A stretch of DNA of 38,095 bases from a virus. How positions within the stretch are numbered: position 1 is the stretch's first letter; every line of letters starts with the position of its first letter. The stretch lies in IMG/VR virus record IMGVR_UViG_3300041409_000269, positions 1 to 38,095 of that record. One strand, 5' to 3'. This document shows positions 1 to 38,095 of the stretch, piece by piece. The notes below the pieces were generated by a model. It was not told the origin of the DNA. It worked only from the letters and a program-made list of their open reading frames with translations, and ran no database searches. The translations under genes and the position numbers were made by a program.

Positions 1-135
1 ACGCAGAAGATGGACGTCTTCCCTGTCACCGTCACGAGTGCGGGCAAGTCGATCCCGGACAACGCCGACGCCGACATCACGGTCATGTTCGCGATCACCA
101 GCAAGCCCGCCGAAGACGTAGTGATTCCGGCGTGA
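1..135 (+). CDS. major tail protein, C-terminal fragment (partial)
   Basis: The frame is open from base 1 to a TGA at 133-135 and encodes the last 44 residues of a protein that begins outside the window. The tail end is beta-rich and small-residue-rich (VTVTSAGKSIPD, ITVMFAITSKP), as expected for the C-terminal part of a tail-tube protein. Position is the main argument: in siphoviruses the major tail protein directly precedes the two frameshifted tail chaperones and the tape measure, as here. The stop overlaps the next start as GTGA, which indicates translational coupling. Identity is inferred from order rather than from a motif. Confidence 0.7.
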   Translation, partial: TQKMDVFPVTVTSAGKSIPDNADADITVMFAITSKPAEDVVIPA

Positions 136-638
136 GCAACACCGTGAAGGCGGGTCGGCGTGAACGACTGCTGGCCCGCAAGCGGCCCACGTTCGACTAT
201 CAGCTCGCGGTGGTCGAGGACGCGGACGCGGTCGCCGAGCTGTCGGCGGCGAAAGAGGCCTTCGACACTGCCGAATACCGCGCCGACGAGGGTGCCGAGC
301 AGGCCGTCACCGAGGCGGAGGCGCGTCTGGAGAAGGCTCGTAAGGCCGTCGAGGCGTGCTACGAACCGGTGACCCTGACCGCGATGCCGCCGACCGACTT
401 CGAGGCGCTCCTCGCCAAACCGGAGTATGCGGCCCGTGACGGCAAGGACGAGCGGTGGAACGCGGACACCTTCCCCCGCGCGGTCTTCCTGACGTGCGTG
501 GAAGACGAGGCGCTGACTGCCGAGGAATGGGTCGCGTTCACAGACGGGAGCCTCTCTCAGGGCGAGCGAGAGTCGCTCTTCATGGCCGCGGTCGCTCTCA
601 ATGCCCGCTGGCCCAGCGGGGCAGTCCCAAACGTCTAA
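132..638 (+). CDS. tail assembly chaperone, short form
   Basis: This 168-residue protein starts at a GTG that overlaps the previous stop (GTGA). It is acidic and helical, with an Ala/Glu-rich coiled segment at about residues 33-75 and Trp/Phe-rich helices near the end. It corresponds to the upstream of the two tail assembly chaperones (lambda gpG type) that coat the tape measure during tail-tube polymerisation. The assignment rests on its place between major tail protein and tape measure and on the programmed frameshift signal in its last codons (CCCAAAC at 626-632, in the X_XXY_YYZ phase). The sequence itself is not distinctive. Confidence 0.82.
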   Translation: MSNTVKAGRRERLLARKRPTFDYQLAVVEDADAVAELSAAKEAFDTAEYRADEGAEQAVTEAEARLEKARKAVEACYEPVTLTAMPPTDFEALLAKPEYAARDGKDERWNADTFPRAVFLTCVEDEALTAEEWVAFTDGSLSQGERESLFMAAVALNARWPSGAVPNV

Positions 639-970
639 GGGCGGATCCCGAGCTGGAGGTTGAGCTCGGGGTCTGCCACCACTACCAGATCCGGCACAGC
701 GAGTTCCTGTCCTGGGACCAGGACGACCGCGACAAGGCCATCTGGACGTGGCTACGGGAGCGCCAGACGTGCTCCCAGTGCGGTACCCGCGCCGATGAGT
801 GGGATCCCGCCGAGGGCGGCGACAGACGCGCATACCTGGCACAGATCGACGTCTGCCGCGGCTGCCAGGCGATCGACGGGCGATCCAAGGGCCTCACCGA
901 TGAGCAGCGGCAGCCCGGCATGCATGTCGTACTGAAGAGACAGGAGGTCACCCGTGGCGAACAGGCGTGA
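132..970 (+). CDS. tail assembly chaperone, -1 frameshift product (G-T type fusion)
   Basis: Ribosomes that slip back one base at CCCAAAC (626-632) continue at the CGT codon at 632 in the -1 frame and stop at 970, giving a fusion of about 279 residues. The extension carries a zinc-ribbon-like pair, CSQCG about 47 residues into the extension and CRGC about 32 residues later, plus Trp-rich helices. This is the usual make-up of the second chaperone in actinobacteriophages, which links the coated tape measure to tube subunits. The extension has no convincing start of its own. It overlaps the tape-measure start at 954 by 17 bases, so the three products are made from one coupled message. Confidence 0.8.
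626..676 (+). promoter_or_regulatory. programmed -1 ribosomal frameshift signal
   Basis: The slippery heptamer C CCA AAC (626-632) is in the correct phase with the upstream gene. After an 8-base spacer that contains the zero-frame TAA (636-638), a 14-bp stem begins: 641-654 pairs with 663-676, with two G-U pairs and an 8-base loop (GGAGGTTG). Heptamer, spacer length and hairpin are all canonical for -1 frameshifting, and the -1 frame stays open to 970. Confidence 0.88.
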
Positions 971-3900
971 TCTCCACATCGACATCGATGGTGACGCCCG
1001 CGGCTTCGATGCCGCATGCGACGAGGCCGAGGGCAAGGCTCGGGGCCTGGACAGCGAACTGGCCAAGCTCGAGCGCCAGCAGGCCGCGCAGGAGAAGGTC
1101 ACCACCCGCACCACGGCGGCCGTGCAGAAGTATGCGGCCACACAGGACAAGGCGGCGCTCGCGGCCCGCCGGATGGGCCTGGAGGTCAAGCGCGCCGCCG
1201 AGCAGGCGCAAAAGGCCGAAGTGCGCGCCGCCGCTGCGGCCGAGGCCGCCGCGAAAGGGCTGTTCGACAAGGAGAAGGCCGCCAAACTCGCGGCCCGTGC
1301 GGATGACGCCGTCGAGCGTGCCGCACTCAAGGCCGCCGAGGCGCAGCTCGCCGAGGCCGCAGCCGCAGAGAAAGCCGCGAACGCCGAACGCAAGGCCGCA
1401 GACGCCGGCGACAAGCACAAGGCATCAACCGTTGGCATGACCGGCGTCCTGGTGTCGGCCGGCGCGGCGGCGGCTGCACTGGCCGCACCTCTGGGCGCGG
1501 CGGGCCTGGCCGCGATCGGTTTCGCAGCCGTTGCCGCGCCCTCGATCAAGAAGGTCATCACCGCCCAGACTGACCTGGTCACCAAGTGGGACACCCTCGA
1601 CAAGGGCCAGAAGGTCGCGGCGTCGAGCGTGCATTCGCTCGTCGGCGAGTACAAGGACCTCGCCAAGAGCTACGAGCCGGACGCGCTGAAGGTCTTCAAC
1701 GGCGCCGTGGCGACCAGCCGCCAGCTACTGCCACAGCTCGGCAAGACCGTCGATGCCACCAAGGGCAGCGTCGCGGACTTCGCCACCTCGCTGGAGAACA
1801 CTCTCGGCAAGCAGCTCCCACGCCTGTTCACCCTCGCCCAAACCCAGGGCCCGCAGGCGCTGAATGCGCTGGGCACGACGTTCGACCAGACCGCACAGTT
1901 GGCGGTCGGTCTCGTACACGACCTCGCGCCGATGGGCATGACGCTGCTGAACACCGCGAACGGTGGGCTGCGGCTGCTGAACATGGTCGAGCAGATCAAC
2001 CCGCACCTCGTCGAGTTCGGCGTGACGGCCCTGGCACTGCGTGCGCCTACCCAGGCACTGGGTGGCCTGTGGACCAAGAACGCGTCGAAGCTGTCCGGAC
2101 TGGCCAAGGAAGGGTCCAAGGCGGAGGGCCTTCTCGGCAAGCTCGGCAAGACGGTCGGCAACAGCCCGAACTTGTACATCGGTGCCGCGCTCGCGGTGGG
2201 CTACGTGGTCGCCCGGATGGCGACGATGAAGGACAGCACCGACAACCTGATCACCTCGCTGCGTACCGAGAACAGCGCGATCGGGAACAACATCGTGGGC
2301 CACCAGGGCATGGCGAACAGCCTGTCCAAGTACATCGTCGCGGCGCAGAACGCCAAGGCCGCGACGATGGCCGAAGCCGACGCCAGGGCGCACCCGGCCG
2401 CCGCGCTCAGCAAGTACAACAGCGAGATCGGCCGCCTGACCGAAGCCCGCAAGGCAGAACTCACCGCGGTGAAGAACATCAACGCCGGTGAGACCAACCT
2501 GGCCAGTACGTACAGCATCACCACCGACCAGGCCAACCAGCTCGCCACCGCCGCCGGGGTGGACCTGAGCAAGGGCATCACCGGCTCGGGCGATGCGGCT
2601 AAGGCCGCCCAGGCGAAGGTTCGGGCGTACTACGCCGCCGTGCAGCAGGCCACCGATCCGACGTTCCAGGTGTCGCAGGCACTCAGCCAGGCCAGCAACA
2701 ACGCCCTGGACCTCAAGACCCGCATGACCGCGCTCAGCAACGCCTTCGGGGTGCTGGCCGGCCCCGAGCTGGCTGCGTTCGACGCCACCACCAAGACCGC
2801 CGGGGCGTTCGACCAGTTCGACGCGGCCATGAAGAAGTCCAAGGGTTCGATGAGCCTGCAGACGGCGGCCGGCCAGAACTCACGCTCGGCGTTCGCTGCG
2901 CTCCTGTCCACGGTGCAGGAGAACACCACGGCGCAGTACGCCTACGACTCGGCGACGAAGGGCGCGGCGGTCGCGGCGAAGAACCGCACCGAGTCCGCTC
3001 GGCAGATGCTGCCGGTCCTGCTCGCCGAAGCCGGGGCCAACAAGACGGCGCGGAACGCGATCCTGGACTGGGCGACTTCGGCAGGTGTCGGCAAGACGCG
3101 CACGGAGGCCATGTCGTCGGCTCTGGGCCTCAGCAGGGACGCTTTCCTTAGGTCCGCTCAGGGCGCCGGCAAGAGCCGGGCTGAGGCGCTGAAGCTGTGG
3201 GCCGCGTTCAACAAGCTGCCGAAGGTCAAGGACACCAGGCTAAGCAACAACGCCAAGTCGCAGCGTCAGGCGGTTCAGGACTACCAGAACAAGATCAACA
3301 ACCTGCGCGGCAAGACCGTGAACATCTACACCGTGATGCACCTGACGGAGACGCAGGCGTATGCCAACAAGCGGTCGAACTTCAACCTGAAGTCGCACGG
3401 CGGCCCGATCAATGGCTACGCCCGCGGCGGCAACGTCGCGCGTATGGCCGACGGCGGCCCGTCCGGGCCTGTGGTCGGTCCCGGCTCCGGCACTTCCGAT
3501 GACGTCCCCGTGTGGCTGTCGAACGGTGAGTACGTGATCCGGGCGACGCAGGCCAGGAAGCACAAGGCGCTACTCGGCTCGATCAACGCGGGCACGCAAG
3601 GCTTCGCGTCCGGCGGCGTCCTCGGGTATGCGTCCGGCGGTGCGCCCTCGGCGAACCCGCTGGCACTGTCTGACGTCCTCCAGCACTGGCAGGACGTGAA
3701 GAGTCCGGCCAGTGCTGCGGACGTGTCGAAGGCCGCGAAGGCACGGCGGACGCAAGTCGACCAGCTCAAGAACGCCGAGGATGCGCTGTACCGCGCGAGG
3801 AGGCGTCACAACCCCCGTGCGGTCGCGGCGGCCGAGCGTCGTATCCGCAAGGAACGCGACGACCTCGCCGCGGCAACGGCGCATCTGCATGACGTCGAGG

Positions 3901-4649
3901 CCCGCCACAAGTTCGGCAAGCTCTCGCCGGCCGCGCGGCTCAACGCCGCGCTCAGTCTCGGCATCAAGGACAACGCGACGTTCATAAAGAATCTGCAGAA
4001 GCTCGCGGACCGTGGCGCAGGCGATCTTGCTAACAAGCTGCTCGCCATGGGCGGCCCGCAAGCCGAGAAGATCGCGGCAAGTGCGGTGAAGCTCAACACC
4101 TCCAAGCTCGGGAGCATCGAAAAGAAGATCGGCCAGGAGCAGGGCCAGACGGACTACATGGCGAACCTGCCGAACATCCTGACGGTCCGCTCGACGCTGA
4201 AGGGCACCAAGGGCGGCATCTCCTCGTGGGTGGCGCTCCTGGACGCGACCGGCCTCGATGCGGGGTCGCTGTCGGACGCCGTGAAGCTGATGACGAGCGA
4301 CCTGTCCAAGACGGCGAGCGGTAAAGCGCTGATCGCGGACATGCACGCCCACGGGTACGCACGCGGCGGCTCGATCGTGGGGCCGCCCGGCACCGACCGG
4401 GTGCCGATGTGGGGCACGGCCGGTGAGTACGTCATCCGCAAGGAGCCCGCCGCGGCGAACCGGCAACTGCTCGATGCCATCAACCAGGGCATCCGGGTAC
4501 CGGTCCCCGCCTCGCCGGTCATGTCCGGGGCTTCTGGTGGCGCGTCCGGCCCGGCGCAGGTGACCCAGCACAACGTTTTCCAGACCCAGGACCCGCATGT
4601 CGTCGCCCGGGAATCGGCCCGGGAAATGGCCTGGATGATGAGGGGATGA
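954..4649 (+). CDS. tape measure protein
   Basis: This 1231-residue protein, the longest in the window, sets tail length; at roughly 1.5 angstrom per residue it predicts a tail near 185 nm. The GTG start follows AGGAGGT (942-948) by five bases. An Ala/Glu/Lys-rich coiled coil covers about residues 20-155, followed by a hydrophobic Ala/Gly segment (about 163-200) that may cross the host membrane during DNA entry. Helical repeats follow, then a Gly-rich C-terminal part with two copies of the module YARGG...P(V/M)W...GEYVIR (around residues 820-870 and 1135-1165) that is common in actinobacteriophage tape measures. No peptidase or transglycosylase motif was noticed. Confidence 0.93.
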   Translation: MANRRDLHIDIDGDARGFDAACDEAEGKARGLDSELAKLERQQAAQEKVTTRTTAAVQKYAATQDKAALAARRMGLEVKRAAEQAQKAEVRAAAAAEAAAKGLFDKEKAAKLAARADDAVERAALKAAEAQLAEAAAAEKAANAERKAADAGDKHKASTVGMTGVLVSAGAAAAALAAPLGAAGLAAIGFAAVAAPSIKKVITAQTDLVTKWDTLDKGQKVAASSVHSLVGEYKDLAKSYEPDALKVFNGAVATSRQLLPQLGKTVDATKGSVADFATSLENTLGKQLPRLFTLAQTQGPQALNALGTTFDQTAQLAVGLVHDLAPMGMTLLNTANGGLRLLNMVEQINPHLVEFGVTALALRAPTQALGGLWTKNASKLSGLAKEGSKAEGLLGKLGKTVGNSPNLYIGAALAVGYVVARMATMKDSTDNLITSLRTENSAIGNNIVGHQGMANSLSKYIVAAQNAKAATMAEADARAHPAAALSKYNSEIGRLTEARKAELTAVKNINAGETNLASTYSITTDQANQLATAAGVDLSKGITGSGDAAKAAQAKVRAYYAAVQQATDPTFQVSQALSQASNNALDLKTRMTALSNAFGVLAGPELAAFDATTKTAGAFDQFDAAMKKSKGSMSLQTAAGQNSRSAFAALLSTVQENTTAQYAYDSATKGAAVAAKNRTESARQMLPVLLAEAGANKTARNAILDWATSAGVGKTRTEAMSSALGLSRDAFLRSAQGAGKSRAEALKLWAAFNKLPKVKDTRLSNNAKSQRQAVQDYQNKINNLRGKTVNIYTVMHLTETQAYANKRSNFNLKSHGGPINGYARGGNVARMADGGPSGPVVGPGSGTSDDVPVWLSNGEYVIRATQARKHKALLGSINAGTQGFASGGVLGYASGGAPSANPLALSDVLQHWQDVKSPASAADVSKAAKARRTQVDQLKNAEDALYRARRRHNPRAVAAAERRIRKERDDLAAATAHLHDVEARHKFGKLSPAARLNAALSLGIKDNATFIKNLQKLADRGAGDLANKLLAMGGPQAEKIAASAVKLNTSKLGSIEKKIGQEQGQTDYMANLPNILTVRSTLKGTKGGISSWVALLDATGLDAGSLSDAVKLMTSDLSKTASGKALIADMHAHGYARGGSIVGPPGTDRVPMWGTAGEYVIRKEPAAANRQLLDAINQGIRVPVPASPVMSGASGGASGPAQVTQHNVFQTQDPHVVARESAREMAWMMRG

Positions 4650-4653
4650 CCGG

Positions 4654-5592
4654 ATGCCGATCCCGGCGATAACACCCCCGCCGCCGCCACCGGAGCGCGG
4701 CTATGAGCCCGGCACGGTCTTCACCGATCAGACCGCCGTACTGGATGACTCCAAAGGCTCCGGTGTCGTCATCACGTTCGGGAAGGCCGATGAGAACCGT
4801 GTCGGCTGGCGGTACACGGAGCTGCCCGGCTGGGATTCGGCGGACCTGGCCGAGGCCGCGGAGAACAAGACCGGCGCCGATGGCATGTGGAACTCCCCGA
4901 ACTTCTACGGCGGCCGGCAGGTCGGCATCAACGGACTGATGCAGGCACCCTCGGCCGCGGCACTCGACGCGGCCATGGAGCGGCTCGAGCAGGCGATCCC
5001 ACCGCGCGACCGGCTGGTGACGCTCACCGTCAACGAGACGACCCCCAAGCAGGTCACCGCGCGCCGGTCCGGGCGGCTGATGATGAGCAAACTCACCGAT
5101 GTAACCGCCCAGTTCAGCATCGCCCTACTGGCGCTGGACGCGCGCAAGTACGGCGTCGATGAGCAGTCCGCGGCCGGGTCGCTCGGCGCGCCGGGTGGCG
5201 GTGTGCCACTGCCGCTCGCCCTGCCGATGGTCTTGCCCTCGCGTGAGGCCGGCGGCGAGTTCTTCTCGGTCGTCAACGCGGGCACCTACGAGACACCGCC
5301 GCTGATCCGGATCGTCGGTCCTGGCCGTGATCTGGGCATCGCGAACCTGACCACTGGCCAGTCGCTGAGTTACCCGTTCGAGCTGTTCACCGGCGACGAG
5401 ATGGTCATCGACACCGACGCCGGCGCGGCCCAGTTGAACGGCACCACCTATCGGGCGCCCGCTTCCGGCAGCACGGTCACGAGCCGGTTCCTGCTGCCCC
5501 GCGGCACCTCGCAGATGCAGTTCCTCGGCTCGCGCACACAGGTCACCGTGACACCCCTGCTCACGATGACGTGGCGCCCGGCATGGACATAA
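4654..5592 (+). CDS. distal tail / minor tail protein (Dit-like)
   Basis: A 312-residue protein follows the tape measure after four bases. After a proline-rich N-terminus (six prolines at residues 7-12) it reads as a two-domain distal-tail-type protein. Residues 30-165 include GWRYTELPGW and a segment (LERLEQAIPPRDRLVTLTV) resembling the N-terminal ring domain of siphovirus Dit proteins. Residues 200-312 form a beta-sandwich-like domain (PPLIRIVGPGRDLGIANLTTG, FTGDEMVIDTDAG). It would form the hub between tail tube and baseplate. Family is inferred from order and these segments. A short purine-rich stretch (GAGGGGATGACCGG) precedes the ATG. Confidence 0.75.
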   Translation: MPIPAITPPPPPPERGYEPGTVFTDQTAVLDDSKGSGVVITFGKADENRVGWRYTELPGWDSADLAEAAENKTGADGMWNSPNFYGGRQVGINGLMQAPSAAALDAAMERLEQAIPPRDRLVTLTVNETTPKQVTARRSGRLMMSKLTDVTAQFSIALLALDARKYGVDEQSAAGSLGAPGGGVPLPLALPMVLPSREAGGEFFSVVNAGTYETPPLIRIVGPGRDLGIANLTTGQSLSYPFELFTGDEMVIDTDAGAAQLNGTTYRAPASGSTVTSRFLLPRGTSQMQFLGSRTQVTVTPLLTMTWRPAWT

Positions 5593-5605
5593 AGGAGACG
5601 ATGAC

Positions 5606-6520
5606 GTGGCCACATCGGTAACGGCGCAGGCGACCCTGCTCGACGGCGAGAACGTTCCGGCCGCCGACCTACGCCGGGAATTGTCCGGTGCGGTGTTCCC
5701 CTCGGCCGGGATCGTGCGCGGCCTGGCCGCCGTCGCGCTGCCGACGCCCGACATGAAGGTCAGGCTGCCCGCGGGCCTGTGCATGGTCGACGACACCGCC
5801 GGCGGGTTGTGCCCGCTGTACCTGCTGACCCAAACCGACCTGGACATCGCGGCGAGCTCGGCGACGCTGGCCCGGATCGACTCGGTGATCGCCGAGGTCG
5901 TCGACACGGGGGTGACAGGCACGCTGATCCGCCGGTTCCGTGTCATCACCGGCACCCCGGCCAGCTCGCCGACAGCGCCCGCGCTGCCGCCCAGTGACCA
6001 GCCGACGGCCAAGACCCTTCGCCTCGCGAACGTCTTCTGCCAGGTGAACGCGGAGACGAACGGGAAGGTCCGCGCGCAGGACGTCACCGTGCAGGCTGCG
6101 GCGGCCACCTCGGTGCCGCGTCCGGTCAAGTCCGAGCAGGTCTCCAACCCGCCGTTCAACGCCACGGGTACGGCCGTCGACTTCACCTCGGGCGCGTGGC
6201 CGCCGCTGGCGTTCACGGTCCCGTCATCGGGGATGGTGCACGTCACCGTCTCCGCCGCGATCAAGAACACGAACAGTGCGACGTCCACCGTGTGGTGCAC
6301 CTATCGCATGTCGGGCGGGTACACCGCCGCCACCCAGTTGGAAGGTGGCGGGCTGTCGTCAGAAGGCAACAGCCGCGTCTACGCGTCCCGCCGGAAGCTG
6401 TTCACCGGCCTGACGCCCGGCACGACGGTGACGATCACCCCGCAGTGGCAGATCTCATCCGGGTCAAGCTCCACGGCGCAGATACTCGGCGGCCAGCTCG
6501 TAGCCGAACCGGTGGCCTGA
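5606..6520 (+). CDS. minor tail / baseplate protein with beta-sandwich C-terminus
   Basis: This 304-residue protein starts at GTG 5606 behind AAAGGAGA (5591-5598). The N-terminal half (to about residue 165) resembles baseplate upper-protein-like segments of siphoviruses, with patterns such as GIVRGLAAVALPTPDMKVRLPAG. The C-terminal 130 residues are Thr/Ser/Gly-rich and beta-stranded (FTVPSSGMVHVTVSAAIKN, LFTGLTPGTTVTITPQWQI), like jelly-roll or fibronectin-type receptor or carbohydrate-binding domains. It lies between two tail-tip genes in a tightly packed operon, so a structural role at the tip is likely. The receptor-binding role is inference. Confidence 0.65.
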   Translation: MATSVTAQATLLDGENVPAADLRRELSGAVFPSAGIVRGLAAVALPTPDMKVRLPAGLCMVDDTAGGLCPLYLLTQTDLDIAASSATLARIDSVIAEVVDTGVTGTLIRRFRVITGTPASSPTAPALPPSDQPTAKTLRLANVFCQVNAETNGKVRAQDVTVQAAAATSVPRPVKSEQVSNPPFNATGTAVDFTSGAWPPLAFTVPSSGMVHVTVSAAIKNTNSATSTVWCTYRMSGGYTAATQLEGGGLSSEGNSRVYASRRKLFTGLTPGTTVTITPQWQISSGSSSTAQILGGQLVAEPVA

Positions 6521-6524
6521 CCCG

Positions 6525-7736
6525 ATGTCCCTGAATCCGTTCGCGGACCCGATCGCGGCGCTTCCCGGCGAGCGCGTCCCGGAATACCGGTACGCGGTCC
6601 ATGACCTGGCGACGCGGGCCCAGCTCACCGAGCACATGCCGTTCACGATCGGCAACTACGGCCGCGCGCTCACCGAGGCGGGCACGACCGCCGCAGACCT
6701 GAACGTCGGCGACGCCCGGAACCAGAAGTTTCAGCCGTGGGAGCGGACGCAGCCGCGGCGCACGACGCTGGTCATCCTGCGCGATGAGGTCGTGGTCGGC
6801 GAGTGGATCATCTGGCAGCGGCCCCCGTACAAGCCCACCGAGAAGCGGCTGCACGTTGGCGCCTCGGAGATCCGCAGCTACTTCGACCACCGGCTGTTGC
6901 GGCCCGTCGCCGGAATCGGCTCCGCCAAGACGCTGCCATTCACCCAGGTCGACCAGTTCGCGATCTTCCGGGCGCTGGTCGCGGATTGCCAGGCCGTCAC
7001 CTACCAGGGCCTGGCGGTCGGTGACATCGGTGTGGAGATGGACACCACCCAGCTGTCCGGGGTGCTGCGCGACCGCAGGGACGTCGCCGACGACGCGGGC
7101 GCCTACCACGGGTACACCTTCGACTCCTACGGCCAGCTCCTCGACAACCTCGCCACCCTCGACAACGGCTTCGAGTGGCGCATCGACTCCTACCTGGACC
7201 CCACCCGGACACTGCGCCGCGCGCTCCGCCTCGGCTACCCCTACCTAGGCCACCCGCCCAACGACGACGCCGTGACGCTGGAGTACCCCGGCACCATCGA
7301 CGACTACGAATGGCCGGAGGACGGCACCACCTCCGCGAACTACGTCGCCGCGATCGGCGCCGGCGAGGAAGCGGCGATGAAGTGGGGCGAAGGGTATGCC
7401 GCCCTGGAGCTGGCGTCGGGCTTCCCGCTGCTGGAGCGCACCACCTCCTACAAGTCCGCGACGCTGCAGGCCACCCTCACGGCGCACGCGACCGCCGACG
7501 TCGCGGCCCTGTCCGGCGACGTGGTCGTTCCGTCCTTGACCGTGCGCGGCCGGCCCGACATCTCACCGGGCGACCACGTCAAGGTCCGCATCACCGATGA
7601 GGCCCGGTTCGCCGGATCGTCCGCGCGGCCGTTCGAAACGTTCATGCGGGCCGTGCAGATCACCACCCAGCCCGGCCCACCCGAGATCACCACGATCGCC
7701 GTAGAGGCGCCCAGGACCCCGGGAGAGAACACCTGA
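6525..7736 (+). CDS. tail-associated protein (Tal/Gp37-like)
   Basis: This 403-residue protein begins four bases after the preceding stop. It resembles the Gp37-like or Tal-type tip proteins of actinobacterial siphoviruses: an N-terminal beta domain (YRYAVHDLATRAQLTEHMPF, TTLVILRDEVVVGEWIIW), a central helical region, and a C-terminal beta domain (LSGDVVVPSLTVRGRPDISPGDHVKVRIT) as seen in baseplate hub proteins. It probably caps the tail tube and contacts the cell envelope. No lytic domain (NlpC/P60, CHAP, lysozyme) is seen. The stop overlaps the next start as TGATG. Confidence 0.68.
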   Translation: MSLNPFADPIAALPGERVPEYRYAVHDLATRAQLTEHMPFTIGNYGRALTEAGTTAADLNVGDARNQKFQPWERTQPRRTTLVILRDEVVVGEWIIWQRPPYKPTEKRLHVGASEIRSYFDHRLLRPVAGIGSAKTLPFTQVDQFAIFRALVADCQAVTYQGLAVGDIGVEMDTTQLSGVLRDRRDVADDAGAYHGYTFDSYGQLLDNLATLDNGFEWRIDSYLDPTRTLRRALRLGYPYLGHPPNDDAVTLEYPGTIDDYEWPEDGTTSANYVAAIGAGEEAAMKWGEGYAALELASGFPLLERTTSYKSATLQATLTAHATADVAALSGDVVVPSLTVRGRPDISPGDHVKVRITDEARFAGSSARPFETFMRAVQITTQPGPPEITTIAVEAPRTPGENT

Positions 7737-8437
7737 TGCCGCAGAACACCCCGAAAGATGCGAAATGGCTCCTGCGTCGCGTCGACGAGCTGGAGAAGCG
7801 GATCAAGACGCTGGAGACCGCGCCCCGCTCGGGCAACACGTCGGTGTCCCATGGCAAGTTCCTCATCCAAGACGGCAACGTGGAGTTGCTGCGCGCCGGT
7901 TACCTCGGTCCCGGCGCCGGCGGTGACATCCGCGGCATCATGCTGCGCCGGCCGACCGGCGAACTCGCGTTCGCGACCTGGACGGGCGCGGGGACCGACA
8001 ACGGCGGCTTCTGGACGCTGTATGACAAGCAGGGCAACACGATCTTCAGCGATGACGTCGTGTCCGGGCAGGGCATCGCCCGGCCGCTCATCGGCGCGCC
8101 GGTCTTCGCACCCCAGGACACGACTTTGTACCCGGCCATCACCAGCAGCAGCTACTTCGGGGTGTGGTTCGCGAACTGGTACAAGCAGCAGCCGACACTG
8201 CAGGTTGAGGTGTGGACGCGCTCAGACTCTGGCACTTCGGGTGACATCCGGGTGTCCTGCAACGGCGCGACCGCTTCACAGGCGATCGGCAGTGCGGACA
8301 ACACGGTCCGGTCGTTCATCCTGGCCCCGCCGGGCGCCTTCCTGTCCTTCCTGCAAATCAACATCGAGATGCGCCGCACCAGCGGCACGGGGTTCTTGAG
8401 CGGCTGGCCGATGGCCGTCTACGGAGGCGGATCGTGA
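7736..8437 (+). CDS. minor tail protein with N-terminal coiled coil
   Basis: This 233-residue protein starts with a short basic coiled coil (WLLRRVDELEKRIKTLE), probably a trimerisation segment. It continues with beta-rich sequence containing GDIRGIMLRRPTGELAFATW and GGFWTLYDKQGNTIFSDD, a pattern typical of phage fibre or receptor-tip domains. It sits between the tail-associated protein and the long beta-helix fibre. It shares a TGATG overlap upstream and a GTGA overlap downstream, so the three are likely made in fixed ratio. Specific function is unknown. Confidence 0.6.
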   Translation: MPQNTPKDAKWLLRRVDELEKRIKTLETAPRSGNTSVSHGKFLIQDGNVELLRAGYLGPGAGGDIRGIMLRRPTGELAFATWTGAGTDNGGFWTLYDKQGNTIFSDDVVSGQGIARPLIGAPVFAPQDTTLYPAITSSSYFGVWFANWYKQQPTLQVEVWTRSDSGTSGDIRVSCNGATASQAIGSADNTVRSFILAPPGAFLSFLQINIEMRRTSGTGFLSGWPMAVYGGGS

Positions 8438-10422
8438 GGATCTACAACCGCTCGTTCCGGGCCGAGGACGCGGGCGGCACCCCGATCGCAGGCGCGCAGC
8501 TCACCCTGTGGACCGCGAAGACCGGCGGCACCCAGATCACCAGCGGGATCCAGAACCTGTCCGGTGGCACCATCGCGGGCGGCATCCTCACCTGCGACAC
8601 ATGGGGATACGCGCCAGACTTCCAGGACACGCTGGACCGCGCCGACATCTGGGCGATCGGCTCACTCACAGGCACGATCACAGGCGTCGAGCGGGTACTC
8701 CTGGAGGCCTCCAGCGACGACACCCGCATCAGCGCCCTGGAGACGTACACACAAGGCGCCGGGAGCCTGAACGAACGCCTCACGGGCATCGAGGGCAGCC
8801 GCGGGCAGCCGAGCGGAATCGCGACCCTCGACGCCGGCGGGAAGGTCCCCACCGCCCAACTCCCTGTGCTCGCGACATCCCCGGGCGCGTTCAATGTCCT
8901 CGACTTCGGCGCGACCGGAGACGGCACCACGAACGACGCCCCGGCGATCCAGGCCGCCCTCGATACCGTCGCGGCCGGCAACGTCGGCGCGCGGATCATC
9001 TTCCCGCCCGGCACGTATCTGATCACTGCCGAGCTGGAGATCAAGTCATCGGTGTGGCTGGACTTGGCTCCGGGCGCCACGATCAAGCGCGGCAGCAATG
9101 CCATGCAGTACATGATCCGGAACTTCAACAGCTCCTACGCGCCGACGCTGTACGGCGGACGCGGGCGGATCCGGATATCCGGCGGCGTATGGGACGCCGA
9201 CGGCGGAACCCTGACCGGCTCCGTCACGGCGATCATCTTCGCGCACGCCAAGGCCGTCCGCGTCGAGGGCGTCACCGTCCGGAACGTCCGCGACTGGCAC
9301 GCCATCGAACTCAACTCCACGCAAGACGCGGTCGTCCGCGACTGCACGCTTGAGGGGTTCACGCCCGTCGCGGCGAGCCGGCAGATCTCCGAGGCCGTAC
9401 AGATCGACCTCGCACTCGACTCCAGCGTGCTACCCGGCATCGGGGCCGGCGCCTACGACAACACGCCATGTGACGGCGTCCTGGTCACCGGATGCACGGT
9501 CCGCGGGTTCGGGGCGCTGGGTTCGTTCGGGCGACTGGTCGGCAGCCACTCCTTCGCCGACACGGTCTTCCACAAGAAGATCCGGATCATCGGCAACCAC
9601 GCCGAGGCCCTGAACGACTACCTCGTCCGCGGCTACAACTGGTTCGACACCGCGGTGACCGGCAACACGTGCGTCGACTCCAACGGCGGTGTGCGCTTCG
9701 AGGTGCCCACCGGAGCCACGGTCGGCGGCGAGTCCATCGACGTGACCGGCAACACCTTCCGCAACCTTGGCGTCCTGAACAACGGCGCCTCGGTCGTGTC
9801 CGCCGTGATCAGCATCGCCGGCCTGACAACCCCCTCCAGCGTGCCCATCCGCGAGGCCGTCATCGTCGCGAACATCATCAAGACGTTCGCGAACGCCGCG
9901 GCGGTCGAGGTCATCAACACCGCCGACGCGGTCACCACCGGCAACGTCATCAAGAACGGCACCGCGGCCAGCTGCAAGGGCATCGACTCGGTCTCCTCCG
10001 CGAACGCCCTCATCAGCGACAACAAGATCGACACCGTAGCCACTGGCGTGCACGTCAGGGAGATCAACTCGGTCAGCGCCGCCGGAACCAACGTGGAGGG
10101 CAACACGGTGTCGGTCGGTTCGACCACGGGCGCTCAGATCGACTCCTCTGCCGCGTCGCTGTTGTCCAACCGGTTCCGGAACTGCGGCAACGCCTCGAAG
10201 GCGTCGGTCGAGATCAACGCCAGCCAGGCGCTGTTCATCGGCAACTACGTGTGGAAGAACGGCGCTGGCTTGATCGCCCTGGTGGTCACCGCGTCGAGTA
10301 CGGACTCTTTCGTCGCCTCGTGCTACTTCCGCGGCTGGGGGACGACACAGGCCGCGAACATCACGGACAGCGGCACAACGTCGTCGATCTCCACGACCGC
10401 GAAGTACATCGCCACCGCCTGA
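8434..10422 (+). CDS. tail fibre / tailspike with right-handed beta-helix (pectate-lyase-like)
   Basis: This 662-residue protein starts with GTG overlapping the previous stop. Residues 1-100 look like a fibre-attachment beta domain and about 101-150 a short trimerisation region. From about residue 150 the sequence matches the start of pectate-lyase-type beta helices in phage spikes (FNVLDFGATGDGTTNDAPAI, then IIFPPGTYLIT). Many short strands and turns follow, with recurring V-x-V/GN motifs (VRVEGVTVRNVRD, VTGNTF, ALISDNKI) to about residue 610. It is probably the receptor-binding and possibly glycan-degrading adhesin. Catalytic residues cannot be assigned by eye. Confidence 0.85.
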   Translation: MRIYNRSFRAEDAGGTPIAGAQLTLWTAKTGGTQITSGIQNLSGGTIAGGILTCDTWGYAPDFQDTLDRADIWAIGSLTGTITGVERVLLEASSDDTRISALETYTQGAGSLNERLTGIEGSRGQPSGIATLDAGGKVPTAQLPVLATSPGAFNVLDFGATGDGTTNDAPAIQAALDTVAAGNVGARIIFPPGTYLITAELEIKSSVWLDLAPGATIKRGSNAMQYMIRNFNSSYAPTLYGGRGRIRISGGVWDADGGTLTGSVTAIIFAHAKAVRVEGVTVRNVRDWHAIELNSTQDAVVRDCTLEGFTPVAASRQISEAVQIDLALDSSVLPGIGAGAYDNTPCDGVLVTGCTVRGFGALGSFGRLVGSHSFADTVFHKKIRIIGNHAEALNDYLVRGYNWFDTAVTGNTCVDSNGGVRFEVPTGATVGGESIDVTGNTFRNLGVLNNGASVVSAVISIAGLTTPSSVPIREAVIVANIIKTFANAAAVEVINTADAVTTGNVIKNGTAASCKGIDSVSSANALISDNKIDTVATGVHVREINSVSAAGTNVEGNTVSVGSTTGAQIDSSAASLLSNRFRNCGNASKASVEINASQALFIGNYVWKNGAGLIALVVTASSTDSFVASCYFRGWGTTQAANITDSGTTSSISTTAKYIATA

Positions 10423-10470
10423 CCGACCGCGCGCCGCGCACCATGACAAACCAACGCGACGGGGGCCGGA

Positions 10471-10806
10471 GTGAGCGATGAGACGAGCCCGGATCTGCGA
10501 TGGCTCATCGAGCGCATCGACCGCAACCACGCCGAGACGACGGCCGACATCGCGAAGCTCGACGTGCAGGTCGCTGCGATCCCTGTGGCGATGGACCGGT
10601 ACGTCCTAGCCCAGGTGTACGACGCCCGCGAGAAGACACGCGAGGCAGAGCGGGACGCTGACCGTGCCCGCATCAAGCGCCTCGAGGACGACGACACCAG
10701 CAAAGCCACCGGCAACCGCACCTGGCTTCTCGGCTTGGCGCAGATGGTGTTGAGCATCGCTCTCAGCTCCATCGCAACGGTTCTTCTCATGAGAGGCGGA
10801 CATTGA
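10471..10806 (+). CDS. small membrane protein, candidate holin
   Basis: This 111-residue protein starts at GTG 10471. It has a highly charged coiled coil (residues about 10-75, including REKTREAERDADRARIKRLE) and one C-terminal membrane helix (LLGLAQMVLSIALSSIATVL). Phage proteins of this layout after the tail genes are often annotated as holins or holin-like proteins, but a single C-terminal segment could also be another tail-anchored protein. It is coupled to the next gene through a TTGA overlap. No endolysin gene lies beside it. Confidence 0.55.
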   Translation: MSDETSPDLRWLIERIDRNHAETTADIAKLDVQVAAIPVAMDRYVLAQVYDAREKTREAERDADRARIKRLEDDDTSKATGNRTWLLGLAQMVLSIALSSIATVLLMRGGH

Positions 10807-11225
10807 ACACCAACGCACTCAAGGGCGCCGTGGGCTTCGCCGGTACGCCCGCGCTCGCTGTCGGCGCGTCCCTGCTGACCCTGGCCCTTGTAGGCGCCGG
10901 CCGTGGCCACGTCGAGGCGGCGGCGAGTCCTGCGCCTACAGTCACGGTCACGCAGACACCTGCGCCATCGGGCGCGCCCACGACAGAGCCGGGCGCGACA
11001 GCCTCACCGCGGGCCACTGTCGTCGCCGTGAAGCGGGAAGCCCCGCCGCCTGGTGTGGCTGCCGCTGCGGAGCCGCCAGGAGGCCGCTCCGGCGATGGAG
11101 GGAACAAACCAGCCCCGCAGCCCTCGCCGACGTCTCAGGCCCCACCTGTGGCCGCCTCATGTAACGGGCGGATCCTCGCCGTGCAGATGCTCAGGTCGAC
11201 GTGCGTATCCCTCGGTACCCGCTGA
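10803..11225 (+). CDS. secreted or membrane-anchored Pro/Ala-rich protein, unknown
   Basis: This 140-residue protein uses a TTG start (10803) overlapping the previous stop, so its translation probably depends on the upstream gene. One hydrophobic segment (ALAVGASLLTLALVGAG, about residues 17-33) is followed by a long Pro/Ala/Thr/Ser-rich stretch, which looks like an extended wall-spanning linker. A short C-terminal segment with two cysteines (CNGRILAVQMLRSTC) ends the protein. The architecture of anchor, flexible linker and small disulphide-capable tip would suit an envelope-acting lysis accessory protein, but no family is recognised. Confidence 0.55.
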   Translation: MNTNALKGAVGFAGTPALAVGASLLTLALVGAGRGHVEAAASPAPTVTVTQTPAPSGAPTTEPGATASPRATVVAVKREAPPPGVAAAAEPPGGRSGDGGNKPAPQPSPTSQAPPVAASCNGRILAVQMLRSTCVSLGTR

Positions 11226-11264
11226 CCTGACCCGGCGGTAGTCCCGCCCCTCGCTTTCAGTCCC

Positions 11265-11290
11265 GCCCCGGCCACATGGCCGGGGCTTCT
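11265..11290 (+). terminator. intrinsic terminator closing the tail operon
   Basis: A perfect 9-bp GC stem (GCCCCGGCC at 11265-11273, GGCCGGGGC at 11278-11286) with an ACAT loop is followed by TTCTTTC. It lies 40 bases after the last tail-operon stop. Confidence 0.85.
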
Positions 11291-11308
11291 TTCGTGAAAG
11301 GGCGACGT

Positions 11309-11947
11309 ATGGCCGAGGAACTTCCCCACGGCTGGACGCTTCAGGACCTGGCCCGGATCGCGCGCAATGCGGTCTCCGCACAACGCGGCATGATCCTCGA
11401 CTGGGTGGAGGGCCGCGACGTTGCCGCCTCCGCCATGGTCGAGAAGCTGTACGCGGCACCGGAGTCGACGCGCGATGACCTGTTCTTCGCCGCCCGAAAC
11501 GCCGTCAACTCGGCGAACAAGTTGGAGATCTCCCACTGCGGACTATGGACGGCGCCTCACCGGTCGGGACGCGAAGGGCAGTCGCGGAACTTCGCCACGT
11601 ATTGGTATGGCCACGACGTCCTCATCGGCCAGTTCGAAGACCGTGTCGTGGACCGGATCGCCGCACTGCAGGTGTGGTCCGGCTTGTCGGAGCGTGAACG
11701 ACAGACGTTGCGTGCCCTCATGACGGAAGGCACCTACGAAGGCGCGGCTACTCTGCTCGGCATCAGTCACACCGCATGGAAGACACGCCTCAGCCTTGCG
11801 CGACGTCACGCGAGGGAGTTGTGGCACTGGCCGGAGGAGCCGTCACGGCAATGGGCGCTGGACCGCCGCGTCGACAACGGGCGGGCTGTGCATGGGACAC
11901 GGATCCTCGCTCATCGCCGGCGCGCGGCCCGGTATTCGGCTGCCTAG
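11309..11947 (+). CDS. sigma-70 region-4-like HTH protein
   Basis: This 212-residue protein starts at ATG 11309 after GAAAGGG (11296-11302); an upstream ATG at 11276 lies in the terminator hairpin and is rejected. The segment around residues 130-175 (LSERERQTLRALMTEGTYEGAATLLGIS..., ending RLSLARRHARELW) has the look of region 4 of sigma factors or sigma-like phage regulators: an aromatic/acidic lead-in, then a helix-turn-helix. The N-terminal 110 residues are helical and unrecognised, with no clear region 2. The gene stands alone between two terminators, so it is expressed separately from the tail operon and could be a late-gene or lysis regulator. Confidence 0.62.
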   Translation: MAEELPHGWTLQDLARIARNAVSAQRGMILDWVEGRDVAASAMVEKLYAAPESTRDDLFFAARNAVNSANKLEISHCGLWTAPHRSGREGQSRNFATYWYGHDVLIGQFEDRVVDRIAALQVWSGLSERERQTLRALMTEGTYEGAATLLGISHTAWKTRLSLARRHARELWHWPEEPSRQWALDRRVDNGRAVHGTRILAHRRRAARYSAA

Positions 11948-11954
11948 CAACGAC

Positions 11955-12000
11955 GCCCCCCGCGCGGCCGTTACCTGGGAGGATTGGCCGCGCGGGGGGC
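11955..12000. terminator. bidirectional terminator between convergent genes
   Basis: A perfect 15-bp GC-rich inverted repeat (11955-11969 and 11986-12000, arms beginning GCCCCCCGCGCGG) surrounds a 16-base loop. It sits between a plus-strand gene ending at 11947 and a minus-strand operon ending at 12068. There is no T-run on the plus side, which is common for actinobacterial terminators. Confidence 0.7.
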
Positions 12001-12067
12001 TCACCTCGCACGGCCAGGGAACAAGGGCTGCCTGGGGGGCGAGCCGCGTCTGTGGCCGTGCGAGGAG

Positions 12068-12322
12068 TCATGGTTGTGGCTGTGGCGAGTAGCCGAACAG
12101 CGGGGCGGCTCTGATGATCTGATACATCTCGTCGGCGAGCTGCGTGACCACGGCCCCGCGGGCGGCCTCGAGTGCGCGCTGATCCCTACCACGCAGGACC
12201 GTACCGTAGGTGTCGGAGGTGGCCACCCATTCGCCGGCCGCCTCATCCCAGCGCACCGTGTATCCGGGCAGGACCGGTGTATTGAAACCGCTGGCGCCCT
12301 GGCTGGTGGAGTTGCCGCTCAC
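12068..12322 (-). CDS. hypothetical protein (84 aa)
   Basis: The GTG start at 12322 overlaps the upstream stop (GTGA). The protein has a Ser/Gly-rich N-terminus, a short beta segment (YTVRWDEAAGEWVATSDTYG) and a C-terminal helix (ALEAARGAVVTQLADEMYQIIR). No family is recognised. It is the second gene of a two-gene minus-strand operon headed by the divergent promoter at about 12600 and ended by the hairpin at 11955-12000. Confidence 0.65.
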   Translation of the reverse strand: MSGNSTSQGASGFNTPVLPGYTVRWDEAAGEWVATSDTYGTVLRGRDQRALEAARGAVVTQLADEMYQIIRAAPLFGYSPQPQP

Positions 12323-12573
12323 TGGTCCGCCTGCGCGCTGATGTCCTGAACGCGCTGAGAGACGCTGCCGTCCGGGTCCCAGATCTCGACTTGGGTCAGC
12401 TTCCCGAGGTTCTCATCGCCGGCCGCGTACTCGACGTGAAAGCTCGGCTCGGTGACGGGCGGGTAGTCGCGGGTCACGACGCGGCGCTCAGCACCGTTTC
12501 GGCGGATCAGGTCTCCCGGCTCGATGTCGGTGGCGAACGTGCGCACCCATCGACCGCTCCCAGGTTCGGTCAT
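12319..12573 (-). CDS. hypothetical small beta-rich protein (84 aa)
   Basis: The chosen ATG at 12573 gives MTEPGSGRW. Extending the frame upstream to 12645 would run through the promoter-operator region, so it is rejected. The protein reads as a small beta barrel (FATDIEPGDLIRRNGAERRV, TQVEIWDPDGSV), similar in feel to short OB- or SH3-like proteins often encoded on actinobacterial plasmids and phages. No family is named. It is first in an operon divergent from the GntR-type regulator and probably controlled by it. Confidence 0.65.
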   Translation of the reverse strand: MTEPGSGRWVRTFATDIEPGDLIRRNGAERRVVTRDYPPVTEPSFHVEYAAGDENLGKLTQVEIWDPDGSVSQRVQDISAQADQ

Positions 12574-12598
12574 GACGGCAACGTATGACACCCGTCTG

Positions 12599-12631
12599 CA
12601 CCTGTCTATAGCCAGGTGTACCTGTAGGCAA
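12599..12631 (-). promoter_or_regulatory. divergent promoter with nested inverted-repeat operators
   Basis: CACCTG (12599-12604) and CAGGTG (12613-12618) form a perfect 6-bp inverted repeat. CAGGT/ACCTG (12613-12624) forms a second, sharing the central arm. On the minus strand they overlap a promoter-like pair: TTGCCT at 12631-12626, a 15-base spacer, and TATAGA at 12610-12605. The spacer is short, so the promoter call is tentative. The natural ligand would be the GntR-type regulator starting at 12670. Confidence 0.45.
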
Positions 12632-12669
12632 CTGCGAGTAGTCATTGCAGGTCAACTACCGTCCGAAAT

Positions 12670-12930
12670 ATGACCGATGAGCAGTACCCGTTCCGACCCG
12701 ACGTTCCTCGGCATCGGCAGATAGCGGACGTACTGCGCGCCCGGATCGAGGCCGGCGAGCTTGCGCCGCGGTTCCCGATCCCCTCAGAATCCCAGCTTCA
12801 GCAGGAGTTCGGGGTCGCGAGAGACACCGCCCGTAAGGCCGTGCAGATACTCCGTGATGAGGGCCTGGTGCGCACGGTCGTCGGCATGGGCACGTTCGTT
12901 GCCGAGCAGGACGAAGCGAGCGGAGACTGA
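12670..12930 (+). CDS. GntR-type winged-helix regulator, DNA-binding domain only
   Basis: This 86-residue protein is essentially one GntR winged helix: RHRQIADVLRARIEAGEL (helix 1), then PSESQLQQEFGVARDTARKA (helices 2-3) and VQILRDEGLVRTVVGMGTFV (wing). The usual effector-binding domain (about 150 residues) is absent, as in some small plasmid- and phage-borne GntR proteins. No Shine-Dalgarno motif precedes the ATG, so it may be leaderless. It is transcribed away from the 12573-12068 operon across a region with two inverted repeats, so autoregulation and repression of the divergent genes are likely. Confidence 0.82.
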   Translation: MTDEQYPFRPDVPRHRQIADVLRARIEAGELAPRFPIPSESQLQQEFGVARDTARKAVQILRDEGLVRTVVGMGTFVAEQDEASGD

Positions 12931-12935
12931 CAGCA

Positions 12936-12974
12936 CGACGCCCCCGCCCGGTTTGTTCCGGTACGGGGGCGTCG
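12936..12974. terminator. bidirectional terminator
   Basis: The arms CGACGCCCCCG (12936-12946) and CGGGGGCGTCG (12964-12974) are perfectly complementary over 11 bp. The sequence between them can extend the hairpin (CCGG/CCGG). It separates the convergent GntR gene (+) from the ATPase operon (-) that ends at 12988. Confidence 0.75.
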
Positions 12975-12987
12975 CTGTGAGGGGTGG

Positions 12988-13659
12988 TCAGTGCGAGCCG
13001 TAGTCGCTTAGCCGAAAACGCCACTCGATCGCGCCAGCCATGGCCATGTTGTCGGCGAACGTCGCGAGGGCCGCCGCGTTCCGGGTCTCCGCAAACCCGG
13101 CCACTGCGCCGGCCATGCTCCGGAACACCTGCTCACGTTCCACGCCGGTCATGCCGCGGTACACGCCCATTGCCCGCTCGATTGGGTCGTCGCTCAGCAG
13201 GGCCGATCTGATCAGCTCCGACCCGCCGAAGCTTTCGAGGGTCAGGTTCCGGACGATCACGCGGAGTCGGATGTTCTCCTTGCGCGCACACCGGAGGAGC
13301 CGCTCAGTCAGTCGACGGCACTTCGGGTCGGCGAACACCTCTGACGCTTCCTCAATTGTGATCATGATCCGGGATCTTGAACCCGCCGGATACCTCCGCC
13401 GTATGCCGAACGTCCCCACGTGGACCCCGCATGCGTTGTGGAGAAGCGTGCGGGTCTCTTTGACGGTGCTTGCGATCCGGCACTCGTCGGATTCGTTCTC
13501 CTCGGGAAGGCTCATACGGTCAAGGTCGATGATCCACGGATGCCGATCGTCCGCGTAGTCGTTGGTGATGCGCTGCTTCGCGGTGTAGGTCTTGCCGGAC
13601 GCGACCGGGCCGTAGATGAGTTCGTGTCCGTCGCTCGTCGTGATGATGGTGGCCTTCAT
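12988..13659 (-). CDS. minimal FtsK/TraB-like P-loop ATPase
   Basis: A 223-residue protein with Walker A GPVASGKT at about residues 17-24, a following IIDLDRMSLP segment like the strand after Walker A in FtsK/TraB motors, a Walker-B-like strand RIMITIEEASEVF (about 98-110), and CARKENIRLRVIVRNLT, matching the sensor/arm region of FtsK-type translocases. FtsK and plasmid TraB proteins are much larger; here there is no membrane domain and no obvious DNA-reading gamma domain. It is the last gene of a coupled six-gene operon (ATGA overlap upstream). It may be a reduced DNA pump or transfer ATPase, or a phage ATPase that lost the rest of TraB; the translocase role is inference. Confidence 0.68.
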   Translation of the reverse strand: MKATIITTSDGHELIYGPVASGKTYTAKQRITNDYADDRHPWIIDLDRMSLPEENESDECRIASTVKETRTLLHNACGVHVGTFGIRRRYPAGSRSRIMITIEEASEVFADPKCRRLTERLLRCARKENIRLRVIVRNLTLESFGGSELIRSALLSDDPIERAMGVYRGMTGVEREQVFRSMAGAVAGFAETRNAAALATFADNMAMAGAIEWRFRLSDYGSH

Positions 13660-13868
13660 CGATCTTCCTTCTCCATGAGGATGGACAGACGCTGCTCCAG
13701 GACCGCGACGCGATCCGTGAGCCGTTTGATCGCCCGGTCCATCTCGCCGAACGCGAAAGCGTCCATCGTCTTGGCGCCGGGCGGCAGGACGAACGGGAGA
13801 TGCTCCTCTGTGCCGTGCTCCGGCTCCGGGCGCCTGGTCGACAGGTCCGTGATGGTCGCGACCGTCAT
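13656..13868 (-). CDS. small coiled-coil protein (70 aa)
   Basis: The ATG at 13868 overlaps the preceding stop by four bases and follows GAGGGGAG. The C-terminal half is a strong coiled coil (FAFGEMDRAIKRLTDRVAVL, then EQRLSILMEKEDR) and the N-terminus is polar. It is coupled by an ATGA overlap to the ATPase and may be its partner or oligomerisation factor. No family is recognised. Confidence 0.68.
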   Translation of the reverse strand: MTVATITDLSTRRPEPEHGTEEHLPFVLPPGAKTMDAFAFGEMDRAIKRLTDRVAVLEQRLSILMEKEDR

Positions 13869-14509
13869 CGGGTGCTCCCCTCGCACAGGCGGACGGCGAG
13901 GGACAGCAGGACCAGAGCGTCGGCGACCCGTCCCGCCTCGCTGGGCAGGAGGTGCGTCGCGGTGTTGCCGTGGCTGGCGTTGGTGATCTCGATGTACGTC
14001 CGCCTGTGCAATGGCGCGCATATGGAGACGAGCAACTCGCGGGGGGCGAACTCCCCGTAGGTCGTGAGGTACACCGTCTTGACCTCGGACTCATGCTCGT
14101 CGCGCGGGTCGTGTTCCTGGTGGCACCAGCACGGCTCAGGCCCGGACGTCTCCCTCCCCATGTCCGCAACGAAGTCCCGGAGGATCGTTGCGAGGTTGTC
14201 TGCCTCGCCTGCGGTCATCCACGTTGCCAGGCCACCGTCGAAGATCACGCGCGGGTGCCGTTCGTCCTCGGACTGCTCCAGCCCGACACGGCATTCACCG
14301 TTGCGGTCCGTGTAGGTCTTCCCGTCCGCGATCGTTACGACCTTGTACATCGGGATCGTGGTGTAAGCGCCGTGGTGGTAGTCCGCGTCATCGCCTTCAT
14401 CGTGGGGTGATTCACACCAGATGGGGCAGGAGACTCCGGGCACGGGGGGCGCTTGCCGCGGGATGAGCTTCCCGGCTGGCCCGTACACGCTGAGTATGTC
14501 GACAGTCAT
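13865..14509 (-). CDS. tandem DUF6907-like protein (two modules)
   Basis: This 214-residue protein holds two copies of a Cys/His module. The first has CPIWCESPHDEGDD...HH near residues 28-45 and ends in MTAGEADNLATILRDFV. The second has PCWCHQEHDPRDEHES near 126-142 and ends in LLPSEAGRVADALVLLSL. Each pairs an N-terminal C-x-x-W/x-C...H motif with a beta stretch and a C-terminal helix with the A-x-x-x-A pattern. That layout matches what I recall of the actinobacterial DUF6907 family (function unknown, common on plasmids and integrative elements). It lies in a fully coupled operon with two single-module relatives. Confidence 0.72.
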   Translation of the reverse strand: MTVDILSVYGPAGKLIPRQAPPVPGVSCPIWCESPHDEGDDADYHHGAYTTIPMYKVVTIADGKTYTDRNGECRVGLEQSEDERHPRVIFDGGLATWMTAGEADNLATILRDFVADMGRETSGPEPCWCHQEHDPRDEHESEVKTVYLTTYGEFAPRELLVSICAPLHRRTYIEITNASHGNTATHLLPSEAGRVADALVLLSLAVRLCEGSTR

Positions 14510-14823
14510 CGGGTGGCCTCCTGGGCGTGTGCACGCAGGATCTTCACGTGGTCGAGAAGTACGTTCGCGAGGTGCTCCGCCTCGTCGGCGGTGAGGCTGT
14601 CCTCGCGCTCGTTCTGCGAGTCCACGAGAGAGATCGACGGGTACCTCTCATGGGTCGGCTGGACGACGCAGACCATCAGCTCTTCGCCAAACGGGCGACG
14701 TCCTTGGTGCGCGGAGACGGATTCGCTGGAGTGGGCGGTACCGTCGCACCCGTGCCAGCACCATGACGGGCACGGCGTCCGAAGGCATCCGTCCTCTGTC
14801 CATGTGAATGTTGGGTCGCTCAT
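14506..14823 (-). CDS. DUF6907-like protein (105 aa)
   Basis: A single module with CPSWCWHGCDGTAHSS at residues 18-33, a central beta region (MVCVVQPTHERYPSISLVD) and a C-terminal helix LTADEAEHLANVLLDHV. The cysteine/histidine cluster could bind zinc. It is paralogous to the genes at 13865, 14820 and 19136. ATGA overlaps on both sides make it an internal member of the operon 15624-12988. Confidence 0.72.
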   Translation of the reverse strand: MSDPTFTWTEDGCLRTPCPSWCWHGCDGTAHSSESVSAHQGRRPFGEELMVCVVQPTHERYPSISLVDSQNEREDSLTADEAEHLANVLLDHVKILRAHAQEATR

Positions 14824-15236
14824 CGGATCGCCTCCGCGAAGTCGGCCGCCGCGACCAGCGCGTCAGCGAGCCAGCGGCTCTCCTCGGTCAGGCGGAGGAC
14901 ATCGGCGAACGCGCGGGCCTGCTCCGGCAAGACGACCAGCTCGGCGTCCCCGGACTGGTCGGCACCGTAGATCCCCACGCCGATCTTGCCGGGGACGTTG
15001 TAGCCCATGCCGCTGTCGCTCCACATGCGGATCTTGCTGAGCGGCTTGATCTGCTCCACGGAGACGGCGATGACCGTGGCGTCCGCGTTGCCGGTCTCGG
15101 TGACCTGGTGAGAGCACTTGGTCCACTCGTCGCCGCGGATCGTCGGTTCGTGGTTGTTGTCGCACCACGCGGTGAGTGCGCATCCCTGCGGTGCAGGGGC
15201 GGGAGTCACTAGCGTGCCCGCGAGTCCTTCGGTCAT
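14820..15236 (-). CDS. DUF6907-like protein (138 aa)
   Basis: This is the divergent member of the paralogue set: CALTAWCDNNHEPTIRG near residues 19-35 replaces the tighter motif, and the C-terminal helices are longer (VLPEQARAFADVLRL, then WLADALVAAADFAEAI). The ending WLADAL...A is shared with the relative at 19136-19708. The ATG at 15236 lies behind AAGGGAAG in a leader that contains a hairpin (15261-15298). It is first of the strictly overlapping part of the operon. Confidence 0.72.
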   Translation of the reverse strand: MTEGLAGTLVTPAPAPQGCALTAWCDNNHEPTIRGDEWTKCSHQVTETGNADATVIAVSVEQIKPLSKIRMWSDSGMGYNVPGKIGVGIYGADQSGDAELVVLPEQARAFADVLRLTEESRWLADALVAAADFAEAIR

Positions 15237-15260
15237 GATGAAGCTTCCCTTCGAGGGAGA

Positions 15261-15298
15261 GCGGCCCCGTCGCGTCTTGGCAGGTGAGGCGGGGCCGC
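15261..15298 (-). promoter_or_regulatory. leader hairpin with conserved loop, copy 1
   Basis: On the minus strand GCGGCCCCG (15298-15290) pairs with CGGGGCCGC (15269-15261). The 20-base loop contains TCACCTGCCAAGACG. It lies between the stop at 15310 and the start at 15236. It is followed by CCCTCGAAGGGAAG, where the Shine-Dalgarno stretch can pair with the preceding CCCT. A second element with a different stem but the same loop core lies at 15654-15684. It could be a terminator, an attenuator or a protein-binding RNA. Confidence 0.6.
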
Positions 15299-15309
15299 CC
15301 GATGGTTAC

Positions 15310-15624
15310 CTAGCGGGGCTCCGCCAGCATCGTCTCGGTGATGTGGATGCCGTAGTCGCCGCCGCGCTTCTTGAGGTTGTCGACCTCGCGCTTGATGTCG
15401 CGGTTCTTCGCGAGGGGCGCCGAGTAGTTCACGTACAAGACCGTGTGCGCGTTCTTGCCCTTCTTGGGCAGCGTCCGCATCAGGCCGTTCGCGTCCTTCA
15501 TCATCTGCAGCGCCTCGCGCTCGCCGGTCGCGACCCGCTTCCAGTCGCCGTAGGACGGCTTGAATCCGTCCGGGACGGCGATCCAGTCGTCGGACTGGCC
15601 GGTCACGTCGTAGTTCTCGAACAA
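15310..15624 (-). CDS. hypothetical protein (104 aa), first gene of the DUF6907-like operon
   Basis: The likely start is TTG 15624, eight bases after GGAAGGA; longer versions would run into the leader hairpin. The protein reads FENYDVTGQSDDWIAVPDGF, a helix (REALQMMKDANGLMRTLPKK), a strand (NAHTVLYVNYS) and a basic C-terminal helix. It is not recognised. It has its own hairpin leader and faces the regulator at 15831 across a repeat-containing promoter region, so it is probably under that regulator's control. Confidence 0.6.
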   Translation of the reverse strand: MFENYDVTGQSDDWIAVPDGFKPSYGDWKRVATGEREALQMMKDANGLMRTLPKKGKNAHTVLYVNYSAPLAKNRDIKREVDNLKKRGGDYGIHITETMLAEPR

Positions 15625-15653
15625 AGCGGTGTTCCTTCCGAGGGGGGATTGAT

Positions 15654-15684
15654 GTCCGGTTCGTCTTTTGGCAGGTGACCGGAC
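15654..15684 (-). promoter_or_regulatory. leader hairpin with conserved loop, copy 2
   Basis: On the minus strand GTCCGGT (15684-15678) pairs with ACCGGAC (15660-15654). The 17-base loop contains CACCTGCCAAAAGACGA. Downstream comes CCCCCCTCGGAAGGAA, which includes the ribosome-binding site of the TTG start at 15624. Stem sequence differs fully from copy 1 at 15261-15298 while loop and downstream CCCTCG..AAGG are kept, as expected for a selected RNA structure. Confidence 0.6.
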
Positions 15685-15757
15685 TTCTGGGCCGATAGCC
15701 GGGGCGTTTATGCCGGGCCGTTTCTGGCCGTCGTGGGGACTTTTCTGCCGTCCTCCG

Positions 15758-15831
15758 ATAGAGGGGGGTAAAGCTCCATCGATTCGGAGAGTACCCCCAC
15801 ATGCCACTGCTCGCAATAGAGGGGGCTAAAG
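15758..15831. promoter_or_regulatory. direct-repeat operator candidate in divergent promoter region
   Basis: ATAGAGGGGGGTAAAG (15758-15773) and ATAGAGGGGGCTAAAG (15816-15831) match at 15 of 16 positions, 58 bases apart. An inverted GTACCCCC lies between them (15791-15798). They lie in the gap between the divergent genes 15624(-) and 15831(+). The second copy also supplies the GA-rich ribosome-binding site of the regulator, so binding there could repress its own translation start or promoter. Confidence 0.5.
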
Positions 15832-16649
15832 TGAGCGCCATGGAACAGCACACGCTCCGCGCCATCGCGGCGATCACCGACCCCATCGAACGCGTCAAGG
15901 CAGCCAGCAAGGCCATGGCGGAGCAGCAGGGCGCGGTCACGGAGCTGGCATCCATCCGCCGGCACGCCATCGCGGAGGCCCGCGACAGCGGCATGACGCT
16001 GGAACAGATCGGCTCCAAGCTCGGCGTCAGCGGTGGCCGTGTCTCCCAGCTCGCCAGCGCCGGGGCGTCGGCCAAGGCGCCGGCACAGCCTCAGCGCACG
16101 GCACCCCGCGTCCTCGTACAGCGAGCACTGCCGACCGACCCATCCGTCCGCGGGTCCAAGAGCCTGTTCCTCGAAGAGGCCGAACGGCAGGGCATCCGCG
16201 GCGAACGGAAGATGCTGTTTATCGGTACGGAAGTGGTCGGCGATCACATCGCTTCGGCGCTCCGGATCGAGCCCGGTACCGACGCCATCGCACGCCGCAA
16301 GATGTTCACCGCGAACTCGGTACCGGTACGCATCGCGACGAGCTACTTCCGTACCGCTGAGTTCGCCGGTACGCGCATCGCCGAAGCGGAGTTCGTACTG
16401 CCCTCGTTGCAGGCCGCGATCGAGGCGCTCGGATACCAGTTCGGCCACGCGGAGGAGACCCTCACCGCCCGGGAGGCGACCCGCTTCGAGGCGGAGACGC
16501 TCGAGCTGGACCCTGGCGAGTGGGTGGTGCAGGTCCTGCGGGCCAGCTACAGCAGCGAAGACACAGCGATCCACGTCCTCGAAACGATCTGCTCGGCGAA
16601 CCGCCACGTGTTCGTGATCGGACAGGCGACCGGAGCGGACCAGTTCTGA
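15831..16649 (+). CDS. HTH regulator with UTRA-like effector domain
   Basis: A 272-residue protein. GTG 15831 is chosen because GAGGGGG lies five bases upstream; ATG 15840 and ATG 15801 are alternatives. Residues about 15-75 carry a helix-turn-helix (MTLEQIGSKLGVSGGRVSQL) that differs from the usual GntR winged helix. The C-terminal 150 residues resemble the UTRA ligand-binding fold of HutC-type regulators (ARRKMFTANSVPVRIATSYF; LTAREATRFEAETLELDPGE; a final strand before ICSANRHVFVI). In actinobacterial plasmids HutC-type Kor regulators control transfer genes. It is placed divergently from the DUF6907-like/ATPase operon and probably represses it. Confidence 0.7.
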   Translation: MSAMEQHTLRAIAAITDPIERVKAASKAMAEQQGAVTELASIRRHAIAEARDSGMTLEQIGSKLGVSGGRVSQLASAGASAKAPAQPQRTAPRVLVQRALPTDPSVRGSKSLFLEEAERQGIRGERKMLFIGTEVVGDHIASALRIEPGTDAIARRKMFTANSVPVRIATSYFRTAEFAGTRIAEAEFVLPSLQAAIEALGYQFGHAEETLTAREATRFEAETLELDPGEWVVQVLRASYSSEDTAIHVLETICSANRHVFVIGQATGADQF

Positions 16650-16659
16650 GGCCGGAGAG

Positions 16660-16689
16660 CGTCGCGGCGCCGAGGAGGCCGCTGCGACG
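16660..16689 (+). terminator. hairpin after the UTRA-type regulator
   Basis: The arms CGTCGCGGCG (16660-16669) and CGCTGCGACG (16680-16689) pair over 10 bp with one G-U. They start 10 bases after the TGA. No T-run follows. Confidence 0.5.
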
Positions 16690-16805
16690 CGAACGGACCC
16701 CTGAGCCACCCGGAGATATCCGGGAGGGGCTGAACGCCCGCGAGCGGCGCTGTGCGTCGGCATTTCGGCATGGACGCGTCCGATCGGTCGGTCCGGATCG
16801 CGGCC

Positions 16806-16827
16806 AACTGTGGAAATTTCCACAGTT
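16806..16827. repeat. perfect 22-bp palindrome
   Basis: The half-site AACTGTGGAAA is followed by its exact complement, giving 22 bp of perfect dyad symmetry with an AT-rich centre (GGAAATTTCC). It is 157 bases after the regulator stop in noncoding DNA and is the longest uninterrupted palindrome in this tract. A protein-binding site is the simplest reading. Confidence 0.7.
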
Positions 16828-17255
16828 TCGCAGCGCCTCACGTCACGATCCGTGAACGTGCACAAGCTCGTGTACTGCACGTTCGAAGTCCGGATCCGGG
16901 GATCCAACGTGCAGGCGTGGCGCGTGCACGCGCGAGGCAGCCTGGATTTTCGTACACCAGTGCACGTCGGATGTCACTCTCCGCATCCGGGCGACGGTTG
17001 CCGTTCGGGCGATCGGCAACGGGGCGCCGGCCATCGCGCGCACGCGCGTGGTGGAAACCTCCCCAGGCTCTCGGAGGCAGAGGCATTGCCTCTTGCCCTT
17101 GCCGGATGCGGACCGTCACCGCACTGTCCCCTTCCGAGCGCACAGTTGGGGAGGTTCCTCGCGCGCAGGTGCGCGCACGGACGCGTTGGGTCGACCAAAG
17201 GCGCAAATTTGCGTCTTTCCGCACAGTGCACTGCACAGTGACTCTCCGTCCGGGT

Positions 17256-17363
17256 CCGTACAGGCGATCGGACCCCCGCTGGACTCCGTACAGGCGAACG
17301 AAGTCCAGACCATCGCTGCCGTACAGGCGAACGAAAGCGTTCGGTGCCGTACAGGCGATCGGA
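17256..17363 (+). repeat. four 17-bp iterons
   Basis: Four direct copies of CCGTACAGGCGAWCGRA start at 17256, 17286, 17319 and 17347, 28-33 bases apart (about three helical turns). The outer two read GATCGGA and the inner two GAACGAA, so the array is symmetric in type. They lie just beyond the 3' end of the membrane/HTH gene. Iterons spaced on one helix face usually bind a replication, partition or transfer protein. Confidence 0.75.
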
Positions 17364-17544
17364 ACCGAAGCGACCTCGCGTGTGTACGCATCGGTGTCTC
17401 CGCGTCCGCGTCTACTCGCACGTTGGGAAGCCGAACGGGGGGACGCCTCGCGTGCGCGGGCCGGGGCGCGCCCCTCCGTCGCGTAGAGGCTCACCAACTT
17501 GGGCAACGGGCCGATGCCCTTGCTCGATTGCCCTTCCGCCGGCC

Positions 17545-18828
17545 TCACGCCACACCATCGTCCGATCGGACCTCCCGCAGGCGCTTGACCTCCGCCAGCA
17601 GGGGCAGCGCCCTGGTCTTGCTGATGCGGAGGCCGGCCGCGAGCTTGTCGCCGGAGATGTGCTTGCCGTGCTCCCGGAAGTGCTTGTCGTTGAGTTCCCG
17701 CGCACGCTTCAGGAGCGTCTCCCAGTCGGTACCGCGCCCCTTCTTCGCGCCGGTACGGGAACCGGTTCTCCGGCGGCGACGCGTACCGGTCTTCGCCGGG
17801 TTACCGGCGCCGGTAACCCGGGTGCCGCCGATACCGGTATCGGGCGCGTCCTCCGTACCGGTACCGGCGTCGAGTTCGGCGGCCTTCTCCGTACCGGTAC
17901 CGAGGGCGCCGGCGATCAGCGGAGCGAACTGGATCCGGGCGGTATCGAATACCGCCGTCATCCGGTCGGGGCGGTCCTCCCACGGAGACTCCGGAGCCAT
18001 CTCGGAAAGCGACGTCGCGCTGAACATCACCGACACCAGCGACCGCAGCTTCTCCTGCACGACCGGATCCGTAGCGAGTCCGGCATGGGCCGCTGCGGCA
18101 TCGTTCATCGCGTCCAGGCGTCGTGTCGCGCGGCGTATCTGCTTCTCGGACGCCCCGGCGGCTTTCAGGTCACGGAGGTGTTTCGCTGCCCGCGCGACGC
18201 GCACCAGGCGCCGATGGGTGTCGCTCTCGCCCGCGGTCCGATCGGAGGCTTCCGCCAATCCGAAACGGACAAGGATCTTTTCCGGAGTCCACCGCCAGTG
18301 AATTGTCGACCGGCCGGCACGGCGACGTTCAATGGCCAAACCGAGTTCCCACATCACCGCGGCGGCAAAGGGAAACACCATCCGGGCGACCGAGCCCGAG
18401 CCGTGCGCGTCCGTGGCCGACAGGACAGCGGAAATCCCCGCCATTACCCACACCAGAACGCCGTCTATACCCGCCGTGCCCATCTTCGGGTCGCGGATCT
18501 TCCGTCGCGCCCGCAAAGCACACGTCACCTGAGCGAGCTCGAACACGCAAAAGGTGAGCGACTGCATCCACCACGGCATCTGCAGCTTGTCGCCGAAGAA
18601 CCGGAACATGCCCTGCGCGGCGATCGCGGTTATCAGGCCCGCGACGATGAAGGTCAGAATGTCCTCGGGGCGCTTACCGCTCAGCCCTCGCCGGACGGTA
18701 CGGGCCAGGCCCCGACCGGTGCGCACCACGATGATGAGCACGATCAGGGCCAGTGCCCCGGCGGCGACCACGTACACCGGATTGACGGCGCCGAGGAAGC
18801 CGGCCACGGCCTTGGGGTCGATGGACAT
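17545..18828 (-). CDS. multi-pass membrane protein with C-terminal winged helix
   Basis: This 427-residue protein has about four membrane segments in residues 12-165 (VYVVAAGALALIVLIIVV; ILTFIVAGLITAIAAQGMF; GVLVWVMAGISAVLS; RMVFPFAAAVMWELGLAI). A helical cytosolic part, a disordered Gly/Thr/Arg-rich linker (GTGTEKAAE, GTGTEDAPD, GTRRRRRTG) and a C-terminal winged-helix-like segment (KHISGDKLAAGLRISKTRAL, then PLLAEVKRLR) follow. This layout is known to me from actinobacterial plasmid and integrative-element proteins (DUF2637- or Spd-like), involved in or near transfer. A membrane protein with a DNA-binding tail could tether the element's DNA. It is coupled (TGATG) to the gene upstream. Confidence 0.7.
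   Translation of the reverse strand: MSIDPKAVAGFLGAVNPVYVVAAGALALIVLIIVVRTGRGLARTVRRGLSGKRPEDILTFIVAGLITAIAAQGMFRFFGDKLQMPWWMQSLTFCVFELAQVTCALRARRKIRDPKMGTAGIDGVLVWVMAGISAVLSATDAHGSGSVARMVFPFAAAVMWELGLAIERRRAGRSTIHWRWTPEKILVRFGLAEASDRTAGESDTHRRLVRVARAAKHLRDLKAAGASEKQIRRATRRLDAMNDAAAAHAGLATDPVVQEKLRSLVSVMFSATSLSEMAPESPWEDRPDRMTAVFDTARIQFAPLIAGALGTGTEKAAELDAGTGTEDAPDTGIGGTRVTGAGNPAKTGTRRRRRTGSRTGAKKGRGTDWETLLKRARELNDKHFREHGKHISGDKLAAGLRISKTRALPLLAEVKRLREVRSDDGVA
17797..17900. repeat. stacked perfect palindromes inside the linker of the membrane/HTH gene
   Basis: Within about 100 bases lie a 24-bp perfect palindrome (17797-17820, core GTTACCGGCGCCGGTAAC), a 16-bp one (17828-17843, CCGATACCGGTATCGG) and two copies of GTACCGGTAC (17855-17864, 17891-17900). 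A third GTACCGGTAC is at 16320-16329 inside the UTRA regulator gene. They encode the low-complexity Gly/Thr linker, where the protein places little constraint on the DNA. Confidence 0.6.
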
Positions 18829-19139
18829 CAGTCGGTTTCCTCCGTCTTCTCTGCGGCCTTGACGCGCCTCCGCGCGGTCAGCCGGGCGTTCCGTTCCACG
18901 CCATCCAGATCAGCGCGAGCTTTCTTGACCACGGCTTCGAGCCGCTCGACGTGCACGCGAACCTCCGAGACCAGCCCGAGAACGTCGCCGCGTTCCACGA
19001 ACGGCTCCCATGCCTCGCCGGGGTTGAGGTTGTGGAAGGCGACGTCTTGGATCTCGCGAAGGAGCAAGGAACCCGCGAAGTAGAGGGCCTCCCAGTCCCA
19101 GTCGGCGAAGTCATCGTTGCGGATTTCGATGCTGCTCAT
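18828..19139 (-). CDS. hypothetical coiled-coil protein (103 aa)
   Basis: It is coupled by ATGA overlap to the DUF6907-like gene upstream and by TGATG to the membrane/HTH gene downstream. It is acidic at the N-terminus (IRNDDFADWDWEALYFAG) and ends in a long basic coiled coil (LVSEVRVHVERLEAVVKKAR onward). No family is recognised. Fixed stoichiometry with the membrane protein is implied by the overlaps, so it may be a cytosolic partner. Confidence 0.68.
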   Translation of the reverse strand: MSSIEIRNDDFADWDWEALYFAGSLLLREIQDVAFHNLNPGEAWEPFVERGDVLGLVSEVRVHVERLEAVVKKARADLDGVERNARLTARRRVKAAEKTEETD

Positions 19140-19708
19140 GCGAGGACTCCTTCGGCTTCGAGGGCGTCCAGTGCCTCTACGAGGTAGCGGACGTAACCGC
19201 GGAACTCACCGATCCAGCGGGCGAGGTCAAGGGCCTCCATCGTCCCGACCGGGAACCGGTCGAACTCCTCGAGCGCCGACCGGGCCACGTCACGCGCCGC
19301 TCGTAGCGCCACCAGGGCACCCGGACGCCCGGGTGCCGATTCCGCTACGCGGTGCGGCAGGCCGTCGTCCTCGTGGTCCTCGTGCTCGGCGAGCATGTCC
19401 GCGCCGGCGTTCAGGGCGTCGGCGAGCCACTGTGCGCCGTCGAAGACAGACAGGTTCACCGCCCAGATCCGCGCGTCGTTGGGCATGAGGTCGAGGACGT
19501 GGGTCTCGCCGGACATCTCGGTAAAGAGCGACACGTGGGGGAGGACACTGCCCGGCCTGGTGCGACGCTCCGCCCAGCGGGCGACGACGTCCACACGGAT
19601 ATCGGTGCCGACGTAGGTGTGTATGTGGTTGTGGTGGTGTGCGAGGTTCGCGGTGTCGTCGTCGTGCGGCGCCTCGCACCACGTGAGGGTGCAGTTACCA
19701 TCGTTCAT
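19136..19708 (-). CDS. DUF6907-like protein with C-terminal helical extension (190 aa)
   Basis: The fourth gene of the paralogue set. It opens with CTLTWCEAPHDDDTANLAHH at residues 6-25, continues with beta segments (VRVDVVARW-like, PHVSLFTEMSGETHVLDLMP) and the WLADALNAGADMLAE helix that resembles the gene at 14820. About 75 further helical residues follow (ALVALRAARDVARSALEEFD; YVRYLVEALDALEAEGVLA) that the others lack. The ATG at 19708 follows GGAAGGGA by ten bases; that site lies in the loop of a small TCAGGA/TCCTGA hairpin and could be modulated by it. It heads the operon running to the membrane/HTH gene. Confidence 0.7.
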   Translation of the reverse strand: MNDGNCTLTWCEAPHDDDTANLAHHHNHIHTYVGTDIRVDVVARWAERRTRPGSVLPHVSLFTEMSGETHVLDLMPNDARIWAVNLSVFDGAQWLADALNAGADMLAEHEDHEDDGLPHRVAESAPGRPGALVALRAARDVARSALEEFDRFPVGTMEALDLARWIGEFRGYVRYLVEALDALEAEGVLA

Positions 19709-19805
19709 GGGTCAGGAGTCCCTTCCTGATCAAGGGCTCGGCCGGTGGGTGAGATCACCGTCCGGGCCCGCTGTCTTACTTGGGGCGGTTGGGTAGTCGC
19801 GTTCG

Positions 19806-20035
19806 TGTAGCAACGCGTGTAGCAAGGGGCGGGAGTCTCATGGACTCCGATTGAGTCCGGACGTCTCTACGCAGGACCGATACTCGGCTGAGTGGATCAC
19901 ATCGGAGAGCCTGCCCAGGACTACGGATCAGAAGGTTGGGGGTTCGAATCCCTCCGGCTGCGCACCGTTTGACCAGGGCGTCCCTTGATCTCAGGGGGCG
20001 CCTTGATCGTTTCTGTAGCAACGGATGTAGCAACG
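19806..20035. other. attP with tRNA-Arg(ACG) core and paired arm sites
   Basis: The core (about 19919-19966) is the 3' part of a tRNA-Arg(ACG): anticodon loop CTACGGA, right anticodon stem TCAGA, T-loop TTCGAAT. The left anticodon stem is absent (CAGGA replaces TCTGA), so it is no tRNA gene but an integration target copy. Each side carries a tandem pair of TGTAGCAA 12 bases apart: 19806 and 19818 on the left, 20014 and 20026 on the right, all in one orientation. These fit arm-type sites for the integrase at 20666-21958. Integration would rebuild the tRNA with the integrase side of the phage downstream. Confidence 0.82.
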
Positions 20036-20199
20036 CGGCGTTTTTGGCTCCCGGTGGCGCGCTTGCGATACCGATCCAGCGCCTCCGTCAGAACGTCGGT
20101 CATCGTCCGGCCCGTGTCTTTGGCGTGATGTTCGACCCACGCCTTCAACTCCGCTGACACGCGCCCGGCGATGATTGGACTCTTCGGCTGGTTCGGCAT
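19921..20199 (-). CDS. ribbon-helix-helix DNA-binding protein reading into attP
   Basis: A 92-residue protein whose N-terminal half is a ribbon-helix-helix domain (PIIAGRVSAELKAWVEHHAK, then DTGRTMTDVLTEALDRYRKR). ATG 20199 overlaps the stop of the metalloprotease gene (TGATG). The basic, unstructured C-terminus is encoded by the right arm sites and the tRNA core; its TAG stop (19923-19921) is the complement of the tRNA anticodon loop. Binding at its own 3' end could make it a recombination directionality factor or a local repressor. This is inference, as RHH proteins have many roles. The N-terminal domain call is firmer than the exact C-terminus. Confidence 0.65.
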   Translation of the reverse strand: MPNQPKSPIIAGRVSAELKAWVEHHAKDTGRTMTDVLTEALDRYRKRATGSQKRRVATSVATETIKAPPEIKGRPGQTVRSRRDSNPQPSDP

Positions 20200-20615
20200 C
20201 AGGCCGCCGCCAAGATCTCGCGGCACACCCGGGCGGTAAGCGTCGGGTGAATGGTGAGCGCGGTCGCAATGTCCACCAGCCCGTTGCGGTCGTGCTCCAG
20301 AATGTCCATCGCTTCGGCCATCATGAGTTCCGGATCTGCGGTGAGCTGGTCGAGCATCCGCCAGTCCTCCGCGCCCCCGGTTTCGATCAGCTCGGACAGG
20401 CCAGTGCCGATGACGAAGTGTTCCGCCATGATGCCGCCGGCAAGGGTGATCTGGAATTGGGGCCCACTGTGGCGTCCCCGGTGAGGGAGTAGGTGGGCGA
20501 CAGCTTCGCTGCGACGAGGGCGAAGCGTCACATAGCGGAAGCTCTTCCCGCAACGGAGCGAACACACTGCATGTCCGGCTTCATGGATCGCGGTAGACCA
20601 GCGCTCTCGCGTCAA
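20199..20615 (-). CDS. free-standing M41 (FtsH)-like zinc metalloprotease
   Basis: A 138-residue protein with the zinc-protease motif HEAGH near residues 11-15, then ITLAGGIMAEHFVIG and GGAEDW, which match the G-G-x-x-A-E and distal Asp ligand regions of FtsH peptidase domains. The AAA motor is absent. TTG 20615 is chosen because AAGGAGG precedes it by five bases; an apparent earlier TTG at 20669 is really the -35 box TTGACG. It is transcribed from its own promoter flanked by two operators, ahead of the RHH gene. By analogy with ImmA-type HEXXH proteases it may cleave a repressor; the family differs, so this is a hypothesis. Confidence 0.72.
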   Translation of the reverse strand: MTRERWSTAIHEAGHAVCSLRCGKSFRYVTLRPRRSEAVAHLLPHRGRHSGPQFQITLAGGIMAEHFVIGTGLSELIETGGAEDWRMLDQLTADPELMMAEAMDILEHDRNGLVDIATALTIHPTLTARVCREILAAA

Positions 20616-20627
20616 CGCTTCCTCCTT

Positions 20628-20669
20628 GGTGTTAAACACCACACTATCGCAGGTGTTTAACACCGTCAA
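20628..20669 (-). promoter_or_regulatory. promoter flanked by two GGTGTTWAACACC operators
   Basis: On the minus strand TTGACG (20669-20664), a 17-base spacer and TAGTGT (20646-20641) make a strong actinobacterial-type promoter (-10 TAGNNT). Operator GGTGTTAAACACC fills the spacer (20664-20652) and its mirror copy GGTGTTTAACACC follows directly after the -10 (20640-20628), 24 bp apart. AAGGAGG and the TTG start of the metalloprotease come next. Repressor bound at both sites would block the promoter. Confidence 0.72.
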
Positions 20670-21958
20670 CCGGCTTCGCGCTCTTCTCTCTTCTTGGTGA
20701 GGTCGACCAGCACGCCTTCCATCGAATCCGCAGCCTCCCGCTGCGTCTCCATGAACGTGTGCACGTAGATATCGCTCGTCGTCGCCAACCGGGTATGCCG
20801 CAGCGTCTTCTGAACCACCTTCATGTCGACGCCCGCCGCGAACAGGTAGCTACCCGCCGCGTGCCGCAGATCGTGGATCCGTACCCGGCGGCCGATGCCC
20901 GACCGGTCGCACACCTCATCCCAGGCACGGTTCACGTTCCTCGGTTCGAGGGCGCTGCCTACCGTACTGGTGAACACGAGCCCGGCGTCGGCCCATGCCT
21001 TCGTCGCCTCACGCTCAGCGTCCTGCAGCTCTTTGTGGACCCTCAGGGCTTCCATCACGATCGGAGGAGTCGCCATCGTCGCCTTCGACGCCTCGGTCTT
21101 CAGGCTCTTCTCTACGAGCTGGCCCTTCCGTCGGCCGGTCTCCGGATCCTTCTCGCCGCGCAGCCGCTGGACCGACTTCTCCAGTCGTACAGTCCCGGCG
21201 TCGGTGTCGATGCCGTCCCAGCGCAGCCCGAGGCCCTCGCCGCGACGCAGGCCCAGTGCGAGCACGATGAGCCAGTACGCCCACAGTCGATCACCGGCCG
21301 CCGCCGCCAACAACTTGGTGGCCTCTTCCTTCGTGGGCGGTGTCGCTTCCTTCCGGTCCACGACCGGGGGGTCGACGAGCAGGGCGACGTTCCGCTTCGC
21401 GAGCTCCTCATCCACCGCATCCGCGAGAGCCTTCCGCAGAATCGCGTGACAGTACGCCACCGTGCGAGCCGACAGCACCTCAGGCGGCGGCAGCTCAGTC
21501 TCACCCGGCCGGAGCTTCGTCCGGGCCCGGCCTGACGGCTTCTTCTGCAGATCGAGCAGCCACGGCCGCAGGTGCGCGGGCTTCAGGTCGACCAGCTTCA
21601 CCTTCCCGAGCGCCGGGATGATGTGCTTCTCCGTGTTGTCCCGGTAGGAGTCGAGCGTCGTCTGTGCGATGCGGCCGGCGGCGACACGCTGGGGGAGTGT
21701 GACACCCAGCCACTGCTTTTCGAGGTACCGGCCGAGGGTGATGGAGCGGCCTACCGTGACCGGCTCCTGGTTCTCCAGCTCGGCGTAGAGCTTCTTGCGC
21801 TTCTCCGCTGCCTCTTTCGAGGTGTCGCCGTAGCAGGGCTTCCGCTTGCCGTTGGGCATGTACGCGACCGCGACCCACTTGCCGTCCGAGCTGCGCTGGT
21901 ATGGCTTGCTGTCACGGTTCCCGCGGGTCCGGGGCTTGCGTGCCTTCTTCTCCGTCAT
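20666..21958 (-). CDS. int: tyrosine-family site-specific integrase
   Basis: A 430-residue tyrosine recombinase. The N-terminal arm-binding part covers about residues 1-60 (YQRSSDGKWVAVAYMPNGKR), the core-binding SAM-like domain about 65-185, and the catalytic domain follows. Catalytic residues are visible: Arg in LGLRRGEGLGLRW, His-x-x-Arg in IHDLRHAAGSYLFAAGVD, His in KTLRHTR and the nucleophile Tyr in TSDIYVHT. It lies about 700 bp from attP, with the metalloprotease and RHH genes between. The ATG at 21958 has GGAGA upstream and lies inside the end of the XRE gene (47-base overlap). Confidence 0.95.
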   Translation of the reverse strand: MTEKKARKPRTRGNRDSKPYQRSSDGKWVAVAYMPNGKRKPCYGDTSKEAAEKRKKLYAELENQEPVTVGRSITLGRYLEKQWLGVTLPQRVAAGRIAQTTLDSYRDNTEKHIIPALGKVKLVDLKPAHLRPWLLDLQKKPSGRARTKLRPGETELPPPEVLSARTVAYCHAILRKALADAVDEELAKRNVALLVDPPVVDRKEATPPTKEEATKLLAAAAGDRLWAYWLIVLALGLRRGEGLGLRWDGIDTDAGTVRLEKSVQRLRGEKDPETGRRKGQLVEKSLKTEASKATMATPPIVMEALRVHKELQDAEREATKAWADAGLVFTSTVGSALEPRNVNRAWDEVCDRSGIGRRVRIHDLRHAAGSYLFAAGVDMKVVQKTLRHTRLATTSDIYVHTFMETQREAADSMEGVLVDLTKKREEREAG

Positions 21959-22658
21959 CGCCGGTCTCCATCTCCTCGGAACGCCGAACGGCCTTCGCCT
22001 CTGCCTGCTGGACCGCGACGGCGTCGGCCTTGCTCATGCCGATGGTCTCCCTATTGGCGACGGCTAGCTCACGGAACAGGGTGACAATGTGCGACGGCAA
22101 ATCCGACTGCGCTGCCTCAACGCCTGTAGCCGCCGTGTCGTCGGCCAGTGACGCGAGCGCGAGCAGCTTGGCGAGCCGCTGACGCTCCTCCTCGATACGG
22201 CGCTGGTAGTACCGCATGAAGGCGGGCTTCTCGGTGTCGTCGATCGGCGCTTCCCAGATCATGCGCTCGGCGGGGTCGACTGCCGCGGGGGGTTCGGGCA
22301 CCTCGGCCTGGCGTACAGCATCCGCGGAGACGTAGCCGGCCAGGACCAGCAGCGGCTCGAGTTGTGTCTTGGTGAGCGTCGACACCCTGGCCAAGTGTTC
22401 GACGCTGGGCCGGCTGCCTCGACGCCATCGGCTGACGATGCTCTGGTCTATGCCGAGTGCGCGTGCGAGATCAGCGTCGCGGCTGTAGCCGAGGGCTCGC
22501 GTCATCCCGGTCAGCCAGTCGATGAACTGGTCTGGGGTGCTGTTGTTGGCGGGCAAGGGATCCTTCCAGGGTGGTTCGCTGTGTGCGTCTGTGCGCATCA
22601 ACCTAGCTACCGGCTTGCGTGCCCGCAATCTTTCACGCCAGAAAGCAAGGACTGACAT
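21912..22658 (-). CDS. XRE-type HTH regulator, candidate lysogeny repressor
   Basis: Up to 248 residues from ATG 22658; a shorter form from ATG 22598 (MRTDAHSEPPW) is possible and neither has a convincing ribosome-binding site. A helix-turn-helix lies around residues 60-82 (DADLARALGIDQSIVSRWRR). A helical region with ETGDDGEEG-rich tail follows; no LexA-type peptidase domain is visible. It immediately precedes integrase and is divergent from the early operon at 23098, where a lysogeny repressor is expected. The missing self-cleavage domain would fit control by a separate protease, possibly the M41-like protein. Confidence 0.75.
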   Translation of the reverse strand: MSVLAFWRERLRARKPVARLMRTDAHSEPPWKDPLPANNSTPDQFIDWLTGMTRALGYSRDADLARALGIDQSIVSRWRRGSRPSVEHLARVSTLTKTQLEPLLVLAGYVSADAVRQAEVPEPPAAVDPAERMIWEAPIDDTEKPAFMRYYQRRIEEERQRLAKLLALASLADDTAATGVEAAQSDLPSHIVTLFRELAVANRETIGMSKADAVAVQQAEAKAVRRSEEMETGDDGEEGTQAPDPREP

Positions 22659-23097
22659 GGCTCCGGTGGGGTGGATCTAGCGAACGCACTTCGGTGCCGA
22701 TAGATGCGAATGCTCCTACCTGCGGTGATCCTCGGAGTCCGGTTCTCCTCATCCATATGTGGATAGCCAGCCGGTTTCCACTAGTTCTCCACTACGCAGC
22801 CTAGGACTGGGAGTCGTAGACGGGTGCCCTAGTGCGTCCTTGAGCAGGGCTCTTGCGTATCCGTCAACGTTGCTGGCGAACATTTTGGCGACGCGCCAGT
22901 GTCGAGTTGGCAATCGGGCGGAGTCCATGGCACTCTTTGGGTGTCGATAGGTCGACAAGACTGGTCATCGACACGGCGACTCCACGTGCCGACAACTGAA
23001 AAGGGCCCAGCAGGATGTTTCGCCGAGTTCGCACCCCGGCGCCCGCTGGGCCCGTCACCACCCCGTCCGGCCTCTCACAGCACGTCAGGAGCAGCAC
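22659..23097. promoter_or_regulatory. divergent control region between XRE regulator and early operon
   Basis: About 440 bases without a credible gene. GTGTCGAT (22941-22948) and ATCGACAC (22967-22974) are perfect 8-bp arms around an 18-base centre that contains GTCGAC, an operator-like dyad. GGGCCCAGC (23003-23011) and GCTGGGCCC (23045-23053) are 9-bp arms around a 33-base loop, 45 bases before the next start, placed like an attenuator or terminator in the early leader. No clear -35/-10 pair stands out. Confidence 0.5.
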
Positions 23098-23520
23098 GTG
23101 AAAGATACTGCACGCGTCCCATGCAGTCCTATCCCCCCCGGGGATACGGGCATAAAGGTTCGGTCTCGCCGCCTCCCAGCCGCGACCCCCGCCTACCTCG
23201 GCACCCTCACCAGCCGCAACCAACTCTCCCACGCCTTCGCGGACGGCACACTCCTGCCCGTCATCGCCGGTGGCAGCGTCGGCACCGTCGAGGTCGAGAA
23301 GCCCAGCCTGCTCACCATCCCGGAGTTCGCCGCAGAGATCCGCGTCGCGCGAAGCACCGCCTGGCGGATGGTCAAGAACCGCGAGATCGAGACCATCGTC
23401 GTCGGCAGGAACTCGCGCCGCATCCCGCGTCAGGCGCTCGACGAGTACATCGCGAAGCGCCGCGCCGAGGCGAAGGCGTTCATGACCTCGCGCGGCGAAC
23501 CCGTCGCCCAGCCCGGGTGA
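23098..23520 (+). CDS. excisionase-like helix-turn-helix protein
   Basis: A 140-residue protein from GTG 23098, six bases after CAGGAG. The C-terminal part (LTIPEFAAEIRVARSTAWRM, then VKNREIETIVVGRNSRRIPR and a following ALDEYIAKRR) is the compact MerR/excisionase-type HTH seen in phage Xis proteins. The N-terminal 65 residues are unrecognised. It is the first plus-strand gene across from the XRE regulator and is ahead of replication, so it may be the excisionase or an early activator. Confidence 0.75.
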   Translation: MKDTARVPCSPIPPGDTGIKVRSRRLPAATPAYLGTLTSRNQLSHAFADGTLLPVIAGGSVGTVEVEKPSLLTIPEFAAEIRVARSTAWRMVKNREIETIVVGRNSRRIPRQALDEYIAKRRAEAKAFMTSRGEPVAQPG

Positions 23521-23669
23521 CCAGCTCCACCACCGCGAGACACACCCCCATCCCTTCTGCGAACCCCTCACGTAACGGCCACACCACTTCCCCCCTGGTG
23601 GCCGTGAATTCCCAGTCATCAGTTCGACCCTTGTGGTCGAACTCCAGATCGATTGTGGGGAACTCCCGA

Positions 23670-23951
23670 GTGCAGGACATCGAACCGCCGGGCGGATGCG
23701 CCCTCAATGGGCCCGGTGCGGAACGTCTCCTCGACGGCATCATGATGTGCCGATCTGTCGCCATCTACGCGGTGTGCAAGTGGTTCGACCTCAGCGTCGA
23801 CCTCGGCACCTCGCAAGCCAGTAACGATCAGTGGAGCTACGACGCAGCCACCGTCAGGGAAGTCGAGCGGCTGCGCGCAACCCTCCACGCTGCGGTGGAC
23901 GCCACCGCGGACCTGAAGCTCTCCATCGGGGCGCAGAGGCGGATCCAGTGA
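23670..23951 (+). CDS. hypothetical protein (93 aa)
   Basis: GTG 23670 follows GTGGGGAA by seven bases; the frame is open further upstream but without a better start. The protein has a central helix (GIMMCRSVAIYAVCKWFDLS) and a C-terminal amphipathic helix (ATVREVERLRATLHAAVDAT). It overlaps the Prim-Pol start as GTGA, so it belongs to the replication operon. Function unknown; start uncertain. Confidence 0.6.
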   Translation: MQDIEPPGGCALNGPGAERLLDGIMMCRSVAIYAVCKWFDLSVDLGTSQASNDQWSYDAATVREVERLRATLHAAVDATADLKLSIGAQRRIQ

Positions 23952-24889
23952 CCGCCGCCACCCTGGCAGGTGCGGACACACGCGACTGGGCTATGCGCCT
24001 CGCAGACGAGGGCCTCGCCGTGTTCCCGGGTGCTATCCCGAGCGGCGACAGCCACGGACACGAGCCCGGATCCAAGAGCGACTGCCAGCGCTGCAAGGCG
24101 GAGAAGCAGCCGGTGATCACGGACTGGCCGAACAAGGCGACCAGCGACAAGGCGATCATCTCCGCGCACTGGCGCCCCCGGGCGAACATCGGAGTCGGCT
24201 GCCGGAAGTCCGGACTCCTCGTCATCGACCTCGACCGCCACAACCCGGCAGCAGACGGGATCGACACGTTCACCCAGCTCTGCGAGACGCACCGGGAACC
24301 GTGGCCGCAGACCTTCACAGTGCCCACGCCCGGCAACGGGCTGCACCTGTACTTCTGGGCACATCCCGGACGGCAGCTCGGCAACAGCTCAAAAAAGCTC
24401 GGCCCCGGCATCGACACCCGCGGCCCCGGCTCCGGCAACGGAGGCGGATACGTCCTCGGCCCCGGCTCCGTAGTCGGCGGCAAGGCGTACACGATCATCC
24501 GCGACGAGCCGATAATCCCGCTCCCGGGGTGGCTGGTCGAGCTCCTCGACCCGCCCCGGCCCGCACCAACGCCCATGGCCGGGCAGACCATACGAGTCGG
24601 AGATAAGTACCTGCGGAACGCGCTCGGCGGCGAGGTGCAACGCATCATCGACTGCGGATCTCAGCCGGGCTCCGGCCGGAACAACCAGCTGAACGCCTCC
24701 GCTTTCTCCCTCGGGCAGCTCGTCGGCGCGGGACTCCTCAACCAGGTCACGGTTGAAACTGCGTTGTACGCCGCCGCTGAAGCTGTCCACCTCGTGCACG
24801 ACGACGGGCATGTGCAGGTCGTGAAGACGATCAACTCCGGGCTTACCGCTGGCATGCGCGAACCGCGATCCGTGCGAGGTGCCCGGTGA
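23948..24889 (+). CDS. bifunctional DNA primase/polymerase (Prim-Pol)
   Basis: A 313-residue archaeo-eukaryotic-primase-type protein. The N-terminus has the Prim-Pol lead-in (WAMRLADEGLAVFPGAIPSG, then ITDWPNKATSD and IISAHWRPRANIGVGC). Catalytic DLD is in LLVIDLDRH and the catalytic His in PTPGNGLHLYFW. GIDTRGPGSGNGGGYVLGPG and a following PGWLVELL match the rest of the domain (to about residue 205). The C-terminal 100 residues are helical. It would prime phage replication with the helicase-like protein next to it (GTGA overlap). Prim-Pol replication modules occur both in actinobacteriophages and in actinobacterial integrative elements. Confidence 0.9.
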   Translation: MTAATLAGADTRDWAMRLADEGLAVFPGAIPSGDSHGHEPGSKSDCQRCKAEKQPVITDWPNKATSDKAIISAHWRPRANIGVGCRKSGLLVIDLDRHNPAADGIDTFTQLCETHREPWPQTFTVPTPGNGLHLYFWAHPGRQLGNSSKKLGPGIDTRGPGSGNGGGYVLGPGSVVGGKAYTIIRDEPIIPLPGWLVELLDPPRPAPTPMAGQTIRVGDKYLRNALGGEVQRIIDCGSQPGSGRNNQLNASAFSLGQLVGAGLLNQVTVETALYAAAEAVHLVHDDGHVQVVKTINSGLTAGMREPRSVRGAR

Positions 24890-26502
24890 CGGCAGCGGCA
24901 ACGGTAACGAACATCGTGGAACTCTCGTTGGCCGCGGGCGGCCAGCTCGTGCACCGTCGGATCAACATCACGATCGAGCCGGACGCGGTCCGTGAGATCG
25001 GTGACGCAATCTGCACCAAGGCCATCCCCGACCTGTACCTCAGGTCCGGATGCGTGACCCGCGTACTCGTCATCGATGACGGTGTTTCGCCCAAGCTGAT
25101 CATGCGACCCGTCGATGCGGACTCCCTCCGGCAGCTCCTCGCGGCGTACACGGACTGCTACCGAGAACGCGCAGTCAAGGACAAGGACGGCAACACCGAG
25201 ATCCGAGAGACCAAGGTGTTGCCGACCGTCAGTGTCGCGAAGGCTGTGCTCAGCGCCGCCGAGTGGCCAGGCCTGCCGCTGCTCGCCGGCGTCACCCCGT
25301 TCCCGGTGATCCGCACAGACGGCACCCTCCAAAGCGACGAGGGCTACGACGAGCGCACCCGACTCTTCTACCGGCCCGCCTTCAAGGTCCGCGATGTTCC
25401 CGACGTCCCCAGCGCAGACGCGGTCAAGTGGGCGAAGGACTTCATCCTCGGGCAGGTCATCCGCGACGTCTGCTTCGACGGATCGGCGAGCAAGGCGAAC
25501 TACCTGGCGTTGCTCGTCACGCCGCTGCTGAGGCTGTACCTCGGCGGGCTGCCGCCGCTCGGCGTCATCAGCGCCGTCACAAGGGGCAGCGGCAAGACTC
25601 TGCTGACGGAGATCCTCAAGGCCGTCTACGGGGCCAACCTCAAGCCGTGGCCCAAGCATGACGAGGAGATGGGCAAGGTCATCACGGCGACGCTGAAAGA
25701 CGACGTCGAGCCCGTGATGGTGTTCGACAACGTCGGCCCATTCGACACCGTGGAGCACGCCACGCTCGCCGCCGTGCTCACGACGAAGGAATGGTCAGGC
25801 AGGCTCCTCGGCGCCACAGCCACCTACGGCGGGGTCAATGACCGGCTGTGGTGCGTCACTGGCAACAACATCGCCCTCGGCGGAGACATCGCCTCCCGGT
25901 CCATCCTCGTGCGCCTCGACCCGCAGATGGAGAACCCCGACGAGCGGACCGACTTCGTCATCAAGAACATCTGGGCGTGGCTTGAGCAGGACGAGAACCG
26001 CTCTAACCTCCTCGCCGCCCTCTTGATCCTCGTCCGCGCCTGGATCGTCGCAGGGGCGCCCAGAGACACCAGCTTGAGCATGCGGAACTTCACCGCCTGG
26101 GCGCAGGCGATGAGCGGGTTCCTAGCCCACCACGGCATCGAGGGGTTCCTGAAGAACAAGCAGGAACTAGCCATCAGCGACGACGACGAGGCGTCCACGT
26201 CCGCGTTCCTCGCCAGGTGGTACGAGAAGTACGGGGAGACGAAGAAGAGCGCAGCGGACCTCGTGGACAGCGCTCGCGGTCAGATCATCGGCGTCGACTG
26301 GCACGACCCGTGGGACGGAGTGTTCCCCACCAAGCCGGACGGAAAGCCGTTCACCAGCAAGGGACTCGGCCGCTACCTCAAGGCCCGAGACCGGCGACGC
26401 TTCGCCGGCTTCATGGCCGAGCGAGAGCAGGACAAGCACTCCAAGGTCAACTACTACTCGGTCCGCAAGGTCGAGACGGCTACCCAGGCGAGGCTGTCGT
26501 GA
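24886..26502 (+). CDS. replicative P-loop ATPase / helicase-like protein
   Basis: A 538-residue protein from GTG 24886. Walker A is AVTRGSGKTLL (around residue 231) and Walker B PVMVFDNVGPFD (around 285). VNDRLWCVTGNNIALGGDIA resembles the sensor-1 region of phage/plasmid helicases, and ILVRLDPQMENPDERTDF follows as in DnaB-unlike, D5- or plasmid-Rep-type ATPases. A C-terminal helical domain precedes the putative origin. It probably loads at the repeat cluster just downstream and works with the Prim-Pol. Precise superfamily (SF3, D5-like or AAA+) is not settled here. Confidence 0.82.
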   Translation: MTAAATVTNIVELSLAAGGQLVHRRINITIEPDAVREIGDAICTKAIPDLYLRSGCVTRVLVIDDGVSPKLIMRPVDADSLRQLLAAYTDCYRERAVKDKDGNTEIRETKVLPTVSVAKAVLSAAEWPGLPLLAGVTPFPVIRTDGTLQSDEGYDERTRLFYRPAFKVRDVPDVPSADAVKWAKDFILGQVIRDVCFDGSASKANYLALLVTPLLRLYLGGLPPLGVISAVTRGSGKTLLTEILKAVYGANLKPWPKHDEEMGKVITATLKDDVEPVMVFDNVGPFDTVEHATLAAVLTTKEWSGRLLGATATYGGVNDRLWCVTGNNIALGGDIASRSILVRLDPQMENPDERTDFVIKNIWAWLEQDENRSNLLAALLILVRAWIVAGAPRDTSLSMRNFTAWAQAMSGFLAHHGIEGFLKNKQELAISDDDEASTSAFLARWYEKYGETKKSAADLVDSARGQIIGVDWHDPWDGVFPTKPDGKPFTSKGLGRYLKARDRRRFAGFMAEREQDKHSKVNYYSVRKVETATQARLS

Positions 26503-26847
26503 CCGGCTGCGGGGTTTACACAGGGCTCTGCGGGGTTTGTTGCGGGGTTTGCGGGGCGGCAAAAACGCTAAACCCCGCAAGGGCTTTGGCAGATCAGAGT
26601 ACCTATAACCCCCCCTTGCGGGTTCTTGCGGGTAGTAAATCGAGATCTAAGCGCGTACACGCCCGCGCACACACCCACGCACATGCATGCGCGGCGGTCC
26701 GGATAACTACCCGCAAGAACCCGCAAACCCCGCAAACGGCCTCTGGCCTGCGGATCTCTCTGCGGGGTTTGGGCAGCGGAAGCCCGTTCAATACCCGCAA
26801 CCAATACCCGCAGACCCCGCGGACGGACCCCACGGCGGCATCCACCA
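26503..26847. repeat. repeat-rich noncoding region, candidate replication origin
   Basis: TGCGGGGTTT occurs four times directly (26508, 26529, 26541, 26761) and twice inverted (26570-26579, 26725-26734). A perfect 21-bp inverted repeat lies at 26616-26636 and 26706-26726 (arm core TTGCGGGTTCTTGCGGG) with 69 bases between. Further CCCGCA/TGCGGG pieces and a short A-rich stretch (CAAAAACGCTAAA) lie among them. Position directly after the Prim-Pol/helicase pair supports an origin. The long inverted repeat could also form a terminator-like structure between operon segments. Confidence 0.62.
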
Positions 26848-27411
26848 ATGGCTAGCTCACTCGCGGATCAGCTCGCGGACCTCATCGCGGCACGCGTAGC
26901 CGAAGCGACAGAGCGGCGACAGACACGCAACGCCCAGCGAGCCCAGATGGCCCCACGTCGCACTGCCGGCCTGGCCAAGCGCCACGCCGCCAAACTCGCC
27001 CGGATGAAGGAGACACCTATGGACCCCACACCTAGCTACCTCACCGAGGTGCGGAGCTTCGACCACGACGCGCTCTCGCACTTCCCGGCCTACCTCCGCC
27101 TCCGCCAGGCGCTCAGCGACCTCGCCAACGAGGTGAGCGAAGAAGCGGAGATCAAACTCCCGTACTGGCTGGACGCCATGCACGACATGGCGTTGACCAC
27201 CCCCTACGGCGACATGTGCTCCCGCTGTACCAAGCAGTGCATCCGCGAGCACCAGCACTCACATGCCGAGCGCGTCGACTGCGAGCTGTACAGCATCTAC
27301 TGGCCGCACGCTGTGACCCGCGACGGCAACAACGTCAAGGGCACCTACCGCTGCGTACAGGGCCACGCGTGGCCCTGTGGCTACGCCGTGGATGTCATGA
27401 GGTACCTCTGA
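26848..27411 (+). CDS. putative zinc-binding protein (187 aa; possibly 130 aa)
   Basis: Two starts are plausible in one frame: ATG 26848, giving a basic N-terminal helix (EATERRQTRNAQRAQMAPRR), and ATG 27019, which has an excellent AAGGAG six bases upstream and gives 130 residues. Both may be used. The C-terminal part carries CSRCTKQCIREHQHSHAERV and a following C, then YRCVQGHAWPCGY, a Cys/His set that could hold two zinc ions. No family is recognised. The stop overlaps the next ATG as TGATG. Confidence 0.68.
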   Translation: MASSLADQLADLIAARVAEATERRQTRNAQRAQMAPRRTAGLAKRHAAKLARMKETPMDPTPSYLTEVRSFDHDALSHFPAYLRLRQALSDLANEVSEEAEIKLPYWLDAMHDMALTTPYGDMCSRCTKQCIREHQHSHAERVDCELYSIYWPHAVTRDGNNVKGTYRCVQGHAWPCGYAVDVMRYL

Positions 27412-27704
27412 TGAACCCCAGGCCGAACCTCGCGCCAGTGAAGACCGCCCGATACGTCGGCGGCCCGCTCGACGGCCAGACCGTCGAGAAGACCGGAGGC
27501 CGCTGGTCCGTCTACCGAGATGACGACGGCCAGCCGATCAGCACGACACGCGGCGACAAAGAGTTCTACGCCCGTCCCCGCGTCGGAATGCCGCTGACCC
27601 GCTACTACCACCACCAGCAGAACGTTCGCAGTGGCGCCTTGCCTCTCGGGGACCTCTACATCCACGCCTCGGCATGGTTCGACTGGATGGACTCGAACCA
27701 GTGA
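27411..27704 (+). CDS. hypothetical protein (97 aa)
   Basis: ATG 27411 overlaps the previous stop. Near the N-terminus is ARYVGGPLDGQTVEKTGGRW, a glycine-turn motif seen in many small actinobacteriophage proteins of unknown role; WSVYRDDDGQPIS and YIHASAWFDWMD follow. It is predicted soluble and beta-rich. It belongs to the run of small early genes after the origin. Confidence 0.68.
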   Translation: MNPRPNLAPVKTARYVGGPLDGQTVEKTGGRWSVYRDDDGQPISTTRGDKEFYARPRVGMPLTRYYHHQQNVRSGALPLGDLYIHASAWFDWMDSNQ

Positions 27705-27739
27705 AGACCGCCATTGCGCCCCCCAAAGGAGGACATGTG

Positions 27740-27952
27740 ATGCCCAAGCCGAACCTTGTCGCCGTGAGCCGAAAGCCGCGCTGCCGGGTGCTGAACCGCA
27801 CCAACGACCGATGCACGAACCCGGTCATCGATGACGACCCCGCCGCGCCGCAGTACTGCGTCCACCACGCCTACCAGGCGGCGAAGCTCCTCGAAGACTC
27901 CGGTGCCCTGACCCTGCTGTTCACCCTCCCACCGAGCATGAGGACGACTTGA
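27740..27952 (+). CDS. small zinc-finger-like protein (70 aa)
   Basis: ATG 27740 follows AAAGGAGGA (27725-27733); GTG 27737 is equally possible. PRCRVLNRTNDRCTNPVIDD, then QYCVHH, gives a C-x(9)-C...C-x-x-H pattern like the short zinc fingers many actinobacteriophages encode (often reading C-x-x-x-G-x-x-C...C-x-x-H). A C-terminal hydrophobic stretch follows. It could bind nucleic acid or an enzyme; role unknown. Confidence 0.65.
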   Translation: MPKPNLVAVSRKPRCRVLNRTNDRCTNPVIDDDPAAPQYCVHHAYQAAKLLEDSGALTLLFTLPPSMRTT

Positions 27953-28053
27953 TGGACACCACGACCGCCGCTCTCATCCTCGCCGGCCTCGCCGTCCTGT
28001 TCATGTGGGGCTTCTACCTCGGCTACCAGTTCGGGCGCACCACCGACCGATGA
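27952..28053 (+). CDS. 33-residue single-pass membrane protein
   Basis: A very short gene that overlaps the previous stop as TGATG. The protein is almost all one membrane helix (AALILAGLAVLFMWGFYLGY) with a short basic tail (FGRTTDR), so N-out/C-in topology is expected. Coupling and the clean helix support reality despite its size. Small phage membrane peptides like this can modulate host membrane proteins; none is identified. Confidence 0.62.
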   Translation: MDTTTAALILAGLAVLFMWGFYLGYQFGRTTDR

Positions 28054-28066
28054 CCAACACGACGAA

Positions 28067-28095
28067 GGCCGGGCCTGCTGCTGACAGGCCCGGCC
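28067..28095 (+). terminator. strong intra-operon hairpin
   Basis: GGCCGGGCCTG (28067-28077) and CAGGCCCGGCC (28085-28095) make a perfect 11-bp stem with a CTGCTGA loop. There is no T-run. AGGAGG and the next start follow within 17 bases, so it may act as a partial terminator, mRNA-stability element or leader structure. Confidence 0.6.
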
Positions 28096-28111
28096 ACGAC
28101 AGGAGGATCTC

Positions 28112-28429
28112 ATGACGAGCCGCGCAAATTTGCGGAGACTGCTCGCCGCGCAGTTCAACGTCTCACCACGCTTGCTCGACTACGCCCATGAGGTCAACAC
28201 CAAGGGCATCCCCGAACTCGGCGAGATGGTGATGGCGGGCACCCTGTCCGTCTCCGTCGCCGCCCTGCTCTCCAGAGAGGCACCGGACCGGCAGCGAGAG
28301 ATCCTCGCGACCACGCCACCGAGGAAGATTCGCGCAGCCCTGAAATCGTACGACGACACCCCGCCGCCCTGTCCGCACTGCAACGGCACGGGGAAGGCGA
28401 CCGGCCGCGACCTGGAGGACCTGACATGA
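28112..28429 (+). CDS. small ParB/HTH-like protein with zinc-ribbon tail (105 aa)
   Basis: ATG 28112 follows AGGAGG. The helical part (AHEVNTKGIPELGEMVMAGT, then LSVSVAALLSREAPDRQREI) resembles the HTH segment used by ParB/KorB-type and small phage proteins (recurrent G-x-(I/L)-x-V-x-x-A-x-x-L pattern). It ends in PCPHCNGTGKA, half of a zinc ribbon. No nuclease or ParB N-terminal box is present. DNA binding is inferred only. Confidence 0.65.
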   Translation: MTSRANLRRLLAAQFNVSPRLLDYAHEVNTKGIPELGEMVMAGTLSVSVAALLSREAPDRQREILATTPPRKIRAALKSYDDTPPPCPHCNGTGKATGRDLEDLT

Positions 28430-28713
28430 CCGACATCGCCATACCGAGCAACGAGAACATCCTCAGGTTCTGCAACGCGCTGCTCACCGCCCGGGATGAC
28501 TTCGACCTCGTCAACCAGGTCATCGCCCAAGAGCTTGCCGACCAGGCCGAGTTCCTGCACTCGACGTACCTCATGGTCGTCCTGCGCACCGTCGTCACGG
28601 AGTTCTACGCGCCGGCCGCTGCCCGCCTCGACCACGAGATCGGCGACGGCTTCGTAGACACCGGACTCGCAGTCCAGGGCGCAGCCAACGAGGGCGTCGA
28701 CCTCAACCACTGA
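28426..28713 (+). CDS. hypothetical helical protein (95 aa)
   Basis: ATG 28426 overlaps the previous stop by four bases (ATGA). The protein is all-helical by composition (NILRFCNALLTARDDFDLVN; FLHSTYLMVVLRTVVTEFYA) and acidic. Not recognised. It is co-translated with the gene before it. Confidence 0.65.
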   Translation: MTDIAIPSNENILRFCNALLTARDDFDLVNQVIAQELADQAEFLHSTYLMVVLRTVVTEFYAPAAARLDHEIGDGFVDTGLAVQGAANEGVDLNH

Positions 28714-28770
28714 CCCACAACCACAAGGGCGACGTCACCTACCCACCCTGAACGGACCGGGGGAACCACC

Positions 28771-29436
28771 TTGAAGAACGATCTGTACGAACTCGGGGAC
28801 CAGGTCGATGACGCCGTTGAGGAGTTGCTCGTCCTCTGGCCGAAGCTCCACGAAGCGCTACCCCGTGATGTCGGCGTGAACGACGGAGAACGCGTCAGTG
28901 CGAGCTCGAACGTCTCCGCGTCACTCGTGAACCAGGACGTCTCAGGCGCCATCAAACTCTTGCGTGACGAGGCATCTCCCGCAGCGATGGAAGCCAGGAC
29001 GGTGCTCGGTGAACCCGGCGATGCCCAACCGGTGGAGCGGACCATCGAGTCCCTCGGCATCCTGTACCGGCGTCTGGCCGCACGGGGCTACGTCGGCGAG
29101 GCCCGCAAGCTCGCAGCCTCGGTGGTGCACTGGCATCGCGTCGCCCGTAGCGCCATCGGCCTGTCGCGGCGCCCAACACCGCTGCAGGGCGACGGCCGAG
29201 CCGTCCACTGCCCATTGCACGACGCGCCGCTAGTGACCTTGAGACACCGCGGCGACGAGGGCACCCTCGACGAGACCGCACGAGGCGACCGAGAGGCGAT
29301 CCGCTGGCGATCGGGCGGTGGCCTGTACTGTCCGCTCCGCGAGTGCGCCGGCGGATGGGGTCCGGGTGAGTTCGCGTTCCTCGGCCGGCTGGTCTCGGAG
29401 CAGCGTCTCCGCCTCACCCGACAGGAGAGCGCGTGA
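28771..29436 (+). CDS. helical protein with C-terminal zinc-finger-like motif (221 aa)
   Basis: TTG 28771 follows CGGGGGAA by five bases. The N-terminal 145 residues are helical (DQVDDAVEELLVLWPKLHEA; YRRLAARGYVGEARKLAASV). The C-terminus has CPLHDAPLVTL and CPLRECAGGW, a C-x-x-H...C-x-x-x-x-C set that may bind zinc. Proteins of this shape are common in early regions of actinobacteriophages and integrative elements, without known function. The stop overlaps the next start as GTGA. Confidence 0.68.
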   Translation: MKNDLYELGDQVDDAVEELLVLWPKLHEALPRDVGVNDGERVSASSNVSASLVNQDVSGAIKLLRDEASPAAMEARTVLGEPGDAQPVERTIESLGILYRRLAARGYVGEARKLAASVVHWHRVARSAIGLSRRPTPLQGDGRAVHCPLHDAPLVTLRHRGDEGTLDETARGDREAIRWRSGGGLYCPLRECAGGWGPGEFAFLGRLVSEQRLRLTRQESA

Positions 29437-29618
29437 AGCAGGTCGACTCGGAGGCAGCAGCGCTCATGCTCGGCATGACCGTGAACAACTTCCGGGTGTA
29501 CGTACACCGCCACCCCGGCCAGATCCGACGCCAAGGCAGGGACGGCAAAGGCCGCGCGATGTACAACCTCTGCGACGTTGAGCGGCTCATGGATACCCGC
29601 CTCGCGAACGCCGCGTGA
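29433..29618 (+). CDS. small excisionase-like HTH protein (61 aa)
   Basis: GTG 29433 overlaps the previous stop. The whole protein is a compact HTH (SEAAALMLGMTVNNFRVYVH, then RQGRDGKGRAMYNLCDVERL), like small MerR/Xis-type proteins. It is a second excisionase candidate beside the gene at 23098. Its coding sequence contains the 14-bp palindrome GGTGTACGTACACC (29495-29508), which recurs at 31055-31068. Confidence 0.7.
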   Translation: MKQVDSEAAALMLGMTVNNFRVYVHRHPGQIRRQGRDGKGRAMYNLCDVERLMDTRLANAA

Positions 29619-29628
29619 CCTAAACAAA

Positions 29629-29740
29629 TGACAGGCTGTCAGGGCGTGTCGGAGTTTGACCAGCGCTGATTACATGCTGTGTAATGAGGATCTGCCCTTA
29701 ACAGACTTATGCCCAGAGCCCGGCCACCGTGCCGGGCTCT
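29629..29740 (+). terminator. end of early operon: palindromes and intrinsic-type terminator
   Basis: TGACAG-G-CTGTCA (29629-29641) and ATTACA-TGCTG-TGTAAT (about 29669-29685) are short dyads. AGAGCCCGGC (29715-29724) and GCCGGGCTCT (29731-29740) make a perfect 10-bp stem with a CACCGT loop, the probable terminator of the small-gene operon ahead of the Ntn hydrolase gene. Confidence 0.7.
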
Positions 29741-29804
29741 TCGCATGTCCGGCAAAGTGCAGCCAAAAGCTTGATGGGCGTCGAAACCGTCGGAGCGTGA
29801 TTCA

Positions 29805-30371
29805 GTGACCGCGATCGTCGGCATCGTTGCAGACGACACAGTGCACATCGGTGGAGACTCGGCGGGCGTGTCCGGCTGGTCCCTGACCGTTCGCGCGGAC
29901 TCCAAGGTGTTCACCAACGGCCCGTTCGTGATGGGCTTCACGACTTCCTTCCGCATGGGGCAGCTGCTCCGGTTCGCCCTCAAGGTGCCCGAGCCGGACG
30001 GTGACCTCGAGGCGTTTATGGCGACGACGTTCATCGATGCCGTTCGCGAGACCCTCAAATCGGGCGGATGGGCGAAGAAGGACAATGAGCGCGAGGAGGG
30101 CGGGATCTTCCTCGTCGGCGTACAGGGCCGCCTGTTTAGCGTCCAGGCGGACTATCAGGTCGCTGAGGCGGTCGACGGGTACGCCGCGATCGGCTGTGGC
30201 CAGGAGATCGCCCTGGGTGCCCTCTACGCGACGACTCGCTCGCGCAGTCCACAGAATCGCATCAAGCTCGCCCTGGAGGCGGCTGAGCGCTTCTCGGCCG
30301 GTGTGCGCGGCCCGTTCGCCTATGTCGCGACCGCGCCCGCGGGAGGCGAGTGTCGCCCCGATCAGCCGTGA
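29805..30371 (+). CDS. proteasome-beta-like Ntn (threonine) hydrolase
   Basis: A 188-residue protein from GTG 29805 with GGAG nine bases upstream. It starts Met-Thr; counting that Thr as 1 (Met is normally removed before Thr), Asp falls at 17 (GGDS) and Lys at 33 (ADSK), the exact catalytic positions of proteasome beta subunits and HslV. Later, YAAIGCGQEIALGALYAT matches the AIGSG...A-x-x-A-L segment near Ser129, and NRIKLALEAAERFSAGVRGP matches the last helix region. It may be a protease or another amidase; target unknown. It stands alone between the early terminator and a convergent lipoprotein gene and overlaps the latter by 10 bases. Confidence 0.8.
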   Translation: MTAIVGIVADDTVHIGGDSAGVSGWSLTVRADSKVFTNGPFVMGFTTSFRMGQLLRFALKVPEPDGDLEAFMATTFIDAVRETLKSGGWAKKDNEREEGGIFLVGVQGRLFSVQADYQVAEAVDGYAAIGCGQEIALGALYATTRSRSPQNRIKLALEAAERFSAGVRGPFAYVATAPAGGECRPDQP

Positions 30372-30652
30372 TAGTGCTGCTGGCACCACGCCTTGACCAG
30401 CGTCGTCGCGCCCGTCTGATCCTCACGCAGTGCAGCGTCCTGCAAGTCCCGGATAGTCGACAGCTCCGCCGACATCCTCGCCGCGAGATAGGCGCCGTCC
30501 CGCGATGACTGACAGGCCGACGTCCCCTGGTCGTCCCATGAGATCGATGCGCTGGGTGTGACCGTCACCGTCTTGGCCGGCGTCGCAGCCCCGCTCGATC
30601 CACAGCCGGCTGCGAGCAGCAGCACACCGGCAACAGCAAGTCCCTTGAGCAT
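30362..30652 (-). CDS. small lipoprotein, possible superinfection-exclusion factor
   Basis: A 96-residue protein from ATG 30652, eight bases after AGGGGAA. It has a textbook lipoprotein signal: MLKGLAVAGVLLLAAGCGSS with lipobox LAAGC, predicting an acylated Cys on the outer face of the membrane. A Thr/Ser/Ala linker and a small helical domain with two cysteines (SACQSSRDGAYLAARMSAEL ... KAWCQQHYHG) follow. It is the only minus-strand gene in this part and thus expressed independently, possibly from the prophage. Surface lipoproteins of prophages often block DNA entry of related phages. That role is inference. Confidence 0.75.
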   Translation of the reverse strand: MLKGLAVAGVLLLAAGCGSSGAATPAKTVTVTPSASISWDDQGTSACQSSRDGAYLAARMSAELSTIRDLQDAALREDQTGATTLVKAWCQQHYHG

Positions 30653-30745
30653 GAGCGATTCCCCTGATAGTCGGACCCCCGGACTGCAGTGTGACGCGCA
30701 CACCGGCGTGCTGGTTGCCGACAAGGCCACAAGTGGAGGTAGCGG

Positions 30746-30961
30746 GTGTCCGATACGAGGACGGTACGGCTTCACCCTGAGCGGCTAGCCGAGCAGGCTA
30801 CGGCCCGGGCAGGACAGCTCATCGAGGTAACCCTCGCCCACAGCGAGTGCGAGGCGACCGATGATGAGCGCCGTCTCGTCAAGCTCGGCGTCGACCTCGG
30901 AGTGGCCGCATACGTGACGGCACTCAAAGCCCAAGCCACCGAGGGAGACCACGTTGCCTGA
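30746..30961 (+). CDS. hypothetical protein (71 aa)
   Basis: GTG 30746 follows GGAGGT by five bases. The protein is helical and acidic (ARAGQLIEVTLAHSECEATD; RRLVKLGVDLGVAAYVTALK). Not recognised. It is divergent from the lipoprotein gene, so about 93 bases between them should contain promoters for both. Confidence 0.65.
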   Translation: MSDTRTVRLHPERLAEQATARAGQLIEVTLAHSECEATDDERRLVKLGVDLGVAAYVTALKAQATEGDHVA

Positions 30962-31055
30962 CGCCAAGACCCCCGAATACGCCGTCAGCGCGGAGGACGC
31001 CCGCCGATACAGGCTGGCGATCGAGGACGTCTACCGTCAGCACCACGACGCATAG
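30954..31055 (+). CDS. 33-residue hypothetical peptide
   Basis: TTG 30954 lies after GAGGGAGA and overlaps the previous stop by eight bases. The product, MPDAKTPEYAVSAEDARRYR and a further 13 residues, is one charged helix. Coupling and a usable ribosome-binding site support it; size and TTG start argue for caution. Confidence 0.45.
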   Translation: MPDAKTPEYAVSAEDARRYRLAIEDVYRQHHDA

Positions 31056-31068
31056 GTGTACGTACACC
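31055..31068. repeat. 14-bp perfect palindrome ahead of the HNH gene
   Basis: GGTGTACGTACACC fills the space between the preceding TAG (sharing its G) and the GTG of the HNH gene, where a ribosome-binding site would be expected. An identical 14-mer is at 29495-29508. Confidence 0.6.
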
Positions 31069-31356
31069 GTGCCCAGCAACGGACGGTCAGGCAGACCATG
31101 GCGCCGAGCACGAGCACAGCTGTTCGGCGAACAGCCCGACGTCTGCTGGATCTGCGGACACGGCGGCACCACCGATGCCGACCATGACCCACCGCTCGTG
31201 GTGCTCAAGGCCCTCGGCCTAGACCCCTGCGATCTGCAGTACCTACGACGTGCGCACGGTTGGCGCGGCTGCCCGACATGCGGACGCAAGTGCAACAACG
31301 AGAAAGGCAGCAAGGTCGGCTACACGCCGGCCGCTCCCGCCTCCCGACAGTGGTAG
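31069..31356 (+). CDS. HNH endonuclease
   Basis: A 95-residue protein from GTG 31069. CWICG and CPTCGRKCNNEKG provide the two zinc knuckles, and DADHDPPLVVLKALG the HNH core (D-H-D-P-P), in the spacing typical of phage HNH nucleases. Encoded directly before small terminase, it fits the HNH proteins that stimulate terminase cleavage in HK97-like phages packaging from cos sites. No ribosome-binding site is apparent; a palindrome occupies that position. Confidence 0.85.
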   Translation: MPSNGRSGRPWRRARAQLFGEQPDVCWICGHGGTTDADHDPPLVVLKALGLDPCDLQYLRRAHGWRGCPTCGRKCNNEKGSKVGYTPAAPASRQW

Positions 31357-31564
31357 CCACCCTCACTGGCACACCCACCACCCATACGGCGCTGACCAGC
31401 GGAAACGCAGGACCGAGTGAGTCCCTCTCGGTGTTTGTGCAGGTCAGATCCACGGGAGGGGGGCACCAGCCCGACGTGATCATGGTCAGGCGGTCCACCC
31501 GCCCACCGTGTTCCTTCCTCTCCCCCCGACCTGGGGGTGCCCGGTCGCGCTTAGGAGGTAGGGC

Positions 31565-31984
31565 ATGCCACCTCGTAACCGGAAGCTCGCCGCGGTTCCC
31601 GAGCAGGCCCACGACCGCGCCCCTGATCTGCGGGATGCCGTGAAGGCCGCGATCGGCAAGATGGCCTGGCTCACCGACAGCGACAAGGCGATGGCCGCGC
31701 TGGCGCTCCGGCAGGCCGAGGAGATCGAGAAGGCCGTCGATCGCGCGGACGAGCTCGACGAGCTGAAGACCGAGTTCGCCGGCGACGCGTCCATGTATAA
31801 GCGCCTGCAGAAACTCGAGGCGATGTGCGAGCTGACCAAGACGGTCGGCTGGCTTGGCCCGCAGCTGCAGGGTGTGCTCCGCGATCTCGGCGGTGCACCG
31901 GTGGCACGCAAGGCGATGCAGGCCGACAAGCCGATCGGGGGTCGACTTGCTCAGCTACGCGCCGACGCTCCTGGGGTCGACTAG
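31565..31984 (+). CDS. terS: terminase small subunit
   Basis: A 139-residue helical protein from ATG 31565 behind a near-perfect TTAGGAGGTAG. After a basic N-terminus comes a long helical central part (KMAWLTDSDKAMAALALRQA; EEIEKAVDRADELDELKTEF) and a C-terminal helix (LQKLEAMCELTKTVGWLGPQ) typical of actinobacteriophage small terminases that recognise the packaging site. The 208 bases upstream (31357-31564), where a cos or pac site is expected, show GC-rich runs but no site I can define. Confidence 0.8.
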   Translation: MPPRNRKLAAVPEQAHDRAPDLRDAVKAAIGKMAWLTDSDKAMAALALRQAEEIEKAVDRADELDELKTEFAGDASMYKRLQKLEAMCELTKTVGWLGPQLQGVLRDLGGAPVARKAMQADKPIGGRLAQLRADAPGVD

Positions 31985-33497
31985 GCCCCGGATCTTCACT
32001 CCGCCGCTGGTGACTGGCCCACCCGGTCCGTGTGGGTGTGGGTGCGCGCTGACGCCGTTGACGTCGCTGGGGTTCTCGGCGCTGGAGTTCGCGAAGAACC
32101 CGCTGGGAATCGGCCCGATTCCGTGGCAGCGCTGGCTGCTGATTCACGCTCTGGAGCTCCGACCGAACGGCATGTTCCGGTTCCGCACGGTGATCGTGCT
32201 GGTTGCGCGGCAGAACGGTAAGACGACGATCGTCGAGGTCAAGAACCTGTGGAAGATGTATGTGCTCGGCGTCCCGCTGGTCATCGGCACCGCCCAGGAC
32301 CTGGACATGGCCGAGGAGTCTTGGGACAAGGCCGTCGAGCTGGTCGAGGCGATCCCGGAACTTGACGCGGAGAAAGTCCACGTCGACCGCACGAACGGCA
32401 AGAAGGCGCTGCGCCTCGCGAACGGTTCCCGCTGGAAGATCAAGGCGGCATCCCGTAAGGGCGGCCGTGGCCTGTCCGGCGACGACGTCAACCTCGACGA
32501 GCTCCGCGAGCATCACACCTGGGATTCATGGGGCGCGGTCACCAAGACGACGATGGCCCGTAAGAACGCGCAGATCTGGGCGTTCTCGAACGCGGGGGAT
32601 GCCCGCTCGGTGGTGCTGAACAGCCTGCAGAAGCAGGGTCGCGCGGCTGCTAAGCACCCGGAGAGCGCAGACCTGACACTCGGCCATTTCGAGTGGAGCG
32701 CGCCCGATGACATCAAATGCACCTGCGGCCGGCCCGAGAACACCCACACCGCGGACTGTCGACTGCGGGACCCGATGGCCCGTGCACAGGCGAACCCGAG
32801 CCTCGGCTACCTCATCACCGACGAGGCGCTCGACTCGGCGCTGACCACAGACCCGGAAGTGATCTACCGGACCGAGTGCCTGTGCCAGCGGGTCCCGGAC
32901 ATGCGCCCGGACTGGGTGGTTATCACCGAGCAGGCGTGGCGGGACCTGGCCGACGTGGAATCGCAGGCCGCAGGTCGGGTGGCGTTCGGCGTCGACGCCA
33001 CCCCGGGCGGCACACACGCAGCGATCGGCGTGGCCGGCGTCCGCGAGGACGGCCACGGGCACAGCGAGCTGATCGACCACCGCCGTGGTACCGGCTGGGT
33101 CCTCGCCCGCGCTCTGCAGCTTGACGAGCGGTGGGATCCGGTCGGCTGGGTGATCGATCCCCGCGGCCCGGCAGGGTTCCTGATCAAGGACTTTGAGGAC
33201 GCCGGCCTGACGGTCATCAAGACCTCGGCGGGCGACGTCGCCGACGCGACGGGCTCGATCATCGCCGCGACGGGCGCCGCGGAGGGCAACAAGCCGTCGA
33301 TGCGGTACGTCCCGAACCCGGCGCTGGACGCCGCGGTGGCGGGCGCTGACACGGCCCCGCTGGGCGACGGCCGGAAATGGAACCGACGTCTGCCGACAAC
33401 TGACATCTCGCCGCTGGTGGCGATCACGCTGGCCCGCCACGGGTTGGCGACCTACGTCGAGGAGCTGCCGATGGTGCCGTTCGGGGTGTACGCATGA
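31947..33497 (+). CDS. terL: terminase large subunit
   Basis: A 516-residue protein if TTG 31947 (GGGGGT upstream) is used; it then overlaps small terminase by 38 bases. The ATPase domain has the HK97-type Walker A ARQNGKT (after VIVLV) and Walker B VNLDELREH. The nuclease domain begins about residue 345 (VAFGVDATPGGTHAAIGVAG, then IDPRGPAGFLI), with the expected Asp residues. It cuts and pumps DNA into the prohead through the portal encoded two genes downstream. Confidence 0.93.
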   Translation: MLSYAPTLLGSTRPRIFTPPLVTGPPGPCGCGCALTPLTSLGFSALEFAKNPLGIGPIPWQRWLLIHALELRPNGMFRFRTVIVLVARQNGKTTIVEVKNLWKMYVLGVPLVIGTAQDLDMAEESWDKAVELVEAIPELDAEKVHVDRTNGKKALRLANGSRWKIKAASRKGGRGLSGDDVNLDELREHHTWDSWGAVTKTTMARKNAQIWAFSNAGDARSVVLNSLQKQGRAAAKHPESADLTLGHFEWSAPDDIKCTCGRPENTHTADCRLRDPMARAQANPSLGYLITDEALDSALTTDPEVIYRTECLCQRVPDMRPDWVVITEQAWRDLADVESQAAGRVAFGVDATPGGTHAAIGVAGVREDGHGHSELIDHRRGTGWVLARALQLDERWDPVGWVIDPRGPAGFLIKDFEDAGLTVIKTSAGDVADATGSIIAATGAAEGNKPSMRYVPNPALDAAVAGADTAPLGDGRKWNRRLPTTDISPLVAITLARHGLATYVEELPMVPFGVYA

Positions 33498-33739
33498 CGA
33501 CCGCGGTGTTCGCCAAGGCGGGCCGGATGGCTGACCAGGTCCGCGAGGAGTCCCGCCAGCTCGACCCGGTGAAGGTCGTGCTGACCGTGCTCATGGTGGT
33601 GCCGTTCGTGCTCGGCTGGACGGTCGGGAAGCTGGCGCGCGGTGCGTGGCTGGTGGTGGCGTGGACGTGGACCGCCGCGGTCGTGGGCTGGCGCACCGCG
33701 CAGGCCCGGAGTCCGGAGGAGCCCGATGGGGCTTCTTGA
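33494..33739 (+). CDS. small membrane protein between terminase and portal (81 aa)
   Basis: The ATG overlaps the terminase stop (ATGA). Residues 28-45 (VVLTVLMVVPFVLGWTVG) and 50-66 (GAWLVVAWTWTAAVVGW) are two membrane helices with an amphipathic N-terminus. Similar two-helix proteins sit at this position in several actinobacteriophages; function unknown. Its end overlaps the portal start by 14 bases. Confidence 0.7.
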   Translation: MTTAVFAKAGRMADQVREESRQLDPVKVVLTVLMVVPFVLGWTVGKLARGAWLVVAWTWTAAVVGWRTAQARSPEEPDGAS

Positions 33740-35117
33740 GCGCGTCGCCGCGGCGCGTAGCCCGGCCCACCGTAAGAGCTGGTCCGAGCCTCCGATCTGG
33801 GATGCGGAGCGGTTCCGGTACGGCCTGTACGGCATGCCTTCCTCGCCGGCGTACAGCGACCGCGAGCTGATCGAGTCGGACTTCCAGGGCTACGTCGAGG
33901 GCATCTATAAGCGGAACGGCGCCGTCGCCGCGCTGCTGTTCGTCCGCCAGATGGTGTTCTCCGAGGCGCGGTTTCAGTACCGGCGGATGAACAACGGCAG
34001 GCCCGGCGACCTGTTCGGCACTGCGGACCTCGCGCTGCTCGAGGAGCCGTGGCCGAACGCGACGACCGGCGACCTGCTGACGCGGATGATCGGCGACGCG
34101 GACCTGGCCGGTAACGCCTACTTCACGGTGGTCGGCGAGGGCGCGAATCGACGTATCCGCCGGCTCCGCCCGGACTGGGTCACGATCGTGTCCGGCTCGC
34201 GGTCCGAACCGAGCCTGTACGGCGCGGCCCTCGATGCCGAGCTGCTCGGCTACATCTACAGCCCGCGGACGCCCGGGGCAGGCACGACAGAGGGCACGAT
34301 CCTGACGCCGGACCAGGTCGCGCACTTCGCGCCGATCCCGGACCCGATAGCGAACTGGCGCGGCATGTCGTGGCTTACGCCCGTGCTGCGCGAGGTCTCC
34401 GCCGACTCGGCCGCCACGCTGCACAAGCTCAAGTTCTTCGAGAACGGCGCGTCGCTGCAGGTCGTCGTCAGCGTGGACGCGGCGGTAAAGAAGCCGGACT
34501 TCGATCGGTTCGTCGCGGCGATGGAGGAGCAGCACAAGGGCGCTGACAACGCGTACCGGACGCTGTACCTCGGCGGCGGCGCGGACGCCACGGTGGTCGG
34601 CGCCGACATGAAACAGCTCGACTTCAAGGCCACGCAGGGTGCGGGCGAGTCCCGCCTGGCCGCCGCCGCCGGCGTGCCCTCGGTGATCGTGGGCTTCTCC
34701 GAGGGCCTGCAGGGCAGCTCGCTGAACGCCGGGAACTACGCCTCGTCTCGCCGCCGGTTCGCTGACGGCACGCTGCGTCCGCTGTGGCGCAACGCTGCGG
34801 GCTCACTCGCCACGCTGGTGTCCGTGCAGGGCGGTGCCGCGCTCTGGTACGACGACCGCGACATCGCGTTCCTGCGCGAGGACCGCAAGGACGCTGCGGA
34901 GATCCAGGGCGCACAGGCGCAGACGATCCGCACGCTCGTCGATGCCGGTTACGAGCCGGCGTCGGTCGTCGCCGCCGTCGAGGCCGAGGACTACCGCCTG
35001 CTGAAGCACACCGGCTACTACAGCGTGCAACTGCAGGAGCTCGGCGCCGGCACCGCCCCGAACGCCAACCCGGCGCCACCGCCGGCGCTACCGACACCCC
35101 CCGCTGGAGGGCAGTGA
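33726..35117 (+). CDS. portal protein (HK97 family)
   Basis: A 463-residue protein from ATG 33726 with GGAGGAG five bases upstream. The sequence follows the HK97-type portal pattern: early YVEGIYKRNGAVAALLFVRQ, DLLTRMIGDADLAGNAYFTV, HFAPIPDPIANWRGMSWLTP, TLHKLKFFENGASLQVVVSV, then GVPSVIVGFSEGLQGSSLNA. The C-terminus is Pro/Ala-rich. It forms the ring through which DNA enters and leaves the capsid. The stop overlaps the protease start as TGATG. Confidence 0.93.
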   Translation: MGLLERVAAARSPAHRKSWSEPPIWDAERFRYGLYGMPSSPAYSDRELIESDFQGYVEGIYKRNGAVAALLFVRQMVFSEARFQYRRMNNGRPGDLFGTADLALLEEPWPNATTGDLLTRMIGDADLAGNAYFTVVGEGANRRIRRLRPDWVTIVSGSRSEPSLYGAALDAELLGYIYSPRTPGAGTTEGTILTPDQVAHFAPIPDPIANWRGMSWLTPVLREVSADSAATLHKLKFFENGASLQVVVSVDAAVKKPDFDRFVAAMEEQHKGADNAYRTLYLGGGADATVVGADMKQLDFKATQGAGESRLAAAAGVPSVIVGFSEGLQGSSLNAGNYASSRRRFADGTLRPLWRNAAGSLATLVSVQGGAALWYDDRDIAFLREDRKDAAEIQGAQAQTIRTLVDAGYEPASVVAAVEAEDYRLLKHTGYYSVQLQELGAGTAPNANPAPPPALPTPPAGGQ

Positions 35118-35824
35118 TGGACACCAAGAGCCTCCGCGTGGAGGTGAAGGACGCCGCCAAGGGCGAGGTTACGGCCGTGTTCTCGACGTTCGATGTCGTC
35201 GACTCGGACATGGACGTGACGAAGCCCGGTGCGTTCACCGACGGCTCGCCCGTGCTGATCTCCGCCTACGGACACTCGTCGTGGGATGGGGCGCTGCCGG
35301 TCGGCAAGGGCGTCATCCGGGCCGGTTCCAAGGAAGCCGTCCTCGACGGCCAGTTCTTCATGAGCACCGCGGCCGGCAAGGACACGTTCGAGGCCGTCAA
35401 GGAGCTCGGCGAGTTGGGCCAGTGGTCCTACGGCTACGACGCCACGAAGTACTCCTTCGGCGAGCACGACGGGAAGCCGGTCCGCTTCCTGGAGGAACTG
35501 AAGGTCCACGAGGTTTCCCCGGTGCTTCTCGGCGCCGGGGTCGGTACGCGGACGCTGTCCGCCAAAAGCCATCTGAAGTTCGCCGACGAGGGCGAGGCGG
35601 TCCTGGCCGCCCTTGCCCAGTTCGGTGTGAGAGCCGCTGACGTCATGGCGATGCGGCGCGAAAAAGGCAAGGGGCTGAGCCCGGAATCCACCGGGCTGAT
35701 CGAGCAGATCGAGGCGGAGCTAAAGCGGCTCGCCGAGGTGCTCACCGAACCGGCACCCGAGCCGGACGTCACGGACGACCTGACCCGCGAATGGCTGCGG
35801 TCGATCGCCCGAAACATCGCCTGA
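35117..35824 (+). CDS. prohead maturation protease (HK97 gp4 / S78-like)
   Basis: A 235-residue protein from ATG 35117 (GGAGGG upstream). It has the herpes/HK97 protease signatures: FSTFDVVDSDMDVTKPGAF, catalytic His in AYGHSSWDGALPVGKG, and catalytic Ser in LKVHEVSPVLLGAGVGTRTL. It would remove the capsid protein's N-terminal scaffold. The C-terminal helices (LIEQIEAELKRLAEVLTEPA) may bind inside the prohead. Directly precedes the capsid gene. Confidence 0.92.
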   Translation: MDTKSLRVEVKDAAKGEVTAVFSTFDVVDSDMDVTKPGAFTDGSPVLISAYGHSSWDGALPVGKGVIRAGSKEAVLDGQFFMSTAAGKDTFEAVKELGELGQWSYGYDATKYSFGEHDGKPVRFLEELKVHEVSPVLLGAGVGTRTLSAKSHLKFADEGEAVLAALAQFGVRAADVMAMRREKGKGLSPESTGLIEQIEAELKRLAEVLTEPAPEPDVTDDLTREWLRSIARNIA

Positions 35825-35839
35825 CAAGGAGAAACAGAG

Positions 35840-37087
35840 ATGACGATGACCTTTCCCGCGCTGACCGAGGCGCAGGGCAAGCTCGACACCGCCCGGAAGG
35901 CGCTCAAGGGCGTCTTCGATGAGGCCGGCGACACCCTGGACATGTCCAAGGTGAAGTCGGTCGACGGTGACTCGGCCGCGAAGGTCGAGTGGATCCGCAC
36001 GAAGAACGCCGAGATCGACGCCTACGCCAAGGAGGTCGAGGGCTTCGAGGTAGTCGCCAAGGCCGCCGAGGGCGTGAAGGCCGCCGAGACCGAGGCCGAG
36101 GCCAAGGCGAAGGGCGCCGAGTCCGGCGACGACCGCAAGGGCAAGCGCGAGGACGGGACCAAGTCCCTCGGCGAGCTGTTCACTGAGTCGCAGGCGTTCA
36201 AGGGCCGTCGCGGCACCGAGGCGCACCTGGACACCGAGCTCAAGACCGTGTTCTCGACCGGCGCGGGCTGGCTGCCGGAGACGTTCCGTACCGGGAAGGT
36301 CGTGGAGTTCGCGACCCGCCCGATCCAGGTGATCGACCTGATCCCGCCGAACACCACGAACCAGGCCGCAGTCGTTTATATGGAGGAAACCACCTACACG
36401 AACAACGCGGCCGAGACCAACGAGTCCGTGCAGGGCACCCCGGGCACCTTCCCGGAGTCGGCGCTCGGCCTGACCGAGAAGTCCAGCCAGGTCCGCAAGA
36501 TCGCCACGTGGCTGCCCGTCACCGACGAGCAGCTCGAGGACGAGACGCAGGCCCGCGGCTACGTCAACAACCGCCTGCCGTTCATGCTGCGGCAGCGCCT
36601 GGACTCCCAGATCCTGGTCGGGGACGGCGCCGCGCCGAACCTGCGCGGCTTCCTCAACGTGGCCGGTATCCAGACGCAGGCCAAGGGCACCGACCCTACG
36701 CCGGACGCGATCTACAAGGCCATGGTGCTCGTGCAGACCACCGGCCAGGCCATGCCGAACGCGGTCATCATGAACCCGCTGGACTGGCAGGACGTTCGCC
36801 TGCTCCGCACCGCTGACGGCATCTACATCTGGGGTTCGCCCAGTGACGCCGGCCCGTCGCGGATCTGGGGCCTGCCGGTCGCGCAGTCCCAGGCGCTCAC
36901 GCAGAACACCGGCCTGGTGCTCGACACCAGCTTCACCGAGTTGACCACCCGGCGCGGCATCGACGTGCAGGTCTCGAACAGTCACTCGACGTTCTTCGTC
37001 GAGGGCAAGCAGGCCGTCCGCGCGGACATGCGCGTCGCGCTGGTCGTGTACCGGCCGTCCGCTGTCTGCACGGTGACCGGTATCTGA
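35840..37087 (+). CDS. major capsid protein (HK97 fold) with scaffold domain
   Basis: A 415-residue protein from ATG 35840 behind AAGGAGAAA. Residues about 1-105 are a charged coiled-coil delta domain (IDAYAKEVEGFEVVAKAAEG...), expected to be cut off by the upstream protease. The HK97 core follows (LPETFRTGKVVEFATRPIQV, VIDLIPPNTTNQAAVVYMEE, KIATWLPVTDEQLEDETQAR, QILVGDGAAPNLRGFLNVAG, and a final RADMRVALVVYRP strand). It builds the icosahedral shell. Confidence 0.95.
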   Translation: MTMTFPALTEAQGKLDTARKALKGVFDEAGDTLDMSKVKSVDGDSAAKVEWIRTKNAEIDAYAKEVEGFEVVAKAAEGVKAAETEAEAKAKGAESGDDRKGKREDGTKSLGELFTESQAFKGRRGTEAHLDTELKTVFSTGAGWLPETFRTGKVVEFATRPIQVIDLIPPNTTNQAAVVYMEETTYTNNAAETNESVQGTPGTFPESALGLTEKSSQVRKIATWLPVTDEQLEDETQARGYVNNRLPFMLRQRLDSQILVGDGAAPNLRGFLNVAGIQTQAKGTDPTPDAIYKAMVLVQTTGQAMPNAVIMNPLDWQDVRLLRTADGIYIWGSPSDAGPSRIWGLPVAQSQALTQNTGLVLDTSFTELTTRRGIDVQVSNSHSTFFVEGKQAVRADMRVALVVYRPSAVCTVTGI

Positions 37088-37347
37088 TGTCCGTCTCGGC
37101 TGCGAGGGTCACCGTCACCACGGCGGCGGTGGCCCTCAACACCACGAGCACGGGCGGCAACTCGCTCCGGATCACGAACACGGACACGACCGCGACGAAC
37201 ACCGTCGACCTCGGCGCCTCCGGAGTTACGGCCGGCGCCGGGCTTCCCGTGGCCGGTGGCGCGACCATCACCGTCGAGGTCGACCCCGGCGACGTCCTGT
37301 ACGCGATCAGTGGCGGCAGTGTCGTCGTCGCGGTCCTACGCACCTGA
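37087..37347 (+). CDS. small beta-rich head protein (86 aa), unknown
   Basis: ATG 37087 overlaps the capsid stop as TGATG. The protein is Thr/Val/Gly-rich with alternating polar-nonpolar strands (VTVTTAAVALNTTSTGGNSL; ATITVEVDPGDVLYAISGG), so an all-beta fold is likely, perhaps a capsid decoration or fibre protein. The identity rests on position and composition. Confidence 0.65.
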   Translation: MSVSAARVTVTTAAVALNTTSTGGNSLRITNTDTTATNTVDLGASGVTAGAGLPVAGGATITVEVDPGDVLYAISGGSVVVAVLRT

Positions 37348-37363
37348 AATGAGGAGATGACGA

Positions 37364-37786
37364 ATGGCAGTCATCGAAGGCACCGACAAGGTCGGTACCG
37401 GGCTCGGCGTCGGCGAGGTGAAGCTGGCCCGCGGGTTCTATGAGTTCGCCCTGGACGGCGGCGTCGTCGGCGACATCGCGCTGCGCGGGGACACGATCCC
37501 TTCCGGTGCGATCATCACCGATGCGTTGATCAACGTCGACACGGCGGTGACGAGTGGCGGCTCCGCGACGGTGGCGCTGAAGGTCGAGGGTTCTGCGGAC
37601 CTTCTGACCGCTGCGGCGATCTCTGGCGCCCCCTGGTCGACGACGGGCGCCAAGCGGGCCACGTTCGTGGCCACGACCGCGCCGGTGAAGACCACGGCGA
37701 AGCGCAGCATCACCGCCACGGTCGCCACGGCCGCCCTGACGGCCGGGAAGTTCTCGGTGGTCGTCTCGTACCTGGATCTGGCGTGA
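37364..37786 (+). CDS. head decoration-like protein (140 aa)
   Basis: ATG 37364 follows GAGGAGATG. The protein is beta-rich (FALDGGVVGDIALRGDTIPS, AIITDALINVDTAVTSGGSA, FSVVVSYLDLA) and resembles decoration or head-associated proteins commonly found just after the capsid gene. Function is inferred from place. It overlaps the next gene as GTGA. Confidence 0.65.
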   Translation: MAVIEGTDKVGTGLGVGEVKLARGFYEFALDGGVVGDIALRGDTIPSGAIITDALINVDTAVTSGGSATVALKVEGSADLLTAAAISGAPWSTTGAKRATFVATTAPVKTTAKRSITATVATAALTAGKFSVVVSYLDLA

Positions 37787-38025
37787 AGGCCACGGAGCGC
37801 CTGTGGCGCACGCGCGACGGTGAGGACCTGGTGCGCGACGGTGACCCGAAGGGCGCCTTCCTCGCCTACGCCCCCGGTGACGAGATCGCCAAGGCCGACG
37901 AGGACAACATGCCCAGCGCACCCGACCCCGAGCCGGAGCCGGACCCCAAGCCGGAGCCGGACCCCGAGGCGAAGGCCAAGCCCGCGCCGGCGAACAAGGC
38001 CCGGCGTAAGCCTGCGGACAAGTAA
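37783..38025 (+). CDS. small head protein with Pro/Glu repeat tail (80 aa)
   Basis: GTG 37783 overlaps the previous stop. The N-terminal half (KATERLWRTRDGEDLVRDGD; GAFLAYAPGDEIA) is a short folded motif common to actinobacteriophage proteins just upstream of the connectors. The C-terminus is a tandem PEPDPKPEPDPEA run followed by a Lys/Ala-rich basic tail. Likely a minor head component; precise role unknown. Confidence 0.65.
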   Translation: MKATERLWRTRDGEDLVRDGDPKGAFLAYAPGDEIAKADEDNMPSAPDPEPEPDPKPEPDPEAKAKPAPANKARRKPADK

Positions 38026-38027
38026 CG

Positions 38028-38095
38028 ATGATCACCACGTCCCCGGTGCCGGACTTCATCACGGTCGCTGAGCTGATGGTTATATTGTATTAGGA
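38028..38095 (+). CDS. head-tail connector, N-terminal fragment (partial or broken)
   Basis: ATG 38028 begins MITTSPVPDFITVAELM, the type of start seen in phage head-tail adaptor proteins (T-x-x-E/D-L). After about 38079 the sequence becomes AT-rich and the frame stops at TAG 38091, six bases' worth of codons later. The stop is most likely an artefact of the contig end, so the gene should be read as truncated by the window. Confidence 0.5.

Follow-up and report, generated by a model that had tools for sequence, protein, structure and literature searches.

The window, the whole stretch of 38,095 bases that was analysed, is an IMG/VR record with an integrase gene and a GC content of 67%. Its genes run from tail through lysogeny and early to head, an order that suggests a nearly complete, circularly permuted phage. 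The terminase large subunit (TerL) finds its phage-record matches mostly in actinobacteriophages (of Mycobacterium, Gordonia, Microbacterium and Arthrobacter), and a stretch of the portal protein resembles that of Rhodococcus phage REQ1 at 72%. No TerL relatives at E 1e-120 were found in 396 sampled Actinomycetota genomes, an absence from which nothing is inferred.

The gene considered here encodes a proteasome homolog of the AAH type. It lies outside the head cassette, about 1.2 kb upstream of the gene for the terminase small subunit (TerS), on the same strand as the late genes (Table 1). The open reading frame described in an earlier sequence-only reading is present there, with the strand, length, start codon and ribosome-binding site listed in the table. 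Its GC3 of 0.84 is typical for the genes of the window, and purifying selection is indicated by a dN/dS of ~0.2 against its nearest relatives. A terminator-like hairpin precedes the gene, and a convergent gene overlaps its stop codon. The product of the latter is lipoprotein-like (96 aa; MLKGLAVAGVLLLAAGC...), possibly a moron expressed in lysogeny, such as a superinfection-exclusion lipoprotein.

Table 1. Coordinates of the AAH gene, its signals, its conserved codons and the neighbouring genes in the window
Feature	Position	Strand	Remarks
GC hairpin, terminator-like, without a long T run	29709..29746	+	arms 29709-29724 and 29731-29746; z -3.35; in the gap between the preceding early gene and AAH
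GGAG ribosome-binding site	29792..29795	+	9 nt 5' of the start codon; basis: sequence
AAH-type proteasome homolog	29805..30371	+	188 aa; GTG start; basis: ORF, PHROG_1040, tree, fold
Thr1 codon, nucleophile once Met is removed	29808..29810	+	Thr in 168/169 relatives, Ser in 1
Asp17 codon	29856..29858	+	169/169 relatives
Lys33 codon	29904..29906	+	169/169 relatives
Gly43 codon, counterpart of oxyanion-hole Gly47	29934..29936	+	169/169 relatives; assigned by alignment
Gly-Cys-Gly, Ser129-region counterpart with Ser -> Cys	30192..30200	+	both flanking Gly invariant
Small lipoprotein gene, convergent	30362..30652	-	lipobox LLAAGC; 10-bp overlap with AAH stop; basis: sequence
HNH endonuclease	31069..31356	+	phrog_589
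Probable terminase small subunit	31565..31984	+	immediately precedes TerL; TerL relatives have a homologous gene
Terminase large subunit, start uncertain	31974..33497	+	phrog_9, 4.6e-74
Portal protein	33726..35117	+	profile matches
Head maturation (prohead) protease	35114..35824	+	phrog_80; conserved His and Ser
Major capsid protein (MCP)	35840..37087	+	phrog_10

Fold, catalytic residues and family assignment

The AlphaFold2 model of the protein (88 sequences; mean pLDDT 94.3) has the strand and helix order of a proteasome-like Ntn fold, with the alpha-beta-beta-alpha arrangement of the superfamily. Four helices (residues 49-58, 68-86, 133-142 and 149-163) are followed by a last strand at 172-175, past which nothing is ordered; there is no propeptide, the threonine coming directly after the methionine, and strands 20-23 and 26-29 are linked by a short turn without an insertion. 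Among solved structures, the best match is the betaproteobacterial proteasome homolog BPH (Z 21.0 over 173 residues, 2.6 A), followed by HslV (19.9) and the Mycobacterium tuberculosis proteasome beta subunit (18.7). A profile of 98 relatives searched against the PDB gives HslV (6e-10), BPH (1e-8) and actinobacterial proteasome beta (5e-6). The PHROG_1040 profile, named 'peptidase HslV family', matches the window protein at 1.1e-21. By themselves, Pfam and NCBIfam fail to recognise it: the Pfam Proteasome model scores 11.9 bits, below its gathering cut-off of 22.4, and no HslV family appears among the NCBIfam matches.

The sequence-only reading had described an intact Thr1/Asp17/Lys33 set at the exact proteasome beta positions once the initiator methionine is removed. 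This is borne out, and the three residues are near-invariant in 169 relatives; as judged from the sequences, the match to the proteasome beta positions is not due to chance. All 169 aligned relatives have Gly129 and Gly131, and 168 have Arg49. The collection scans used N-terminus and SFR motif patterns, so that the counts are biased at Thr1, around Gly43 and in part of the stretch around Asp17; Lys33 and Gly129/131 lie outside the search patterns and are thus free of this selection bias. The Ser129-region motif, also claimed at the outset, stands in part. The Gly-x-Gly frame is retained, but the serine itself is replaced by cysteine, which is the family norm (Cys in 135 of the 169 relatives, Ser in 24).

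A threonine at position 2 makes a protein a substrate of methionine aminopeptidase. Because the window protein carries this residue, and because removal of the methionine in the related BPH has been demonstrated by mass spectrometry (PMC5777263), the same processing is expected, by analogy, here. From the fold and from BPH, it may be supposed that the host methionine aminopeptidase removes the initiator methionine and exposes Thr1, which Asp17 and Lys33 would activate; that the subunits probably form closed rings like those of BPH and HslV; and that such rings would act on small or unfolded proteins without a dedicated unfoldase.

The predicted fold, the sequence and its conservation all support the proposal of a proteasome-like hydrolase with an Ntn fold, its activity being a prediction. 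Activity must not be assumed, since BPH is inert on standard substrates although it binds epoxomicin (PMC5777263). It may be that the protein is an Ntn enzyme with a narrow non-proteolytic reaction, for example connectase-like peptide-bond transfer or hydrolysis of a small-molecule amide. The proteasome-like family does include the ligase connectase (PMC8665760), and the inactivity of BPH on standard peptides (PMC5777263) is compatible with such a role. However, the insertion between strands 3 and 4 of connectase is missing in the model, and the nearest structures are those of BPH, HslV and the 20S beta subunit PrcB, which leaves this alternative improbable.

AAH is among the 22 families that Fuchs, Alva & Lupas set out in 2021 (PMC8665760). 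The relatives of the window protein are alpha-proteobacterial, actinobacterial and phage proteins; Thr1, Asp17, Lys33 and the oxyanion glycine are present; and the model is of the compact group I type, with helices H1-H4 and without a propeptide or S12/H5. On this taxonomic range, the motif and the predicted fold, the window protein belongs with AAH.

Several other identities were considered and rejected. A 20S beta subunit (PrcB) is contradicted by the sub-threshold Pfam score and by the missing propeptide and C-terminal helix 5, and the curated HslV models of NCBIfam give no match. PPH (phage proteasome homolog) has ~140 residues and lacks H2, whereas the window protein has 188 residues and two helices before the central strands. 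Connectase has a helical insertion between strands 3 and 4 that is missing in the model.

Relatives in phages and bacterial chromosomes

The closest bacterial proteins come from Actinomadura (81% over the aligned part), Dactylosporangium, Plantactinospora, Actinoplanes and Streptomyces, followed by those of Rhizobium, Mesorhizobium and Azospirillum. In a maximum-likelihood tree, the window falls in a mostly actinobacterial clade of 61 rows with support of 97/81, the bootstrap of the tree being not fully settled. The clade consists of 50 non-prophage bacterial rows, eight IMG/VR contigs, two prophage-like loci and the window, and all bacterial organisms named in the window's part of the tree drawing are Actinomycetota. 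A single-sequence scan of IMG/VR gave no match, and an alignment-based scan was required to find relatives there; five contigs (L013 to L017) encode AAHs 63-72% identical to that of the window. In two Streptomyces prophages (L111 and L114), AAH lies a short way upstream of TerS and TerL, and their AAHs nest in a Streptomyces clade (100/99) otherwise made up of chromosomal genes. Tree and synteny together support exchange of AAH between phages and actinobacterial chromosomes. The gene is rare: at 1e-20, a match was found in one of the 396 sampled Actinomycetota genomes, namely the Actinomadura genome used as centre.

The nearest phage-record match is that of Moorella phage MTATph1 (55%). Divergent PHROG_1040 proteins are also found in actinophages, namely Actinomycetia phage DSL-LC01 (29%), Microbacterium phage Lifes (gp14) and the Gordonia phages DatBoi and SpeedDemon, those of Lifes and the Gordonia phages with 'protease' in their records; the Lifes, DatBoi and DSL-LC01 proteins are confirmed by a PHROG_1040 match. 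A proteasome-like protein is therefore no novelty in an actinophage; what the window has is a close AAH, and actinophage AAHs are now supplied by the window, several related IMG/VR contigs and the two Streptomyces prophages.

Some family members have features worth recording in their own right. Lifes gp14, a 'protease' (MT818426, L214; 4300-4830; PHROG_1040 at 1.7e-29), loses the Thr1 region at its annotated start of 4336; the homologous start would be at 4300, where a GGAGAG ribosome-binding site precedes a non-standard codon of the Ile type. The annotated start (4043) of the MTATph1 gene (L001; 4001-4558) likewise omits the conserved N terminus, and a TTG at 4001, with Thr next, restores the family match. 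A second AAH-like gene lies downstream of AAH, adjoining or near it, in four loci (L118, L120, L121 and L122; 131 aa in Rhizobium), and a viral contig (L091) has one of 192 aa two genes upstream; such pairs suggest hetero-oligomers or a regulatory paralog. In five Dactylosporangium loci (L094, L095, L097, L098 and L099), the gene after AAH resembles DUF1028, which we take to be possibly another Ntn-type fold. Large plasmids of Rhizobium and Sinorhizobium carry AAH, and in the fetched Rhizobium loci it occurs in conserved order near NifH-like and prolyl-oligopeptidase-like genes, so named from a look at their sequences. In the jumbo phage Escherichia phage 121Q (L012; 3065-4597), a small proteolysis-related cluster has the PHROG_1040 gene two genes downstream of a ClpP-like protease gene and ahead of a Sir2-like one.

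A role in host takeover or counter-defence has also been weighed, in which AAH would degrade host proteins or would join or inhibit the host 20S proteasome. T5-like and other large phages carry the gene among early or nucleotide-metabolism genes, in large lytic phages beside thymidylate synthase, DHFR, RNR or PhoH, and seven AAH-bearing actinobacterial genomes also have genes for 20S subunits, and in all seven two of these genes are neighbours. Against this, AAH is nearer to BPH and HslV than to PrcB in both sequence and fold, a PADLOC search gave no match, and the family is common in proteobacterial phages. Proteobacterial hosts generally lack a 20S proteasome. Such a role is thus quite doubtful. 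Three roles had been offered at the outset: a separate peptidase, a protein that joins or poisons the host 20S particle, and an enzyme that matures a phage protein. The second is opposed by the nearness to BPH and HslV, by the lack of a propeptide and C-terminal helix, and by the many proteobacterial phages with the gene; a separate peptidase fits best. The third may apply, but the window already encodes a prohead protease with the conserved His and Ser.

Head-gene context and proposed role

Among 80 viral loci, AAH directly adjoins a head or packaging gene in 29 and has head genes on both sides within three genes in 21. After collapse at 85% identity, 22 of 64 AAH groups are head-adjacent, against 5.9 expected under a rough null that places a gene randomly in a phage of the given size; 16 of the groups lie inside the cassette. 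The HMMs for head genes were derived from the neighbours of AAH, and head genes were named via PHROGs for representatives; the main portal, protease, TerL and MCP clusters contain PHROG-named window genes or were recognised by sequence and order. The arrangements include TerL-AAH-portal-protease-MCP (L019, L027 and L059), portal-AAH-protease-MCP (L025, L050 and L074), portal-AAH-protease (L034 and L084), TerL-AAH-protease (L052, L089 and the bacterial locus L168), TerS-AAH-x-TerL (L038 and L066), and portal-AAH in a cassette of a different type (L014). AAH shares the strand of the head genes in nearly all cassette loci and has 4-bp overlaps with a neighbour, portal and prohead-protease genes among them, in four (L050, L052, L074 and L084). 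None of the MazG control loci lies beside a head gene, but this is a weak control, the loci being mostly from one phage group whose genes the head HMMs may miss; a methylase control yielded no loci. No AAA+ gene was found to recur beside AAH, most neighbour clusters being without annotation.

Because AAH sits in or beside the head or packaging operon in many phages, protein processing or clean-up during head assembly, alongside the canonical prohead protease, would be its most likely job, a tentative preference short of an even chance. A more specific form, judged somewhat unlikely, is that of a virion-assembly protease, a proteasome-type chamber beside the prohead protease that would remove scaffold, released peptides or misfolded portal or capsid subunits; if it is true, phages would have recruited the proteasome fold for building capsids.

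The frequent placement between portal and MCP genes might also indicate that AAH replaces the canonical prohead protease. However, a head maturation protease is present both in the window and in the other HK97-type head cassettes that carry AAH. Wherever the alignment covers the site, the proteases of AAH phages, that of the window included, keep their His and Ser; the rows for L019, L027, L028, L030, L065 and one of two for L034 are truncated, misaligned or a capsid gene, and are uninformative. AAH is therefore not a replacement for the prohead protease, nor a stand-in for a dead one, an idea left with hardly any probability.

For the window itself, the head role is borrowed by analogy from its relatives, since its AAH lies upstream of the cassette; the position, the hairpin and the convergent lipoprotein gene also fit a self-standing accessory gene. 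No AAH was found with 41 TerL relatives from IMG/VR in the stretches fetched, many of them fragments with little upstream sequence. In another locus (L176), primase, HNH, TerS and TerL follow one another as in the window but without AAH; where the window has AAH and the lipoprotein gene there is a small gene that resembles none of the window's genes, and there is a GC palindrome in the equivalent region. The TerL relatives and the order in L176 support the status of AAH as an accessory gene.

A moron is accordingly a serious rival to the head role. As a case of lysogenic conversion, an active AAH peptidase of actinobacterial chromosomal origin, with its own promoter in the lysogen, would serve host protein quality control and not virion assembly. 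The strong hairpin just upstream, the convergent gene over the stop codon, the sporadic presence of AAH among the TerL relatives and the nearest relative, a non-phage chromosomal gene of Actinomadura, all point this way. Yet the gene is on the strand of the late genes, a simple sigma-70 motif scan found no promoter for it, and many other phages have AAH inside the head operon with 4-bp overlaps, which is unusual for morons. The moron role is rated unlikely. The protein is best read as a self-compartmentalising threonine peptidase with an accessory function, which many phages express together with their head genes; its identity and peptidase activity, with a late accessory function as the favoured role, are together reasonably probable.

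Comparison with known systems

The actinobacterial 20S beta subunit PrcB shares with AAH the fold (Z 18.7) and the catalytic triad. The window protein differs in being shorter, in lacking a propeptide, a C-terminal helix and a PrcA partner, and in its sub-threshold match to Pfam Proteasome. HslV (ClpQ) has the same fold (Z 19.9), Thr1/Lys33 spacing and Gly-x-Gly motif, but is 16-23% identical to the window AAH, which the curated HslV models do not match. There is no HslU-like match among the 19 window genes scanned, a subset of its genes, and the host could supply HslU.

BPH (PDB 5OVS/5OVT/5OVU), the best structural match, shares with AAH a Thr1 beside the start methionine and apparently works without an unfoldase. 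The two are ~22% identical, and Lys37 and Ser139 of BPH stand against Lys33 and Cys130 of AAH. PHROG_1040 is matched by all 98 aligned relatives of the window protein but is broader: most of its phage-record members, for example those of T5-like and Vibrio phages, are ~26-36% identical to it.

The closest system is AAH itself (PMC8665760), with the same range of relatives, a compact group I fold, Thr1/Asp17/Lys33/Gly, and neither a propeptide nor C-terminal helix 5. The 2021 survey found AAH in many phages, with an uninformative genomic context and unknown function, and reported it absent from actinobacteria-specific phages (PMC8665760). The window copy is in an actinophage and head-operon placement is frequent, neither of which was in the survey. 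The window protein is thus a new member of a known family in a host group reported as without it; it fills the gap stated for Actinobacteria phages and lends support to exchange between phages and chromosomes in that group. Searches of the literature turned up neither a functional nor a virion-proteome study on any AAH protein, and the linkage to head operons is a new context for a family whose description gave no function, no partner and no informative gene neighbourhood. Since this placement is repeated across several unrelated cassette types with overlapping genes, the function of AAH becomes directly testable.
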